DNA of 64,000 nt from Leptolyngbyaceae cyanobacterium JSC-12 (lineage in GTDB: Bacteria; Cyanobacteriota; Cyanobacteriia; Leptolyngbyales; Leptolyngbyaceae): contig CM001633.1 in NCBI GenBank assembly GCA_000309945.1, positions 4,475,912 to 4,539,911 of the forward strand, read 5' to 3'. The position numbers were made by a program, and so were the translations under genes. Below, one piece after another: positions 1-64,000 of this stretch (position 1 is its first letter; the number at the start of each line of letters is the position of its first letter). The notes under the pieces were generated by a model that made no database searches, was not told where the DNA came from, and saw only the letters and a list, made by a program, of their open reading frames with translations.

Positions 1-78
1 GTAATCAACGGTGGCTTAAATGGCTTTGAAGACCGGGTGCACCTGCTGAAAAGAGCTAAAAAAGTATTAGATGTGTAG
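1..78 (+). CDS. C-terminal end of a GH19-type chitinase/lysozyme-like protein (partial)
   Basis: An open frame enters from the left edge and stops at 76-78. Its 25 visible residues include INGGLNGFEDR followed by a basic helix. That pattern resembles the end of glycoside hydrolase family 19 proteins, where an INGG-NG--DR motif lies near the C-terminus. Such enzymes cleave beta-1,4 links in chitin or peptidoglycan. Only the tail is in the window, so the catalytic residues cannot be checked. The assignment rests on one short motif. Confidence 0.5.
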   Translation, partial: VINGGLNGFEDRVHLLKRAKKVLDV

Positions 79-212
79 GTATGGGAAAGTGCAGCACGAA
101 CATTCCCAGTCCATTGTTTCGTAGTAGAGATGGATTCATCCAATTGGTTGAATCCATTCAGGTCGCCTCTATGCGTCAATAGTGCCACTGATACTCATCT
201 TATCAACACATC

Positions 213-980
213 ATGAATGCATCGCTTCGGACGTTAGGTGTTCCACCGAATGCCTGGGCTGTGGATAGCGAGATCGCTGATATATCCCGTCCACCTCTGC
301 CTCCCCAGCTCATTACTATCCCCACAGAAACCAAAACCCTGCGGCTGGATCTGGCAAAAACAGCACTTCTCGTTGTGGATATGCAAAATGATTTTTGTCA
401 TCCTGATGGCTGGTTGGCAAGCATTGGAGTGGATATTACTCCTGCCCGTGCTCCAATTCAACCATTGCAAGTGGTTCTGCCTGCGTTACGGGGTGTCCAA
501 GTACCTATCATTTGGGTGAACTGGGGAAACCGCCCCGATTTACTGAATGTTGGGGCTGCTACTCGCCATGTCTACAATCCCACTGGGGAAGGTGTTGGAC
601 TGGGTGATCCCTTGCCTGCTAACGGTGCTCCTGTGTTGCAAAAAGACAGTTGGGCAGCGGCAGTGGTGGATGAACTGGAGCAAAAGCCAGAGGATGTGAA
701 GGTGGATAAATATCGCATGAGCGGTTTTTGGGATACGCCTTTAGACAGCATCTTGAAGAACCTGGGACGCACGACTTTATTATTTGCTGGGGTAAATACT
801 GATCAATGTGTCATGGCGACCCTACAAGATGCCAACTTTCTCAATTACGATTGCATTCTGCTGAAAGACTGTACTGCCACCACATCCCCTGAATATTGCT
901 GGCTGGCAACCCTGTATAACGTCAAGCAATGCTTTGGTTTTGTGAGCGATTCGACCGCCATTCTCAGTGCAATTAAGTAA
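213..980 (+). CDS. Isochorismatase-family cysteine hydrolase
   Basis: This 255-residue protein has the isochorismatase-like fold signature. VVDMQNDF places the catalytic Asp at residue 56, and GVNTDQCV places the nucleophilic Cys at residue 199. A Lys between them (KDSWAA region) could complete the Asp-Lys-Cys triad. The family hydrolyses C-N amide bonds or vinyl ethers (nicotinamidases, ureido- and biuret-type hydrolases). The substrate cannot be told from sequence. About 45 extra N-terminal residues precede the core, as in amidohydrolase-type members. A cupin gene begins 11 bases after the stop, so the two are probably co-transcribed and may act on the same small molecule (inference). Confidence 0.85.
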   Translation: MNASLRTLGVPPNAWAVDSEIADISRPPLPPQLITIPTETKTLRLDLAKTALLVVDMQNDFCHPDGWLASIGVDITPARAPIQPLQVVLPALRGVQVPIIWVNWGNRPDLLNVGAATRHVYNPTGEGVGLGDPLPANGAPVLQKDSWAAAVVDELEQKPEDVKVDKYRMSGFWDTPLDSILKNLGRTTLLFAGVNTDQCVMATLQDANFLNYDCILLKDCTATTSPEYCWLATLYNVKQCFGFVSDSTAILSAIK

Positions 981-991
981 GAGGTGTTGCC

Positions 992-1441
992 ATGAATTTG
1001 TCAAGCTGCGTGATTCCAGTTGTCAAGTCTCCTAGCGACTATCAGGCATTTCGCATCAGCCCTCATGATACCAATCGGTTGGCGATCGTGTTTGACCCGC
1101 AATCTGCCAATATGTCGCTGACGTTGTGTGTGGAAATTTTTGATGTGGGAGGAAGAACCCCGCCCAACAGGCACCAGCTTGCCGTCGAGATGTTTTTTGT
1201 GCTGAAGGGCGAAGGCACTGCTACCTGCGATGGCAAAACGGTACCTATTCGTGCTGGGGATAGCATTCTGGTGCCGCCAACAGGAATTCACGAAATTTGC
1301 AATACAGGTAGCGATCGCCTCTATGCCCTCTGTTTTATGGTACCGAATGAGGATTTTGCAGAATTAATTCGTAGTGGTATCCCTGCAGAACTGGATGAGG
1401 AAGATCTAGCAGTACTACGTCGAGCACCCGTATTTCGTTAA
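992..1441 (+). CDS. Single-domain cupin protein
   Basis: This 149-residue protein has one cupin barrel. Motif 1 is around residues 66-82 (NRHQLAVEMFFVLKGEG) and motif 2 around 96-110 (GDSILVPPTGIHE). The His, Glu and second His that bind metal in cupins are present. The start is supported by a GAGGTG ribosome site a few bases upstream. It sits directly behind the cysteine hydrolase gene, in the same orientation. It may be a dioxygenase, isomerase or small-molecule sensor; the sequence does not decide between these. Confidence 0.8.
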   Translation: MNLSSCVIPVVKSPSDYQAFRISPHDTNRLAIVFDPQSANMSLTLCVEIFDVGGRTPPNRHQLAVEMFFVLKGEGTATCDGKTVPIRAGDSILVPPTGIHEICNTGSDRLYALCFMVPNEDFAELIRSGIPAELDEEDLAVLRRAPVFR

Positions 1442-1483
1442 GTCCGTCCGGTTGGAATAGTTGGGGTTACCCCCTGTGGTTGC

Positions 1484-1517
1484 CCTGAACCTATACCAAA
1501 CCTGAACCTATACCAAA
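1484..1517. repeat. 17-bp tandem direct repeat
   Basis: CCTGAACCTATACCAAA occurs twice, back to back, at 1484-1500 and 1501-1517. It lies between the convergent cupin and dnaK genes, just before a GC-rich hairpin. The two copies are identical, which suggests a recent duplication. Confidence 0.9.
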
Positions 1518-1518
1518 A

Positions 1519-1540
1519 GGGTGGGCTACAAGACCCACCC
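1519..1540. terminator. GC-rich hairpin between convergent cupin and dnaK genes
   Basis: GGGTGGG (1519-1525) pairs with CCCACCC (1534-1540) around an 8-base loop. It lies between two genes transcribed towards each other and could end transcripts from both sides. There is a short T-rich stretch (TATTTTT, 1551-1557) on the plus-strand side, and an AAAA on the other side gives Us for the minus strand. Confidence 0.6.
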
Positions 1541-1594
1541 CCATAGGGTCTATTTTTAGAATACAGCCATGCTCTTTTGTGGGCGATCGCACTC

Positions 1595-3487
1595 TTACTT
1601 GCTATCAACAAAATCGGCATCAATCACGTCGTCATTGGTGCCAGTCGCTGAGCTGTCTGATGAACGCTCTTGAGCAGAGTTGCCAGCAGCATTAGCATAA
1701 ATGGCTTGACCTACCTGCATCAAGACTTGTTGCAGTTCACCAGTAAGGGATTTCATGCGATCGTAATTATCCTGGTTAATTGCCTCCCGCAGAGACTTCA
1801 CCAAGTCTTGCACTCGTGCTTTTTCAGCCGCGGGCACCTGACCATTCAACTCACCCAACTGCTTCTCAGCCTGGTATACGAGAGAGTCTGCAGTGTTCTT
1901 GGTGTCTACTTGCTCACGCCGCTTGCGATCAGCATCCGCATTGCGTTCTGCTTCCTTCACCATCCGTTCCACATCGCTCTTATCCAGCGTAGAAGCACCT
2001 GTGATCGTAATCGATTGCACCTTGCCCGTCCCCCGATCTTTCGCAGACACAGACAAAATGCCATTGGCATCAATATCGAAGGTCACTTCAATTTGTGGCA
2101 CACCACGAGGAGCAGCCGGAATACCATCCAGGCGGAAGGTTCCTAGACTCTTGTTATCGTTTGCCATTTCCCGTTCCCCTTGCAGCACATGGATTTCTAC
2201 ATTGGTTTGTCCATCTACTGCCGTTGAGAACACTTCAGACTTTTTCGCTGGAATCGTAGTATTGCGCGGGATGATGCGTGTCATGACGCCGCCCAGGGTT
2301 TCAACTCCCAGAGAGAGCGGAGTCACATCCAGCAACAGCATATCGGTGACTTCACCTGTGAGTACCCCTGCCTGCACTGCTGCACCCACTGCCACCACTT
2401 CATCTGGGTTCACAGTCATGTTCGGCTCTTTGCCAGTCAGACGACGCACCAGGTCTTGTACAGCAGGAATGCGAGTAGATCCTCCCACCAACACCACTTC
2501 ATCAATATCAGATGCGCTCAGTTTGGCATCACGAATCGCTTGTTCGACAGGTACCCGGCAACGCTCCAGCAAGTCGGCACACATTTTTTCAAACTCGGCG
2601 CGGGTCAGCGTCAGGTCAATATGCTTGGGACCGTCTTGCGTAGCAGTAATGAAGGGCAGGTTGATTGTGGTTTGAGTGGAACTGGAGAGTTCAATCTTGG
2701 CTTTTTCAGCCGCTTCTGTCAGGCGTTGTAACGCTTGCTTATCTTTCCGCAGGTCAATACCTTCGTTGCGCTTGAACTGGTCTGCCAGCCAATCCACAAT
2801 TTTCTTGTCGAAATCGTCACCGCCCAAGTGAGTGTCGCCGCTGGTCGCTTTCACTTCCACCACGCCGTCACCCACTTCTAGCAATGACACATCGAATGTT
2901 CCACCACCCAAGTCAAATACGAGAATGGTTTCGTTGTGTTTCTTATCTAACCCATACGCCAGAGCAGCAGCCGTTGGCTCATTGACAATCCGCAGCACTT
3001 CAATTCCGGCAATTTTGCCTGCATCTTTGGTTGCCTGCCGTTGAGAGTCGTTAAAGTAAGCGGGAACGGTGATCACGGCTTGGGTTACTTTTTCACCCAG
3101 GTATTTACTAGCATCATCTATCAACTTACGGAGCACCTGGGCCGAGATTTCTTCTGGTGCAAATTTCTTACCTACGGCAGGGGCATTCAACTTGACGTTG
3201 CTGCCGTCGCGCTCTACTTTATATGCCACTTGCTTGGCTTCTTCATTCACTTCATCATACTTCCGCCCAATGAAGCGCTTGACGGAATAGAAGGTATTTT
3301 CAGGGTTCATGACTGCCTGGCGCTTAGCAATTTGCCCCACCAAGCGATCGCCATTTTTGGCAAATGCCACAACTGAGGGAGTGGTACGTCCGCCCTCTGC
3401 ATTTGCAATGACTAGGGGCTGCCCACCTTCCATCACTGCCACAACGGAATTGGTTGTGCCCAAGTCAATCCCAACTACTTTAGCCAT
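1595..3487 (-). CDS. dnaK: Molecular chaperone DnaK (DnaK2-type Hsp70)
   Basis: This is a full-length Hsp70 of 630 residues. The ATPase domain opens with [13 protein letters not shown]. It also has [12 protein letters not shown] near residue 195 and the [11 protein letters not shown] loop near 340. The linker [11 protein letters not shown] near 390 leads into the beta-sandwich substrate domain. A charged helical lid follows, with a short acidic tail ending in [12 protein letters not shown]. The sequence is closest to the main stress-inducible cyanobacterial paralogue (DnaK2), judging by the N-terminus. No grpE or dnaJ is adjacent. The upstream 130 bases hold two copies of GATCGCGGGT but no complete CIRCE element. 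Confidence 0.97.
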
Positions 3488-3617
3488 CTCTTCTAACCTC
3501 TCGAATTAGGGATTCAGAAATGTTGTCTCGCCATTTCCTCATGTATCCACAGTATCGAGTGGTTCGACGATCGCGGGTTCGGCTAGCACTCCTGCGATCG
3601 CGGGTAATTGCCGAACT

Positions 3618-4460
3618 TTAAGGTAGTTTGACGGGGTGTTGCTGGGCAATCGCATAGCGCCACATACTAAATGCCAGTCCTCCCAGAAATACTACTCCCA
3701 TGACTCCAGCCAGTGGGTTACCATCAATTCCGGTCATCCAGACAGGTACCCGGTTGGTATATTGAATCAGTTTGCCAACTTCCACGATGTAATTGCCCCA
3801 TACCAGCCCAGCGTGTAATCCCATCGGTAAGCCTAATCGCTCCCGCCGTTTGCCCAAGGTCCATTCAGGGCGCGATCGCTTTGCCCAAACCAGCGCCACT
3901 CCCAACAAAACTAGTGCCGGAAATGTCAACAGCCGCAGATGCAGGGCAGCAAACAATACCGCGTTTGTCCACAGTGCTACGATCGGTACATAGTCCCGCT
4001 GCAGTTCATCCAGTAACCAGCCTCTAAACAACAGTTCCTCAGCGAATCCTAGCGCTAAGGACATGAGTAACCCTTCCAGCACAATCTGCACCGTTCCCAG
4101 GGTAAGGGTTTGCCACTGAAGCCAGCCGAACAAACCCTGCACTACAAATAAAAGCAAGGCGCTGGCCAGTCCGATGCCCAAGCCTGTGAGCAAGTCGTGC
4201 CCATTTCGCGGGGAAAACTCTAGTCCGTATTCTTGCAAAATTCGAGGCTGACGATGAATCAGCTTACCCCACTGCCGCACTAGCCAGAGGAACTCAGCAT
4301 ACAAGATCAGCAGTGCCAGAATGGTGGCAAGGTTGCGATCGCGAATCAGCCAATGCAACAGCAAAGCGATCGGCAACCACACTAGCAACAATATCAGCGC
4401 GAAGCAAGCAATTCTAAGCAGTGCTGGACTACGACGGAGTTTAAGAACAAAAGGCTTCAA
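3618..4460 (-). CDS. CPBP-family intramembrane metalloprotease
   Basis: This 280-residue protein has about seven or eight hydrophobic segments. It carries the CPBP/CAAX-protease signature: EELLFRG near residue 140 (EExxxR), FAALH near 170 and HAGLVWGNY near 217. These are the glutamates and histidines of the intramembrane metal site. Family members cleave prenylated proteins or bacteriocin-like peptides in the membrane; here the target is unknown. The gene starts 15 bases after clpS ends, on the same strand. The two are probably one transcript, an arrangement that couples a membrane protease to a Clp adaptor. Confidence 0.88.
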   Translation of the reverse strand: MKPFVLKLRRSPALLRIACFALILLLVWLPIALLLHWLIRDRNLATILALLILYAEFLWLVRQWGKLIHRQPRILQEYGLEFSPRNGHDLLTGLGIGLASALLLFVVQGLFGWLQWQTLTLGTVQIVLEGLLMSLALGFAEELLFRGWLLDELQRDYVPIVALWTNAVLFAALHLRLLTFPALVLLGVALVWAKRSRPEWTLGKRRERLGLPMGLHAGLVWGNYIVEVGKLIQYTNRVPVWMTGIDGNPLAGVMGVVFLGGLAFSMWRYAIAQQHPVKLP

Positions 4461-4475
4461 AATGGGTGCATCTAG

Positions 4476-4760
4476 CTATTCATCAGGTTCAATCGTGCTA
4501 GTTAAGCCGTGATTCTTCAGCGTTTCGCAGTAAAACTCAGCATGCTCTTGAGCACAGGTAATCACCAGCGCCAACCCATTCGTATGCGCCTCCATCATGA
4601 TATCCACGGCTTGAGGCTGGGTCAGGCTTGGAACTGTTGACATCAGAACCTGCACAACATATTCCATTGGGTTGAAATCATCATTATGGAGCAGCACCCG
4701 ATATCGGGGAGCCAACTTACGAACTGTTGAAGGTTTTTGAAGGGTTTCGACTGACACCAT
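4476..4760 (-). CDS. clpS: ATP-dependent Clp protease adaptor ClpS
   Basis: This 94-residue protein matches ClpS. A flexible N-terminal tail of about 20 residues is followed by LHNDDFNPMEYVVQVL, which holds the conserved Asn-Asp of the N-degron pocket. The later helix HTNGLALVITCAQEHAEFY forms the rest of the pocket. ClpS binds the Clp unfoldase and delivers proteins with bulky N-terminal residues for degradation in the cytoplasm. It is the first gene of a likely two-gene unit with the CPBP protease. Confidence 0.95.
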   Translation of the reverse strand: MVSVETLQKPSTVRKLAPRYRVLLHNDDFNPMEYVVQVLMSTVPSLTQPQAVDIMMEAHTNGLALVITCAQEHAEFYCETLKNHGLTSTIEPDE

Positions 4761-5057
4761 TCTAACCTCGCCTTAACTCTCTAGTTGAATACACGAACGA
4801 ACCTTAGGTATGGCAACCCTGAGTTGCTCAGACAATGAGCAGAACTTTATCTAAAACTCTACTTAAACAAAAGTCTGCCCGTCCCGTTAACCATTAGATA
4901 GAAACATTAGACCGTTCACTATCTTTACAGAGCTTAACTTCTTTTATAGCATTGAACCTCAAAGCGTTCAAACTTGCTTCATCGCTAAATGGGAAACAAT
5001 CTCTTCAAGAGACTACCTTGTTCTATAGAATCAAAAGATTAAAGTAATTGCAGATTT
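4761..5057. other. Divergent intergenic region, no gene seen
   Basis: This AT-rich 297-base stretch lies between clpS (leftward) and the 5058 gene (rightward) and presumably carries both promoters. No convincing coding frame, RNA gene or strong dyad is visible. Confidence 0.6.
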
Positions 5058-5510
5058 ATGGCGGAGTCTTCTCAACTGAAAAATACAGATTCACAAGAGC
5101 CATTCCAGCCGCTTCAGATAGTTTGCCTGGAGCATGGCTCCAGTCGCTTATATGCTGAAGTGATTCAAACAGTGACGAATCGGCAGATTTGCTGGGTTCG
5201 CCCTTTGGCATTGATCCAAACCACAGCATTTCCACCTTTCGTGGAATCCTTTTCTGACTCCAATCAAATTCGCGACTTGCGCCAAGGGGCGGATCTTTTA
5301 CTACCAATTAGGCTATTTCGGGTAGCCATAGATACAGAGGTCATCCCAATCTTGGGAACATTAGGGGCACCAGGAATATCAGAGACCAGGCAATCATCTA
5401 CATCTCTACACTTAAATCGATTCATCAAACAAATCTGCCTGGAACATTCTGACTTGATTAGCAGTGAATCAGTGTGGCTCAAGACCTGTGAGGTGAGTCA
5501 TGATAGTTGA
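5058..5510 (+). CDS. Conserved cyanobacterial hypothetical protein
   Basis: This 150-residue soluble protein has no signal peptide, membrane segment or recognisable catalytic motif. It begins with an acidic, Gln/Ser-rich tail. A mixed alpha/beta core follows, with the stretch RQICWVRPLALIQTT near residue 50 and LRQGADLLLPIRLFRVAID near 90. The plain composition and host-like codon use argue that it is real. I do not recognise a named family. The short gene at 5518-5712 faces it tail-to-tail, with 7 bases between them. Confidence 0.6.
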   Translation: MAESSQLKNTDSQEPFQPLQIVCLEHGSSRLYAEVIQTVTNRQICWVRPLALIQTTAFPPFVESFSDSNQIRDLRQGADLLLPIRLFRVAIDTEVIPILGTLGAPGISETRQSSTSLHLNRFIKQICLEHSDLISSESVWLKTCEVSHDS

Positions 5511-5517
5511 GTGAGAT

Positions 5518-5712
5518 TCAGGGGCTTGGCACGAGTTGAATTCGTCCAGCATCCATTTCTGACATTAAAAGTTCGAGCGCTTCAAAGTCAGCCTCTGAAA
5601 TGTGTCCCAGACGAGTCAATTCATAATTGATTTCATTCTCAATTGCTGGGGTCAGTTTCTTAATATGTAGCGCTTCTTCTACCAAGCGGCGAATAATACT
5701 GTTCATGGGCAA
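5518..5712 (-). CDS. Small conserved hypothetical protein
   Basis: This 64-residue (or 62, if the second Met is used) acidic, almost entirely helical protein begins with MNSIIRRLVEEAL and has a LISEADFEALELL-like helix. No cofactor or DNA-binding motif is seen. It resembles the many small helical cyanobacterial proteins of unknown role that may act as adaptors. Support is length, composition and clean gene borders. Confidence 0.55.
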   Translation of the reverse strand: MPMNSIIRRLVEEALHIKKLTPAIENEINYELTRLGHISEADFEALELLMSEMDAGRIQLVPSP

Positions 5713-5871
5713 CTTGAAGAACTCCGCATCTAAATTGTCTGATGTTCATAAAAAAAGGCACGTGATTCAGAACCTATGTACCGTGTGATATGAGTCACTG
5801 ATTCAAGGCAGCTATATATTACTGATCCTCGATAGTTGTGATAAATAAAATCAAAAAACTTTGCAATTTGC

Positions 5872-6393
5872 ATGTCTTTTTCATCGGAACCAGCTACGCC
5901 TACCTCAATGACCTTGATCCTAGCTACGGCTGAAGCGACTCGGCAGTTGGGAGTTCACCTGGGGAAAACCCTACCTCCAGGTAGCGTGGTTCTGCTTGAG
6001 GGAAATCTGGGTAGTGGTAAGACAACGCTTGTGCAAGGCATTGGGGAGGGATTGGGAATCACTGAAACAGTGGACAGTCCAACGTTTACATTGGTGAATG
6101 AGTATCTGACTGGGCGATCGCCGCTCTATCATTTAGATTTATACCGATTGAACTCAGCCGAAATTGAAGAGTTGTCCCTGGAGACATATTGGGATGAAAC
6201 TGAGGTGGAACCAGGTATTGTTGCCATTGAGTGGTCAGAGCGATTGAGCGACAAACCTGCTGACTATTTGCTAATTCAACTTAGTGATGATGGACAGGGT
6301 GGTCGTCGGGCAATGCTTATTCCCGTGGGACAGTTTAGTATAAGGAATTTAGAATTGGTGCCGTTCTCGTTCAGGAGCGATGCTGTTTATTGA
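5872..6393 (+). CDS. tsaE: tRNA threonylcarbamoyladenosine biosynthesis ATPase TsaE
   Basis: This 173-residue protein carries the P-loop LEGNLGSGKTTLVQGIGEGLG near residues 45-65. It also has SPTFTLVNEY near 77 and YHLDLYRL near 92, all typical of TsaE (YjeE). TsaE is the ATPase that cycles the TsaB-TsaD complex making the universal t6A37 modification of ANN-decoding tRNAs. The family core starts near residue 13 (MTLILATAEATRQLG), so the true start may be 5908 rather than 5872. The last 20 residues are less conserved. Confidence 0.93.
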   Translation: MSFSSEPATPTSMTLILATAEATRQLGVHLGKTLPPGSVVLLEGNLGSGKTTLVQGIGEGLGITETVDSPTFTLVNEYLTGRSPLYHLDLYRLNSAEIEELSLETYWDETEVEPGIVAIEWSERLSDKPADYLLIQLSDDGQGGRRAMLIPVGQFSIRNLELVPFSFRSDAVY

Positions 6394-6453
6394 AGCAAGC
6401 ATTTGGTATAAGAAAGAGTTATTCATCTAGGCACGAACCGCCATATCGTCAGT

Positions 6454-6639
6454 ATGATTGGATTTATCTTGAAGGTTTTAGCCTTATCAGTTCTCATTTC
6501 AATTGGCATTAAACAGGGTGGAGGTTACTTACCCGTTACACCGACCGCTACAACTGCGTGGGTAGCCGTACTCACACCTAGCCTTTTGCTGGCTGGCTTG
6601 CTGGGCTGGCGATGGCAAAAGCAGCAGATCAAGCGATGA
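6454..6639 (+). CDS. Small two-helix membrane protein
   Basis: This 61-residue protein has two hydrophobic segments (about residues 3-20 and 35-52) joined by a Gly/Pro/Thr-rich loop and ends in a basic RWQKQQIKR tail. The positive C-terminus predicts that end in the cytoplasm. No functional motif is seen. Short membrane proteins of this form next to tsaE or the AI-2E permease are common in cyanobacteria. The same-strand context supports it as a real gene. Confidence 0.6.
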   Translation: MIGFILKVLALSVLISIGIKQGGGYLPVTPTATTAWVAVLTPSLLLAGLLGWRWQKQQIKR

Positions 6640-6714
6640 TGGAATGGAACAAAATTCGCTGCTACTGGTTAACTGCCGCTTGTTGATTGACTTCTACCCT
6701 TTTCTTGGCTGATT

Positions 6715-7857
6715 GTGAAACTAGGTCACTGGATTGCTCTCGCTGTTCTGATTGCCGTTGTTTACGTTCTTTGGCAAATCAAAGAAGTATTACTAATGGT
6801 GTTTGCTGCTGTGGTGCTGGCAAATAGCCTGAATTTGTTAGCTCGGTTCCTCCAGAAGCGGTTACGGTTGCAGCGATCGCTAGCAGTACTGGTATCTGTT
6901 CTATGTTTGCTGGCATTTGCGATCGCTTTTGTCTGGATTATTATTCCGCCCTTTGTACAGCAACTTCAAGAACTCTTTGTGCTGGTACCTCAGGGTTTGA
7001 ATCAGTTAGACAACTGGCTGGATTCGTTAGATAGAGCAGTATCTCCAGATGTACGGCGTTATTTGCCCAATTTTGACAGTTTACTACAACAGGTAATGCC
7101 CTACGTTAACCGCTTGTTGGGAAGCTCTTTTGCGGTATTTTCCAGTTCCTTGGGCGCTGCCCTCAATGTTTTACTAATCCTCGTATTGGGATTAATGATG
7201 TTGATTAATCCCTTGCCTTACCGCCAGGGCTTTATCCGGCTATTTCCCTCCTTCTATCGTCGCCGCGTAGATCAAATTTTGTTGGAGTGTGAAGTAGCGT
7301 TGGGGCAGTGGATTGTGGGGGCGTTGATTAGTATGACAGTGATTGCCATCCTCAGCACTTTGGGATTAGCTCTGATTGGTGTTAAAGTCGCCCTGGCAAA
7401 TGGCATTCTGGCGGGGTTGCTGAATTTCATTCCTAATTTGGGACCCACAATTAGTGTAATACCACCGATGGCGATCGCCCTGTTGGATTCTCCTGCAAAA
7501 GCCTTATTGGTACTAGGGTTATACATTGCTATTCAGCAGTTTGAGAGTAACCTGCTCACACCATTTGTGATGGCGCAACAGGTCAATCTACTACCAGCTG
7601 TCACATTACTTGCTCAGGTTTTCTTTGCTACCATTTTCGGTTTTTGGGGATTGCTGCTAGCTCTGCCGTTGATTGTGGTTTGCCAGATCTGGATCCGGCG
7701 CATGTTGGTGGAAGATGTGATGGATCAATGGAATCATTCTCCAGAACACTCCAATCTCCAATCGGCTGCGCCCCTGGAATCTGCAATTGTAACTGAGACA
7801 GTTTTTCGTCCTAACGATGAAGTGAACGACACAGAAGAGACTTTAACCGGAGAATAA
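6715..7857 (+). CDS. AI-2E/PerM-family transporter
   Basis: This 380-residue polytopic protein has about eight membrane segments. The family hallmarks are a long amphipathic extracytoplasmic stretch (around 85-140) and LLNFIPNLGPTIS near residue 240. GFWGLLLALPLIVV near 305 and a soluble acidic tail follow. The family exports autoinducer-2 or, in other members, acts as a Na+/H+ or general permease, so the substrate is unknown. The start is a GTG at 6715; it gives the natural first transmembrane helix, and no in-frame ATG lies upstream. Confidence 0.88.
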   Translation: MKLGHWIALAVLIAVVYVLWQIKEVLLMVFAAVVLANSLNLLARFLQKRLRLQRSLAVLVSVLCLLAFAIAFVWIIIPPFVQQLQELFVLVPQGLNQLDNWLDSLDRAVSPDVRRYLPNFDSLLQQVMPYVNRLLGSSFAVFSSSLGAALNVLLILVLGLMMLINPLPYRQGFIRLFPSFYRRRVDQILLECEVALGQWIVGALISMTVIAILSTLGLALIGVKVALANGILAGLLNFIPNLGPTISVIPPMAIALLDSPAKALLVLGLYIAIQQFESNLLTPFVMAQQVNLLPAVTLLAQVFFATIFGFWGLLLALPLIVVCQIWIRRMLVEDVMDQWNHSPEHSNLQSAAPLESAIVTETVFRPNDEVNDTEETLTGE

Positions 7858-7906
7858 TCGACTGACAAGTTTCAGTTTTACCCCTGTTTATTTTTGATTC
7901 ATTCCA

Positions 7907-8668
7907 ATGACATCTCTCCAAGCCCTGATCTTTGATGTTGATGGCACCCTGGCTGATACCGAACGCGACGGTCACCGTGTAGCGTTTAATCGAGCTTTTG
8001 CGGCAGCGGGGTTGGATTGGGAGTGGTCAGTTGAGCGCTACGGCAGTCTGCTAGCAACGGCAGGCGGCAAAGAACGACTCCAACGGTTTATTCAAGAGGA
8101 CTACCCCACGTTTGAACCTCAACCCGATGCTCCAACCTGGGCTGCAAACCTGCACAAGGCTAAGACGCAACACTACAAAGCATTGGTAAGAGAAGGCGTG
8201 ATGCCATTGCGTCCGGGAGTGAAACGGTTGATTCAAGAAGCGCGTGGGCAGGGTATTCGATTGGCGATCGCCACTACTAGCGCCCCGGAAAACGTGATTG
8301 CCTTGTTAGAAACCAATCTCGCCCCCGATAGCCCCTCCTGGTTTGAGGCGATCGTCGCGGGCGACATGGTACCCGCAAAAAAACCCGCTCCCGATGTTTA
8401 TCTTGCAGTGTTACAAGTGCTTGCCCTGCCGCCAGAAGCATGTTTAGCAATCGAAGATTCGCGCCAGGGATTACTCGCAGCGACCCGTGCCGGACTCAAA
8501 ACAGTGATTACGTGCAGCAGCTATACTCAACAGGAAGACTTTACCGAAGCGGCATTAGTCCTGAATCATTTGGGAGAACCAGACATCCCCTTCCAGGTAT
8601 TAGCTGGAGACCCTAACGGGGAAGTATGCTTAAATTTGGCGTTGGCATCCCAACTACTGCATAGTTAA
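7907..8668 (+). CDS. HAD-superfamily hydrolase, CbbY-like
   Basis: This 253-residue HAD phosphatase contains motif I FDVDGTLADTE near residue 9, motif II as IATTSAPENV near 122, the Lys of motif III in AKKPAPDVY near 157 and motif IV IEDSRQGL near 184. The cap domain sits between motifs I and II, giving subfamily IA. It is closest to CbbY, which in phototrophs dephosphorylates xylulose-1,5-bisphosphate, an inhibitor of Rubisco (family knowledge). The gene follows the AI-2E permease by 49 bases on the same strand. Confidence 0.88.
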   Translation: MTSLQALIFDVDGTLADTERDGHRVAFNRAFAAAGLDWEWSVERYGSLLATAGGKERLQRFIQEDYPTFEPQPDAPTWAANLHKAKTQHYKALVREGVMPLRPGVKRLIQEARGQGIRLAIATTSAPENVIALLETNLAPDSPSWFEAIVAGDMVPAKKPAPDVYLAVLQVLALPPEACLAIEDSRQGLLAATRAGLKTVITCSSYTQQEDFTEAALVLNHLGEPDIPFQVLAGDPNGEVCLNLALASQLLHS

Positions 8669-8800
8669 TAGAAAATTGATTGCGTTCTCAGTTAGTAAAT
8701 CAGCCTAAAATAGGCGAGCATGAGAGAGCATAAGAGAAGTGTCAACTGTGTCCCATTGCAGTTTGCAAGTTTGGGCCGCGAGGAAAAGTAGGAGGTGCCT

Positions 8801-9346
8801 ATGAAAGAGATTTTGATTAGTTTAGGAGTCATGGTGGCATGTGTTATCTTGCTCGTTGTGTCTCAATTTACGCTCAATCGCAACGATGCCACAGCTGCAA
8901 ACCTGCCCACCACCGAGCCAATTGAACGTCTTAATCAGGTTGTTGCAATGCCGCTCGCTGCCGAAGTACCCACCCCTACCCCTGCAAAAAACGTGGAAGT
9001 TTCAAACAATTACGTAACAACTCCTACAGGCTTAAAGTATCTTGACCTAGTTGAAGGCAGTGGAGAGACACCCCAGGCTGGACAAACTGTTTCTGTTCAT
9101 TACACGGGCACCTTGGAAGACGGTAGCAAGTTTGACAGTTCCCGCGATCGCAGTCGTCCCTTCCAGTTCAAATTGGGGGCTGGCCAGGTGATCAAAGGCT
9201 GGGATGAAGGCATTGCCTCGATGAAAGTGGGTGGTCGTCGTCAACTCGTGATTCCACCCGAATTGGGCTACGGTTCTCGCGGCATTGGACCCATTCCACC
9301 CAACTCTACCTTGATCTTCGATGTGGAATTGCTGAAAGCTGGATAA
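8801..9346 (+). CDS. FKBP-type peptidyl-prolyl cis-trans isomerase, membrane-anchored
   Basis: The protein starts with [21 protein letters not shown], a single N-terminal membrane anchor or signal segment. A Pro/Thr-rich linker of about 40 residues comes next. An FKBP domain then runs from about residue 75 to the end ([43 protein letters not shown]). It should fold proteins in the periplasm or thylakoid lumen. I place the start at the ATG at 8801. A perfect AGGAGG lies at 8790-8795, six bases upstream, and overlaps the alternative in-frame GTG at 8795, which therefore cannot be the start. Confidence 0.93.
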
Positions 9347-9469
9347 GCCAACGTACAAACTAAATGTACAAACTAATCGAGTCGGGGTAAGTCTTGTGCT
9401 TATACCGACTTTTAACTGAATCAGGTAATAGGTCTGACTATTTTTGAAAAGACTAATTTTTGAGAAAAC

Positions 9470-10822
9470 TTACATCCGATTGGGAGACGCCAAGTTTCTA
9501 AATTGCGTAAACTGCGATTCAAACAGGAGTTTCACAACTCCTGTTGGTCCGTTTCGGTGTTTAGTCAGGATGACTTCAGCAATGCCGCGATCCGGCGTGT
9601 CAGGATTATAGTACTCGTCCCGATAGAGCATCATGATCAAATCTGCATCCTGCTCGATCGCACCAGATTCCCGCAAGTCAGACATCATCGGACGTTTGTT
9701 GGTGCGAGATTCTACACTGCGGCTGAGCTGAGATAGGGCAATCACTGGAACATTCAGTTCACGCGCCAGACTCTTCAGCGATCGCGTAATTTTGGAAAGT
9801 TCCTGTACCCGATTCTCACTACCGCCATCCATCAACTGCAAATAGTCCAGCAAGATCAGCCCCAACGCTCCCCCCTGTTCTGCCTGCAGCCGCCGCGCCT
9901 TTGAACGCATCTCGGTCACGCTAATATTAGGTGTGTCATCAATGAAAATTGGCAATTGAGAGAGTGCACTAATGGCATGTCCCAATGGTTCCCACTCCTG
10001 CTGGCTCACCCGCCCCGATCGCAGTCGCCCACTCTCAATCCGCACTTCGCTGGCAAGCAATCGCTGCACCAACTGCTCCTTCGACATTTCCAAGCTAAAA
10101 ATTGCCACGGGCAGCTTATGAAACGCCGCAATATTGCGGGCGATATTCATCGTGAACGAGGTTTTGCCCATAGAGGGACGCCCCGCTACGATGATGAGAT
10201 CAGATCGCTGAAAGCCCTGCGTCATCGCATCCAGGTCATAATATCCACAGGATAATCCTGGCAACACCAGGCCCAGTGATCGACTTTCAATATCAGAAAA
10301 GGTGTGGGTCAAAATATCTGCCGTTGCTGCCAACCCATTCTGCGGACGATCCTGCGTTACCCCAAACACCTTTTGTTCTGACTGATCTAAAATCTGCTCC
10401 AGATCCCTGGACGTGTCATAGCCGAGTTGCGCAATCTCTCCCCCTGCCTGAATCAGTTTTCGGCGTGTGTATTTATCCATCACCAGTGCCGCATACTGAT
10501 CAATATTGACGGCACTGACCGTGTGATCGATCAGTTGAATGAGCTTACTCTGCCCCCCAACTCGTTCTAAAAGGTCTCGGTCTCTTAGCCAGGTTGATAC
10601 ACTCATCAGATCCGTGGGCAACCCTTGATTTTGGAGTGCTAGCATTGCCCGATAGATTTCTTGATGAGCGTTGAGATAAAAGGCTTCAGGGCGAAGTAAA
10701 TCTGCTACCCGACTGATGGCTTCTGGGTCCAAAAGAATTCCCCCTAGAATTGCCTCCTCGGCATCAATGTTTTGAGGCGGAAGCCGATCGCTATACGTCT
10801 GAAAATTCAGTTCCTGAACCAT
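9470..10822 (-). CDS. dnaB: Replicative DNA helicase DnaB
   Basis: This is DnaB, the hexameric replication-fork helicase. The N-terminal helical domain (PPQNIDAEEAILGGILLD) binds primase and occupies about residues 15-115. A linker leads to the RecA-like motor with Walker A GRPSMGKTS near residue 220 and Walker B LILLDYLQLM near 325. The sensor region REL--PVIALSQLSR lies near 355. There is no intein. The ATG at 10822 (MVQELNF) is the better start; the longer reading frame uses a TTG at 10834. The gene converges with the FKBP gene and is not in an operon with rplI, which ends beyond a terminator upstream. Confidence 0.96.
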   Translation of the reverse strand: MVQELNFQTYSDRLPPQNIDAEEAILGGILLDPEAISRVADLLRPEAFYLNAHQEIYRAMLALQNQGLPTDLMSVSTWLRDRDLLERVGGQSKLIQLIDHTVSAVNIDQYAALVMDKYTRRKLIQAGGEIAQLGYDTSRDLEQILDQSEQKVFGVTQDRPQNGLAATADILTHTFSDIESRSLGLVLPGLSCGYYDLDAMTQGFQRSDLIIVAGRPSMGKTSFTMNIARNIAAFHKLPVAIFSLEMSKEQLVQRLLASEVRIESGRLRSGRVSQQEWEPLGHAISALSQLPIFIDDTPNISVTEMRSKARRLQAEQGGALGLILLDYLQLMDGGSENRVQELSKITRSLKSLARELNVPVIALSQLSRSVESRTNKRPMMSDLRESGAIEQDADLIMMLYRDEYYNPDTPDRGIAEVILTKHRNGPTGVVKLLFESQFTQFRNLASPNRM

Positions 10823-11147
10823 GTCGAGCCGCAACCACTAAAAAATCATACCGAACCTGACGAAACACCCCAACGGGGTTTCTTCGTCTCCTTACTATAG
10901 CGTCGAGGTATCCCAGACTCAACTAGATTTGGTGTCTATTTTTGTAGATCAATATCACTAAACACTAAATGCGAGAAAGCCCTTCACAGACAGAAGTGCA
11001 TCAATATTTTGTACGTATGTACTATACCATTAAGCAAGGTTGAATGGTTGTAGAGAATTGCAAAAAATAGGGCAACTCATTGTTGCCCTATTCAAAACTC
11101 TCTTAAGAGTAAAAAAATAAGAGTAAAAAACAGTTCAGTCCACCCAC
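10823..11147. other. Intergenic region between rplI and dnaB
   Basis: These 325 bases hold the rplI terminator (11066-11092) and presumably the dnaB promoter. A second small palindrome, CTCTTAAGAG, lies around 11099-11108 and is followed by A-rich tracts. No coding frame is seen. Confidence 0.7.
11061..11092 (-). terminator. Rho-independent terminator of rplI
   Basis: On the minus strand an 11-bp perfect stem (11092-11082 with 11076-11066) with a 5-base loop is followed at once by TTTTTT (complement of 11061-11067). It lies about 55 bases after the rplI stop. This is a textbook intrinsic terminator. Confidence 0.9.
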
Positions 11148-11603
11148 CTATGCAGACACAACTTCAATTTCAAGAGTCGCCATTACTTCAGGGTGTAACT
11201 TGATTTCCGCCTTATAGGTGCCAAGCTTGTGAACATCTGGTAACGTGATATTGCGACGATCCACCGTTTGCTTGGTGGCTGCCAGGATGCAGTCTGCCAC
11301 TTCCTGAGTAGTCACGGTTCCAAAAATTGCATCATTTTCGCCCACCTGCTTAGCAATGCTGATTTTCTTCCCTTCAATTGCTTTCTTCACTGCGTCTGCT
11401 TGAGCCTTCAGTTCCGCTAATCGTTGACGTTCCAATTCACGGCGACGCTCTACCTGCTTCAAAATGCCAGGACTAGTGTGCACCGCTAATCCTTGCGGCA
11501 ACAGATAATTACGAGCATAACCAGGCGCAACATCCACGACATCTCCAGCTCGCCCTAACTTGCTGACATCTTGATTAAGAACTAATTGAACCCGCTTCGC
11601 CAT
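11148..11603 (-). CDS. rplI: 50S ribosomal protein L9
   Basis: This 151-residue protein has the L9 form. An N-terminal RNA-binding domain comes first ([36 protein letters not shown], quoted by its key parts GYARNYLLP and LGRAGDVV). A long charged connecting helix (about 45-80) follows. The C-terminal domain contains [15 protein letters not shown]9 binds 23S rRNA near the L1 stalk and helps frame maintenance. It ends in a strong terminator and stands next to tRNA-Val. Confidence 0.96.
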
Positions 11604-11700
11604 AATTTCCGTCGCTTCGTTTTGTAATTACACACTGTGTAATGGCAACCTACCCATTCCAAATTTGCCTATGCAAAGCTGGCGTGGAGAGTAAAGCCAA

Positions 11701-11773
<73 letters not shown>

Positions 11774-11877
11774 GTTCTCCGTCAGACACAGAAAGCTATT
11801 GTAACAGAACCCTGGAGATACTGCTAGGATTTTTGAACAGCAATTTCAAGTTTCTGCCCAGATCCTTCCTATCTGCC

Positions 11878-12561
11878 ATGCCCTCTGGTCAAACGCACGA
11901 CCGCATCACTCTTTGGAGCTTACCGTTGGTAGCAGGGGTCACCTTTGAGCGGACCCAGAACGCCAGTTTGACCTTGATTGTGTCTGGCGGATACTTGTTT
12001 AGTGGCTTAATGTTTGGACCTGATTTGGATATTCATTCGCGCCAGTATAGACGCTGGGGGGTGTTGCGCTGGATCTGGCTACCGTATCGTCGCAGTATGC
12101 GCCATCGTGCCTTCCTGTCTCATGGTCCGATTGTGGGCACGGTTGTTCGGATTGTTTATTTGTTGGGTTGGGTTGGAGCTTGTCTGGCAGTTATCGGACT
12201 CGTTAGCGCGATTGCTTATCAGCTCACAGGAGAATTTGAAACCTGGACTCAGTTCTTTCAGCAGTACTGGCTCTTGGCAACTGAAAGCATTGGGCGATCG
12301 CTTCGGCAACACTATTCCGAATGGCTTGCCCTCCTGATTGGCTTAGAATTGGGTGCTCTCAGTCATTCTCTCAGCGACTGGATTAGTTCTCGCTACAAAC
12401 GCCTCTCCCCGCGTAAGCCGGGCAAATCAGCAGTCAGCCTTGCTACGACCAAACGCACCAGTCCTTCGCCTCGCCCAGTTGCATCCCAACCCTCAACCGT
12501 CGAACTACCACCACTACCACCAGCGCAACCATCAGACTCGAAACTGCCACCATTGAGATGA
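11878..12561 (+). CDS. DUF2227-type putative metal-binding membrane protein
   Basis: From the ATG at 11878 this is a 227-residue protein with MPSGQTHDRITLW at the start, GPDLDIHSRQYRRWG near residue 50 and RHRAFLSHGP near 75. The conserved His and Asp residues (THD, DLD, HR, SHG) are those of the DUF2227 family, thought to bind metal. Three or four hydrophobic segments follow, then a Pro/Ser-rich tail of about 45 residues. An upstream in-frame TTG at 11833 is possible but less likely. The biological role is unknown. Confidence 0.78.
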   Translation: MPSGQTHDRITLWSLPLVAGVTFERTQNASLTLIVSGGYLFSGLMFGPDLDIHSRQYRRWGVLRWIWLPYRRSMRHRAFLSHGPIVGTVVRIVYLLGWVGACLAVIGLVSAIAYQLTGEFETWTQFFQQYWLLATESIGRSLRQHYSEWLALLIGLELGALSHSLSDWISSRYKRLSPRKPGKSAVSLATTKRTSPSPRPVASQPSTVELPPLPPAQPSDSKLPPLR

Positions 12562-12645
12562 GGAGAATGGGGAATTTGGGAAATCTCAAATTCTTTTAAC
12601 TCCTAATACATTAGGGAAGGACAAGTATTATCAGCGAGTTTTGGC

Positions 12646-13509
12646 ATGACACGTTCCGATTCTCTACCTCAGCAAGCCGCCCTTTTAGATGCTTTGACCC
12701 AGTTAGTGGCAGTCGTTGCTCAACTGCGATCGCCCGATGGGGGATGTCCCTGGGATTTGGCACAAACGTCCGAAACGCTGATTCCTTATGTGATTGAAGA
12801 AGCGTATGAAACTGTGGATGCAATTCGCAATGGAGATGCTGCCGCTGTTTGCGAAGAATTGGGGGATCTGCTGTTACAGGTGGTGTTACAAGCTCAGATT
12901 GCCAGTGAAGCAGGACAGTTTACGTTGCAAGACGTTGCACAAGGCATTACGAACAAGTTAATCCGGCGGCATCCCCATGTGTTTGGCAATGTGCAGGTAC
13001 AAACAATTGAGGAGTTGCATCAAAACTGGGAGCAAATAAAGGCGGTTGAGAAAGGTGAGGATCCTAATACCGTGAAACCACTTAGCCAGAAACTCAGCCG
13101 CTATGCACGATCGCTCCCCCCCTTAACTGCCAGCATGAAGATGTCTCAAAAAGCTGCCGCAGCAGGCTTTGAATGGGAAACCGTGGATGGAGTATGGGAC
13201 AAATTCAATGAAGAATTGGCAGAGTTCAAAGAATCATTGGCTAGCGACGACAAAGCTCATCAGGAATCTGAACTGGGCGACCTCCTGTTCACAATTGTCA
13301 ATTTGGCTCGCTGGCACGACCTTGATCCCAGTGCAGGTTTGCAAGGTACCAATCAACGGTTCATTCAGCGGCTGCGATTGATGGAAGCCGTGGCAGATCG
13401 CCCCCTGGAAAGCTATACACTGACTGAATTGGAAGCACTCTGGCAACGGGCAAAGGCAACGTTGAGGCAAAAGGGGAATGGGACAGCGGAAATGGAGAAT
13501 AGGGAATAG
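12646..13509 (+). CDS. mazG: Nucleoside triphosphate pyrophosphohydrolase MazG
   Basis: This 287-residue protein has the two-domain MazG architecture. The first domain has GGCPWDLAQTSETL near residue 31 and EEAYETVDAI with EELGDLLLQVVLQ near 46-75, the EEXXE and EXXD metal-binding helices. The second has FNEELAEFKE and ELGDLLFTIVNLAR near 190-225. MazG hydrolyses NTPs to NMP and pyrophosphate and cleans damaged or excess nucleotides. It lies 5 bases before tlyA, so the two are probably co-transcribed. Confidence 0.94.
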   Translation: MTRSDSLPQQAALLDALTQLVAVVAQLRSPDGGCPWDLAQTSETLIPYVIEEAYETVDAIRNGDAAAVCEELGDLLLQVVLQAQIASEAGQFTLQDVAQGITNKLIRRHPHVFGNVQVQTIEELHQNWEQIKAVEKGEDPNTVKPLSQKLSRYARSLPPLTASMKMSQKAAAAGFEWETVDGVWDKFNEELAEFKESLASDDKAHQESELGDLLFTIVNLARWHDLDPSAGLQGTNQRFIQRLRLMEAVADRPLESYTLTELEALWQRAKATLRQKGNGTAEMENRE

Positions 13510-13514
13510 GATGT

Positions 13515-14348
13515 ATGCCTAAGCAACGTCTGGATGTGCTGTTAGTAGAGCGAAATTTGTGTAAGACACGACAACAGGCGCAGCGATTAATTCAGGCCGG
13601 GGAAGTGATGGTGAACCAGCAAATATTGGATAAACCAGGAACCGAAGTGGATGTAGCAGCGCAGTTGCAGGTGAAACAGAAAGCTCCCTACGTATCCCGG
13701 GGCGGCGAAAAGCTGGCAAAGGCGATCGCACACTTTCATATCCCGGTACAAGGACGAATCTGCCTGGATGGAGGAATTTCGACCGGAGGATTTACAGACT
13801 GTTTACTGCAAGCTGGTGCGGCTCATGTCTATGGCATCGATGTCGGCTATGGGCAGGTTGCCTGGATGATTCGCCAAGATCCTCGAGTAACCTTGTACGA
13901 GCGCACGAACTTACGCCACATGCAGCCAGAAAACCTTTACAGCAGCGATCGCCCATGGGCAGATTTAGGCGTAGTAGATGTATCATTCATCTCACTCACC
14001 AAAATTTTGCCTGCGCTGTGGAACCTATTGCAAGCCCCGCGTGAAGTGGTGCTGCTAGTTAAACCTCAATTTGAAGTGGGACGCGATCGCGTTGGCAAGA
14101 ATGGAGTCGTGCGCGACCCTAAAGATCAAGCAGAAGCGATTCTTCAAGTGTTGCAAATGGCTCAAGAACTGGGATGGAGCTATCAGGGAGTAATCTGGTC
14201 GCCATTACCGGGTCCAGCTGGAAACATTGAGTACTTACTCTGGCTGAAAACGCTGACTGCTGATGCCCCCCCTCAAACAAACTTAACCCCTGACCTGAAA
14301 ACCCTGCTGCAACTGACACGAACTGCACATCAAGAGCTAAGGGAATAG
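13515..14348 (+). CDS. tlyA: TlyA-family rRNA 2'-O-methyltransferase
   Basis: This 277-residue protein has an N-terminal S4 RNA-binding domain (RLDVLLVERNLCKTRQQAQRLI). A SAM-binding Rossmann core follows, with LDGGISTGGFTDCLLQAGA near residue 85 and YGIDVGYGQV near 105. A later catalytic region carries VVDVSFISLTK and LVKPQFEVG. TlyA proteins methylate ribose of 16S and 23S rRNA cytidines. In the usual motif the glycine loop reads DVGASTGGFTD; here it is DGGISTGGFTD. The ATG at 13511 is followed at once by an in-frame stop, so 13515 is the start. Confidence 0.92.
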   Translation: MPKQRLDVLLVERNLCKTRQQAQRLIQAGEVMVNQQILDKPGTEVDVAAQLQVKQKAPYVSRGGEKLAKAIAHFHIPVQGRICLDGGISTGGFTDCLLQAGAAHVYGIDVGYGQVAWMIRQDPRVTLYERTNLRHMQPENLYSSDRPWADLGVVDVSFISLTKILPALWNLLQAPREVVLLVKPQFEVGRDRVGKNGVVRDPKDQAEAILQVLQMAQELGWSYQGVIWSPLPGPAGNIEYLLWLKTLTADAPPQTNLTPDLKTLLQLTRTAHQELRE

Positions 14349-14395
14349 AAATTAGCAGTTCAGAAATCAGAAGCTGAGAAAGAAAATGAAATGCC

Positions 14396-15211
14396 TCAAT
14401 TCGCTTGTACTAGTGCCTGAAACCGCTGATCAGTGCGAATTTTGTTGAAGCTGGGATCGGTTTTTGCCATCAACTGACACAGATAAGGGCTTATGCTAAT
14501 AGCTTGTTTCAGATGCTCAATGGCGCGATCGCGATTTGCTTGCAGAGCGTAACAGCAGGCTTTGCCGTACCAGGCATTGGCATTGTTGGGTTTGATATTC
14601 AGGGATTTATCAAAGCTTTGTAGAGAGTCCTCGAACTGCCCTAACTTTGCTAGCACCATGCCCCGATAGTTCCAAGCATAATGACAGCTTGCCTTGATAA
14701 TCACGGCATTGTTGAGTGCTGCCAGAGCTTCAGTGTAGCGATGTAGGCAACTTAAAGCAACGGCTTTGTTGTACCAGGCTTTATAGCTGTCCGATTTCAG
14801 TTCTAAAACTTTATCAAAACTGGTAAGAGATTCTTTGTAACGGCATAGACCCATCAACGCCTTCCCGTGATTTTGCCAGGCACGATAATCGTTGGGCTGA
14901 AGCTTAAGTGCCTGATTAAAGCTGGCAAGTGCTTCTTCGTATCGAGTCAGTTTTGCCAGCGCAATTCCCTTCCCCTGCCATGCCAGCGCAAACTGGGGTT
15001 GGATGGCGATCGCCTTTTCAAAACTCAGAATGGCATCTTCGTAGCGCCCTGCTCCTTCTAAAGCATAGCCGCGACAACTCCAGACCTTGTAATCGTTCGG
15101 CTGGGTTGTGAGGATAGCGTCGTACTTGGTGACGGAGCGCTCGTAATGACCGAGTTCATGCAGGACGTGACCATGACTATAGAGAATTTGCGAGTCTTCG
15201 CCTTGGCTCAT
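14396..15211 (-). CDS. TPR repeat protein
   Basis: This 271-residue protein is made of about seven tetratricopeptide repeats, each with a W/Y-----G-AL--L-RYEEAL-SF pattern. They are followed by a C-terminal segment with AKTDPSFNKIRTDQRFQALV. There is no signal peptide, so it should be a cytoplasmic scaffold. It ends like its neighbour at 15402-16220 (K--SDFDGLRGDKRFAAL), which shows that the two are paralogues from a tandem duplication. The partner protein is unknown. Confidence 0.88.
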   Translation of the reverse strand: MSQGEDSQILYSHGHVLHELGHYERSVTKYDAILTTQPNDYKVWSCRGYALEGAGRYEDAILSFEKAIAIQPQFALAWQGKGIALAKLTRYEEALASFNQALKLQPNDYRAWQNHGKALMGLCRYKESLTSFDKVLELKSDSYKAWYNKAVALSCLHRYTEALAALNNAVIIKASCHYAWNYRGMVLAKLGQFEDSLQSFDKSLNIKPNNANAWYGKACCYALQANRDRAIEHLKQAISISPYLCQLMAKTDPSFNKIRTDQRFQALVQAN

Positions 15212-15401
15212 AGCATCTTGTTGAAAAATAACGCGACCTGTTTACAAAGCTTGATGCTTCCCTTCATTCTGACATCACTAATCCAGTTATCAAAGCTGTA
15301 TAGACAATGCTCAACTGAAACTGTGGATAGCCAAACAGTGGTTAATTTTATTTATGATGCCCTTGAACCAGAGATTCCTGTCATATCTACGGATGCTCAA
15401 T

Positions 15402-16220
15402 TCAACCGTTAATCAGAGCTGCAAATCGTTTGTCTCCCCGCAAACCGTCGAAATCGGAGTTATTTTTGGCAATCTCGCGATATTCATGAGGGTTCAGTTC
15501 AACTGCTCGTTGCAGACTTTCAAATGCCAGTTCGTATTTGCCCTGAAGCGCATAACAGCAGGCTTTGTTGTAGAGAGTATTGGGGTTATCTGGGCGCAAT
15601 TCCAGGGCTTTGTCGTAGCTGGAGATTGCTGCCTCCAACTGCCCTAGGTGATATAGGGCATTACCCCGATTGGTCCAGGCTTCTTCAAAATCAGGTTTAA
15701 ATTCCAGCGCTTTGTCATAGCTGGCAACCACTTGCTGTAACCGTCCCAATTGCTTAAGTACTAGTGCTCGATTATACCACGCCCAGTAGTAATCTGGCTT
15801 GAACTCGATCGCACGATCGTAGCTATCAATTGCCTCCTCATAACGGTTAAGGTTTCTGAGGGCAATCCCCCGATTATACCATGCCCAGCAATAACTTGGT
15901 TTGAATTTAATTGCTTGGTCGTAGCTGGCAATGGCTTCGGCATAACGTTGCAGATCGTCTAGCGCACTGCCGCGATTGTTCCAGGCTTCTGAAAACCCTG
16001 GCTCATACTCCAATGCCTGATCGTAGCTGGCGATCGCCTCTTCGTAATGCCCTAACCGATAGAAAGCGTTGCCCCGGTTGTACCAGGCGTCTGGATAATC
16101 GGGTTGTCGGTTTAAAACCGCATCGTAACTCGCGATCGCAGCAACATAATCATGTTGCCGATTGAGATACAGCCCTTTCTGAAATAGAAAAACTACTTCA
16201 ATCTCTCGAAAATCTGCCAT
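15402..16220 (-). CDS. TPR repeat protein (paralogue of the next gene downstream)
   Basis: This protein of about 272 residues carries seven TPRs with a very regular core (AIASYDQALEYEP, AWYNRGIALRNL). That regularity is why the region reads as near-repeats in DNA. I place the start at the ATG at 16220 (MADFREIEVVFLF). An upstream ATG at 16289 would add 23 residues that look unlike the family. The C-terminal cap with DFDGLRGDKRFAAL matches that of the 14396-15211 gene. Both genes lie on the same strand, with a 190-base gap. Confidence 0.88.
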   Translation of the reverse strand: MADFREIEVVFLFQKGLYLNRQHDYVAAIASYDAVLNRQPDYPDAWYNRGNAFYRLGHYEEAIASYDQALEYEPGFSEAWNNRGSALDDLQRYAEAIASYDQAIKFKPSYCWAWYNRGIALRNLNRYEEAIDSYDRAIEFKPDYYWAWYNRALVLKQLGRLQQVVASYDKALEFKPDFEEAWTNRGNALYHLGQLEAAISSYDKALELRPDNPNTLYNKACCYALQGKYELAFESLQRAVELNPHEYREIAKNNSDFDGLRGDKRFAALING

Positions 16221-16463
16221 AGGTCGGGTGTCTATGTAGCATTCAGCAGGGTTAATGCATGTTCCTATAAGGTGCCCCAGCTTTGCCAACAGACAAACAG
16301 TAAATACCGAGATTATCAGACTGTTCCGTTAGTGGGCACTTGGTGTTGATACGCAAGCCGTTTTTCCAACGTAACGAAGGATAAAGGCTTGGATCGTTGC
16401 TCAGTGTCTTACTTGGGAACTGGGAATCGGTTTAACAGGTTTAACAGGGGAATCTTTGCCACT

Positions 16464-16925
16464 CTAGTTATATTGGCAGTCGGACAGGATATCGGAACGA
16501 CTGCGACTGTCGCCTGTTCGCCAATCTTCGTTTTCACCACCCACAATTATTTGTTCTAGGGAAACGTAGTCTTCACTAAATTGACGCAGGGCATTAATGA
16601 GGATATCAAGCGCGATCGCATCGCTGGTGCCCAGATCAAACCAGCAGCGTGCCCATACACCTTCATACTCCACTTCACCCATGTTATGCATCAGCGCCAA
16701 CATGCTATCGCCAGCCCTATCCTGGTCATACTCCATATAGCTAATATCTAGTCCCACATCTTGCACTTGCAGGTTTTCAGCATTGAAGCCACCCAGCTTG
16801 CCCAGAAAAAACCAGGAATTCAAAACTTCTTCCAGATATTGTTTCTCCATTTCGGAGGGAACGGTAACAAACTCGATCCAGATCCAGAGGTTAAATGGGT
16901 CGAACTCGCGAAACGAAATATTCAT
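16464..16925 (-). CDS. DUF3531 family protein
   Basis: This 153-residue acidic soluble protein matches the cyanobacterial and plastid DUF3531 family as I recall it. Features are FREFDPFNLWIWIEF at the N-terminus, WFFLGKLGGFN near residue 42, DISYMEYDQDRAGD near 60 and WARCWFDLGTSDAIALDILINAL near 90. No catalytic site is known. Several proteins of this form are found only in oxygenic phototrophs, so a photosynthesis-linked role is plausible (inference). Confidence 0.8.
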   Translation of the reverse strand: MNISFREFDPFNLWIWIEFVTVPSEMEKQYLEEVLNSWFFLGKLGGFNAENLQVQDVGLDISYMEYDQDRAGDSMLALMHNMGEVEYEGVWARCWFDLGTSDAIALDILINALRQFSEDYVSLEQIIVGGENEDWRTGDSRSRSDILSDCQYN

Positions 16926-17025
16926 ATAGACAAAGATTTTTTAAAGACAACGATAGTGGATGGTTACTGTCTACTATCTAACCATCCATTGGCAATCAGC
17001 TTTAGATCGCGATGGACTGAAATCT

Positions 17026-17958
17026 CTACTTGGCAGCCTGCCCTAACCGTTCTCTGGTTTTTCTCAGTGCTCGTTCCATTTCGCGGACTAAGCCAGCAGG
17101 GAGTTGATCTTTCTTCGCGATCGCCTGTTCTAGGTAGGAAATACTTTCTTGATCTTTGCCTTGTTTTGCCAGAATGCGCGATTTCAGATACCAGAGTTCA
17201 GGGTTCTCAGGAGCACCCGCAATCGCACTTTCAACAGCTGCCATTGCTTTGTCATACTGTTTCATTTCCAGATAACCCATTGCCAAGCCCCGATCTGCTA
17301 GATAACGAGGGTTTGCAAACTTCTGCAGCCGTTCAAGTCCCTTATCGGGGTTAGAGAAGGGCATGTAAATGCCTGTATACACATCAATGTAGCCGCGTAG
17401 CAAGTTTAACTCTGGGTCATCAGGAGACTTGGCTTCAGCTTCATTCAAATATTTCAAGATTTGCTGAAGTTCACCTAACACCTTTGCTGTTCCTTTGACG
17501 GTGCCTTCCTTCGTAAAGGCATAAACACCATCGAAGAAGTGACTCACTGCTAGGTATAAATTACCCCGCAGCGGATCGTTTACCATCAACCGTTCAGCTG
17601 CGCTGCGAGTTCGGGTCGCAAATGATTGAAACTCTTCCAACAGGGCACCTTTCTTGGCTTTGTCTCGTTCTCCCAGCATGTCGCTATAGGTCAGAGATGC
17701 TTTCATTGCGAGAGATAGTGGATCGTTAGGATCAAGCTGTTTGAGATAATTAGCGGCTGATTTGTAATCCCCTTTTTTGAAAAATGCTTCAAATGCTGCC
17801 TGTGTATTTTCGCTAATGGGTCTAGGGTTGGTGGTGCGGAACGGGTCTCTAGCAAACACAGAACCTGTCCACAAGCCAGCAGCAATGATTGCAGCACTCA
17901 GAATTCGTGAAAAGGTTTTTAACGCAGCTTGAGAAGAAACGGTTTTTGGCATCGTCAT
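17026..17958 (-). CDS. Sll0314/Alr1548-type secreted TPR protein
   Basis: This 310-residue protein starts with a signal peptide or anchor (ILSAAIIAAGLWTGSVFA, cleavage likely after VFA). It then has RDPFRTTNPRPISE, which is typical of this cyanobacterial TPR family. The body has several loose TPR-like helical pairs, for example AFEAFFKKGDYKSAANYL and PELWYLKSRILAKQGKDQESISYLEQAI. It probably acts outside the cytoplasmic membrane. The start may be at the second Met (MPKTVS), six bases downstream. Confidence 0.8.
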   Translation of the reverse strand: MTMPKTVSSQAALKTFSRILSAAIIAAGLWTGSVFARDPFRTTNPRPISENTQAAFEAFFKKGDYKSAANYLKQLDPNDPLSLAMKASLTYSDMLGERDKAKKGALLEEFQSFATRTRSAAERLMVNDPLRGNLYLAVSHFFDGVYAFTKEGTVKGTAKVLGELQQILKYLNEAEAKSPDDPELNLLRGYIDVYTGIYMPFSNPDKGLERLQKFANPRYLADRGLAMGYLEMKQYDKAMAAVESAIAGAPENPELWYLKSRILAKQGKDQESISYLEQAIAKKDQLPAGLVREMERALRKTRERLGQAAK

Positions 17959-18135
17959 CAGATCGAATATTGGTTGAGGTTGAATGATTCGGTTCTATCC
18001 TAGCCTCAAGCCCATAGCATCAGAAGCAATTCGTTGGGCATAATGAGGGAGCATAGTCTTGACTGGAACGTTTGACGGGATTTTTCGTTAATGGTTCCAT
18101 TGTCAAAGCTGCGATCGCCCTCCTGTTGTGCCTGC

Positions 18136-18819
18136 ATGTTGTATCTCAAAGATCTTAGCTACCATCCCCCCGCTAGCCATGCTCCAATTCTCAAAAATGT
18201 GAATTTGACTGTGGAACCGCAACAACTGACGTTAATTATTGGTCCCAGTGGTTCTGGCAAGAGTACCCTGTTGGAAATTCTGGCGGGACTGGCAGAAAGC
18301 ACAAAAGGCGATATTCGCTGGCGCGATCAGGAACTGACTCCACTACATCTGCAGCAACTCAGTGGGTTAGTTTTCCAATTTCCAGAACGCCATTTTTGTG
18401 GTGGCACGATTCTAGAAGAATTGCGATTGGGGCATCCGGAACTCATGAGCGATCGCATTCAGCAAGCCCTAGCCGAAGTCGGACTGGAACAACTTCCCCT
18501 TAGCACTCCGCCCCAGGCGCTCAGCGGCGGGCAACAACGTCGTCTGGCTCTTGCTGTGCAACTGATTCGCCAGCCCCATCTCCTACTGCTGGATGAACCC
18601 ACGGCTGGGCTAGATTGGTCAATGCGACGCCAACTCGCCGCCCTGTTGGCAAAACTCAAAACCCATTGGAGTTTGCTCGTTGTATCCCATGACGCCAGCG
18701 AATTGCTAGACATTGCTGACCAATGCTGGATCCTCAGTCACGGTGAATTAGCGCATACCACTCCCGAGAGCTTGAGAACGGCAACAGGCAAGACTCTAAC
18801 TTCTCCGGTCAATTTGTAG
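18136..18819 (+). CDS. ABC transporter ATPase, EcfA/CbiO-like
   Basis: From the ATG at 18136 this is a 227-residue ABC ATPase. It has Walker A GPSGSGKST, a Q-loop VFQFPERHF, the signature LSGGQQRRLALAVQL, Walker B LLLLDEPTAGLD and the switch His in VVSHDASE. The FQ-PE form of the Q-loop is characteristic of energy-coupling factor ATPases for vitamin or metal uptake. No membrane partner lies beside it, so it may act with proteins encoded elsewhere. A GTG or ATG 45 bases upstream would add a Cys-rich tail that I regard as non-coding. It is followed after one base by rsmG. Confidence 0.85.
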   Translation: MLYLKDLSYHPPASHAPILKNVNLTVEPQQLTLIIGPSGSGKSTLLEILAGLAESTKGDIRWRDQELTPLHLQQLSGLVFQFPERHFCGGTILEELRLGHPELMSDRIQQALAEVGLEQLPLSTPPQALSGGQQRRLALAVQLIRQPHLLLLDEPTAGLDWSMRRQLAALLAKLKTHWSLLVVSHDASELLDIADQCWILSHGELAHTTPESLRTATGKTLTSPVNL

Positions 18820-18820
18820 C

Positions 18821-19588
18821 ATGGTCACATCTCAACCTTCTCCACCAGGTTCCTTGCCTGATATGACTGCTCTCTGGCAGGAAACATTGAATTGGCATCC
18901 CTCACTGCACCAAACCCAATCCTTTCAAACGCTCTACCGCCATATCTTGGATGCCAACCGTTATTTCAACCTGACCCGCATTACAGACTCCACTGAGTTT
19001 TCTGAAAAACATTTGTGGGACTCTTTACGAGGCATTGCCACTGTCTTGCGCAATTCCACATCCCCACTCCCTGCCCCCTTTAAGGTTATCGACATTGGGA
19101 CTGGAGCTGGGTTTCCTGGCATTCCTATCGCGATCGCCCAGCCAACCTGGACAGTAACGCTGCTCGACTCCACTCGCAAGAAGATTGATTTCCTGAACCA
19201 GTTATTAGCAACTTTAAGCCTCTCCAATGCCACAGCGCTTGTTGGTCGAGCTGAAGAACTTGGGCGTGATCCCCTGCACCGCGAGCAGTATAATCTGGCA
19301 GTAATTCGGGCGGTGGCAGCGGCTCCTGTGTGTGCAGAATATGCCCTTCCTTTTTTGCAAATTGGTGGTACGGCAGTGTTGTATCGGGGACAGTGGACGG
19401 ACGCAGACACACAGTTACTAGAGAAGGCAGTCAAGATGCTAGGGGGAACGATCGCGGCAATCGAAGCCTTCAAGACACCAATTTCTCAAGGGGAGCGGCA
19501 TTGTATCTACCTGTGCAAAATCGCCCAGTCTTCACCAGACTATCCTCGTGCAACTGGTATCCCTGCCCAAAAGCCACTTGGGTCTTAA
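18821..19588 (+). CDS. rsmG: 16S rRNA (guanine527-N7)-methyltransferase RsmG
   Basis: This 255-residue protein has the GidB/RsmG core. FNLTRITDSTEFSEKHLWDSL comes first (key residues NLT-I, H--DSL). The SAM-binding loop VIDIGTGAGFPGIPIAIA lies near residue 88, TLLDSTRKKIDFL near 110 and AVIRAVA near 155. It methylates G527 of 16S rRNA in the decoding region. Its ATG follows the ATPase stop by one base, so translation is probably coupled. The final 20 residues are a variable Pro-rich tail. Confidence 0.94.
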   Translation: MVTSQPSPPGSLPDMTALWQETLNWHPSLHQTQSFQTLYRHILDANRYFNLTRITDSTEFSEKHLWDSLRGIATVLRNSTSPLPAPFKVIDIGTGAGFPGIPIAIAQPTWTVTLLDSTRKKIDFLNQLLATLSLSNATALVGRAEELGRDPLHREQYNLAVIRAVAAAPVCAEYALPFLQIGGTAVLYRGQWTDADTQLLEKAVKMLGGTIAAIEAFKTPISQGERHCIYLCKIAQSSPDYPRATGIPAQKPLGS

Positions 19589-19600
19589 GCCAAAACGCCC

Positions 19601-20515
19601 TTACGGTGTAGTTTCTGTGCTGATTTGCTCGGGTGATTGCTTAACGATCACCCTGGATAGAAGATAGGCAACCTGACTCTTGCCCTGCCAGATGTTCAGG
19701 AACAAAGCCTCGTTACCTTTAGCAACCTTGAACACCTTGCGGGTCGGTTCATCCTTTACCAGGTTGACCGTGAACTCTTTCCCAGCCAGTTCTTTCTTGA
19801 AAAATTCGCTCACTTTAGCGATCGCCCCGTTTTGTATGGTCCGGCAATTATCGCCAAATCCCAAGCCAAAACAATCTGCTTCAGAGGGTTGATAGTGGGG
19901 AAAATCAGCAAATGGTTTAACAACACTCACACTGCTATTCGTGCTTGCCACAGCAGTGGTCGTCGAAGGAATGGTTGCATCCGAACTGGTCGATGGCTCA
20001 GCAGCAGCAATACTCTCCTCAGAACTTGAACGTGTCTCTTCAGTTGGTTTTGCTTTTGAAGCGTTACTATTCGAGGCTGACGTTGATTTAGTAGCGGGAA
20101 CAGTTGCTGTATTAGAACCAACTGTGGCGGTATCAGTGGAACTGTCCGAGGCAGTGCTAGCAGCGCTGGAATCCGCGGCAGAACCACTTGATGCACTGGA
20201 GGATGAGTTCGTCGAGTCTGCAACAGTGGCAGTCTCTAACGGCGGAACGTTGACAGTTGCTTGCGGCGTTGATTTGGTTGGCTTCTCAGTAGGAATTTGC
20301 GTAACAGTAATCGGGTTTTTCTTATCGTCAGGTTCCTTCTGTGCTTCAGAAGAAGGAATTGGCAGAGCTAAGAGCGCTGCATGTAATCCCAATGCTAAGA
20401 GCATCATAGGTAACATGAGCGATCGCCCTGGTGTTAAAAACCTTTTCATCGCATCAACAAAGCCAGATGTGCTCTCGGTTTTCTCATCCGTATTCATCTT
20501 TGTTGTATTCATCAT
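19601..20515 (-). CDS. TonB-shaped membrane-anchored protein with Ser/Thr-rich linker
   Basis: This 304-residue protein has a short cytoplasmic N-terminus and one membrane helix (LMLPMMLLALGLHAALLALP, residues 33-52). A disordered Ser/Thr/Ala-rich region of about 130 residues follows. A folded C-terminal domain of about 100 residues comes last, with two Cys (ADCFGLGFGDNCRT) and LFLNIWQGKSQVAYLLSRVIV. The layout is that of TonB or related energy-transducing proteins, but I see no clear TonB_C motif. A second gene with the same LGLHALLL anchor (22965-23747) lies on the far side of the porin. It reads divergently from the porin. Confidence 0.7.
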   Translation of the reverse strand: MMNTTKMNTDEKTESTSGFVDAMKRFLTPGRSLMLPMMLLALGLHAALLALPIPSSEAQKEPDDKKNPITVTQIPTEKPTKSTPQATVNVPPLETATVADSTNSSSSASSGSAADSSAASTASDSSTDTATVGSNTATVPATKSTSASNSNASKAKPTEETRSSSEESIAAAEPSTSSDATIPSTTTAVASTNSSVSVVKPFADFPHYQPSEADCFGLGFGDNCRTIQNGAIAKVSEFFKKELAGKEFTVNLVKDEPTRKVFKVAKGNEALFLNIWQGKSQVAYLLSRVIVKQSPEQISTETTP

Positions 20516-20978
20516 CAGGTTGCAAAACTGAAAGTTGTGTTAAAAACTGAAAATCATCAGTCACATTCTGCCTAGAAAGCACATCATCAATAATGCACAC
20601 TATCTCTGCATTTTTTTAATGGTTGAAGTCGTGACCTTGAAAGTCAAAGTAATCACACGGTATTGCATCCCTTATGCGACATCAGATGTCGCATAGGATA
20701 ACAAACGAGCGCCAAAACAGGACAATATCCGAATCTTTGCGAACTGTTCAGATTAAAAACTTCTCGCAAGTAGTATTAATCCTTACCTCATCCATCAGCA
20801 ATATACAGGAATACAAGAAAAAATTTTCTATTCTCTCCTTAACCTTTTGTTAGTGCAACGTTTGTTTGGACTTAACTGCTCCAAGGTTACTGTAAGTGTA
20901 GCATCTGGTTCTTGTTAGGCTCCTAATCTTCTATTTAGTAAGGCTCGCTGCAAATTACATGGATGTGAGGATTAATTA
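20516..20978. other. Divergent promoter region of the TonB-shaped gene and the porin
   Basis: This 463-base AT-rich region lies between divergent genes. It holds the perfect 10-3-10 palindrome at 20673-20695 and presumably both promoters. No open frame is convincing. The porin leader is long (about 280 bases from the palindrome to the ATG), which would allow RNA-level control. Confidence 0.65.
20673..20695. promoter_or_regulatory. Perfect 10-3-10 palindrome, candidate operator
   Basis: TATGCGACAT, CAG, ATGTCGCATA forms an exact inverted repeat in the divergent promoter region of the 20515 and 20979 genes. Its symmetry suits a dimeric repressor or activator. It does not match the Fur/Zur box or Pho box. 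There is no T tract, so it is unlikely to be a terminator. Confidence 0.7.
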
Positions 20979-22739
20979 ATGGCTCGAGTAATTTGGAAAT
21001 CTTTATGGCTGACTCCGGTATTGATTGGAGCGGCAACACTTGCATCGACCGCGCAGGTGAACGCTCAGTCAGCGCCTTCTCAACCCTCAACCCTTGACCA
21101 AATCTCTGCTTATGGTTCAGAAGGAAGAGGCAACAGCCTGAGTCAAGTTACCTCTGTATCCCAGTTTTCGGATGTACGCCCGACGGACTGGGCATTCCAG
21201 GCGCTGCAATCTTTAGTTGAGCGCTACGGTTGTATTGTGGGTTATCCCGACAAAACCTACCGCGGCAACCGCGCCCTGACTCGCTACGAGTTCGCCGCCG
21301 GTCTGAACGCCTGCTTAGACAAGATTCAAGAATTGATTGCGGCTGCGACCGCCGATTTTGTCCGCAAAGAAGACCTAGAAGTAATTAAGCGGTTGCAAGA
21401 AGAGTTTGCAGCTGAGTTGAGTGCTCTACGAGGACGCGTCGAAGCACTGGAAGTCCGTACCGCCACTCTGGAAAAGCAACAATTTTCGACGACCACCAAA
21501 CTGGCAGGCGAAGTGATCTTCTCCGTTGCTGACACCTTTGGTGACCGCGCCATCTTCACGGGGAACGACAGTTTTCTATCGGGAGTCGATGCTAGAAACC
21601 GTCGGGACTTGGAAGACGACCGCACCGAAACCATTTTTGGTAACCGCGTTCGTCTCAGCTTCGACAGCAGCTTTACCGGACGTGACCGTCTGCGCACACG
21701 GCTGAACGCCTCCAATATCACCCCCTTTTCTGGTACATTCACAGGCACCAACGAAACCCGGCTCTCCGTCGATGGCATCACGGGTAGCGGCAATGCCGTT
21801 GAAATCGACAAACTGTTCTACCGCTTTCCAGTTGGGCAGAGTCTACGAGTCCAAATTGATGCGATTAACCTGGAATACTACGATGGCTTAGTCAGTGCTC
21901 TCAGCCCGTTTGAGAGTTCTGGGCAAGCTGCAGTATCGCGCTTTGGCCGGTTTAATCCGGTTTATCGGAGTAATGCACCCGGTAACGTAGGGTCGGCTGG
22001 GATCACGTTTGACTATGCCTTCAGCCCGCAATTGTCCTTACAGGGTGGCTTTAGTGCTGACCGTGCTAGCAATGACCCCGGCACGAAAAACGGTATCTTC
22101 AACGGGGACTTTACTGCAATTGGGCAGTTGGTCTTCCGTCCCAGCCGCGCCTTTGATATTGGCTTAACCTATGTGCGTGCATACTACCCAGGCAGCAATA
22201 CCGGCTTGGGAGCCAACCCCTTCAACCAGCCAGCCCCCAACCTCACTGGTAGCACAGGCACTGGCTATGCTGCCAATCCCTTTGCTGGGGAAGCGACTGC
22301 GAGCAATAACTTTGCTGCTCAGGTGCAATGGCGCTTGACTCCAGCGATTACCATCGGTGGTTGGTATGGTTATAGTTTTGCTGGTAATCGGCGTACCAGT
22401 GAAGAAGCTCGGATTCAGAACTGGGCGGCGTTCCTGGCATTCCCGGATTTAGGTCGTAAAGGCAACCTGGGTGGCATTTTGTTTGGGATGCAGCCTCGCG
22501 TAGTCGATAATGACTTCCGTGCTCGTTTCACGACTGGACCAAACCGGGGCTTGCCGAACCCGAACATCCGGCGGCGCTTGGATGAAGATCCTCCATTCCA
22601 CCTTGAAGCCTTCTATCGCTTCCGGGTCAATGACAATATTTCGATTACCCCAGGTGCGTTTGTTTTGTTCAATCCTGAAGGGAACAGTGCCAATGACACT
22701 CAGTTTGTGGGTGTCATCCGCACAACCTTTACGTTCTAA
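20979..22739 (+). CDS. Iron-uptake-type SLH/OprB porin
   Basis: This 586-residue outer-membrane protein opens with a signal peptide (cleavage near NAQS, residue 30). An SLH domain follows (about residues 63-115: FSDVRPTDWAFQALQSLVERYG, key parts DVRPTDWAFQAL and LTRYEFAAGL) that binds the cell wall. A coiled-coil segment (EDLEVIKRLQEEFAAELSALRGRVEALE, about 130-165) comes next. The rest is a beta-barrel of the OprB type, ending in TFTF with a terminal aromatic residue. Cyanobacterial members carry inorganic ions, including iron, across the outer membrane. It lies between two TonB-shaped genes. Confidence 0.93.
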   Translation: MARVIWKSLWLTPVLIGAATLASTAQVNAQSAPSQPSTLDQISAYGSEGRGNSLSQVTSVSQFSDVRPTDWAFQALQSLVERYGCIVGYPDKTYRGNRALTRYEFAAGLNACLDKIQELIAAATADFVRKEDLEVIKRLQEEFAAELSALRGRVEALEVRTATLEKQQFSTTTKLAGEVIFSVADTFGDRAIFTGNDSFLSGVDARNRRDLEDDRTETIFGNRVRLSFDSSFTGRDRLRTRLNASNITPFSGTFTGTNETRLSVDGITGSGNAVEIDKLFYRFPVGQSLRVQIDAINLEYYDGLVSALSPFESSGQAAVSRFGRFNPVYRSNAPGNVGSAGITFDYAFSPQLSLQGGFSADRASNDPGTKNGIFNGDFTAIGQLVFRPSRAFDIGLTYVRAYYPGSNTGLGANPFNQPAPNLTGSTGTGYAANPFAGEATASNNFAAQVQWRLTPAITIGGWYGYSFAGNRRTSEEARIQNWAAFLAFPDLGRKGNLGGILFGMQPRVVDNDFRARFTTGPNRGLPNPNIRRRLDEDPPFHLEAFYRFRVNDNISITPGAFVLFNPEGNSANDTQFVGVIRTTFTF

Positions 22740-22751
22740 CATCTGAGTTTT

Positions 22752-22790
22752 CTGTGAGGCAGCTTTGGTTACCCAAATATTGCCTCACAG
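22752..22790 (+). terminator. First hairpin after the porin gene
   Basis: CTGTGAGGCA (22752-22761) pairs perfectly with TGCCTCACAG (22781-22790), 12 bases after the porin stop. It lacks a U tract, so it may protect the mRNA 3' end while the next hairpin terminates. Confidence 0.6.
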
Positions 22791-22827
22791 GGCTAAATTC
22801 TACTTTCTCACACCAACTTACTCAAAG

Positions 22828-22852
22828 AGCTGCCTAAATGGGCAGCTTTTTT
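22828..22852 (+). terminator. Rho-independent terminator of the porin
   Basis: AGCTGCC (22828-22834) and GGCAGCT (22841-22847) form a stem with a 6-base loop, followed by a run of six T. This is the likely transcript end of the porin gene. Confidence 0.88.
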
Positions 22853-22964
22853 GGGTTTAAGGGAGGTGTATTGTGATTACCGAAGCTGAATAAACAGATC
22901 GACCAGATATAGCCTGGCTTGGTCTATCTTAACCAGGACTTACCCAGAAGGAATGGATGCTGAT

Positions 22965-23747
22965 TTAACCTGGTTCTCGATTCCAAAGCACAATCAATGT
23001 ACCTGCACCTAACTGTGCCCGCACTAAGCTAACGTAACGAACAAAGTTGCCTTTCTTGAACTGGTAAACTGCGCTATCAGCATATTCAGGTTTTGGGGTA
23101 ATCGTGTAATCCGAATACAACTTAACGAGTTGGTTGTAAACGTCGTCTGGCTTTTGGAAAGAAATATATTCAACCCCAACAACGCCAGGCTTGCCTAACT
23201 CCTTGATGGGGTCTTTGTAAAAGTATTCTGGATTGGGAAACAAGGTAGAGGAAACAGGATCAGTCACTTCTCGCCCTTCTAGCCCTTGTAAGCGCTTTAC
23301 GAATACCTGCTCTTCTTGGGTAAGCTTTGGTGCTTGCCCGGCAGGACTAGCGTTGCTTACTTGAGGGGGGACTGTAGAAGAAGGTACTGTAGAAGAAGGT
23401 TGAGCTTTGGGAGCTTCTCTTTTGGCAACTGGTGAAGGAGATGCTTTTGGCTGAGAGGGGGGAGGAGAAGGGGAGAGGGATGGAGACGCTTTTACAACCA
23501 GTGAAGACTGAGACGCAACTCGTCGAGGTTCTGGTTTCTTCTCAGGAGTTTGCTTTTCTGGAGGCTTTACCGTTGTTAAGCGGGTTAACTGAACAGATTC
23601 TCCCTCTTCTTCGGAGTTTTGCTTTTGGGATTGCAGGGGCGCAAATAGCAAAAGAGCATGCAGCCCCAGAGCAATGAATAACATAGGAGCCCAGACAGAG
23701 CGCCATGAAATGGTAATTTTCTTGTAATTGGCACGAGTTGAAGGCAT
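22965..23747 (-). CDS. TonB-shaped membrane-anchored protein with Pro/Ser-rich linker
   Basis: This 260-residue protein has an anchor (APMLFIALGLHALLLFAP, residues 20-37). A Glu-rich patch and then a Pro/Lys/Ser-rich linker rich in SPSP and KPEP follow. A folded C-terminal domain of about 110 residues starts at LTQEEQVFVKRLQGLEG and ends in LGAGTLIVLWNREP. The anchor is nearly identical to that of the 19601-20515 gene, and both point to the same porin from opposite sides. Function is not recognised; a periplasm-spanning link to outer-membrane transport is an inference. Confidence 0.7.
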   Translation of the reverse strand: MPSTRANYKKITISWRSVWAPMLFIALGLHALLLFAPLQSQKQNSEEEGESVQLTRLTTVKPPEKQTPEKKPEPRRVASQSSLVVKASPSLSPSPPPSQPKASPSPVAKREAPKAQPSSTVPSSTVPPQVSNASPAGQAPKLTQEEQVFVKRLQGLEGREVTDPVSSTLFPNPEYFYKDPIKELGKPGVVGVEYISFQKPDDVYNQLVKLYSDYTITPKPEYADSAVYQFKKGNFVRYVSLVRAQLGAGTLIVLWNREPG

Positions 23748-23865
23748 AGAGCGTCTTCTTGAGAGCTTAGAGGAGCTAAATCAATGACGATCGCCTTCAG
23801 TGTAACCAATCGCAACAGTTATTTAAAGTTTGTAATGCATCGACTTGTCAAAAACTGTCCTATGC

Positions 23866-24666
23866 TTAACCGAACCGTCCACTAACATAATCTTGAGTAC
23901 GCTTATGAGCAGGTTGATTAAATAGAATACTGGTTTGGTTGAACTCCAGCAACTCTCCTAAGTACATAAAAGCAGTGTAGTCAGACAACCGAGCTGCCTG
24001 CTGCATACTGTGAGTCACAATCAAGATAGTGACTTGTTGCTTTAGTTCGTTGACCAGATCCTCGATGCTGGCAGTAGCGATCGGGTCTAAAGCAGAAGTT
24101 GGTTCGTCAAACAAAACAATATCTGGATCAGTCGCGATCGCTCGAGCAATACACAACCGCTGCTGTTGCCCACCAGAGAGCATATAGGCAGAGTCTTTTA
24201 AACGATCTTTGACCTCATCCCAAAGAGCAGCACTTTTCAACGCTTGCTCCACCTTTTCATCCATTGCATTCCGTTTGGTCAAACCTTGAACCCGTAAGCC
24301 ATACGCCACGTTTTCATAAATTGACTTGGGGAATGGATTGGGGCGTTGGAACACCATACTAATGCGCATCCGGACTTCAATCGGATCAACCTTCTTGCCC
24401 AGAATGTTGACATCATCCATCAGAATTTCGCCACCATAGCGATTCCCCGGATACAGATCATGCATCCGGTTAAAACATCTGAGCAAGGTGGTTTTCCCAC
24501 AACCAGAAGGACCAATCAGTGCAGTCACTTTATGCTCAGGAACCATCATGTTGATATTTTTCAGCGCATGGGCGGTCCCTCCATAGTAAAAGTCCAAATT
24601 GCGAACCTCGGCTTTGGGATCGATCGCTGAAAAATTGAGTACACGAGATGCAACATCTTCTACCAT
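23866..24666 (-). CDS. pstB: Phosphate ABC transporter ATP-binding protein PstB
   Basis: This 266-residue ABC ATPase has Walker [20 protein letters not shown], the PstB-specific Q-loop [19 protein letters not shown], signature [16 protein letters not shown], Walker [15 protein letters not shown] and switch His in VTHSMQQA. It powers high-affinity phosphate import with PstC and PstA. The start overlaps pstA by 7 bases, so translation is coupled. It is the last gene of the pst unit; no phoU follows. Confidence 0.97.
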
Positions 24667-25598
24667 TTGATGCCCTTCCGAAAACGATAGCGGAGATAAA
24701 TAGCTAAACCATTCAATGTCAAAGTCATGAAAATCAGGATTACACCCGCTGCTGCCGCATTTACCTGAAACTCCTGCTCAGGTCGTGACACCCAGTTAAA
24801 CATTTGAATAGGCATCACGGTAAACGGAGCCTTGAGCCATTCAAATGAAATAAATGGAAACTCAGCCTTAATGGGGGATGGCGGGAGAAAGGCAATAAAA
24901 GTGAGTGCCCCAATCGTAATCAACGGAGCCGTTTCACCGATCGCCCGAGACAAACCAATGATAATTCCAGTTAGAATACTGCCAAATGAATAAGGCAGAA
25001 TGTGATCCCAAATCATCTGCCACCTACTAGCACCCAACGCGTAGGCAGCTTCTCGCAAAAGACTGGGAATTGCCCGCAAAGCTTCCCGCGTCGTCACAAT
25101 CACAATCGGCAAAATCAAGAGTGCCAGAGTCAACCCTGCAGTCAAGATACTTTCGCCTAATCCCAAAGTCTGGTTAAAAAAGCCCAGCGCCAGAAGCCCG
25201 TAAACAATCGACGGAACCCCTGCTAAATTCGTGACGTTAATTTCAATCAAGGCAGATATCCAATTCTTGGGGGCGTATTCCTCCAAGTAAATTCCAGCAG
25301 CAACTCCCACCGGAATAGCAATGATCATGGTGGCTAGCATAACCAGCAACGAACCTATCCAGGCAGCTAAGATTCCAGCCTCCAGAGGATTGCTACTAGG
25401 GAAAGAGGTGAAGAACTGCCAGGTAAGACGAGGAGCACCCTGGACAACCAGGCTTAAAACCAGGGATAACAGAGCGATCAACGCAACAAAAAGCACCAGT
25501 ATGCCTAAGATGGAGAAGGCACTACTAATAACTTGCCGCCGTGAAACATTGTCGTGGAGTTGGGTAACTTCCTTTTGTGAGAGTTCAAGTTGTGCCAT
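24660..25598 (-). CDS. pstA: Phosphate ABC transporter permease PstA
   Basis: This 312-residue inner-membrane permease has six predicted membrane segments. The EAA-type cytoplasmic loop [30 protein letters not shown] near residues 170-200 (key parts EAAYALGAS and HILP) contacts Pst[18 protein letters not shown] near 220 is typical of PstA. It forms the translocation pore with PstC, which ends three bases upstream. Confidence 0.96.
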
Positions 25599-25601
25599 TG
25601 G

Positions 25602-26588
25602 TTAATAGCTCTCCCGGAAGCGTTTTGTTAGAAAGTAGCCAATCACGTTGAAGACGAGGGTAATTAACACCAGCAGCAAACCAACTGCGAAAATACTTTG
25701 ATATTCGATCGTTCCATGGGGTAAGTCTCCTAAGCTAACCTGAACAATATAAGCGGTCATGGTGGCAGCAGAATCGAATGGGTTAAAGGTGAAGTTAGGC
25801 TGCAATCCAGCCGCGATCGCTACAATCATCGTCTCCCCAACCGCCCGGGAAATCCCCAAAATCACCGCTGCCATGATCCCAGAAATCGCAGCCGGTAAAA
25901 CGACCTTAAGCGCAGTTTGTAGCTTGGTTGCACCCGTTGCGTAAGACCCTTCTCGCAACCCAGCGGGAACGGCTCGCATTGCGTCTTCACTAATGGAACT
26001 GATCGTTGGCGTAATCATCAATCCCATCACAATCCCAGGTCCTAGCATATTAAAACCCGCCAGTTCCACTGGAAAAGTATCAGGCCAAACCTCAGCTAGA
26101 GTGGGACCAACAAAGCTATAAAGCCATTGCAAAATTGGCGTGACTAGTAACAGAGCGAAATACCCATAGACTACTGTTGGAACTGCTGCCAGCAACTCCA
26201 GAATTGGCTTGACCGTTTCTCGCAATTTCGCTCCAGCAAATTCGCTTAGATAAACCGCCGCAATCAGCCCCATCGGAACTGCTACGAACAGAGCAATAAT
26301 TGAAGTGGTCAATGTTCCAGACACCAGCGGCAAAATTCCGTACCCCGGTGGCTCAAACAATGGCGACCAATCCTTACTGGTCAAAAATTCAACAATCGAA
26401 ACATGGCTAAAGAATTGGATTGACTCTGCAATCAGGATTTCCATAATGGCAAGCGTTGCCGCTACACAGGAAAACCCAGCCAGAAATAAAACAAACCCTA
26501 TCGCCCGTTCTCGAAATTCACGGGATCGCTTACTTTTTGTAAATCGCTCGACTTGATTTGGCTCTCGAGGCTCTGCCGTCGTACTCAT
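25602..26588 (-). CDS. pstC: Phosphate ABC transporter permease PstC
   Basis: This permease of about 328 residues is counted from MSTTAEP at 26588. It has six membrane segments, the loop EDAMRAVPAGLREGSYATGATKLQTALKVVLP (key parts REGSYATGATK, VLPAA) and GISRAVGETMIVAIA. An open frame reaches further upstream to 26729, but those 47 residues are unlike PstC and would start inside a hairpin region. It is separated from pstS by about 210 bases containing a strong stem-loop. Confidence 0.95.
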   Translation of the reverse strand: MSTTAEPREPNQVERFTKSKRSREFRERAIGFVLFLAGFSCVAATLAIMEILIAESIQFFSHVSIVEFLTSKDWSPLFEPPGYGILPLVSGTLTTSIIALFVAVPMGLIAAVYLSEFAGAKLRETVKPILELLAAVPTVVYGYFALLLVTPILQWLYSFVGPTLAEVWPDTFPVELAGFNMLGPGIVMGLMITPTISSISEDAMRAVPAGLREGSYATGATKLQTALKVVLPAAISGIMAAVILGISRAVGETMIVAIAAGLQPNFTFNPFDSAATMTAYIVQVSLGDLPHGTIEYQSIFAVGLLLVLITLVFNVIGYFLTKRFRESY

Positions 26589-26760
26589 TTTGATTCGGTA
26601 AAGAACTAAAGCCAGTATCTGAATGCCTAGCTTCTGAACAAATACTGAACAAATAAAATAATAAACCTCATTCACGCCTAACCTGGTTAGGTTGCTTTGA
26701 GAGAAACCTTTGGGTTTTGAGTTAGGCATGATTTAACAAACCAACACGTTAATCAAGTTG

Positions 26761-26786
26761 AAAGGGGTACAAAGCTGTACCCCTTT
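26761..26786 (-). promoter_or_regulatory. Stem-loop between pstS and pstC
   Basis: An 11-bp perfect stem (26761-26771 with 26776-26786) and a 4-base loop lie 16 bases past the pstS stop. No U tract follows, so it is a weak terminator or an mRNA-stabilising hairpin. Either would let pstS be made in excess over the permease genes, as is usual for binding proteins. Confidence 0.75.
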
Positions 26787-26802
26787 ACCTGGTTCCTGTC
26801 TG

Positions 26803-27810
26803 TTAGTTTTTCAGTTCACGAGTAATCAAATCGTTAATCTTGAGACCAACGGCTTCTTCACCCCCAAAGATGGTACCCGTCTTGCCTGCATTAAAGCGCT
26901 TTGCAATTTCTGTGTAAGCATTAGCTGGTAAAGGAACGTATCTCACAGCTCTTGCTGCATTACCAGCATTCTTCAGGTAGTAATCTACGAAGCGCTTCAC
27001 TTCAGGCTTCTTAGCAGAGGCAGCGTTGACGTAGATAAAGATAGGACGAGACAAAGGCGTGTAGGCACCGCTAATCACATTGGCAGCCGAGGGAGCTACG
27101 CCATTGATCTTAACTGACTTCAGACGATTTTTGTTGGCTTCGTAATATGCCAAACCAAAATAGCCCAACGCACCTTTGTCACGAGAAACACCCTGTACAA
27201 GCACGTTGTCATCTTCACTAGCAGTGAAGTCTTTACGGCTAGCTTTGGACTTACCGTTAATCGCTTCGGTGAAGTAGTCAAAAGTACCAGAGTCAGCACC
27301 CGGTCCAAACAGTTTCAGGGGTTGGTTGGGGAAGCCAGAGCGCACTTCTCTCCAGTTGTTAACAGTACTGTTCGGCTCCCAAATCTTCTTCAGTTCAGCT
27401 GGAGTCATGTCGGTTGCCCAATTGTTGGCGGGGTTGACAACCACTGTCAATGCGTCATAAGCAATAGGCAGCTCGATGTAGCTGATGCCTTTTGCTCTAC
27501 AAGCATCCATTTCTTTCTTCAGAATGGGGCGAGATGCATTAGAAACATCGGTTTCACCAGCGCAGAACTTCTTGAATCCGCCACCTGTACCCGAAATCCC
27601 GACAGTTACTTTGGTCCCGGTAGCCTTCTGAAAATCTTCGGCAATTTTTTCGGTAATCGGGTAAACCGTACTGGAACCATCCACTTTGACGGTACTACCC
27701 TGAGAGTTCACCGCAGCCACGGACAGCCCAATCACAGCAACAGTTGCTGCAGTTGCACTAACGAGCGTGGTGAAGCGGCTTGGCACAAGCTTCACATTAT
27801 TGACCACCAT
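26803..27810 (-). CDS. pstS: Phosphate-binding protein PstS
   Basis: Counted from MVVNNVKL at 27810 this is a 335-residue periplasmic binding protein with a signal peptide ([20 protein letters not shown]). It has [39 protein letters not shown] and [17 protein letters not shown], the loops that hold phosphate. SPAEL-type [11 protein letters not shown] also matches. It delivers phosphate to PstCAB. A longer frame to 27843 exists but precedes a less natural signal peptide. Three CTTAACC-type half-sites lie upstream (27869-27963). Confidence 0.95.
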
Positions 27811-27868
27811 AGTTTTGCTCCAGAAGATTAAATGTTCAGTCAAACATCAGGTATCACCATACTGGTTT

Positions 27869-27963
27869 AGGGTTAAGAGCCAGTGATATTAGATTATGGT
27901 TTAGTTATCTAAGGGTTAAATTTTTCTAGAAAATGGGTCTGGAAATCTTAATTAAAGGTTAAG
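27869..27963 (-). promoter_or_regulatory. Three Pho-box-like half-sites upstream of pstS
   Basis: On the minus strand, CTTAACCCT (27877-27869), TTTAACCCT (27920-27912) and CTTAACCTT (27963-27955) resemble the cyanobacterial Pho-box repeat PyTTAAPyPyT. They start exactly 43 bases apart, about four helical turns. Classical Pho boxes have units 11 bases apart, so binding by the PhoB-type regulator is likely but the layout is unusual. Confidence 0.55.
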
Positions 27964-28180
27964 AAAAGATCAGGGTAGTTGTGAGGTCTGTTTGGATCAG
28001 CGATTGCTGGTTTGAGCAATCCTTGTGTGTCAGACATTTCAGCTTCTTGATAGTGATCTCGCTCAGCCGAATTTCCTCGGTTTAACATAGAAGATGCATT
28101 GCTCGCGTTAAGTTGCGCTATGGCAGCGTTTTTTTAGCAACGAGTGAATCTGGAAAGAGTGGAACTGGCAAGTTATTTTC

Positions 28181-30520
28181 ATGCATAGCCTTGAGGCAAC
28201 GCTTTATTGTGCAAATTCTCTGTGTCAGGCTCCGAATCCGATGAGTCATCGGTTTTGCCAACAGTGTCGATCGCCCCTACCCAAGCGTTACCTCTGGGCA
28301 GTCGGTAAGGAGGTTATTTCTCTGCGTCCGGGTGAGTTGTTGGCTGAGCGCTATTGGTGTAAAGAAGGGCAGATTTTTCTTGACACAAAGCCAGGGTTAT
28401 TGCCTGAAACCCTACCTGAGTTACCGGAAGCTGTTGAACCCTATTTACGCCTGATTGCCTGCCTGCCGCATGTGCCTCAGGTTTATGCGTTAGTGCCTTT
28501 TGGCTCGAAGCGTTCGCCAGAAGTGCTGTTATTAGAAGGTGCTCCCATTTATCCGCCGGGGGGAAGCGGTAGTGCAATTTCGGCAGAGTCTGAAGGGACA
28601 TTAATGCCCGACTTGCCAACAGCCTGGAAACATGGCAACGGGCTACAGCAACTTCATTGGTTCTGGCAACTGGCTCGGTTATGGAAACCTCTGCATTATG
28701 AACGGGTTGCGAGTAGTTTACTGAATCCGGCTTTACTGCGAGTAGAAGGATCGCTAATTCGGTTGTTGGAGTTACACAACGATCATCATGCGCTATCACC
28801 AACTCTGGCGGATTTGGGCGAATTATGGCAGCGTTGGATTCCTGATGCTTGTTCAGACCTGACCGACTTTTTAACGTCGCTGTGTCACAAGTTGAAAGCT
28901 GGTCAGATCACAACATCTGAGCATTTAGTTGCAGTCCTGGATCAGGCGATCGCGACTTACAGTCAGTCTTTCACGCGGCAAATCCAAATTGCCACATTTA
29001 CTGACCAGGGACCAACTCGCCAACGCAATGAAGATGCTTGCTTTCCACCCAGCGGTAGCGCTTTAGTGTTTCCGCCGAATCTGGAACTTGCTGCAGGTGA
29101 GAATTTGCCCTTGGTGGTAGTGTGCGATGGCATTGGAGGGCATGAAGGCGGGAATATTGCATCCAATTTGGCGATCGCCACTATCCAACAACGGTTGCAG
29201 AAGGTATCTGCTTCTACACCGCCAGAATCTGACACCTTTATTACGGAACTGGAACAAGCAACTCTGGCTGCAAATGATGTAATCTCTCAACGCAACGATG
29301 TAGAACACCGCCATGAGCGGCAACGCATGGGAACCACATTGGTCATGGCAGTGGCACGGGCCCATGAACTTTACATCACCCATGTTGGAGACAGTCGGGC
29401 TTATCGGGTGACGCCTTTAGGGTGCCACCAGATAACGTTGGACGATGATCTGGCAACGCGTGAAGTACGCCTAGGCTATGCTCTGTATCACGAAGCATTG
29501 CGCCAACCCAGTTCTGGCTCGTTAGTGCAGGCATTAGGGATGAATGCGTCTACCATGCTGCATCCTACAGTTGAGCGCTTTGTGCTGGATGAGGACTGTA
29601 TCTTCCTGTTGTGTTCAGATGGGTTGAGCGACAACGATCGCGTTGAAGAATACTGGCAAACCATCCTGCTACCTGTACTAGAGGGAAAAACTGACTTGGC
29701 AAAAGCAGCACAACAATGGGTAGCGATCGCGAATGAGCAAAATGGTCATGATAATGTCACAATCGGGCTGGTCTACTGCCGCGTCTTTCCCAACCCTGCA
29801 AGTTTTTCAAGTCCAGTGCTAGCCAGTTCTCTCGCTACGTTGCCAGATGTGGAGCAAGCCAGCACAGTGTTGAGTGCTTCGTTAAGTGCTTCTACTCCAC
29901 TCTCTTCCACTCTAAAAACTCACAATTTGAAACCATTAGAGCGATCGCGTCCTCGGACTGCATCCCTCTTACTGGGCTTGCTTCTAATTGTGGGAGTGGG
30001 TGGTTTCGTGACAGCTTTTCTGTTGAGAGGATTTAGCTTCTTAACGGGTGAGGTTACCAACACTCCTCCTCCTGAGCCTGCGGTAAGCGTACCAGTTCCC
30101 CCCACCCTTAGCCCCAGTCCCAACGCGGCTGCCAACTCCTTTGCAGTTGGCAGCCGCATGTTAGTGAACCGCTCCACCCCTGCTGGAGAAACAGCCCCGA
30201 TCGTGCTACTGCCCAACCCTTCCTCCCTAGCTGATACAACTCGCTCCAGCGTTCCCATTGGCAGCGTGTTAGAAGTGGTGAGTTTGCGACGAACCGGATT
30301 GGACCAACCCTGGTTAGGCGTCAAAGTTTGTTCTCTGGCTCAACCCTCTCCCGCAAACCAGTCTGCTATCCCTCAACGAATTGCCCAGCCAGGAGAACAG
30401 GGTTGGGTACCGGAATCAGCGATCGCGCCTTTTGTTACTGTCAACGTTAGCCTGACTCAAGCCCAACTGGGAGCTTGTGGCAATGAACGTCGGGTAAGTC
30501 GCGAAGGAACGCCTCAGTGA
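28181..30520 (+). CDS. PP2C-type protein phosphatase with zinc ribbon and degenerate kinase-like module
   Basis: This 779-residue protein begins with a zinc ribbon (CANSLC--------HRFCQQC, residues 9-30). A region of about 220 residues follows that reads like a remnant of a protein kinase fold (LLLEGAPIY, SSLLNPALLRVEGSLIRLLEL) without catalytic residues. The PP2C domain spans about 270-530 with NEDACF, CDGIGGHEGG, MGTTLV, HVGDSRAYRV, CSDGLSDND and GHDNVTIG, all metal-binding aspartates present. One membrane helix near 595-615 and a Pro/Ser-rich then SH3-like outer tail (residues 650-770) follow. It probably dephosphorylates Ser/Thr targets on the cytoplasmic side. Confidence 0.85.
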   Translation: MHSLEATLYCANSLCQAPNPMSHRFCQQCRSPLPKRYLWAVGKEVISLRPGELLAERYWCKEGQIFLDTKPGLLPETLPELPEAVEPYLRLIACLPHVPQVYALVPFGSKRSPEVLLLEGAPIYPPGGSGSAISAESEGTLMPDLPTAWKHGNGLQQLHWFWQLARLWKPLHYERVASSLLNPALLRVEGSLIRLLELHNDHHALSPTLADLGELWQRWIPDACSDLTDFLTSLCHKLKAGQITTSEHLVAVLDQAIATYSQSFTRQIQIATFTDQGPTRQRNEDACFPPSGSALVFPPNLELAAGENLPLVVVCDGIGGHEGGNIASNLAIATIQQRLQKVSASTPPESDTFITELEQATLAANDVISQRNDVEHRHERQRMGTTLVMAVARAHELYITHVGDSRAYRVTPLGCHQITLDDDLATREVRLGYALYHEALRQPSSGSLVQALGMNASTMLHPTVERFVLDEDCIFLLCSDGLSDNDRVEEYWQTILLPVLEGKTDLAKAAQQWVAIANEQNGHDNVTIGLVYCRVFPNPASFSSPVLASSLATLPDVEQASTVLSASLSASTPLSSTLKTHNLKPLERSRPRTASLLLGLLLIVGVGGFVTAFLLRGFSFLTGEVTNTPPPEPAVSVPVPPTLSPSPNAAANSFAVGSRMLVNRSTPAGETAPIVLLPNPSSLADTTRSSVPIGSVLEVVSLRRTGLDQPWLGVKVCSLAQPSPANQSAIPQRIAQPGEQGWVPESAIAPFVTVNVSLTQAQLGACGNERRVSREGTPQ

Positions 30521-30567
30521 ACCTCTTCCCATCTCCTTCTAACTCCTGGCTTCTGACTCCTTGCCTC

Positions 30568-31914
30568 TTAATCTCTGGCTCCGATCCCCGTCGTTCCCCA
30601 AATGCCTGCCAACAACAGCCAGCCCATAAGATTAAGTCGTGCATCAAATAGAGTAATGTCGAACAGGTTGAAAACGGTGTTGCTAAGGAAGGCAATAATT
30701 ACACTAAAGAGCAGGAGGCGATCGCGGCGATCGCTCCAGATGGGCGGAGACGAACACAGCAAAATTGCTCCCTGAGTAACCACCCATCCCACTAAGCCAA
30801 ATAGGAGTACAGTAGCGGGAATCCCTACTTCACACAACATCATCAACGGAAAGTTGTGGGGATGTCCCATTAAGTAGTTCATTTTTTCTTGATAAAGCGG
30901 CTGAAAACTGCGCAATCCCCATCCTAGCCAGGGACGTTGCTGCGCAAGAGAGAAGGCAAACTTCCACTGAGTAGCTCGCAAAGTAGGCACGGGGCGATTG
31001 GGGTAGAGTTGATCTGTCAAGCGTGCCCAGAAAAAGGCTGGCACAATAACGCGCAATCCATCTCGTAAGGGTGGTGGAGCAAAGGCGGCTCCCAGGATGG
31101 TTCCAGTTAGGGCAACGACTCCTGCCACCAGCCAGCGCCAGCCCAAGTACAGCGCAAATACCAGCGAAGCTCCTGCCGCGATCGCCCAACCATTGCGAGA
31201 ATTCGTCAGAATCAGAGCAAGCCCGTTGAGGAAAAGGGTGATTGTCAGAAAAATGATGGGTTGTTTTTGCTTTTTCCAAGTTGCTTCAATCCACCACCCC
31301 AGCGTTAAGACAAACGTAATAATCAAATAATTGGCTAAAACGTTGGCATAAAAGAATGTGGAAGACATGCGTCCTGGTGGAGTGCCGTTCGGGTCGATCA
31401 TCCAATGCACCACAATCCACAACACCTGTACATTCACCACCTGCTGATAGCCCAACCAGCCCAGAAAAAGCTGCCCTAGCCCAATCAAGCAAACAGGTAC
31501 CGATGGGATAACCAATAGCCAGACTAAACATCGCAGTTGTGCTGGAGTTTGTATCAGTGCACTTAAACCAGCAAATCCAAAAAAGAATAATAAAAAGTTA
31601 AACAAACCCAAGTATGCATCGGGTGGAAAGTAGGCAAAAACGGAGCTCAGGATCATCAACCCCGTGAGTGTTGCAAATCCCCAGTAAAGAGGCTGAGTTG
31701 CCAATTGTTTGAATTTCAGTCGCCAGACAACGATGACAGCAATCAAACTGCCGACGATCCCAAACAATGTACTGAAGGGCAGCAGCAACACCGAAAACTG
31801 AGTTAGACTCCAAGCAAATCGTAGTTGCGAGTCAGGATGGCGTTGGGGGGGAGGAAAGAATTGCAGCCTCCGGTTTAACCAGTTCACACTAAGCCATCTC
31901 AAAACATTCTGCAC
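30568..31914 (-). CDS. O-antigen ligase-like polytopic membrane protein
   Basis: This 448-residue protein has about 10-12 membrane segments. Its Wzy/WaaL-type features are ILTNSRNGWAIAAGA near residue 230 and a large loop with RDGLRVIVPAFFWARLTD and GHPHNFPLMMLCEVG near 350. These enzymes join or polymerise lipid-linked glycans on the outer face of the inner membrane. Cyanobacterial relatives were once called IctB, a putative bicarbonate transporter, so the label is uncertain. The first 26 bases overlap the YaaW-like gene upstream. Confidence 0.75.
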   Translation of the reverse strand: MQNVLRWLSVNWLNRRLQFFPPPQRHPDSQLRFAWSLTQFSVLLLPFSTLFGIVGSLIAVIVVWRLKFKQLATQPLYWGFATLTGLMILSSVFAYFPPDAYLGLFNFLLFFFGFAGLSALIQTPAQLRCLVWLLVIPSVPVCLIGLGQLFLGWLGYQQVVNVQVLWIVVHWMIDPNGTPPGRMSSTFFYANVLANYLIITFVLTLGWWIEATWKKQKQPIIFLTITLFLNGLALILTNSRNGWAIAAGASLVFALYLGWRWLVAGVVALTGTILGAAFAPPPLRDGLRVIVPAFFWARLTDQLYPNRPVPTLRATQWKFAFSLAQQRPWLGWGLRSFQPLYQEKMNYLMGHPHNFPLMMLCEVGIPATVLLFGLVGWVVTQGAILLCSSPPIWSDRRDRLLLFSVIIAFLSNTVFNLFDITLFDARLNLMGWLLLAGIWGTTGIGARD

Positions 31915-32833
31915 GAGTTAACCGAATTTGCGCTAGGGCATAGATAATGGGGATGATTCGACCGTAATTGGTGGAAATTGAGCGCCACCCCAAATCTGCA
32001 AAGAACCAGCCCCACATCATAGGACCCAGGCAAGCAAACACAGTGCGAACTGCAGCATACCGAGCAGCCGATACGGCCATTCCCTGCCGTGCTGTTTGCA
32101 GCACCACACAATGTTGTAATTGAGTTGCGATCGCCCCTCCTAATGCCGCTGCTTGTTGAGCCAGTTGATAGCGGGCAAACTGGACAGCAAACTGGCGTGC
32201 CACCAGTTGCAACACGGCTGGACGTAAAACGGAAGAGATTGCCAGCGCTGTTCCACCTTTTAACATCAGGCTCATGGGATTCTGCTGAACCGTGAGCGGC
32301 AATTGGGGCAGAAGTTGCGATCGCGTCAGAGAATGCCTTAGCTCAACCGAAAAATCTTTTTGAGCCGCGGGAGAAAGTTGTTTCCAGGTGCGCCCTACCA
32401 GTTCCAAAAATACCTCTGCTTCCAAATCCACCGTAGACATGGATGCTTTGTATGGGAGCTTTAAGTATCGACATACCTGAATCAGCACCTGGCGATAACT
32501 CAACTGATTTGTCTTACCGCTGAGCACCGTCATCCCGTCTGCGGCTAAAAACCGAAATCGCTCTTCCAACGTATCCAGCCATTGCTCACGGTCTTGACTC
32601 TGAACATCGATGGGATGAGGCGTTCCTAGATAATCGATCGGATTAAATTTGCGACGAAACAAAATTTCCGTCAAATCTTGCAATTCCTCATCGGTTGCCA
32701 GTTCCAATGCAGCCCTCAGTTCATCCACCTCAGTGCTTTGCCTCCCACGAATCACCTGCTTGCAATATTCTACTAAATGGTGATGAAACATGGGTTTGAA
32801 CTGCTTATCCAATGCTGATGAATCGGCCTGCAT
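31889..32833 (-). CDS. YaaW/UPF0174-like protein
   Basis: This 314-residue protein has a charged helical first half (DELRAALELATDEELQDLTEILFRRKFNPIDYL). The second half carries Ala-rich hydrophobic stretches and ends in WRSISTNYGRIIPIIYALAQIRLTR, which resembles the end of the YaaW/UPF0174 family. Function of that family is not settled. The gene overlaps the O-antigen ligase-like gene by 26 bases and diverges from map by 30 bases from the chosen map start. Confidence 0.6.
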   Translation of the reverse strand: MQADSSALDKQFKPMFHHHLVEYCKQVIRGRQSTEVDELRAALELATDEELQDLTEILFRRKFNPIDYLGTPHPIDVQSQDREQWLDTLEERFRFLAADGMTVLSGKTNQLSYRQVLIQVCRYLKLPYKASMSTVDLEAEVFLELVGRTWKQLSPAAQKDFSVELRHSLTRSQLLPQLPLTVQQNPMSLMLKGGTALAISSVLRPAVLQLVARQFAVQFARYQLAQQAAALGGAIATQLQHCVVLQTARQGMAVSAARYAAVRTVFACLGPMMWGWFFADLGWRSISTNYGRIIPIIYALAQIRLTRAECFEMA

Positions 32834-32863
32834 CGGGCTACGATGTGGCTACAATGTAAGCGT

Positions 32864-33643
32864 ATGGAACAACTTGAACGAATTACTCTGTTATCGAGTC
32901 GGGAAATTGAGAAGATGCGCCGGGCGGGTCGTCTGGCAGCGCAACTTTTACACCATTTAGGAACCTTGGTCAAACCAGGTGTTACTACTCTGGAACTAGA
33001 CGAGGAAGCTGAACGCTGGACTCAGGCCCACGGGGCTAAAAGTGCTCCTTTAGGCTACAAAGGTTACCCCAGGTCGATTTGCACTAGCGTTAATGAAGTC
33101 ATTTGTCATGGCATTCCCAACGCCAAGCAAGTTTTAAAGGATGGCGACATTATTAATATTGATGTGACGTTGATTGTGGATGGCTATCATGGTGACACGT
33201 CCAAAATGTTTTTTGTGGGTGAGCCGTCTCCCCTAGCAAGAAAGCTGGTAGAGGTAACTGATGAGTGTCGCCGTCGCGGGATTGAAGCAGTTAAGGAAGG
33301 TGCTCGGATTGGCGATATTGGTGCAGCGATTCAAGAATATGCTGAAGCTCAAGGGTTTTCGGTGGTGCGAGACTTTGTTGGGCATGGAATCAGTAATGTT
33401 TTTCATACTGCCCCCCAAATCCCCCATTATGGGAAGCGTGGAACTGGGAAAAAGTTACGAGCTGGTATGGTGTTTACAATCGAGCCGATGATTAACGTGG
33501 GCACGCACGAAGCTGAAATTTTGGAGGATGGCTGGACAGCACTCACTCGCGATCGCCAGCTTTCTGCCCAATGTGAGCATACGATCGCAGTCACCAAAGA
33601 CGGCTACGAAATTCTCACTCCCTATCCCGGTGAAGATGAATAA
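32864..33643 (+). CDS. map: Methionine aminopeptidase type I
   Basis: This enzyme removes the initiator Met from new proteins. The five metal ligands are visible: Asp and Asp in NIDVTLIVDGYHGDT, His in GHGISNVFH, Glu in FTIEPMIN and Glu in QCEHTIAVT. VCHG-type SVNEVICHGIPN holds the substrate His. The length from MEQLERI (32864) is 259 residues; the ATG at 32843 would add seven non-conserved residues. A 25-residue open frame overlaps its end and leads into a decayed HD-hydrolase gene. Confidence 0.95.
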   Translation: MEQLERITLLSSREIEKMRRAGRLAAQLLHHLGTLVKPGVTTLELDEEAERWTQAHGAKSAPLGYKGYPRSICTSVNEVICHGIPNAKQVLKDGDIINIDVTLIVDGYHGDTSKMFFVGEPSPLARKLVEVTDECRRRGIEAVKEGARIGDIGAAIQEYAEAQGFSVVRDFVGHGISNVFHTAPQIPHYGKRGTGKKLRAGMVFTIEPMINVGTHEAEILEDGWTALTRDRQLSAQCEHTIAVTKDGYEILTPYPGEDE

Positions 33644-33716
33644 TGCCACGAGCGATCATCTTCAATCCTGGCTTAGCCAACAGATAACTGATCATCTAGC
33701 TTGCTCCCATTGAGCA

Positions 33717-33916
33717 CTGCCCACTAATCAACAAACTGAACTTCGCATCTTCTGGGAAGAGTTTGAAGCGTAGAAGATAGCAGATGCCCAATTTGCTGCA
33801 TCCCTGGATCGCCTCCAGCCAATGCTCAACAATCAGCAAACTCAGGGTACACCTGGAAGAAATATGACATTACCCGCGATCGCATTTGGCTGGATGGCAT
33901 CTTACCTATTTCTTGA
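33717..33916 (+). pseudogene. Remnant of an HD-domain phosphohydrolase (HDDC2/YfbR-like)
   Basis: Reading from 33717 gives LPTNQQTELRIFWEEFEA, then TAG at 33771-33773. It continues in frame with KIADAQFAASLDRLQPMLNN until about 33846. There one base shift moves it to YTWKKYDITRDRIWLDGI, ending at 33916. Joined together, this is the C-terminal third of the HD-hydrolase family (motifs WEEFEA--T-DA-FAA-LDRLQP and W--H-ITRD). The HD metal-binding half is missing. The gene is therefore broken by truncation, a stop and a frameshift. Confidence 0.8.
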
Positions 33917-34602
33917 CTCATCCACTCCTCAACTCTCTTACCTTCCTTATTTCATCGCTTCCTTTTGCCTTCTGATTCCTGTTTTATTGCTATTTATTAC
34001 TAGGTTGCATCTCTATTTAACCAAAAATTAACTTCGGTTAAAGGAGTTTGATCTGGAAATTGATGATGCTATCTTTTGAATAGATACAGAAAGAGCGAAG
34101 AAACCTCTTCAAATCCCTAGCTTTTGGACCTGTATCTCCTTCCAAAAGCCCCTGCTAATGCTAAGTGAGAACAGAAGATTTGTTGTCCATGACATTCTTC
34201 ATAGTGTTCTGCAGTGCGTGACTCTAAGTGACGCTTTTCAGCCAGTTATTACTGGTTAGCTCTCAAGAGGTTCTACATCTGATTTCTTTACAGACTAAAT
34301 CAGTGTTTTCCACATAAAAGGAGGGAAATAAGGACGTTGTCTCCTCACAAAGCAAAAGCAGGTTAACTTCTTCGTAAACCCTTAGTAGTTGTTTAATTAA
34401 TTCCAACAGCTTTAAAGAGTCTGGCATCGTTCCGTCAGACTCTTTAAGTTTTTGGAAGTTGTTCCAATTAAACAGTTGGGTTCGCTCTTTTCATCTCTGA
34501 ATCAGCATTTTGAGCACATGAGCATGATTAATTTTTCTAGTATTAAAGTCACTTTTTTATCGGGCAATCACTAAGCTAAAAGTAGATGCAACCGAGGTTT
34601 TT
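33917..34602. other. Gene-free region with several strong hairpins
   Basis: There is no convincing gene over 686 bases. Perfect short stems occur at 34120-34127/34142-34149 (GCTTTTGG/CCAAAAGC), 34242-34246/34251-34255 and 34279-34285/34297-34303 (CTGATTT/AAATCAG). The series ends in a terminator-type hairpin at 34412-34447. This could be an untranslated RNA read rightward; see the findings. The remaining sequence is AT-rich. Confidence 0.4.
34412..34454 (+). terminator. Terminator-type hairpin with no gene directly upstream
   Basis: TTAAAGAGTCTG (34412-34423) pairs perfectly with CAGACTCTTTAA (34436-34447) around a 12-base loop. GTTTTT follows on the plus strand. No open frame ends just before it, so it may end a small RNA or a leader transcript. 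Confidence 0.75.
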
Positions 34603-35115
34603 ATGACTGTACTTTCTTCACATGATTTGAACCAATCTGGATGGAAAACCATTCTAGTTTTAGTCCTGGCATTTTGGCTCAGTAGTAGCTTGCTATTAGA
34701 TGGGTTGGTGATGCCATCCATGTATGTATCGGGCATGATGACGGAGCCTGGATTTGCAACAGCGGGGTATTCTTTATTCTGGCTATTTAATCGGGTGGAG
34801 TTGTTGTGTGCAGCATTGATATTCACCAGTGTGTTGGTCTTGCGCTACAGTCGCCATCCCTGGAATCGCCCTGGATATTTTACGGTACTCGCATCAGCGC
34901 TGTTAATGGTAATCGCTCTGGTCGATACCTATGGGCTAACCCCTCAGATGAGCGCCTTGGGTTTGCAACTGAATTGGTTTACACCGTCGGAACCCTCTAC
35001 TTTGATGAATCAGCTTCACATCGAGTACTGGTTGTTGGATTGCTTAAAGATATTAATAGGTGGGGCACTTCTATGGCGTTACAATCGTGTCCCAACTTCG
35101 GTTAGTCAGATGTGA
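34603..35115 (+). CDS. Conserved four-helix membrane protein
   Basis: This 170-residue protein has about four hydrophobic segments (near residues 15-35, 58-83, 94-112, 145-163). A conserved-looking polar start of helix 2 reads FNRVELLCAALIF. Short loops and an ordinary host-like composition support it. It resembles small cyanobacterial membrane proteins sometimes listed as DUF4149-like, but I cannot confirm that. sufU follows 46 bases downstream on the same strand. Confidence 0.65.
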   Translation: MTVLSSHDLNQSGWKTILVLVLAFWLSSSLLLDGLVMPSMYVSGMMTEPGFATAGYSLFWLFNRVELLCAALIFTSVLVLRYSRHPWNRPGYFTVLASALLMVIALVDTYGLTPQMSALGLQLNWFTPSEPSTLMNQLHIEYWLLDCLKILIGGALLWRYNRVPTSVSQM

Positions 35116-35161
35116 AACTGATAGGATTGAGAAAGATGAATGTCTTCAATCCATTCCACTC

Positions 35162-35638
35162 ATGACTTCTTCGTTAGGTAATCTCCGCGATTTGTACCAA
35201 CAAGTTATTCTAGAACGGTACAAAAAACCTCGACATCGGGGGAAAACTGAACCTGTTAGCCGTTATCAGAAAGGACACAATCCCTCCTGTGGTGACACCA
35301 TTGAGCTAACAGTGCGGTTGAATGAGACAGGCGATCGCATCGAAGATGTTAAGTTTGAGGGAGAAGGCTGCGCGATCGCTATGGCATCAGCCGATTTAAT
35401 GGCTGATGCCATAGCAGGCTGTTCCGTGGACGAAGCCCTGCGAATGGTGCAGCGCTTTCAAGACATGATGAAAGGTGGTGTAGAGTTTCCCCAGGAATTT
35501 CGCAAACTGAATGTAATGCAAGGCGTGTCTCAATTTCCAGTGCGAATCAAATGCGCCACATTAACCTGGCATACGTTGAAAGCAGCCTTAGAAGCATCCA
35601 GCAGTGATAAGTCAGCAGAATTCGTTAGTAACGAGTAG
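35162..35638 (+). CDS. sufU: SufU-type iron-sulfur cluster scaffold/zinc-dependent sulfurtransferase
   Basis: From the ATG at 35162 this is a 158-residue IscU-fold protein. It starts LRDLYQQVILERYKKPRHRG and contains HNPSCGDTIEL, FEGEGCAIAMASADLM and RIKCATLTWHTL. The three Cys and the Asp of NPSCGD bind zinc in SufU. The insertion between the second and third Cys that separates SufU from IscU is present. SufU relays sulfur from SufS to the SufBCD assembly complex. A longer frame to 35060 overlaps the membrane-protein gene and is not likely. Confidence 0.93.
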   Translation: MTSSLGNLRDLYQQVILERYKKPRHRGKTEPVSRYQKGHNPSCGDTIELTVRLNETGDRIEDVKFEGEGCAIAMASADLMADAIAGCSVDEALRMVQRFQDMMKGGVEFPQEFRKLNVMQGVSQFPVRIKCATLTWHTLKAALEASSSDKSAEFVSNE

Positions 35639-35644
35639 TATTCC

Positions 35645-36367
35645 TCAGTCAATCATCACCACCACCACGGTGATATTATCCCGTCCACCATGTTCCTTCG
35701 CCGCTTCGACTAAGGTTGCTGCTGCTTTCTCGCAAGCCCGGATCGATTTTAGATAAGACGCAATCAGTTGGTCGGACAATTCCTCTGTCAGCCCATCGCT
35801 GCATAGCAGCAAGCGATCACCAGACTGTACCGGAAAGGTTTGCATATCGATTTGACGCAAATCCTCTCGTCCCAGGCATTGAGCGAGAACATGTCGCCAG
35901 GGATGGCTCCGTGCCTGATCCGGCGTAATCTCACCCATGCGCATTGCCAGAGCAACCCATGTATGGTCTTCTGTGATCTGACTCAGTTTTGCGCCTCGCA
36001 GCCGATAGAGTCGTGAATCGCCGACATGGGCACAGATGGGATGCTGATCTCGGAACATGACAACTACAGCCGTCGTACCCATGTCGCTACGTTCAGGGTG
36101 CTGGCGTTGATCTAACAAAATCGCACGGTTTGCTTCCCAAAAAGCCTCTTCTAGCAACTTGTTCGATGCTTCTGGCGAATTCCAATGCGTATCTAAATAG
36201 GCTTGAATCGTTTTCGTTGCAATCTGGCTCGCCTCCTGCCCACCTGCATGTCCGCCCATGCCGTCTGCCACGATGAAAAAACGCCCTTCGGGGTCTAGAT
36301 AATAATCATCCTGATTAACGGTGCGTAAGAGTCCGACATCGGTTAGACCCGTGAACAGACGTTTCAT
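35645..36367 (-). CDS. PP2C-type serine/threonine phosphatase (PphA-like)
   Basis: This is a compact 240-residue PP2C catalytic domain with DDYYLD, VADGMGGHAGG, MGTTAVVVMF, HVGDSRLYRL, CSDGLTEELSD and GGRDNITVVVV. All core metal-binding aspartates are seen. Cyanobacterial PphA, which dephosphorylates the PII signalling protein, is of this size; PII as target here is an inference. It converges with sufU with only 6 bases between the stops and lies 50 bases before the AarF kinase gene on the same strand. Confidence 0.9.
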   Translation of the reverse strand: MKRLFTGLTDVGLLRTVNQDDYYLDPEGRFFIVADGMGGHAGGQEASQIATKTIQAYLDTHWNSPEASNKLLEEAFWEANRAILLDQRQHPERSDMGTTAVVVMFRDQHPICAHVGDSRLYRLRGAKLSQITEDHTWVALAMRMGEITPDQARSHPWRHVLAQCLGREDLRQIDMQTFPVQSGDRLLLCSDGLTEELSDQLIASYLKSIRACEKAAATLVEAAKEHGGRDNITVVVVMID

Positions 36368-36417
36368 AGGTTGGGGCGTTTGCTCATGCTGAAATAGTAA
36401 GTGAAATAGTAGGTGAA

Positions 36418-38250
36418 TTATGGCATACGGTCAGCGCGATCAATTCGCATCATCAAACGGAGTAGAACGAAGCCTGCAATTAATGCAGCGAGTCCAGCTA
36501 TCACCGCTAACCACACGTACCCATTAACTAGCAGAATCGTTGCCGACAGCGTAAACGTACAAACCAGCAGGGTGTGGTTTGTGCCCATATTGATACTGCT
36601 CATGCGGCGCAGAATGCGATCAGTTTCTGTAGAACGCACCCGAACTCGAATATCCCCCCGCTCTAGCTTGTCCAGGGTGTCTTCAATCCGCCGGGGTAAG
36701 CCAAACGCTGTACTACTCACCTGTGCTGCTTGGCGGCTCAATTCACTCAAAATACTATTGGCGTCGGATGATGGATTTCCATTCGTCATAAGCTGCATTG
36801 CAAATGGTTTTGCAACCTCCATAAAGTTGAACTGCGGATCAAGCCCTTTGCCAACACCCTCCAGGGTTGAAAAAGCTCGCATCACAAAGGTAAACGTAGC
36901 TGGAAACCGAAAGGGCTGGCCATAGGCGATTTCGTAAAGGTCATCGCTGATTTCAGTTACAGACTGTGCCTCAAACGGTTGGTCCATGAAATTATCCAGC
37001 ATGAACTGAATGGAACGGCGCACTGGTCCCATATCCTCGGTTGGAGCCAGGGCACCAAGTTCAATCAAAGACTCAATCACCTGATCCGCATTTTTGTTGG
37101 CAATGCCAAAGAAGGTTTGCATCAATTTTTCGCGGGTCACGGGCTTAACTTGCCCCATCATGCCGAAGTCATAAAAAATCAGTGCTCCATCGGGACTCAC
37201 TGCAATATTGCCAGGATGAGGATCGGCGTGGAAAAAGCCATTGTTTAAAAGCTGATGAAGGTAAGCTTCAGCACCAAGCTGGGCAAGACGGCGACGATCC
37301 AGTCCAGCCGCTTCCAGAGCTTCATAATGACTAATTTTGATCCCAGGCAGATACTCTAATGTCAGAACGCGGGGAGAGGCGTAGCGCCAATAAACCCGAG
37401 GAACCTGAACCCAGGATTCTCCTCGAAAGTTGCGCCGGAACGTGTCGGCATTGCGACCTTCGTTGAGATAATCAATTTCTTCGTAGAGGATTTTACAGCA
37501 TTCATCATAAATACCGAGCCAGTCACGCCCCCGCCCCCAGTCCGGGTGATTTTGGAAATAGCGAGTGATGCCCTTAAGAATGGCAAGGTCGATCTGAAAA
37601 AGTTTAACCAAACCAGGGCGTTGGACTTTGACAACGACTTCTTCACCTGAATGCAACTGTGCTCGGTGAACCTGTCCTAAGCTAGCAGCCGCAATGGGGA
37701 TCGGGTCAAAGTTGCGATAAAGCTCTTGTAGCGGCTTGCCTAGATCCTGCTCGATAATAGCTTTGGCTTGTTCATAACTAAATGCTGGGACTTTGTCTTG
37801 CAGTTTGGAAAGTTCTTCAACGTATTCGCTAGGAAATAGGTCAGAGCGGGTAGAAAATAATTGACCTACTTTAATAAAAGTAGGACCTAAGTCCAGCAGG
37901 GTGTCCCGAATCCAGATGGCTTGAGATCGCCGCCGTTTTTGCCGTTTGGCTTCGGTCATCCCACCCCGATAGCTCCAGGGTTTGTTATACAACCATTGCG
38001 CGTATAGCAAAGCCAGCACAAACATCCAAATATCAATAAATCGGCGTTGGCTGGAATAGTTCTCACGATTCCAACGATAGGCACTGTCGCTATAGGATTT
38101 AGGCTTCATTCGGCGTCTTGTTAAGGGCGATCGCGGCTCCTGTCCGTCGTCATCAAAGGTAGGAAGTTCCCAATTTTGAAGAGATCCCTGACTCAAATCA
38201 GGCTCCAACGATGGGTAAGAAGTATCGGGGTCGTGAGGCAAAACAGACAC
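36418..38250 (-). CDS. AarF/UbiB-family (ABC1) atypical kinase
   Basis: This 610-residue protein has the ABC1 domain. KVGQLFSTRSDLFPSEYVEELSKLQD (KxGQ motif) comes first, then the Ala-rich loop AAASLGQVHRA and VKVQRPG with the catalytic Lys. LEYLPGIK follows, then HADPHPGNIAVSPDG and YDFGMMG with the catalytic residues. The C-terminus has two membrane helices (about 555-605). Such kinases or ATPases support quinone and prenyl-lipid metabolism, in cyanobacteria likely plastoquinone or tocopherol. Residues 1-65 are a variable tail. Confidence 0.93.
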   Translation of the reverse strand: MSVLPHDPDTSYPSLEPDLSQGSLQNWELPTFDDDGQEPRSPLTRRRMKPKSYSDSAYRWNRENYSSQRRFIDIWMFVLALLYAQWLYNKPWSYRGGMTEAKRQKRRRSQAIWIRDTLLDLGPTFIKVGQLFSTRSDLFPSEYVEELSKLQDKVPAFSYEQAKAIIEQDLGKPLQELYRNFDPIPIAAASLGQVHRAQLHSGEEVVVKVQRPGLVKLFQIDLAILKGITRYFQNHPDWGRGRDWLGIYDECCKILYEEIDYLNEGRNADTFRRNFRGESWVQVPRVYWRYASPRVLTLEYLPGIKISHYEALEAAGLDRRRLAQLGAEAYLHQLLNNGFFHADPHPGNIAVSPDGALIFYDFGMMGQVKPVTREKLMQTFFGIANKNADQVIESLIELGALAPTEDMGPVRRSIQFMLDNFMDQPFEAQSVTEISDDLYEIAYGQPFRFPATFTFVMRAFSTLEGVGKGLDPQFNFMEVAKPFAMQLMTNGNPSSDANSILSELSRQAAQVSSTAFGLPRRIEDTLDKLERGDIRVRVRSTETDRILRRMSSINMGTNHTLLVCTFTLSATILLVNGYVWLAVIAGLAALIAGFVLLRLMMRIDRADRMP

Positions 38251-38311
38251 TCGAATTCTCGTTTTTTATGTGCCAACGTAACTGATGCTATCAAAGGTTT
38301 TAGGGAAGACG

Positions 38312-38638
38312 CTACAGCGTACGACTGCGATACTGCTTCAGTTCAGAGCGCAGTCTGGCAATTTCAGCTCGGAGTTCATCGATCACAGTTTGTAGATCAG
38401 CCGCTTGGGAATCAGGACGAGTACCAAAAGTTGTGCCACGTCCCTGCATTGCTTCTTCTTCCTGTTTGGATGCCCGTTCTACCACCCGTTCCGTAAAGGT
38501 ACGTAGATTTTCACGGAGTTCAGCATCTAGCTTACCCAACTCACTCAAAGCATCTGTGATTGAAGCTTCCGCTTGTTCATATAGGGTCTCAGCAAGCGCT
38601 CTACCTACAAAGAAGGCGTGCACAATTGGGTTATTCAT
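38312..38638 (-). CDS. Small coiled-coil protein, DUF6825-like
   Basis: This 108-residue protein starts with NPIVHAFFVGRALAETLYEQAEASITDALSELGKL. It goes on as an amphipathic helix, ending in a coiled coil (VIDELRAEIARLRSELKQYRS). It is a common cyanobacterial protein of unknown role; the DUF6825 label is from memory. The helix pattern suggests it oligomerises or binds a membrane or protein partner. The gene is monocistronic between two oppositely spaced neighbours on the same strand. Confidence 0.75.
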   Translation of the reverse strand: MNNPIVHAFFVGRALAETLYEQAEASITDALSELGKLDAELRENLRTFTERVVERASKQEEEAMQGRGTTFGTRPDSQAADLQTVIDELRAEIARLRSELKQYRSRTL

Positions 38639-38724
38639 AGAAACTTTCCATCCTCTTCGCCTGAATTATAGCGTGCCTCATCTGGTTATGCGGCTTACAG
38701 AGGATAGAGATCTAAAGAAACTCA

Positions 38725-40206
38725 CTAATTTGGAATGGGTTGGGGAGGAACGTTTTGCGGGGGGGGTGGGGGTTCGGGTTCTAGCATGGGAGGAGCAGAC
38801 GGTGGAGCATAAACTGGTTCTGGCGCGATCTTGTTGGGTACTGTGGGAGGTGCAGAGGGTATGGCAGGCTCTACTGGGTTTGGTGATGAGGCAGACGTAG
38901 GACTGGGAGTTGGTGCAACCTCTGCTGAGGGTTCTGCCGAGCGAGGACGCATCACAGGGGCAGAATTCACACGCTCAACCGAGGGGGACTCTTGCCGAAC
39001 AACAGGCGCAGGGGGGGCAGAATATGCCGAGGGAGGATTAGTGGGCACAATCTCACCCGGCCAATTATCCAAAGGTGGAAAAGCTTGCTCGGAGTGAAAA
39101 ATGGACGTTCCGGGACCTGTTGTTGTGACGGCAAACCGGAGGGCTAGCCCTGTCCCAACGCCGATCGCGCCTGCGGTTGCGATTGTAGTGATTAGTGCTC
39201 TTGAGAAGCGTTTAGACGGTGAGGACGAGAGCATAGGCGCGGGGTACTGGGGTTGAGAAGAGAAATCGGATACCTTAACCTGGTCTGGCTGAGGTGAATA
39301 GGCAACTCTGCCATTCGCCACAGGCAAACGTTGTGGATTACAGTCCACCTGACTATTTGAATGAGCAGCCATGGAGATAGCAGGAGCCATTGGAGAAGCT
39401 TCTGACATCGTGAGCAATGAGAGCCATGCCGCAAGCTCAGCAGGACGTTTCTTGGGATTTAATTCTAATCCTTGAATAATGGCAGTTTCAACCGTTGTAC
39501 TAAGGTAAGGCCGCAACTGACGGGGAGCAATGAGAGGAGATTGGTGGCGCAACGGAGCGGCGATCGGTGCATGCCCGGTGAGCAAAAAATAAAGCGTTCC
39601 TGCTAGGGAATAAATATCCGTAGCAGGACTAAGGGAATGGTGAGTGTGATACTGCTCGATCGCTGCATATGCTCCTGCCATTGGAGTCATTGTCTGACCT
39701 GGTTCCGCAAACGGAGGCACTAGCTCAACGTTAACCAACACAGTAATTTCTGAACTGCCAGGGCAGATAATGGCGCTTGGTGACACATTTCGATGAATCA
39801 GTCCTTGCTGGTGCAACACTGTTAGTGCCGAACCCACTTGCTGGATATAGCGAATGGCGGCTTCTTCTGGCAGGACACCACTGGTTTTGATCAACTCCGC
39901 TAGGGATTGCCCAACGGTGTAGTCAACAACAGCAAATGGTAAGTCGTCTGCTTCAAACGTATCGAGGAGTTGTTCTAACCCTGGATGTTGGCAGCGCTTA
40001 AAATAATGCACCTGCTCATTAAATTGTTGCTTGAGCTGCAAAAATTGAGCCGATGCCTGGAGATGAGGGTTTAACGTTTTGAGGATAACTGGTCGTTGAG
40101 ACTGGGTTAAAGTCCCTTGGAGCGTAATGCCGAACCTGCCCTGATGCAACACATGATTGATCAAGTATTTGCCGTTTTGCAGCTCTTTGCCAGCTGTTAA
40201 ATCCAT
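38725..40206 (-). CDS. Protein kinase-like protein with degenerate active site (pseudokinase)
   Basis: This 493-residue protein has an N-terminal kinase fold (residues about 13-265). The glycine loop is HQGRFGITLQG and the VAIK Lys is present (VILKTL). However, the catalytic HRD-KP-N is HRNVSPSAI, so the Asp is Asn, and DFG is replaced by VNVELV. The loop APE is also unclear (YAAIEQ), while the later TDIYSLAGTLYFLLTG is intact. One membrane helix (about 337-360) and a Pro-rich outer tail (PPPPPQNVPPQ) follow. It looks like a sensor or scaffold rather than an active kinase. Confidence 0.82.
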   Translation of the reverse strand: MDLTAGKELQNGKYLINHVLHQGRFGITLQGTLTQSQRPVILKTLNPHLQASAQFLQLKQQFNEQVHYFKRCQHPGLEQLLDTFEADDLPFAVVDYTVGQSLAELIKTSGVLPEEAAIRYIQQVGSALTVLHQQGLIHRNVSPSAIICPGSSEITVLVNVELVPPFAEPGQTMTPMAGAYAAIEQYHTHHSLSPATDIYSLAGTLYFLLTGHAPIAAPLRHQSPLIAPRQLRPYLSTTVETAIIQGLELNPKKRPAELAAWLSLLTMSEASPMAPAISMAAHSNSQVDCNPQRLPVANGRVAYSPQPDQVKVSDFSSQPQYPAPMLSSSPSKRFSRALITTIATAGAIGVGTGLALRFAVTTTGPGTSIFHSEQAFPPLDNWPGEIVPTNPPSAYSAPPAPVVRQESPSVERVNSAPVMRPRSAEPSAEVAPTPSPTSASSPNPVEPAIPSAPPTVPNKIAPEPVYAPPSAPPMLEPEPPPPPQNVPPQPIPN

Positions 40207-40258
40207 GTCAGCCGTTTTCTTACAAGCGTTCCCATGCTAGCGGCTAATTGGCATTCCA

Positions 40259-41143
40259 TCAACGGGTCTGTTTCAGCCGATGGAGTTGTTTCAACTTGGC
40301 ACTTGCTGTGATTGCGCCAAAAGCGATCGCCCCCAAAATTGTCCCCGGTTCTGGAACTGCTGCGGAGTTACCTGGGTCGCTGCCTTCTGAAAGAATGGGT
40401 TCATTGCCTGGCGTGGGAGAGGGAGTAGGGGCAACAACGATTGGATCAACAGGAGGAACCACCGGATTTGGAATGACCGGAACTGGAACAATAGGGTCAG
40501 GAATTACCACAGGAGGTGGCGTTGGATTGACAAATCCGATCCCTCCCGCTTGAAAATTAGGTCGCTGAAGCAGGTAGAAGCGATCAATCGGCGTCGTGTC
40601 TGCAATTACATAACGAAAAGTAACTTGCTGTCCTGGGGCAACAATCCCCCCTGAAAAGTTAACAAAATCTCGTACATCAGTCACTTCATCCACTCGCGTA
40701 AATACATTGGAATTAAAGGGACGTACCTGACTAATGCCTTGAGCAAAGGACAGCCCATCTGCCTCTGGACTTTGAACCCCATAAATTTCCTGTAACTCGT
40801 GATCGAAAAACGTCCAGGGAGTCCCTGTGCGGTTTGTAACCAGCGATAAAACGGTAAAGAAGCAGCCCCCCCGTCTAGGGCAGGCCGCCCTCAGCCCGTC
40901 GATCGCAATAAACAGATTAACGTTAGGTCCATAAACCTCTTGTTCAATCACAAAAGCACTAGGCTCCTGTCGCCCATTAATGAGGGCAAAATCTCCACCT
41001 AATTCGCTAAAAACCAATGGTCCCAGTCTTAATGTCACCGCTTGCGCTGGAGATGCTTCACTGACAAGGGCAGTGAAGGCAACCGCTGCCAAAGCCCCAT
41101 AAACCAATTTATTTTGCAGGGAACGCCCGAACTCGCACAGCAT
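40259..41143 (-). CDS. PEP-CTERM domain protein
   Basis: This 294-residue exported protein has a signal peptide (LVYGALAAVAFTALVSEASPAQA). A beta-rich body comes next, then a Pro/Val/Ile-rich stalk (PPVVIPDPIVPVPVIPNP). The C-terminal sorting signal reads VPEPGTILGAIAFGAITA followed by basic residues. This PEP-CTERM tail is recognised by exosortase (EpsH family), which is not in the window. The body has one CPRRGGC pair that could form a disulfide. Function is unknown; such proteins often belong to the extracellular matrix. Confidence 0.85.
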   Translation of the reverse strand: MLCEFGRSLQNKLVYGALAAVAFTALVSEASPAQAVTLRLGPLVFSELGGDFALINGRQEPSAFVIEQEVYGPNVNLFIAIDGLRAACPRRGGCFFTVLSLVTNRTGTPWTFFDHELQEIYGVQSPEADGLSFAQGISQVRPFNSNVFTRVDEVTDVRDFVNFSGGIVAPGQQVTFRYVIADTTPIDRFYLLQRPNFQAGGIGFVNPTPPPVVIPDPIVPVPVIPNPVVPPVDPIVVAPTPSPTPGNEPILSEGSDPGNSAAVPEPGTILGAIAFGAITASAKLKQLHRLKQTR

Positions 41144-41453
41144 GGAATTCTCCTATAGGATTTCAGCGACTACGTTCACGCCGTAGGACGCAGCTTCACT
41201 ATAAAAGTTCCAAACTTTCCGGATCAAGCTAGCGCTTCAGTGTTGCACTCTCCCCTGCACGCACAAGTTTTCATCTGTAATTTTTTGAAATAAATTCTTA
41301 TTCTTTTAGTATTCTTCAGGCAAACTTATTCTTCAAACAAATTATTTCTACTAAGACAGCATGACCTAATAAGCCTATTTTTCTCTTCTTTTCTCTAAAA
41401 TAGCCCCCCCTCTGTATAATGCGGTGATACCCCTAAAAAAATCAGGTTGCACT
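41144..41453. other. Divergent promoter region
   Basis: This AT-rich region separates the PEP-CTERM gene and the patatin gene. It holds a perfect -10 box TATAAT at 41415-41420. A transcript from there would begin near 41427, after the GTG at 41424, so the patatin starts at the ATG at 41454. No other gene is seen. Confidence 0.6.
41415..41420 (+). promoter_or_regulatory. -10 box of the patatin gene
   Basis: TATAAT lies 34 bases before the ATG at 41454. No clear -35 box is seen 17 bases upstream. The spacing decides the choice of start codon. Confidence 0.55.
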
Positions 41454-42461
41454 ATGAGAAAAATTGATGCTGTGTTTGAGGGCGGCGGCGTGAAGGGAAT
41501 TGGGTTAGTTGGAGCGGTTGCAGTGATTGAGGAAAATGGCTACACCTTTGAGAATGTGGCTGGAACTTCCGCAGGCGCGATCGTTGCATCCCTAATTGCA
41601 GCCGGATACAAAGCCAACGATATTAAGGACATTTTGCTGAATCTAGATTTCAATCAGTTGATGGATGAAGATTGGGAAGACAAAATTCCTATCGTAGGTA
41701 AGTTCGTAAGTTTGATCCATGAAAAAGGCATTTATGAAGGTAAGTTTTTTGAAAACTTGATTAGAGGACTCTTAAAAGAGAAAGGGATTACAACATTCAA
41801 AGATTTAATTATTGAAAAATGCAAAGATAATCCACGATATCGTTACAAGCTCCAGGTCATCGCCAGTGATTTAACCACAGGGCGTATGTTGGTATTGCCA
41901 GGTGATTACAGGAAATTTGGAACCGATCCCAAGTATCACCCGGACAATATGGATGTTGCCCTGGCAATCCGAATGAGCATGAGTATTCCGTTCTTTTTTG
42001 AACCTGTTCAGCTTAAGGATGAGTCTGGACAAACGCATTACATCGTTGATGGCGGAGTGCTGAGCAACTATCCCGTTTGGTTGTTTGACGATGGCACGTC
42101 TAACCCGGACTGGCCAACCTTTGGATACAGTTTGGTAGACCCCGATCAAAACAAGCCTCATGACGTTAATGGTCCCATTTCAATGTTGAAGGCGTTATTT
42201 TCAACCATGATGGAAGCTCATGATGCCCGATACATCGAATCAAAAGATTTTGTTCGGACTATTCCGATCCCAACAATAGGTGTAGGAACAACAGATTTTG
42301 ACCTCTCGCGAGAGAAGAAGCTGGCCTTGTATGAATCTGGGAAAGAGGCTGCCCGCAAGTTTTTGAAACAGTGGGATTTTGAAAAATACAAGCAGGAATT
42401 TCGAGCTAAGCAGCCGCCTTCACGCACTGAGGAAGTGTGGACAGCGGCAGAGGTAAGGTAA
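41454..42461 (+). CDS. Patatin-like phospholipase
   Basis: This 335-residue protein is counted from MRKIDAVFEGGGVKGIG. It contains the oxyanion loop GGGVKG, the nucleophile motif GTSAG (Ser near residue 44) and DGGVLSNYP with the catalytic Asp near 197. This Ser-Asp dyad hydrolyses lipid acyl esters. There is no signal peptide, so it acts in the cytoplasm or at the membrane. No secretion or defence partner (for example a CD-NTase) stands next to it, so it is unlikely to be a CBASS effector here. Confidence 0.88.
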   Translation: MRKIDAVFEGGGVKGIGLVGAVAVIEENGYTFENVAGTSAGAIVASLIAAGYKANDIKDILLNLDFNQLMDEDWEDKIPIVGKFVSLIHEKGIYEGKFFENLIRGLLKEKGITTFKDLIIEKCKDNPRYRYKLQVIASDLTTGRMLVLPGDYRKFGTDPKYHPDNMDVALAIRMSMSIPFFFEPVQLKDESGQTHYIVDGGVLSNYPVWLFDDGTSNPDWPTFGYSLVDPDQNKPHDVNGPISMLKALFSTMMEAHDARYIESKDFVRTIPIPTIGVGTTDFDLSREKKLALYESGKEAARKFLKQWDFEKYKQEFRAKQPPSRTEEVWTAAEVR

Positions 42462-42613
42462 CCAGTAACTTGTGGTGATTCTCATGGAGAATTGTAAAGG
42501 AAGTATAAAACTTTTTTCACAAACCATTTGCGGCTTATTTATCCATTTCCTTAAAGCTCTGAAACATGTAGATTCAACGCTTCGGCTCTCTGGTTCTTTA
42601 ACCCTTGCGAACT

Positions 42614-42766
42614 ATGAACAACGTTGATTCACCCGTTCAAATATCTGACCCAATTACTCCTGAAGTTGACGCCCCCATATCACAAGCTCCCTTCTCTGAA
42701 ATTGCTGCGACCCAACCAAATTTAAAAAAACGTCAGTTCGGGATCAGAAAAGGGCGGAACAGATAG
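42614..42766 (+). pseudogene. Truncated 50-residue ORF ending at an IS982-type remnant
   Basis: The frame MNNVDSPVQISDPITPEV continues as a Pro/Ser-rich low-complexity stretch to QPNLKK. It then enters the left terminal repeat of the decayed insertion sequence (42729-42742) and stops at 42764-42766. The part after the element does not continue it, so the original gene was cut off. The product is not recognised. Confidence 0.5.
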
Positions 42767-43337
42767 GCTGAGAATAGCAAAACTCAATCAGCCTCAAGCG
42801 CCCTATGTTTAGTCTAGAAGCCTTGTTTTGTCAGGTTGATGACTTCTGCGAGCAATTTGAACCCCGTGGCAACAGCATTTGTTGAGCCGTGGAGTCCACC
42901 AGCGTCAGCGAGAGCGCGGGTTGTGTACGAGCGAAATCATGACCCTCCTGATGCCCTCCTGGGTGCCTACCTGCAGAGTCGCTTTGGCTGCTGCAGCGGG
43001 CTTAGTTTTGTTGCTTCCACCAGTCTCAAAGTCTGCCATAATCGCCGCATCAAGGGGCATCTGGTGTGTGCAGGTTGAGGGCACGTGGGAAACCCTGAGT
43101 CGATTGGTTCTTTGGTTTCAAGTTGCGCTTTGTGGTCAACGCTCGTGGGGAGTTGCTCGTGGAGTCGGTGATTGACTAACTCAAAACCATCTCCCTAATT
43201 GAACATTCCCGTCATCGCTCACCCGTCAATTTCCTGGTTAATCGGGTTTGTGGTCTGATTGCCGACTGTTATCAGCCCAAGAAACCCTCTCTAACAGTTG
43301 ACCTTCATTTGCCTCCCGCTTAACCCGAACTCACGTT
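42729..43337 (+). mobile_element. Decayed IS982-family insertion sequence
   Basis: The terminal inverted repeats are AACGTCAGTTCGGG (42729-42742) and its near-complement at 43324-43337 (13 of 14). Between them lies a broken transposase. It starts MFSLEALFCQVDDFCEQFEP at 42805, shifts frame, then reads WQQHLLSRGVHQRQRERGLC. A large internal deletion follows. Then come FVASTSLKVCHNRRIKGHLV and, after another frame change, VDWFFGFKLRFVVNARGELL and [20 protein letters not shown]. These match IS982-type DDE transposases, usually near 290-300 residues. The element is about 600 bp instead of roughly 1 kb and cannot move alone. Confidence 0.85.
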
Positions 43338-43377
43338 AGATAAAATAAAGTGCAAGCATGTACATAGACAAACTACA

Positions 43378-45072
43378 ATGCAAGCCTCTCGTTCTGATCA
43401 GTCTGGTTGGACTCGTTTCATCACCCGGTGGTTGCTGGTGGGGGTGGTTGTTATGCTAGTGGCGATCGCAACTTCCTCCGGCTTGGCGCAGCAACCAGAA
43501 CTCGACGGCAATAAAGTGGATGGCTTTCCGGTTGTGCTAGACGGAAACACCTTATTTTACGTGCGGCAGGGAGTGCCCGGTGTGGCTTCAGCAGAAGAGC
43601 GGGCACAAATTATTACGAGACGGTTGAATCGGGTTGCCAATGATCCATCCTTCTCAGTTGATACTTTCCAGGTAGAAGCGTCGAGCAACGGAACTGTAAT
43701 AAAGGCTGGTGAGGTTGTTCTATTTACATTGCAAGATACAGATGCCAAGATACTGGGAAAAACTCATCAGGAAACAGCGGATAAGGCTGTGGAATTGGTG
43801 CGGACGGCAGTGAGGAATTATCGAGAACAACGTAGCCTTAAAGCTGTGATCCAAGGCATTGTTTATGCCGTTTTGAGTACAATTGCCCTGATATTGTGCT
43901 TGAAAGTGCTGCAACGAGTCGTTAGCCGATTACTGGTTCGGGTGAGAGCTGCCCGTCAGGCAAATGCTTTAAGTTTACATTTTCATGATCTGCGATTACT
44001 TGGTTCTAATGCAACCAGTTATTTACTAAGTGGCTTAATTCGTTTAGCTCGGCTAGTACTCATTCTTACAGCATTTTCCCTCTATTTACCCTTTTTTCTA
44101 AGTCAGTTTCCAACTACTAGAGTATTTGGAAAAAGCCTCTTAAGCAAGATTGCACAGCAGGTTCAACTTGCATTCGATAGCTTTGCGCAATATTTGCCAA
44201 ACTTAATTATGATCGCAATCATTGTGTTTATCACAAACTATGTGATTGAGTTTGCGAGATTAGTGATTTCAGAATTAGGGCGGGATGATGCCTATCATTG
44301 GTTTTATCCGGAGTGGATCAAGCCAACATCACGATTAGTAAATGTGTGCATTATCGCGATCGCGTGTGTTGTTGCTGCCCCGTATTTACCTGGCTTTGGC
44401 TCTCCAGCATTTCAGGGGGTTTCCATCTTTCTGGGCGCATTGGTGACATTAGGGTCATCGTCTGCGATTTCCAATGCAATTGCGGGCATCATCTTGATTT
44501 ATACTCGTGCTTTTCGGATTGGGGATATTATCCGCATTGGTGAAGTGACCGGAAAAGTATTGGAGAAGTCCTTATTTGTAACGCGCATTGCTAGCTTTAG
44601 GCAAGAAATTATTGTGCTCCCCAATGCGGCTGTACTGAATGGGAATGTCATGAACTTCAGTTTGGTTCAACGGGAAACCGGAGAGCATCTTGCTCTGCAT
44701 ACCACGGTGACTCTGGGATATGACATTCCCTGGAAAAAAATAGATGAGGTGCTCGTCAAAGCCGCGATCGCCACTCCCAACATCCTGGCAGAACCCAGTC
44801 CGTTTGTGTTGCAAACGAGTTTGAACGATTTTCATGTGAGCTACCAAATCAATGCCTTTACTGATCGACCCGATTTGATGCCCATCATTTACACGAAGCT
44901 GCATCAAAACATTCAAGATTATTGCAACGCGGCGGGGATTGAAATTATGTCACCAGGCTATACTGCCTTGCGAGATGGGAATCATTCCACCATGCCAAGT
45001 GATTACCTGCCGCCGGACTATGAGGTTCCTGCATTTCAGGTACGGACTCAAAATGGCAATCGCCCGACCTGA
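43378..45072 (+). CDS. MscS-family mechanosensitive channel with periplasmic N-terminus
   Basis: This 564-residue protein starts with a signal or first helix (WLLVGVVVMLVAIATSSGLAQ). A periplasmic domain of about 110 residues follows, then about four or five membrane segments (155-340). The MscS pore helix and beta domain come next (LGSSSAISNAIAGIILIYTRAFRIGDIIRIGEVTGKV, quoted as GSSSAISNAIAG and FRIGDIIRIGEV). The C-terminal domain contains VSYQINAFTDRPDLM. MscS channels release ions on osmotic downshock. The large N-terminal domain marks it as a longer subtype. Confidence 0.9.
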   Translation: MQASRSDQSGWTRFITRWLLVGVVVMLVAIATSSGLAQQPELDGNKVDGFPVVLDGNTLFYVRQGVPGVASAEERAQIITRRLNRVANDPSFSVDTFQVEASSNGTVIKAGEVVLFTLQDTDAKILGKTHQETADKAVELVRTAVRNYREQRSLKAVIQGIVYAVLSTIALILCLKVLQRVVSRLLVRVRAARQANALSLHFHDLRLLGSNATSYLLSGLIRLARLVLILTAFSLYLPFFLSQFPTTRVFGKSLLSKIAQQVQLAFDSFAQYLPNLIMIAIIVFITNYVIEFARLVISELGRDDAYHWFYPEWIKPTSRLVNVCIIAIACVVAAPYLPGFGSPAFQGVSIFLGALVTLGSSSAISNAIAGIILIYTRAFRIGDIIRIGEVTGKVLEKSLFVTRIASFRQEIIVLPNAAVLNGNVMNFSLVQRETGEHLALHTTVTLGYDIPWKKIDEVLVKAAIATPNILAEPSPFVLQTSLNDFHVSYQINAFTDRPDLMPIIYTKLHQNIQDYCNAAGIEIMSPGYTALRDGNHSTMPSDYLPPDYEVPAFQVRTQNGNRPT

Positions 45073-45085
45073 GCACTTTTGAACG

Positions 45086-45766
45086 CTATATTTGATGCAG
45101 ATGAACTCCACGGATGGTTTTGCCAATATCACCCATTGATTCCTGCATCCCCTTTTCTTTGCGTTCACTGTAGCGATCCGTTAAATAATCAACGTGCTCC
45201 CGCAGCAGTAGGGTAACTTTGTAAAGTTCTTCCATGACATCCACAACGCGATCGCGGTAAGGCGAATCTTTCATCGTGCCGTCTTCGTGGAATTCTTGAT
45301 AGGCTTTGGCAACCGACGATTGATTGGGAATCGTGAACATTCGCATCCAGCGCCCTAAAATCCGCAGCGTATTGACTGCATTGAACGATTGAGAACCACC
45401 ACTGACTTGCATCACGGCCAGAGTTCTGCCCTGAGTGGGGCGAACAGCACCCATACTTAGCGGAATCCAGTCGATCTGGTTTTTCATAATGCCGGAAATT
45501 TGACCATGTAACTCTGGGCTTGACCACACTTGCCCTTCAGACCACTGGCTCAGTGCTCGCAGTTCCTGCACCTTAGGATGGGTCTCAGGCACACTCCCAT
45601 AAATTGGCAGTTCTCGCGGGTCGAAAAACTTGACCTCAGCTCCAAACGCTTCAATAATACGAGCTGCTTCTTCTGCTAGCAAACGGCTATAAGACCGTTC
45701 TCTTAAAGAACCATACAAGAACAAAATTCTAGGTGGGTGGTCAAATTGAGTCATGATGATTTTCAT
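45086..45766 (-). CDS. arsH: Arsenical resistance protein ArsH (NADPH-dependent flavin reductase)
   Basis: This 226-residue flavoprotein has the ArsH signature: [24 protein letters not shown] near the N-terminus binds FMN phosphate. [10 protein letters not shown] follows. [25 protein letters not shown] and [25 protein letters not shown] complete it (key parts ELHG-ISG--KNQIDW and RILGRWMRM). ArsH oxidises organoarsenicals and reduces quinones or metals. It is the last gene of the ars unit; its ATG overlaps the stop of the phosphatase gene by 4 bases (45763-45766). Confidence 0.95.
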
Positions 45767-46218
45767 TGTTTGGCTAAAGCTTGCAAGAAGTTGGTTTGAG
45801 CTTCTCGCAGTTCGGCGTTGGGATTTGCTGTTTGAATCACGTGCATCGCGTCGTCATAAAGCATTCCTGACTGAATCAAATAGGCAGCTAGCATTGTGCC
45901 CGTACGGCGATTGCCACTGGTGCAATGAACTGCAACAGCATTGCCAAGCTGATTCTGCTTATCCACAAAGCTCTGTAACTCTTGAACTTGCTCAGGACTG
46001 GGGGCTGTACCGCCTTTCGTGGGGAGCCAGCGATAGGGGATTTCCGCTTGCTTATACAAATCGAGGTTGGACGGATCATCCATCACCGAAACAATCGCCT
46101 TAATCCCTAAAGTGGCATTCATGAGGCGATAGAGTTTAGTATCGTTGATTGTGCCGCAAAACCAATTGGCATTTAAACTGTGAGCTTTGGACAGGATCGC
46201 TCTAGCACACAGCATCAT
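45763..46218 (-). CDS. Cysteine-based (dual-specificity-like) phosphatase in the ars operon
   Basis: This 151-residue protein has the P-loop [10 protein letters not shown] near residues 99-108, the C-x5-R signature of protein tyrosine or dual-specificity phosphatases. An upstream [16 protein letters not shown] strand-turn is typical of the fold. It is unlike ArsC next door, which has an N-terminal C-x5-R. The overlap with arsH and 40-base gap to arsC put it firmly in the ars transcript. Its role is unknown: it may be a regulator, or a related arsenate or phosphate enzyme (inference). Confidence 0.78.
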
Positions 46219-46258
46219 TTTGATTAGTTGCCAAGAGCTTTTGGTTAAGAGCCATGTC

Positions 46259-46666
46259 TCATGACACAGGTGTTTTATCCAGCGATTCGATTAAACGTAT
46301 AACTCGTTCTTTCACCTCATCTCGCACTCTAGGGAAAATCTCTGGTTGCTCAGCTGGATCATCTAATTGCCAATCTTCAAATACATCCCGCGTGACCCAT
46401 TCAGGAGGTAGATTGACTCCACATCCACATAATGAAATAACAACATCAAAATCTTCAGGATCAAAATCACTTAATGGTTTTGAAGTTTGGCTAGAAATAT
46501 CAATGCCAACATCACTCATCGTTGCGATCGCTTCTGGATGCACTTGGCTAGCTTCCAAGCCAGAACTGGTGACCTCAATCTTGCCTGCACCTAAGTGCCT
46601 GGCAAATCCCTCTGCCATTTGAGAGCGGGCAGAGTTTTTCTTGCATACAAACATGACTCGTTTCAT
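46259..46666 (-). CDS. arsC: Arsenate reductase ArsC (low-molecular-weight phosphatase fold)
   Basis: This 135-residue protein has VMFVCKKNSARSQMAEGFARHLG at the start, the phosphatase P-loop with Cys and Arg (C-x5-R). Later it has DFDVVISLCGCGVNLPPEW with a Cys pair and WQLDDPA, as in thioredoxin- or glutaredoxin-coupled arsenate reductases of cyanobacteria. It reduces arsenate to arsenite, which Acr3 then exports. It lies 29 bases after acr3. Confidence 0.95.
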   Translation of the reverse strand: MKRVMFVCKKNSARSQMAEGFARHLGAGKIEVTSSGLEASQVHPEAIATMSDVGIDISSQTSKPLSDFDPEDFDVVISLCGCGVNLPPEWVTRDVFEDWQLDDPAEQPEIFPRVRDEVKERVIRLIESLDKTPVS

Positions 46667-46695
46667 CGCCTAAGTCTTACCTCAATAGTATCGAT

Positions 46696-47847
46696 TTAAC
46701 GATATGAACTTACACAACGTGGATCGCGCAGTGTTGCTTTTTCGGGTTCTCTAGGAAACCACATCGCGGTTCGTTTACAAAATTCCACAAGCATTAACAT
46801 CACTGGCACTTCAATCAGCACTCCTACTACCGTTGCCAGAGCAGCACCAGAATTTAAGCCGAACAACACAACGGCAGTCGCGATCGCTACCTCAAAATGG
46901 TTACTAGCTCCTATTAAGGCAGCTGGTGCAGCATCCTCATAAGCCAGTTTCATTCGTTGGGCAGCAACATAGGAGATTAGAAAAATGAAATTGGTTTGAA
47001 TAAACAACGGGACTGCAATTAACAAAATATGCAGAGGATTGTTAACAATTAACTCTCCTTTGAAAGCAAACAGTAATACCAGCGTCACCAATAGCGCACT
47101 GATCGCGATCGGACTCAGATATTTGAGAAACTTCTGCTCAAACCATTCACGCCCTTTGTATTTGAAAATCCAGTAGCGCGAATACATTCCCGCAATCAGC
47201 GGTAACCCAACGTAAATTAAGACGGACAAGGCGATCGTTTCCCAAGGTACAGTCAAATCATTGGCAGCCAACAACCAACGCCCTAAGGGCGCATACAGAA
47301 ACAACATCGCCAAAGAATTAACTGCCACCATGACCAACGTGTGTCCCTGATTGCCATAGCAAAGGTACCCCCACATCAGCACCATTGCAGTGCAGGGCGC
47401 AATACCCAGCAAAATTGCCCCAGCAATATAAGAATTTGCCAAAGGAACTTCTACACCCCGAATGATTTCTGTCCCTACAATCAAAGGACGAAACAGCCAC
47501 CCCAAAAAGAACTGGGCAAAAACTACCATTGTGAATGGCTTAATGAGCCAATTGACTACTAGGGTGAGAATCACAGGCTTAGGCGCGCTGACCGCCTGTT
47601 TTGCCCGGGTAAAATCGATTTTCACCATGATGGGATACATCATGAAAAACAAACAAATGGCGATTGGGATCGACACCTGGTAAACACTCATAGCATCGAG
47701 GGCAGACGCCACCCCTGGAAACAATCTGCCCAGTAAAATACCTGCGATGATACAGAGAAACACCCAAACAGTCAGGTAGCGTTCAAAAAAGCTGAGATCG
47801 CTCCCTGCTTGCACGGCTGATGAACGCATATCGGCTCTATTACCCAT
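46696..47847 (-). CDS. acr3: Arsenite efflux permease ACR3
   Basis: This 383-residue transporter has about ten membrane segments. It carries the ACR3 hallmark [18 protein letters not shown] with the essential Cys near residue 150. [19 protein letters not shown] near 60 and [36 protein letters not shown] near 315-350 (key parts NHFEVAIA and EVPVML) also fit. It extrudes As(III) using the proton gradient. An ArsR-type dyad ATCAA-N6-TTGAT lies about 60 bases upstream (47905-47924), so acr3 may have its own promoter. Confidence 0.96.
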
Positions 47848-47904
47848 CTATAGTTCTTCCTTTTGTCAGCAAATTCATCCTTGAGCGGCAGCAAAATCAA
47901 CCAA

Positions 47905-47924
47905 GCATCAAAAAAAATTGATGC
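47905..47924. promoter_or_regulatory. ArsR-type operator upstream of acr3
   Basis: GCATCAA, six A, TTGATGC is a perfect 7-6-7 dyad containing ATCAA-N6-TTGAT. This matches the site recognised by cyanobacterial ArsR as I recall it from Synechocystis. It lies between the PstS-like gene and acr3. Confidence 0.8.
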
Positions 47925-47951
47925 ATATAAGCAGCTTAACCTAATCAAGGT

Positions 47952-49019
47952 CTATTTGCTTGCTTGTTCTTCCTGAAAAATGGTTTGTCTACGAAGCACT
48001 TCAGTCACTGTGACATTTGGTTCCGGTACACCTTCGAAAGCTGTGCCAATCTGCCCTCGTGTAAATTGAATCTCTGCCAGGCGATAGGCATCTTCTGGTA
48101 GTGGCAAATAGCCGACCGTTTCAACTAGACTTGGTGCATTTTTAAGATAAAACTCCACGAATGCCCTCAGTTCTCGCTTATCCTGAGCCGACTTTGAGTT
48201 GACATAGATAAATAAGGGACGCGAAAGTGGTTGGTAGGTGGCATTTTTAATGTTTTCATCATCAGGTGGAACTGGTCCTTTGCCATTATCAACAGGTAGT
48301 GCTTTCACTGCTCCCTGACTTTGCTTGTAATAAGCATGGGGAATATATCCTAGTGCGCCTGGAAATTTGTTAATCCCTTGCACCAGAATGCGATCGTCCT
48401 CACTGCCTACATAATCAGCACGCGCATTATCTTTACTTCCCGTAATCGCTTCGTTGAAATAGTCAAAAGTTCCAGAGTCGGCTCCGGCTCCAAACAGCGT
48501 CAGGGGTTGATCTGGATAGGAAGGGCGAATCTGTTTCCAATTGGTGATCTTGCCTTGAGCAGATCTTTCCCACACTTTCTTTAATTCATCAACGGTAATG
48601 TCTTGTGCCCAGGAATTTTGTGGATTGACTGCAATAGTAAGTGCATCAAACGCGACTGGCAGTTCGATGAAAGCCACCCCATTTCTTACGCAGGTTGACA
48701 TCTCTTCTTTCAGGATAGGGCGGGAAGCGTTGCTGATGTCAGTTTCACCGGCACAAAATCGCCGAAATCCAGCAGTTGTTCCAGCGAATTTCACTTCAAT
48801 CTCGGCTTTGGCACCTTCTGGTGTAGCGCGAAAGGCCTTAGCAACAGCATCGGTGACTGGATAGACTGTACTGGAACCATCTGCCACGATTTTTCCGGCA
48901 GGTGGTCCAGCGAGTTTGGGAGCATCTGTCTGCTTCGGTTGAGTGCAGGCACCTAGTGCAAGTGTTGCGGCGATCGCAAGAACCGATAGCCTCGATTTAA
49001 TGAGTGTGTTGTCAAGCAT
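47952..49019 (-). CDS. PstS-like phosphate/arsenate-binding lipoprotein in the ars operon
   Basis: This 355-residue protein has a lipobox LALGACTQ (Cys at about residue 25). It also carries the PstS core: [58 protein letters not shown] and YQPLSRPLFIYVNS. It differs from PstS at 26803 in having a lipoprotein anchor and a longer tail. Its place between arsR and acr3 suggests it helps separate phosphate from arsenate or binds oxyanions in the periplasm. It has no permease beside it, so it would need the pst proteins. Confidence 0.9.
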   Translation of the reverse strand: MLDNTLIKSRLSVLAIAATLALGACTQPKQTDAPKLAGPPAGKIVADGSSTVYPVTDAVAKAFRATPEGAKAEIEVKFAGTTAGFRRFCAGETDISNASRPILKEEMSTCVRNGVAFIELPVAFDALTIAVNPQNSWAQDITVDELKKVWERSAQGKITNWKQIRPSYPDQPLTLFGAGADSGTFDYFNEAITGSKDNARADYVGSEDDRILVQGINKFPGALGYIPHAYYKQSQGAVKALPVDNGKGPVPPDDENIKNATYQPLSRPLFIYVNSKSAQDKRELRAFVEFYLKNAPSLVETVGYLPLPEDAYRLAEIQFTRGQIGTAFEGVPEPNVTVTEVLRRQTIFQEEQASK

Positions 49020-49060
49020 GAGTAGTCAATCCTTTGAAACCAAGGAAGTACTCATATCAT

Positions 49061-49076
49061 TTCAACAAAAATTGAT
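49061..49076. promoter_or_regulatory. Second ArsR-type operator candidate, upstream of the PstS-like gene
   Basis: TTCAA, CAAAAA, TTGAT matches ATCAA-N6-TTGAT in 9 of 10 arm positions. It lies 42 bases before the ATG of the PstS-like gene and 58 bases after the arsR stop. Confidence 0.6.
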
Positions 49077-49133
49077 TTTAATGAGTGATCTGGAATACAT
49101 GCAAAAAAAATTTACTCGAAAAAAGTAGATGGA

Positions 49134-49472
49134 CTAATCCTCTTCCTGACATCGGCGAGTTGGCAACATAGAGCTAAAGCGGCGAAACTCTGCTAAGTAC
49201 TGCTCTAGCACAACCAGTTGCGGTAAGTTCAGGCTGTAGTAAATCCACTTTCCTTGCTGGCGCGATCGCACCAGTCCAGCTTCTTTCAGAGTTTTGAGAT
49301 GAAAGGATAGTTTGGATTGAGTGACACCTAAGATTTCACAAAGGTCACATACGCACAATTCTTCACTTCTCAAAAGTTCCAGGGTTTGAATTCGCAGTGG
49401 ATCAGATAAAGCGTGAAATCCAGTTAATACGGCATGGGAGGAGATAGTTAGGGATGTCATCATCAATTTCAC
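49134..49472 (-). CDS. arsR: ArsR-family transcriptional repressor
   Basis: This 112-residue winged-helix protein has LSDPLRIQTLELLRSEELCVCDLCEILGVTQSKLSFHLKTLKEAGLV (quoted by its ELCVCDLCE metal site and SKLSFHLKTL recognition helix) and a beta wing RQQGKWIYYSL. The two Cys of CVCDLC bind As(III), which releases DNA. It probably controls the downstream ars genes and itself. The start may be the fourth or fifth residue (MMTSL or MTSL) instead of the first Met. Confidence 0.93.
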   Translation of the reverse strand: MKLMMTSLTISSHAVLTGFHALSDPLRIQTLELLRSEELCVCDLCEILGVTQSKLSFHLKTLKEAGLVRSRQQGKWIYYSLNLPQLVVLEQYLAEFRRFSSMLPTRRCQEED

Positions 49473-49548
49473 TAAAATGATTCACTCGAAACTTTTCATC
49501 TAACATCAAGATTTCTCGGTTCAACCTAATTGTAGTTCAGGTTCTCTG

Positions 49549-50640
49549 TTACTCGGAAATTGGTGGCTTGTGGGACTGAAAAGATTGTCGTCGCCGTTTG
49601 AGCAAGAGCGAACCACCTGTAAACACGACAAATCCCATAACAGATCCCGGTTCAGGTACGGCAGCCGTTGCTGTCACATTCGGATCTAGAGCATCCCCCA
49701 TATTAAACACATCGTGAAAAGCATCTGCGTCGTCTAAGATAGTTGCTCGTAGAAATAACGCACTCCAACGAGCGATCGTCTCAATGGCAACTGCTTGTTC
49801 CAAAGTCGGACGATTAGGCTCACGGACTAAATTATCAGCGTTGGTGATTCCGTAATGGTTAGCACCAAGCACAGTAATTAGCGCTTTTGGCAGGTCTTGA
49901 ATTTGTTCATAAGTTGCTGCTACAGCAGATAAAGGGGCAACTCCGTCTTGACTCCCAGCAATCAATGCAACGGGGATTCCCTGATTGTTGATGGGGGGAA
50001 TGGTGTTCTGAAAGCGCGGATCAAAAAAGGTCGTTCCATAAAAAGCGCCAGCTTTCAATTCTGGTGGTCGGGTGTATTGCCCGGTACAAAGGATAGGCAC
50101 ACAGGTATCTTGCACAGCAGCTAACCCTACGGCACCCCCAAAGGAGTGTCCTAACAACCCCAATTTGTTTGTATCCAATCGTCCGGCGATTGGAGAAGCT
50201 GTATCGGTATTCTCAGTTTTAAGAAAGACTAAGACATCATTCACCTGTTGCTGTTCTGGAAACAGTCCTGGAAATGGTCCAGCGACTGGATCTACAAGCG
50301 TTCTGAAGTGATTGGGAACGATAACAGTAAATCCATAGCGTGCAACGATACTAGCAAAATCAGCATAGTCTACCTGATGAACAAGTGCTCCTTGCAGGAA
50401 GAGAGCAACTGGCAGATCTGTTGGAACAGTTCTGGTACTGGATGATACTGGATAATAAATTTTTGCTGGGTCTACTCCTCCATCAGCCCTGGGGATTGTG
50501 GTGCTGTAGCTGGCAACAAGTTCAAATAATGGTGTAGGAATAAAGGTCGCGGCGGTTGCGGGAAGTCCGGTACTGAATGCAACCAGAGCAGAACTTACTA
50601 AGGTTGTTTGTAGTAGTTGGGGGATCTGTAACGTACGCAT
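49549..50640 (-). CDS. PEP-CTERM alpha/beta hydrolase (chlorophyllase/PAF-hydrolase-like)
   Basis: From the ATG at 50640 the protein has 363 residues. It starts with a signal peptide (TLQIPQLLQTTLVSSALVAF with cleavage near ATAA). It contains GHSFGGAVGLA with the nucleophile Ser near residue 152, an Asp near 240 (AGSQDGVAP) and the His in GANHYGI. This is an alpha/beta-hydrolase triad. The tail VPEPGSVMGFVVFTGGSLLLKRRRQ is a PEP-CTERM sorting signal. It is an exported, probably cell-surface esterase or lipase. An upstream frame adds 30 residues without signal features. Confidence 0.83.
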   Translation of the reverse strand: MRTLQIPQLLQTTLVSSALVAFSTGLPATAATFIPTPLFELVASYSTTIPRADGGVDPAKIYYPVSSSTRTVPTDLPVALFLQGALVHQVDYADFASIVARYGFTVIVPNHFRTLVDPVAGPFPGLFPEQQQVNDVLVFLKTENTDTASPIAGRLDTNKLGLLGHSFGGAVGLAAVQDTCVPILCTGQYTRPPELKAGAFYGTTFFDPRFQNTIPPINNQGIPVALIAGSQDGVAPLSAVAATYEQIQDLPKALITVLGANHYGITNADNLVREPNRPTLEQAVAIETIARWSALFLRATILDDADAFHDVFNMGDALDPNVTATAAVPEPGSVMGFVVFTGGSLLLKRRRQSFQSHKPPISE

Positions 50641-51100
50641 TGGGCTGATGGGTTCCTTGCAAGGCATCAATTTTGCAGAGATGATCACACATTCTTGGGA
50701 AGAAAAACAGGGATTGCCCTCTTCCTTCAAGGAAGCTTTGTTTTTAATACCCTAAAATCAGTACAAACAAATCATTAAGGTCAAGCTGAAAAACTGTTGA
50801 ATTAAGCAGTTAAGCAATATTTGCCCCAGCAGTTCTCAAGAAATCCTGAATTCCAAAAAAATCTGACGGTTGTTATCCTAAATAGGTTGGGTTTTCCACA
50901 TTTCAGGACATGACTGGTAGAAGTTTTACGCCTAAATTTCGGGTTTTCCACACCAGAAGTTTTACGGGGAGTTTGCGAGGATGTTCTTGTGGATAGAGAG
51001 TAAGTCAAACGACGTTTATAAATAGCAATCGCTTCGGTTTACTCTCATTCCAGTTTGAGTCTTTACTGAGTTCTCTCAGTATCTGAAGTGAGGTAACTGT
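50641..51100. other. Intergenic region with two direct-repeat pairs
   Basis: Within these 460 bases, GGGTTTTCCACA occurs at 50889-50900 and 50941-50952. AGAAGTTTTACG occurs at 50919-50930 and 50955-50966. No gene is convincing here. Confidence 0.7.
50889..50966. repeat. Interleaved pair of 12-bp direct repeats
   Basis: The order is A-B-A-B with A = GGGTTTTCCACA and B = AGAAGTTTTACG. The A copies are 52 bases apart and the B copies 36 bases apart, so this is not one simple duplication. Confidence 0.8.
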
Positions 51101-51292
51101 ATGAAAATTGCTCGTTTTGTTCTAGGGTTGCTTTTGCCTCCGGTTGGTGTTTTTTTCACCTATGGTTTGAGCACTACATTGTTGATTAATATTCTGCTAA
51201 CAATGCTGGGTTGGGTGCCTGGTGTGATCCACGCTGTCTGGGCGATCGCAAAACATGCAGAAAAAACGCATCAACAACCTGGTGCTGTTTAA
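51101..51292 (+). CDS. Pmp3/YqaE-family small membrane protein
   Basis: This 63-residue protein has two membrane helices (IARFVLGLLLPPVGVFFTYG and LLINILLTMLGWVPGVIHAVW), with the conserved LPPVGV and GWVPGVIHA turns of Pmp3/YqaE. These stress-induced proteins affect membrane potential and salt tolerance in yeast and plants. The next gene, also a small membrane protein, lies 35 bases downstream and may share its transcript. Confidence 0.92.
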   Translation: MKIARFVLGLLLPPVGVFFTYGLSTTLLINILLTMLGWVPGVIHAVWAIAKHAEKTHQQPGAV

Positions 51293-51327
51293 GTCAACGT
51301 TGTGAGCATTAGATTAGGAGACGTGTC

Positions 51328-51729
51328 ATGTTTGGATTTTTTCTAACCACATTGATCGGCGCATTGGGGCTATTAGTAGTTGATCTGGTAATTCCAGGGG
51401 TGACGATCGCGACTTTTCCATCAGCACTATTAGCGGCGATCGCGATTGGCGTTGTGAATGGCTCGGTTAAGCCTGTATTATCAGTTCTGTCATTGCCGAT
51501 TAACTTTCTAACCCTGGGTGCGTTTTCGCTAGTAGTTAACGGTGTGTGTTTCTGGTTGGCATCGTTGTTCGTTCCTGGCTTTGCTGTGCATGGGTTGCTG
51601 GCAATGATTTTGGCTCCAGTAGTCCTCTCTTTTGCGACCACGTTCTTAAACAGGTACTTTGTAGAAAAAGGCTTTGGAAAAGCGATCGCATCTGATGCGG
51701 CTACACCAACCCTCACCCCTAAACAGTAA
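51328..51729 (+). CDS. Phage-holin-like (PF04020-type) membrane protein
   Basis: This 133-residue protein has four membrane helices and the typical VIPGVTIATFPSALLAAIAIGVVNGSVKPVL pattern (key parts VPG or IPG, A-GLVN--V-P). SLPINFLTLGAFSLVVNGVCFWLAS follows. The family name is from sequence likeness to a phage holin; most members are chromosomal and their role is not known. A clear AGGAG lies eight bases before the ATG. A strong terminator lies 70-100 bases after the stop. Confidence 0.88.
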   Translation: MFGFFLTTLIGALGLLVVDLVIPGVTIATFPSALLAAIAIGVVNGSVKPVLSVLSLPINFLTLGAFSLVVNGVCFWLASLFVPGFAVHGLLAMILAPVVLSFATTFLNRYFVEKGFGKAIASDAATPTLTPKQ

Positions 51730-52330
51730 TTGCACCAGATGCAACAACCAGTTGCATCGTGGTAGAAAAACCTACAAGTCGATAGCCTGAAATCCGCAAC
51801 ACTCGATGAGCAGTCAACTCATCGAGTTTTTTGTTACGACACTGCACCAAAGGTTGCACAAACTTAGAGCCTTTAAACAGAAAAACTAAACATTTGTTAA
51901 CCCTGACTACAAAAAGATTGAGTTTTATTAAGTAATTTTTCTGAAAGTAGTGTCGCTAAACATACTACGAAAGAGTGCTGCGATCAACCGTTTCTATCAG
52001 GATCTTTTTTTAATTTTAGGGTGAAAATACTTTTCGATGAAAAATCTGTAAAGTAAAGCACTTAAGCTTGAACAACTTCATTCTCAACAGATAGATTTTT
52101 AGCCATTCCAAGAAAATATTAGAAATATCTGCTGATGCCAAAGGTTTTTAATCGGTTTTATGAATCAGCATTTTTGCTTAAGTGCTTTCAAGAAGTCCTC
52201 ATAGATCTTGAGTCTTACTTTCCCTCTACAAGCAGATATTTTTACTTTAATCAGTTCTAGCTGACGAACTGCTTTAGTTAGCGGTGAGAGTTGAGATACG
52301 TCTACAGATTAATAAAGCGGAGATTAATTC
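51730..52330. other. Intergenic region before the glycan cluster
   Basis: This 601-base AT-rich region contains the terminator at 51802-51832 and probably the promoter of the plus-strand cluster starting at 52331. No gene or RNA is clearly visible. The long leader could carry regulation. Confidence 0.65.
51801..51832 (+). terminator. Rho-independent terminator after the holin-like gene
   Basis: ACTCGATGAG (51801-51810) pairs with CTCATCGAGT (51818-51827) around a 7-base loop. The stem runs into TTTTTT (51827-51832). Confidence 0.92.
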
Positions 52331-53401
52331 ATGGATTTGGATTTCTGGCAGGGAAAGCGAGTCCTGTTGACAGGGCATACAGGATTTAAGGGGAGTTGGT
52401 TATCCCTTTGGCTTCAATCAGTGGGTGTGGAACTTGTTGGCTATGCACTCCAGCCACCAACCAATCCCAGCCTGTTTGAAATTGCCCGTGTAGCTAATGA
52501 AATGACATCAATCATGGGTGATATTTCTGACTATGAGCATTTACGGCAGGTTGTTGTTGAATTTCAACCAGAGATTGTCATCCATATGGCAGCTCAAACG
52601 GTAGTGAGCACTTCCTATCTAGATCCAGTCGCAAACTACAGCACAAATGTCATGGGTACTGCTCATATTCTTGAAGCAATTCGTCAAGTAAGCAGTGTCC
52701 GGTCAGTGGTCATTATCACTTCAGATAAGTGTTACGAGAATCGAGAATGGGTTTGGGGTTATCGAGAAACTGATGCATTAGGTGGTTACGATCCCTACAG
52801 TAGTAGTAAAGCCTGTGCTGAACTAGTTTCAGCAGCTTACCGTAACTCATTCTTTAACCCGAATAATTACTCAGAGCATGGCGTAGCAATTGCCACTGCA
52901 CGGGCTGGAAATGTGATTGCTGGAGGAGATTGGACTGCTAGTGGGCTAATCGCTGACATTGTGCGATCGCTACTACAAAATCAGCCTGTTCAAATCCGCA
53001 ACCCCTACGCAACTCGCCCTTGGCAGCACGTGTTAGATGCGCTGAATGGATATTTGATATTGGCAGAGAATCTATACCACAAAGGACCTGCGTTTACTGA
53101 AGCTTGGAATTTTGGTCCCTACGAGTCATCTATTAAGCCCGTTGGATGGATTGTGGAGCACATGCTGTCACTGTGGGGCGAGGGGGCTGCCTGGGAACTG
53201 GATAAAGCCAGCCACTTTCACGAACAAATTTCCTTAGGACTTGATAGTTCAAAAGCTCGAATCAAAATGGGATGGCGTCCCAAACTATCACTAGAAGCCG
53301 CACTAGAACAAATTGTCTCATGGTCTAAAGCCTATCGTGCAGGAGAAGACATGAACCAACTTACTAAGGCAACTATTCACCAATTCATGGAAATGAATTG
53401 A
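52331..53401 (+). CDS. rfbG: CDP-glucose 4,6-dehydratase
   Basis: This 356-residue short-chain dehydratase has LLTGHTGFKGSWLSLWLQ (NAD-binding GxxGxxG-type, residues 12-29) and HMAAQTVVSTSYLDPV. It also has SDKCYENREWVWGYRETDALGGYDPYSSSKAC (key parts SDKCYEN and YDPYSSSK with catalytic Tyr and Lys). WQHVLDAL near residue 235 fits as well. It turns CDP-glucose into CDP-4-keto-6-deoxyglucose. It is the first of seven plus-strand sugar genes, and the cytidylyltransferase that makes its substrate is at 56175. Confidence 0.95.
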   Translation: MDLDFWQGKRVLLTGHTGFKGSWLSLWLQSVGVELVGYALQPPTNPSLFEIARVANEMTSIMGDISDYEHLRQVVVEFQPEIVIHMAAQTVVSTSYLDPVANYSTNVMGTAHILEAIRQVSSVRSVVIITSDKCYENREWVWGYRETDALGGYDPYSSSKACAELVSAAYRNSFFNPNNYSEHGVAIATARAGNVIAGGDWTASGLIADIVRSLLQNQPVQIRNPYATRPWQHVLDALNGYLILAENLYHKGPAFTEAWNFGPYESSIKPVGWIVEHMLSLWGEGAAWELDKASHFHEQISLGLDSSKARIKMGWRPKLSLEAALEQIVSWSKAYRAGEDMNQLTKATIHQFMEMN

Positions 53402-53441
53402 TGGTTCTCAAAACTTAGCAATTCACTTCCTGGAGATCACT

Positions 53442-54728
53442 ATGGTCGCAACTCAAAAAATAAATGATGTGAAGCTGTCGGATCAGCTCCCTGTAAAGCT
53501 TCCGTGTTGTCAGTTCTGTAAAAATCCCCTGCACCATACTCTGGTTGATTTGGGCATGTCACCTTTATGTGAAAGCTATGTGAGTGTTGAGCAACTCAAC
53601 CAGATGGAGGCATTTTACCCACTGCATGTACGAGTATGCGATCGCTGTTTTCTAGTGCAGCTAGAGGCATACGTGAGTCCGGAGCATATCTTTACTGAAT
53701 ATGCATACTTTTCATCCTATGCTGATACTTGGTTACAGCATTGCAAAGCCTACACAGATTTGGTGGTAGAGCGGTTTCACCTCAATAGTCAAAGCCAAGT
53801 TGTAGAACTTGCCAGCAATGACGGTTACCTGTTGCAGTATTTTGTTGAAAAAGGCATTCCTGTATTAGGGGTTGAACCTGCCACTAATATTGCTAAAGTT
53901 GCAATTGAGAAAGGCATTCCAACTGTTAATGAGTTCTTCGGGCAGAAGTGCGCCCGCAAGCTAGTGCAACAAGGTAAGCAAGCTGACCTCATCGCAGCCA
54001 ATAACGTGCTGGCACATGTCCCAGATTTGAATGATTTTGTTGCTGGGATTAAGATTTTGCTGAAACCTCGAGGGGTCGCAACTGGAGAAATTCAGCACTT
54101 GATGCGATTGATGGAGTCCAACCAGTTTGACACCATTTACCACGAACATTTCTGTTATCACACATTTACCACGCTTGAAAAAATCTTTGCTGCTCACGGT
54201 TTAATTCTCTTTGATGTTGAAGAACTACCAACTCATGGCGGCTCGCTACGAATCTATGCACGTCATCAAGATGATGCAACCAAGCCCATTAGCGATCGTG
54301 CAATTGCCCTGAAAGCCCGTGAAGCAGCAGAAGGTTTTACAAGTCTTGAACGCTACACTAACTTCGAGCATCAGGTTCGAGAAACAAAACGGAAATTGCT
54401 TGATTTCTTGATTGTCAAGAAGCGAGAAGGTAAAACTATTGTTGGCTATGGAGCACCTGGAAAAGGTAATACACTGCTCAACTATTGTGGCATTCGTACT
54501 GACTTTTTAGATTACACCGTTGATCGCAACCCTTACAAGCAAGGGAAATTTCTACCAGGAACTCACATCCCGATTTACCATCCCAATAAGATTCAAGAAA
54601 CTAAACCTGATTATGTACTGATTCTTCCCTGGAATTTTAAGGAAGAAATTATGAAACAAATGAGCTTCATTCGTGAGTGGGGCGGACAGTTTGTAGTCCC
54701 TATTCCTGAAGTAACCGTATTTTCCTAA
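53442..54728 (+). CDS. Zinc-binding SAM-dependent C-methyltransferase for nucleotide sugars
   Basis: This 428-residue protein has an N-terminal zinc ribbon with Cys pairs (CCQFCKN at 23-29, VCDRCFL near 65). A SAM-binding domain follows (VVELASNDGYLLQYF near 120), then the His-rich substrate region (YHEHFCYHT near 225). A C-terminal Rossmann-type domain with VGYGAPGKGNTLLNYCGI near 325 completes it. This is the layout of TylC3-type NDP-hexose 3-C-methyltransferases. Together with the 4,6-dehydratase it suggests a C-methyl-branched 6-deoxysugar; the position of methylation is inferred. Confidence 0.9.
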   Translation: MVATQKINDVKLSDQLPVKLPCCQFCKNPLHHTLVDLGMSPLCESYVSVEQLNQMEAFYPLHVRVCDRCFLVQLEAYVSPEHIFTEYAYFSSYADTWLQHCKAYTDLVVERFHLNSQSQVVELASNDGYLLQYFVEKGIPVLGVEPATNIAKVAIEKGIPTVNEFFGQKCARKLVQQGKQADLIAANNVLAHVPDLNDFVAGIKILLKPRGVATGEIQHLMRLMESNQFDTIYHEHFCYHTFTTLEKIFAAHGLILFDVEELPTHGGSLRIYARHQDDATKPISDRAIALKAREAAEGFTSLERYTNFEHQVRETKRKLLDFLIVKKREGKTIVGYGAPGKGNTLLNYCGIRTDFLDYTVDRNPYKQGKFLPGTHIPIYHPNKIQETKPDYVLILPWNFKEEIMKQMSFIREWGGQFVVPIPEVTVFS

Positions 54729-54795
54729 AACATGCCAAATTCTCATATGCCAGGTAAGAATGAGGCACGATCAAGCAAGAGTTGAATGAGTAAAT

Positions 54796-56100
54796 ATGAA
54801 CGCTTGTGCAAATGCTTGTGACCTTGAGCAACTTAGCTCAAAAATGTATCATCTGATTTCTGAGCTATACCCCATTTGTCGTAGCATTACTGGCAATGGA
54901 GTACGCAAAACCTTGCATATTTTACAGCAGTATATCTCACTTGAGATGCATGAAGTTCCTACAGGGACACAGGTATTCGACTGGACTGTCCCCAAGGAGT
55001 GGAATGTTCGTGATGCATATGTCAAAAACTCATTGGGAGAGCGAGTCATTGACTTTCAAGCCTCTAACTTACACCTCTTAAACTACAGCGTTCCAATCCA
55101 TCAAATAATGTCCTTCTCTGAGTTAAAAGGGCATTTATTCACTCTCCCAGATCATCCTGATTGGATTCCTTACCGTACCTCTTATTACAATGAAAACTGG
55201 GGATTTTGTTTAAGTCATAATGCGCTTCAAAATCTCCAGGATGATGAATACGAAGTTTATGTTGATACTTCGTTGGAAGAAGGATCTTTAACCTATGGAG
55301 AATATTACCTTCCTGGAGAAATTGAGGAGGAAGTACTGTTCTCTTGCCATGTCTGTCATCCTTCCCTCTGTAATGACAATCTTTCAGGGATTGCCCTTGC
55401 TACCTTTTTAGCAAAGCACCTCAGCTCGCTACCGAGACGGTACTCTTACCGCTTCTTATTCATTCCTGGAACCATTGGTTCAATTACCTGGCTTAGCTTG
55501 AATGAATCCATTACCCACCGCATTAAGCATGGTTTAGTCATATCGGGGGTAGGAGATGCTGGCAAGATGACTTATAAAAAAAGTCGTCGTGGCAATGCAG
55601 AAATTGATCAAGCTGTGATTCATGTTCTAAAGCATTCAGGAGAAGACTACGCGATCGAAGAGTTTTCCCCCTACGGTTATGATGAACGTCAGTATTGTTC
55701 ACCCGGTTTCAATTTACCTATCGGACGTTTAGGCAGAACTCCTTTCGGAAAATATCCAGAGTATCACACCTCAGCAGATAACTTAGAGTTTATCAAGCTC
55801 GATTGTTTAATTAATTCATTTACAACTTATCTAGATATTATCGAAGTTCTAGAATATAACAAAAAGTACCTTAACACAAATCCAAAGTGTGAGCCTCAAT
55901 TAGGTAAAAGAGGTCTTTACAGTACATTGGGAGGCTATCAAAGTACTCAGAAAGCTCAAATGGCAATGTTATGGATTCTAAATCTGTCAGATGGTTCACA
56001 TTCTCTTCTAGAAATTGCTGCAAAAGCAAATATTGAGTTCCAATTAATTCACAAGATAGCTAGGAAACTTCAACAAAATGGCTTATTAGTTTCGGTATAA
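54796..56100 (+). CDS. DUF4910/DUF2172 aminopeptidase-like protein of glycan clusters
   Basis: This 434-residue protein has the M28-like aminopeptidase fold. FSCHVCHPSLCNDNLSGIALATFLA (near residues 180-205) carries the His and Asp metal ligands. PGTIGSITWLS and later YDERQYCSPGFNLPIGRLGRTP with YHTSADN near 325 add further ligands. A winged-helix-like tail (ILNLSDGSHSLLEIAAKANI) follows. These proteins occur in O-antigen and exopolysaccharide clusters, where they probably hydrolyse or form an amide on a sugar. The exact reaction is not known. Confidence 0.85.
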   Translation: MNACANACDLEQLSSKMYHLISELYPICRSITGNGVRKTLHILQQYISLEMHEVPTGTQVFDWTVPKEWNVRDAYVKNSLGERVIDFQASNLHLLNYSVPIHQIMSFSELKGHLFTLPDHPDWIPYRTSYYNENWGFCLSHNALQNLQDDEYEVYVDTSLEEGSLTYGEYYLPGEIEEEVLFSCHVCHPSLCNDNLSGIALATFLAKHLSSLPRRYSYRFLFIPGTIGSITWLSLNESITHRIKHGLVISGVGDAGKMTYKKSRRGNAEIDQAVIHVLKHSGEDYAIEEFSPYGYDERQYCSPGFNLPIGRLGRTPFGKYPEYHTSADNLEFIKLDCLINSFTTYLDIIEVLEYNKKYLNTNPKCEPQLGKRGLYSTLGGYQSTQKAQMAMLWILNLSDGSHSLLEIAAKANIEFQLIHKIARKLQQNGLLVSV

Positions 56101-56174
56101 ATACCGGAGAAAAATATAACTTTGTAGTAAATCTCTTAAAAGTTGTTTGAAACATATAAAAGGAGAAAGTTCTC

Positions 56175-57035
56175 ATGAAAGTTGTTTTATTCTGTGGTGG
56201 TTTAGGCACACGCCTAAGAGAGTATTCTGATACGATTCCGAAGCCAATGGTTGATATTGGCTATCGTCCTATTATTTGGCATTTAATGCGATATTATGCT
56301 CATTTCGGGCATAAAGATTTCATCTTATGCCTTGGCTACAAGGGAGACCACATTAAGAATTATTTCCTTAATTACAATGAGTGTTTGTCAAATAACTTTA
56401 CCCTATCTAAAGGTGGTAAAAGTATTCATCTGCAAACGAGTGACATTGAGGACTGGACAATTACATTTGTTGATACTGGATTGAGTTCTAACATCGGGCA
56501 GAGACTTGTGGCTGTTAAACCCTATTTGGAAGGTGAGGAAGCTTTTCTTGCAAATTATGCAGATGGGCTTAGTGATCTTGACCTTAACGTATATCTTGAT
56601 CATTTTTACAGACAAGCTAAAATTGCTAGCTTCTTAGCGGTTCAGCCATCCCAATCGTTTCATGTCGTTTCTCTAAATGATGATGCCCTAGTAGAAAACA
56701 TTCAGCCTGTTGGCGATTCAAATTTATGGATTAATGGCGGTTTTTTTGCTCTAAAGCAAGAGATTTTTGATTACATCCATGACGGAGAAGAATTAGTCCT
56801 TGAACCATTTCAGCGCTTGATTCAACGAAAAGAGCTAATTGCTTATAGAAATCCAGGTTTCTGGGCATGCATGGATACATTAAAAGAAAAGATGATGTTT
56901 GATGAAATGTATGCTAGGGGCAACACTCCCTGGGCTGTCTGGGAGACCTCTCAAAAATCTCTAATAGATTATTCCGAAAAGCTGAGACCGTCCTCAATGA
57001 CTGGAAAGCGTCTTCTTGCAAAAGAAAGTGCTTGA
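56175..57035 (+). CDS. rfbF: Glucose-1-phosphate cytidylyltransferase
   Basis: This 286-residue nucleotidyltransferase starts with VVLFCGGLGTRLREYSDTIPKPMVDIG (signature GG-GTRL and KPM). It has YADGLSDLDL with the catalytic Asp and NGGFFALKQEIFDYI. It makes CDP-glucose from CTP and glucose-1-phosphate. It is about 25 residues longer than the usual 257. The start follows a good AGGAG ribosome site (56161-56165). It supplies rfbG at 52331. Confidence 0.92.
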   Translation: MKVVLFCGGLGTRLREYSDTIPKPMVDIGYRPIIWHLMRYYAHFGHKDFILCLGYKGDHIKNYFLNYNECLSNNFTLSKGGKSIHLQTSDIEDWTITFVDTGLSSNIGQRLVAVKPYLEGEEAFLANYADGLSDLDLNVYLDHFYRQAKIASFLAVQPSQSFHVVSLNDDALVENIQPVGDSNLWINGGFFALKQEIFDYIHDGEELVLEPFQRLIQRKELIAYRNPGFWACMDTLKEKMMFDEMYARGNTPWAVWETSQKSLIDYSEKLRPSSMTGKRLLAKESA

Positions 57036-57121
57036 TCAAGCAAAAGCTTAAAACTTATGCCTTCAACGGCTTTCTGTAATTTCCTTGTTTGTAGTTAACA
57101 ATCACTGTTTGAGCGTAAACT

Positions 57122-57781
57122 ATGCTTAGCCTCACTTTCAATCATCAACAGCAAAACTCATTTCACCAAGTTTTATGCCTTGGTGCTCATAGTGATGATA
57201 TTGAAATTGGCTGCGGCGGTACTATTTTGAAGCTTGTTGAAATGTTCCCAAACTTAAGCTTTTATTGGGTGGTCTTTGGAACAGATGAACAGCGCAAGGA
57301 AGAGGCGATCGCTAGCGCAAATACCTTCTTAAAAGGAGTGGCTCAAAAAAATATCATAATTAAAGGTTTTCAAGATCGCTTCTTCCCCTATATTGGCGCT
57401 GAGATCAAAGAATTTTTTGATCAATTGAGAAAGGATGTATCTCCAGATTTGATTTTCACTCATTATCGAAATGATTTACATCAAGACCATCGACTCATTT
57501 CTGACTTAACCTGGAATACTTTTCGTAATCATATGATCTTGGAATATGAGATCATGAAATATGATGGAGACCTTGGAACACCTAATATGTTTGTTCATTT
57601 AGATGAGTCATTATGTCAAAGAAAAATAACTTATTTGTTAGAGCATTTTGTAACCCAATCTAATAAACATTGGTTTAATGAAGAAACCTTTTTATCCCTT
57701 CTTCGACTTCGTGGAGTTGAGTCGAATGCTCCAAATAAATATTCAGAAGCTTTTTACTGTCGAAAGGCAGTATTCATTTAA
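57122..57781 (+). CDS. PIG-L-family deacetylase
   Basis: This 219-residue protein carries LGAHSDDIEIGCGGTIL near residue 23 (the AHxDD zinc motif) and HQDHRLISDLTW near 123 (HxxH-type ligands). These are the key residues of PIG-L/LmbE N-acetylglucosamine deacetylases. In a glycan cluster it likely removes an acetyl group from an amino sugar. The DUF4910 gene upstream may act on the same group. Confidence 0.9.
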   Translation: MLSLTFNHQQQNSFHQVLCLGAHSDDIEIGCGGTILKLVEMFPNLSFYWVVFGTDEQRKEEAIASANTFLKGVAQKNIIIKGFQDRFFPYIGAEIKEFFDQLRKDVSPDLIFTHYRNDLHQDHRLISDLTWNTFRNHMILEYEIMKYDGDLGTPNMFVHLDESLCQRKITYLLEHFVTQSNKHWFNEETFLSLLRLRGVESNAPNKYSEAFYCRKAVFI

Positions 57782-57871
57782 GTTTCTATATCTCTGTACT
57801 CCTTTTTTCTAAAAAATTAAAAACTAGCATCTACCAAGATTTTCCCTTTCACTAAGCTAGCTTAACTAAAC

Positions 57872-59077
57872 ATGGATAAAACAGTTCCAAAAGTGGCTTT
57901 CCTTTTACACAATGTTGATAGTGGAGGTGTAGAGAGAGTGGTTGTAAACCTCCTTAAACAACTAGTAAAATATCCTATTCTACTAGAACTGGTGGTGTTT
58001 GAAAAGCAGGGAAACTTTTTGAATGAAGTTCCATCTGGAGTTAAGGTTGTTGAATTAATCAACCCTAATACTTCTGGTAGGTTAAGGCGTATATTTCCTC
58101 TAATACGATATTTGCGCCGAGAAAAACCGAGTGTGCTTGTTTCTCAGCTAGTACAGTTTAATGTCATTGCTGCGATCGCTAAAGTTCTATCAGGTATTTC
58201 TCTCCGGCTTATTTTGGTGGAACACCTTAGCTTTGATTCTTTAGAAGGTCAGCTTAAACACAACTTCAATGAAAGAATTGGCATTCTAAACTTATTAAGA
58301 CGTATTTTCTATCCCAAAGCTGACATGGTTGCTGCTGTTTCTCAAGGCTTAGCAACAGAGCTAGAAGAACATTTGAGGATGAGTTCAGGTAGTATTAAAG
58401 TACTTTATAACCCTGTTATCGATCAAGAGTTAATTGCTAAATCTCAAGCATTTGTTAGTCATCCATACTTTGGCTCTAACTGTCCTTTTACTTTTTTAGC
58501 TGCAGGGCGATTAGCCCCCCAAAAAGACTTTTTAACATTGATTCACGCTTTTGCCAATCTCCGACAAAGATATCTAGCACGATTAATAATCCTAGGAGAA
58601 GGATCTGAGCGACAGAAGTTAGAAGCTGCAATTGCACAATTAAATTTAGAATCAGATGTTTTCTTGCTTGGTTTTACTGATAATCCTTATGCATATATGA
58701 GTAAAGCTAATGTATTTGTCCTTTCCTCTCGATTTGAAGCATTACCAACTGTTTTAATTGAAGCATTAGCTTGCGGTTGTCAGGTAATTTCAACAGACTG
58801 CCCACATGGTCCAGATGAAATTTTAATGTCTGGTAAGTATGGCAGGCTAGTTCCTGTTGGTGATATCCAAGCTTTAGCTAATGCGATGGAACAAACAATT
58901 AATAGTTCTGTGAACCTAGACTTGACAAAATCTCGATTGCAGATGTTTTCTGTAGAGAAAGCAGTATCAGAGTATATGGAAGCAATGAATTTGACTTGCT
59001 ATTCCACTCAGAGTTCTTTTGGTCAGGATTATTTCTCAGTTGCACCAAATTTTTATTACTCTCACGTTCATCGATAG
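57872..59077 (+). CDS. Glycosyltransferase family 4
   Basis: This 401-residue GT-B enzyme has VDSGGVERVVVNLLKQL in the first domain (GG-E motif). The donor-binding domain has AAGRLAPQKDFLTLIHAFANL near residue 212, LGEGSERQKLEAAI near 240 and SSRFEALPTVLIEALACGCQVISTD near 290 (the EX7E region). It adds a sugar to a growing lipid-linked glycan at the cytoplasmic face. The last 30 residues are an unusual Tyr/Ser-rich tail. Confidence 0.92.
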   Translation: MDKTVPKVAFLLHNVDSGGVERVVVNLLKQLVKYPILLELVVFEKQGNFLNEVPSGVKVVELINPNTSGRLRRIFPLIRYLRREKPSVLVSQLVQFNVIAAIAKVLSGISLRLILVEHLSFDSLEGQLKHNFNERIGILNLLRRIFYPKADMVAAVSQGLATELEEHLRMSSGSIKVLYNPVIDQELIAKSQAFVSHPYFGSNCPFTFLAAGRLAPQKDFLTLIHAFANLRQRYLARLIILGEGSERQKLEAAIAQLNLESDVFLLGFTDNPYAYMSKANVFVLSSRFEALPTVLIEALACGCQVISTDCPHGPDEILMSGKYGRLVPVGDIQALANAMEQTINSSVNLDLTKSRLQMFSVEKAVSEYMEAMNLTCYSTQSSFGQDYFSVAPNFYYSHVHR

Positions 59078-59110
59078 CTGTTTCATAACTTCGAGGAATC
59101 TATTATAATT

Positions 59111-60061
59111 ATGCCCAGAGTTAGTATTGTACTTGTAAATTATAATTACGCGAATTATTTAGAAGAGCGAATTCAAAGCTTTTTGAACCAGACTTACAAA
59201 GATTTTGAATTAATTATTCTAGAGAATGGATCGACTGATGAAAGTGTAGAGATTATTCAGAGGTATGAAACAGATAACAGAGTTAAAGCTGTTTTTTATC
59301 CTGAGAATCAGCCTCTTTTTGAGAGATTCAATTTAGGAGTTGACCTTGCACAAGGAGAATATTTATTAATAGCAAGTTCTGATGATAGCTGTCATCCGGA
59401 ACTATTAGAAAAGTTGGTTGAAAAGTTAGATAATTATCCTAATGTTGGCTTAGTTTATTCGCAGTCCTGGGATATTGATAGTAAGGGAAATCGGTTACGT
59501 TCCTGGAAAGAATGGACAGATGATTTAAGTAAAGAGCAATGGTCTAATGATTATATTAAACCTGGAATAGACGAATGTAGGCATTTATTCTTTAAATGCA
59601 TAATTCCATGTTCTGGGGCAGCGCTAATTCGCCGCAAACTATTTTTAGAGGCTGGTAAATTTGATACTCAGATACCTCTGGCGGCAGACTGGATGGTGTA
59701 TGCAAAGATTTTAACCGTCTCAGATATTGCCTATGTAGCAGAGCCTCTCAATAACTTTAGAACTCATAGCAATACTTGGAGGAATATTACCAGACTCAAA
59801 CTTGAGCTTGAAGGACGGTTGCAAGTGTGGGGATATCTCTCTAAAAAAGTGCAAATTCCAGAGAATTTCTGGCAGGATGCTTATGAGCCTACATTAAGAT
59901 GGTGGATAAGGTCGATGTTTTCTAATGAGTTTTCATTTCATGAAAACTGGAAGATCTATAGGCTCTTTCGAGAAATTGATTCAAGAGTAAATCAACGTAT
60001 AGTAGATTATTTTGTTTATCTATTTTGGCAAAAGTTCCAGATTAGTAAACTTCGTTTTTAA
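59111..60061 (+). CDS. Glycosyltransferase family 2
   Basis: This 316-residue GT-A enzyme starts VSIVLVNYNYANYLEERIQSFLNQTYKDFELIILENGSTDES (key parts VNYN and ENGSTDES). It carries IASSDDSCHPELLEKL near residue 90, whose Asp pair binds metal and donor. A C-terminal domain with LAADWMVYAKIL follows. It transfers one sugar in the same pathway as the GT4 gene, 33 bases upstream. It ends the plus-strand cluster. Confidence 0.9.
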   Translation: MPRVSIVLVNYNYANYLEERIQSFLNQTYKDFELIILENGSTDESVEIIQRYETDNRVKAVFYPENQPLFERFNLGVDLAQGEYLLIASSDDSCHPELLEKLVEKLDNYPNVGLVYSQSWDIDSKGNRLRSWKEWTDDLSKEQWSNDYIKPGIDECRHLFFKCIIPCSGAALIRRKLFLEAGKFDTQIPLAADWMVYAKILTVSDIAYVAEPLNNFRTHSNTWRNITRLKLELEGRLQVWGYLSKKVQIPENFWQDAYEPTLRWWIRSMFSNEFSFHENWKIYRLFREIDSRVNQRIVDYFVYLFWQKFQISKLRF

Positions 60062-60155
60062 CGTAAGTTTTATTGCTGGTTTGAGAGAAGATTTTAGTTT
60101 TTGGCTTAAAGATTGGGAAGTCGCTGTTTTGGATTTTACCGGCATAGGAAAGTAG

Positions 60156-60959
60156 TTAATCAATCGGGCGATCGCACCTATTACCTGTTCTCCGACCTTG
60201 ACATGCAATACTTAAGAGACTTAAACCGGATGCTAAAACGATTGTACTGATGACAATCAGGGGATTGTTGAACCGTTTGACAGCGATCGCAATTAATGCC
60301 CAAATGATAACCAATACAAATGCAGTATCTTGTCGCTGCATCATTAATACAACTGCCAATGCACTGCTGACAACCAACATCACAACTGTCCAAACTTCAG
60401 GTGCAATACCCCAACCATTCCATCCGGCATCGTAGAGAATCAGTGCGACGTTGACAACGGTTGCGACTGAAATCCATCCTAGATACACACTAAACGGTAT
60501 CTGTAATAGCCATCGGTCTTGCCAGAAATTCGAGCGATCGCGGGTTCCCAACTGTAAGTATGCGCCAATTAGACAAAGCAGAATTGCCAGCATTGCCAGA
60601 ACCGACCAACCAAATAAATTTGAAAGAAACAGAACCACCCAAATTGCCTGAGCCATACAGGCTGCGATCAACCAATAACTAATAATTCGCAATTGAGGGT
60701 GCTGAGTTTGAGTCGGCAAAAATTGATAAATGCCAAATCCAATTAGTCCCAGGTAAATCACGCCCCAAATCGCAAAGGCATAGTTGGCTGGTATGATCAG
60801 CACGTCAGCAAAGCGAGTATTGGAGATTTCACCAATTGTTACTCCATTCGGAGGAGAAATATTCGACCAGGCGTTCACTGCAAATGAACCGAATATGGCG
60901 ACCACAGTGAGAAATTGGCGCAAGCGGTCTCCAGCAGTCGATGGCTGAGCACTTTTCAT
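60156..60959 (-). CDS. Tryptophan-rich sensory protein (TspO/MBR-like)
   Basis: From the ATG at 60959 this 267-residue protein has about seven membrane helices, longer than the five of classical TspO. It has many Trp and the motif-like FAIWGVIYLGLIGFGIYQ near residue 55 and VYLGWISVATVVNVALIL near 160. TspO proteins bind tetrapyrroles and affect stress responses. In cyanobacteria this longer form is common. It stands beside hemB, a tetrapyrrole gene, but on a separate transcript. Confidence 0.8.
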   Translation of the reverse strand: MKSAQPSTAGDRLRQFLTVVAIFGSFAVNAWSNISPPNGVTIGEISNTRFADVLIIPANYAFAIWGVIYLGLIGFGIYQFLPTQTQHPQLRIISYWLIAACMAQAIWVVLFLSNLFGWSVLAMLAILLCLIGAYLQLGTRDRSNFWQDRWLLQIPFSVYLGWISVATVVNVALILYDAGWNGWGIAPEVWTVVMLVVSSALAVVLMMQRQDTAFVLVIIWALIAIAVKRFNNPLIVISTIVLASGLSLLSIACQGRRTGNRCDRPID

Positions 60960-61276
60960 AAGCAATTCAACATAGAATAAGCACATGTTTCATAACAATT
61001 GTAAGCGGCTAAACATCAGGTATTAGAAACAAATTCTTACCTAGTGAAGATCTATCGTTTAGTGCTGTTGTGTAAGCATCAATTCAGACAAAATTTTATC
61101 AAGAAAATTTTGCTCAGCCATTTGGCAACTGAGTGGCTTAAGCCTTTTATCAGTTACCAAAATTCCTAATATGTCTATAACGTTGCCAATTTTAGGAGTG
61201 GGAGCCTTTTCCAGCAACGTTTCCAGGGTCTCCAAATTCCCTACTCCCACTCCCCATCACCTCTTCAACTCATTCA

Positions 61277-61564
<288 letters not shown>

Positions 61565-61573
61565 TCAATTCCC

Positions 61574-61588
61574 CGCTGCTCTGCAGCG
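61574..61588 (+). other. Left-end hairpin of the IS200/IS605 element
   Basis: CGCTGC (61574-61579) pairs with GCAGCG (61583-61588) around TCT. TnpA of this family recognises such single-stranded hairpins at the ends. Confidence 0.8.
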
Positions 61589-61600
61589 TAAAATGCAGGG

Positions 61601-62877
<1,277 letters not shown>

Positions 62878-62957
62878 TTACTAGAGCTTCACATCTTCAT
62901 TCCCTTTACTTCAGACTGCTGGTCAATAGTAGAACTTCGATAGAAGACATCGTATAA

Positions 62958-62972
62958 TGAGAATGATTATCA
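62958..62972. promoter_or_regulatory. Zur/Fur-type box in front of zur
   Basis: TGAGAATGATTATCA differs at one position from the cyanobacterial Zur box TGATAATNATTATCA as I recall it. It overlaps a TATAAT (62953-62958) and lies 24 bases before the GTG start of the Fur-family gene. It may also act on the divergent hemB promoter. Confidence 0.75.
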
Positions 62973-62996
62973 TTCGCTTATGATACAGTACTCACC

Positions 62997-63431
62997 GTGA
63001 AAAATGAGTCTCTTTCCTCAAAAACTCATATGCATCCCATGCCTGACTCGGCTCGCCTGACTCGAAACCAACAGTCTGTACTGGATCTACTGAGCCAGCA
63101 AACGCAACCCGTTTCGGCTCAGGCACTGTATAGTGTTCTGCGGCAGCAACAGGCGATCGGATTAGCAACGGTATACCGGGCGTTGGAGACCTTGAAGTTA
63201 CGCGGATTCGTTCAGAGTCGGGCAGGTGCAAACGGGGAATCACTCTACAGTCCAGTAGAGCAAGATCAGCATTATTTAACGTGTTTGCAGTGTGGGCGAT
63301 CGATTCCGTTGGCTCACTGCCCCATACAGGAATTAGAAGAACACTTGCAGCACTCCGTTCCGTTCAAGATTTACTATCATACGCTGGAATTCTTTGGACT
63401 GTGTGAGCCATGTATTCAGCAACCGAGGTGA
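62997..63431 (+). CDS. zur: Fur-family repressor, Zur (FurB) type
   Basis: This 144-residue protein starts with GTG at 62997; an internal ATG at 63030 (MHPMPDS) is an alternative. It has a winged helix (QSVLDLLSQQTQPVSAQALYSVLRQQQAIGLATVYRALETLK, quoted as SAQALYSVL and GLATVYRALE). The Zn-binding region has CLQCGRS and GLCEPC, with IYYHTLEFFG near the end. The sequence is closer to the cyanobacterial zinc regulator FurB/Zur than to Fur or PerR. It likely represses zinc uptake genes and itself through the upstream box. Confidence 0.88.
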   Translation: MKNESLSSKTHMHPMPDSARLTRNQQSVLDLLSQQTQPVSAQALYSVLRQQQAIGLATVYRALETLKLRGFVQSRAGANGESLYSPVEQDQHYLTCLQCGRSIPLAHCPIQELEEHLQHSVPFKIYYHTLEFFGLCEPCIQQPR

Positions 63432-63442
63432 ACCTCATGTTG

Positions 63443-64000
63443 TCATTGCCCAGATTGCTGAAACCCTTTTCCTGATCCATACCGTACCGTTCTAAATTCA
63501 ATTTGATTCGTGTTGGGACTGTAGAGTGTATAGGTTGCCTGTCCGGGAATACGTCCAACGTTGCCAACACCAATTACCTGCCGAGGTCTAACCAGGGTGG
63601 CTTGCGGTGAGGTAGCCTGGTCTAAAGTTGTGACGCTGGATGTCACACTGCCCTGCTGAATCTGATACTGAAACGTTAAGCCAGAGCGACCACAGAAAAG
63701 TGTGTTGGCATCCATTCGCATAAGGCGATCGAGCATCTGAATGGGTGGTGTCTCTGGAGTCAGTTCATCACTCACATTTACACTGCTACCGTGAATCAGT
63801 AAGCAATCGAACTCAAAGAAACCAAAATCCAGCGATCGCGTCCACTCCACCATTTCTCGCGGAATCGCATCCCACAAGGTTTTCACCATTTCCAGTCCAT
63901 AGCGCTCAATCAGTTCAGTGGGTTCTCCGGTTCGCCCTAAGCCATGTAAGATCAGCAACTGTTCTTCCCACCACCCCTGACACACTTGGGGCACAGGCTC
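63443..64000 (-). CDS. Metallophosphoesterase-like protein (partial, N-terminus off the window)
   Basis: The frame is open to the right edge and ends at 63443. It contains EEQLLILHGLGRTGEPTELIERYG, LDFGFFEFDCLLIHGSSVNVS and DANTLFCGRSGLTFQYQI. A variable end carries RPRQVIGVGNVGRIPGQATYTLYSP and IEFRTVRYG. The HGS and CGR(H)S-type motifs fit the second half of a calcineurin-like phosphoesterase, though the usual GHTH is here CGRSG. The metal-binding N-terminal motif is off the window, so activity cannot be judged. It converges with zur with 11 bases between them. Confidence 0.65.
   Translation of the reverse strand, partial: EPVPQVCQGWWEEQLLILHGLGRTGEPTELIERYGLEMVKTLWDAIPREMVEWTRSLDFGFFEFDCLLIHGSSVNVSDELTPETPPIQMLDRLMRMDANTLFCGRSGLTFQYQIQQGSVTSSVTTLDQATSPQATLVRPRQVIGVGNVGRIPGQATYTLYSPNTNQIEFRTVRYGSGKGFQQSGQ

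Follow-up and report, generated by a model that had tools for sequence, protein, structure and literature searches.

The window analysed here is a stretch of 64,000 nucleotides from the genome of Leptolyngbyaceae cyanobacterium JSC-12. A preliminary description of this DNA had placed two TonB-shaped proteins, here called A and B, as flanking partners of an SLH/OprB porin, and its coordinates were exact (Table 1). The gap between the divergent A and porin genes was 463 bp. The genes pstS-pstC-pstA-pstB run from 27843 to 23866 and are followed on the same strand by B, 119 bp downstream of pstB, a position that had been overlooked earlier. Among 500 shuffles of the gap before pstS, 3 gave a Pho-box-like site as good as the best one there. 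No Pho-box signal above background was detected in the A/porin gap, where 236 of 500 shuffles were equally good, and a palindrome in the same gap was discarded, as alignment did not show it in the two sister genomes.

Table 1. Features of the A-porin-B locus and the adjoining phosphate genes, with positions in the window
Feature	Position	Strand	Remarks
Protein A gene, TonB-like (anchor, Ser/Thr linker, domain A)	19601..20515	-	304 aa; divergent to porin
Domain A (C-terminal)	19646..19918	-	Modelled beta-alpha-4beta; pLDDT 80.2, pTM 0.66; limits by hand
His-bearing membrane anchor of protein A (LMLPMMLLALGLHAALLALP)	20360..20419	-	Residues 33-52; coordinates by hand
SLH/OprB porin gene, NF033921 'iron uptake porin'	20979..22739	+	586 aa
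Protein B gene, TonB-like (anchor, Pro/Ser/Lys linker, domain B)	22965..23747	-	260 aa
Domain B (C-terminal)	22974..23270	-	Modelled beta-alpha-4beta; pLDDT 89.8, pTM 0.83; limits by hand
His-bearing membrane anchor of protein B (PMLFIALGLHALLLFAPL)	23634..23687	-	Residues 21-38; coordinates by hand
pstB, phosphate ABC transporter ATPase	23866..24666	-	TIGR00972, 380.8 bits (cut-off 343.2)
pstA, phosphate permease	24660..25598	-	By sequence reading and gene order
pstC, phosphate permease	25602..26729	-	By sequence reading and gene order
pstS-family phosphate-binding protein gene	26803..27843	-	TIGR02136, 312.8 bits (cut-off 206.6)
Two Pho-box-like sites upstream of pstS	27891-27920, 27945-27974	-	Best site equalled in 3 of 500 shuffles

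The porin between A and B was found to carry the SLH domain ascribed to it (5.8e-8) as well as OprB (2.5e-50), and it scored 628.8 bits against NF033921 (cut-off 100). The 'iron uptake' label is only the name of that family and is putative for this protein; the coiled coil in the porin was seen by eye only. A script for TonB-box-like motifs matched the N-terminus in 11 of 12 listed porins longer than 500 aa, with (Q/N)VT(S/A)VSQ directly before SLH common to the 11. This signal was left unused because all the porins compared came from beside family genes.

A and B each consist of a single N-terminal membrane helix with LGLHA, a disordered linker and then one folded domain. The anchor core proposed as common to both was present (LGLHAALLALP in A, LGLHALLLFAP in B), and the linkers differed as described: residues 56-200 of A (145 aa) comprised 23% Ser and 17% Thr (41% for the two together), and residues 44-143 of B (100 aa) comprised 20% Pro, 18% Ser and 9% Lys. 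Sequence similarity between the two proteins covered the anchor and the beginning of the linker (BLASTP 9e-8, residues 31-85 of A against 16-69 of B). Neither had a Pfam or NCBIfam name, and the matches listed were far below cut-off; those in the anchor and linker were to GltJ for A and B and to TolA for B. The NCBIfam TolA model matched residues 23-118 of B at E 0.13 (11.4 bits against a cut-off of 59.45) and did not match A at E up to 1. Among the 97 distinct family proteins, a script detected the His-bearing membrane helix in 89, A and B included. Of the remaining eight, two have their start at a contig end or close to one, two carry a His-bearing helix that scored just under the threshold, two have a His visible by eye next to the stretch that was scored, and L153 and L167 show none. 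Ser or Ala stood four residues N-terminal of the anchor His in 85 of the 92 proteins matching a loose motif. TonB and TolA also have a His in the membrane helix, and the helix of E. coli TonB has Ser-x-x-x-His as well.

The C-terminal domains of A and B, which the preliminary description had considered different, are homologous. Their profiles were aligned by hhalign with 95.1% probability (E 3.3e-8, 63 columns), and structure prediction, a check that had been proposed for both, yielded AlphaFold models of one topology with a common beta-alpha-four-beta core, so that a match of the two domains to unrelated families proved false. The TonB_C model PF03544 matched neither A nor B at E up to 10 and, at E up to 0.01, none of the rows examined (37 for domain B, 31 for domain A), and its matches in the window's genome were two other genes. 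The name canonical TonB was dropped because TonB_C was not found. Two single weak matches to families other than TonB_C were seen among the 31 domain-A rows. Foldseek returned nothing at E <= 0.001 against the PDB for either domain model, and nothing at that threshold against a viral library for domain B. The best Z from VIA-align was 5.9 for B (67 aligned, rmsd 1.7) and 7.4 for A (65 aligned, rmsd 1.8); the candidate folds KA1, BamC, DcrB, EagR/SciW and PsbP were rejected, every row having Z < 8. TonB was absent among the VIA-align matches listed, an absence that proves nothing. Sequence searches of the PDB gave 0 matches with the domain B profile and 5 with the domain A profile (E 0.068-0.25), which were taken as chance.

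Like TonB, A and B combine a single N-terminal His helix, a long Pro/Ser-rich linker and a small C-terminal alpha/beta domain, and many of their relatives are linked to ExbB/ExbD. Unlike TonB (TonB_C, PF03544), they end in a domain that Pfam does not recognise as TonB_C, the nearest of the four TonB-dependent receptor genes (PF00593) in the window's genome is about 0.5 Mb away, and the neighbours of their family are inorganic-ion importers and SLH porins. Judged by anatomy and context, the family may be called TonB-like, outside TonB_C and with a predicted function.

Domain A was detected in at least 130 and domain B in at least 116 of 388 genomes of the class (E <= 1e-4), about a third, with the best 12 candidates per genome scored; a full-length A+B profile, with the best 6 per genome scored, was matched in at least 22 of 292 genomes. 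The 97 distinct proteins examined comprised 24 with domain A only, 37 with domain B only and 36 with both (A+B). Their loci are a non-random set: 32 came from a first search for relatives and the rest from profile match lists, the later ones being picked for assembly and genus spread and not for neighbours; loci L145 and L146 yielded no family protein. The domain profiles were seeded by the same sequences as the loci examined. The family is real and widespread, and it appears to be undescribed: no account of it was found in the literature searched, where most subscription journals lay outside coverage, and the accessible portions of PMC11221513 and PMC11358556 make no mention of one.

The exact A-porin-B order is not unique to this genome. 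It was complete on one contig (C528) of genome G001, and in genome G002 it was split over contig ends, with A and an apparent porin start (by eye) at one and B and pst at another. A search for the neighbourhood in other cyanobacteria, as had been suggested, found this order confined to the window's own genus among the loci examined. Although A+B proteins exist, the pair was not taken as a simple split of one, because an A+B protein (L064) also occurs in the same genus and the domain A of the window groups with phosphate-type A+B proteins. A most likely arose from an A+B ancestor that lost its B domain.

Within 8 kb of the 97 proteins, a Pst- or Fut-type importer was present for 75, ExbB/ExbD for 46, an SLH porin for 19, and at least one of the three for 87. 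These labels are BLAST matches to a reference set chosen after some loci were seen, not curated names, and many contigs end inside the 8-kb range. The respective counts for importer, ExbB/ExbD and porin were 21, 5 and 3 for A-only proteins (n=24; one of the 5 being a 64-aa ExbB fragment), 24, 26 and 10 for A+B proteins (n=36), and 30, 15 and 6 for B-only proteins (n=37). The 51 of 97 proteins without ExbB/ExbD inside 8 kb count against an ExbBD-driven model.

In 13 of the 37 B-only cases the gene follows pstB on its strand by no more than 256 bp, as B does. For half of the A+B proteins (18/36) the importer nearby is of a second type, whose PstS does not resemble that of the window; at L079, the single such locus tested, PstS, PstC, PstA and PstB all scored above curated phosphate cut-offs. 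A Fut-type importer stood beside 18 of 24 A-only proteins, and the Fut-type binding proteins of three loci tested matched ferric-binding proteins in the PDB. For L147 and L148, the best PDB match over all 346 residues was 2voz, which we take to be Synechocystis FutA2. In L147-L149, the FutA2-like (ferric-binding) gene is followed after 81 bp by the A-only gene, and ExbB and ExbD lie no further than about 2.6 kb away; the identity of ExbB and ExbD was confirmed by Pfam in two loci. The neatest arrangement is that of genome G425, where a porin, pstS-pstC-pstA-pstB-B-B (gaps of 17 and 13 bp before the B genes) and a facing exbD-exbD-exbB occupy about 10 kb in all.

To relate these distances to chance, circular shifts were applied to the main (C1) contigs of 13 genomes, the fragmented genomes G014, G418 and G311 being dropped before the count. 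ExbB lay within 10 kb of 14 of 26 family genes (9/13 genomes) against a shift mean of 0.35, and an SLH porin within 10 kb of 10 of 26 (6/13 genomes) against a mean of 0.84; neither count was reached in 20,000 shifts. Family genes on these contigs number at least 26, one further A match each in G430 and G207 being left out, as were porins on other contigs. When the window's genome was excluded, the linkage was 14/23 for ExbB and 8/23 for the porin. Porin adjacency on the 13 main contigs was limited to the window's taxonomic family (6/6 genomes), and no porin was found within 8 kb of Fut-linked rows. The data establish that the family is strongly tied, by its genomic setting, to the import of phosphate and iron, to ExbB-ExbD and to SLH porins. 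Were the A-porin-B order an accident of gene placement, its restriction to the window's genus among the loci examined would be expected, but neither the linkage statistics of the family nor the operon-like position after pstB would; accidental placement is largely refuted, and we give it next to no credence. The paired system that had been suggested for A, the porin and B keeps its TonB-like build and the family's link to SLH porins, and gains a stronger link to ExbB/ExbD, but the exact trio did not hold as a general unit. The wider pattern is a TonB-like protein with a Pst- or Fut-type importer and a particular branch of ExbB.

Trees of the two domains were built from few columns (115 and 110) by a quick method, and the domain-A tree followed the neighbouring importer. 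In it (60 rows), all 22 Fut-linked rows and 2 unlabelled ones fell on one side of a branch with SH-aLRT 99, and the Fut label required 1 change compared to 15.3 in shuffles, none of 500 being as low. The window's domain A was placed on the opposite side, amid A+B proteins of phosphate loci. Its nearest relative outside the genus was in genome G007, at a locus with adjacent A+B and B-only proteins, ExbB/ExbD, a PstS-type protein, a porin and PstCAB. Labels on the domain-B tree were clustered (Pst, 5 changes compared to 18.2), yet not on a single branch. From the position of domain A among phosphate loci and the clustered domain-B labels, A and B are most likely both of the phosphate kind.

A tree of 59 ExbB proteins from 16 genomes, for which the program warned of long branches meeting, placed all 15 family-linked ExbB on one branch of 19 rows (100/100). 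The remaining four rows on it belong to the window's genome (G000; L102, at 2.715 Mb), G049, G432 and G008, each of which has a family gene lacking a nearby ExbB. Fourteen of the 16 genomes were represented on this branch. Against a dedicated motor, G207 and G311 carry a family gene but placed no ExbB there, and in G007, G425, G028 and G418 an additional family gene has no ExbB of its own close by. The tree is without a negative control because all 16 genomes carry the family. In the window's genome, which has four ExbB-ExbD pairs and two TonB_C genes, no ExbBD was found close to A or B. The orphan L102 ExbB is the predicted partner of A and B because it lies on the branch of family-linked ExbB, and the orphan ExbB-ExbD pair at 2.715 Mb is most likely their motor.

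ExbBD-type partners are motors, and this weighs against A and B being sensors in the envelope that would signal phosphate or iron status by way of ExbBD-like partners and take no part in transport. Most family members do adjoin an importer of one scarce nutrient, as sensors might, but no signalling domain was recognised in A and B by Pfam or NCBIfam or in the domain-A and domain-B rows, and we regard such a role as very improbable. Somewhat less remote, though still improbable, is an organiser of the envelope resembling TolA or SjdR, in which A and B would anchor to peptidoglycan or outer membrane and align porin and importer without supplying energy for transport. The SLH domain of the porin and the weak sub-cut-off anchor/linker matches to GltJ (A and B) and TolA (B) are in keeping with an organiser, and so is Anabaena SjdR, formerly TonB1, which acts on septal peptidoglycan according to the accessible sections of PMC8262864 and PMC8597729; importer-sorted neighbours and a common ExbB branch would be unexpected for a general organiser.

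We consider it fairly probable that A and B are substrate-dedicated, ExbBD-powered TonB-like transducers, here for phosphate, that act on the SLH porin or the binding protein. The inner-membrane His-bearing helix would form a complex with a dedicated ExbB-ExbD and be moved by it using the proton gradient, and the long disordered linker would span the periplasm and transmit the force. The small alpha/beta C-terminal domain, replacing TonB_C as the tip, would act on the outer side of the importer. Its target would most likely be the SLH/OprB porin between A and B, which it may open or through which it may pull ions, possibly together with PstS. The importer served here would be PstSCAB and the function therefore energised phosphate entry; a sister branch of the family would serve iron import of the FutABC type. 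The porin is preferred as the target because the locus offers no other recognised candidate in the outer membrane. We infer this contact rather than observe it, because porin adjacency was family-confined on the 13 main contigs and the Fut-linked rows were porin-free within 8 kb.

The main rival target is the binding protein, because importers are commoner neighbours than porins. An ExbBD-driven tip might work on PstS/FutA or on the ABC permease, perhaps to free a loaded binding protein or to hand it over, which would leave the porin as a mere regulatory neighbour. Importers as the commonest neighbours (75/97) and porins as the rarest (19/97), the Fut-linked rows free of porins, a domain-A tree that tracks the neighbouring importer and the 81 bp to the ferric-binding-protein gene in L147-L149 all agree with a binding-protein target. 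We nevertheless judge it unlikely, since porin linkage was about twelve times the shift expectation, and we know of no need for a second energy source in ABC importers with binding proteins.

Work by Jiang et al. in 2015 reportedly implicated ExbB-ExbD in Synechocystis inorganic iron uptake. In the available text of a review (PMC7676907), ExbB-ExbD is essential for this uptake, porins are involved, and the iron role is tied to the whole TonB system; the family of A and B would instead provide dedicated transducers, phosphate included. The Anabaena proteins TonB1-TonB4 (SjdR, all3585, TonB3, alr5329) are likewise cyanobacterial and TonB-shaped, several per genome with different jobs, and TonB2 and TonB4 have little or no siderophore role, as far as the accessible part of PMC8597729 describes them; they were assigned by a tonB signature and are set beside the present family by description only. 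The iron-selective porin Slr1908 is an SLH/OprB protein (PMC8707739) under PhoB control (PMC11126600), and its type has the domain make-up of the window's porin; the available passages of both papers describe it as a porin, with no energy transducer tied to it. PhoB control of Slr1908 is a precedent for a link between phosphate, iron and porins. A table of the 60 most significantly changed genes in the accessible part of PMC3516471 contains slr0514, annotated 'unknown protein' and increased on iron depletion, together with slr0513 (FutA2), and sll0477 is named ExbB-like in the portion available of PMC3925133. The gene number of slr0514, taken with L147-L149, where a FutA2-like gene precedes the A-only gene, suggests that Synechocystis slr0514 may be a member of the family.

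More tentatively, the data may point to a second kind of cyanobacterial TonB system, in which non-TonB_C dedicated transducers and their own ExbB-ExbD clade would supply energy to SLH/OprB porins instead of TonB-dependent receptors, with phosphate and ferric iron as the substrates; we hold this to be possible rather than probable. The family is a concrete candidate link between ExbB-ExbD and porins in inorganic iron uptake, and it would extend that idea to phosphate, another growth-limiting nutrient of cyanobacteria. If this is true, outer-membrane import of simple inorganic ions in cyanobacteria is active, and these organisms may spend energy on the passage of simple nutrients across the outer membrane.

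The porin encoded between A and B, the two TonB-like proteins, is one of 10 SLH/OprB porin matches detected in the JSC-12 genome at E <= 1e-60. A third TonB-like family protein of this genome, carrying domain A without domain B, is encoded between the gene for a FutC-like ATPase (ferric-iron type importer) and cofG, and a fused FutB-like permease is located nearby. The product of a second PstS-like (phosphate importer) gene in the window was approximately half identical to the PstS proteins of relatives.

Several ExbB-ExbD motors linked to the family were encoded by three consecutive genes, a single exbB and a pair of exbD (loci L137, L139, L140, L148, L149, L152, and L156). Numerous short ORFs with recurring peptide motifs were observed in L103:1-6121, adjoining the canonical TonB-ExbB-ExbD locus; this stretch looks like a CRISPR array.

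The inverted repeat between A and the porin was perfect, with 10-bp arms (TATGCGACAT/ATGTCGCATA) and a 3-bp centre, and was not found in two sister genomes. A block upstream of the porin was conserved in the three members of the genus, with its counterparts in the matching gap of loci L063 and L065, and contained two CTTAAC cores at a spacing of 33 bp. The block with these cores is possibly a regulator site.

Coordinates of the additional features
Feature	Position	Strand	Location or source
Second PstS-like gene	47952-49019	-	window; BLAST of neighbour genes
Conserved block	20838-20885		porin upstream gap
Inverted repeat	20673-20695		between A and porin
Third family protein	L135:7902-8612	-	JSC-12 genome, at 1.29 Mb
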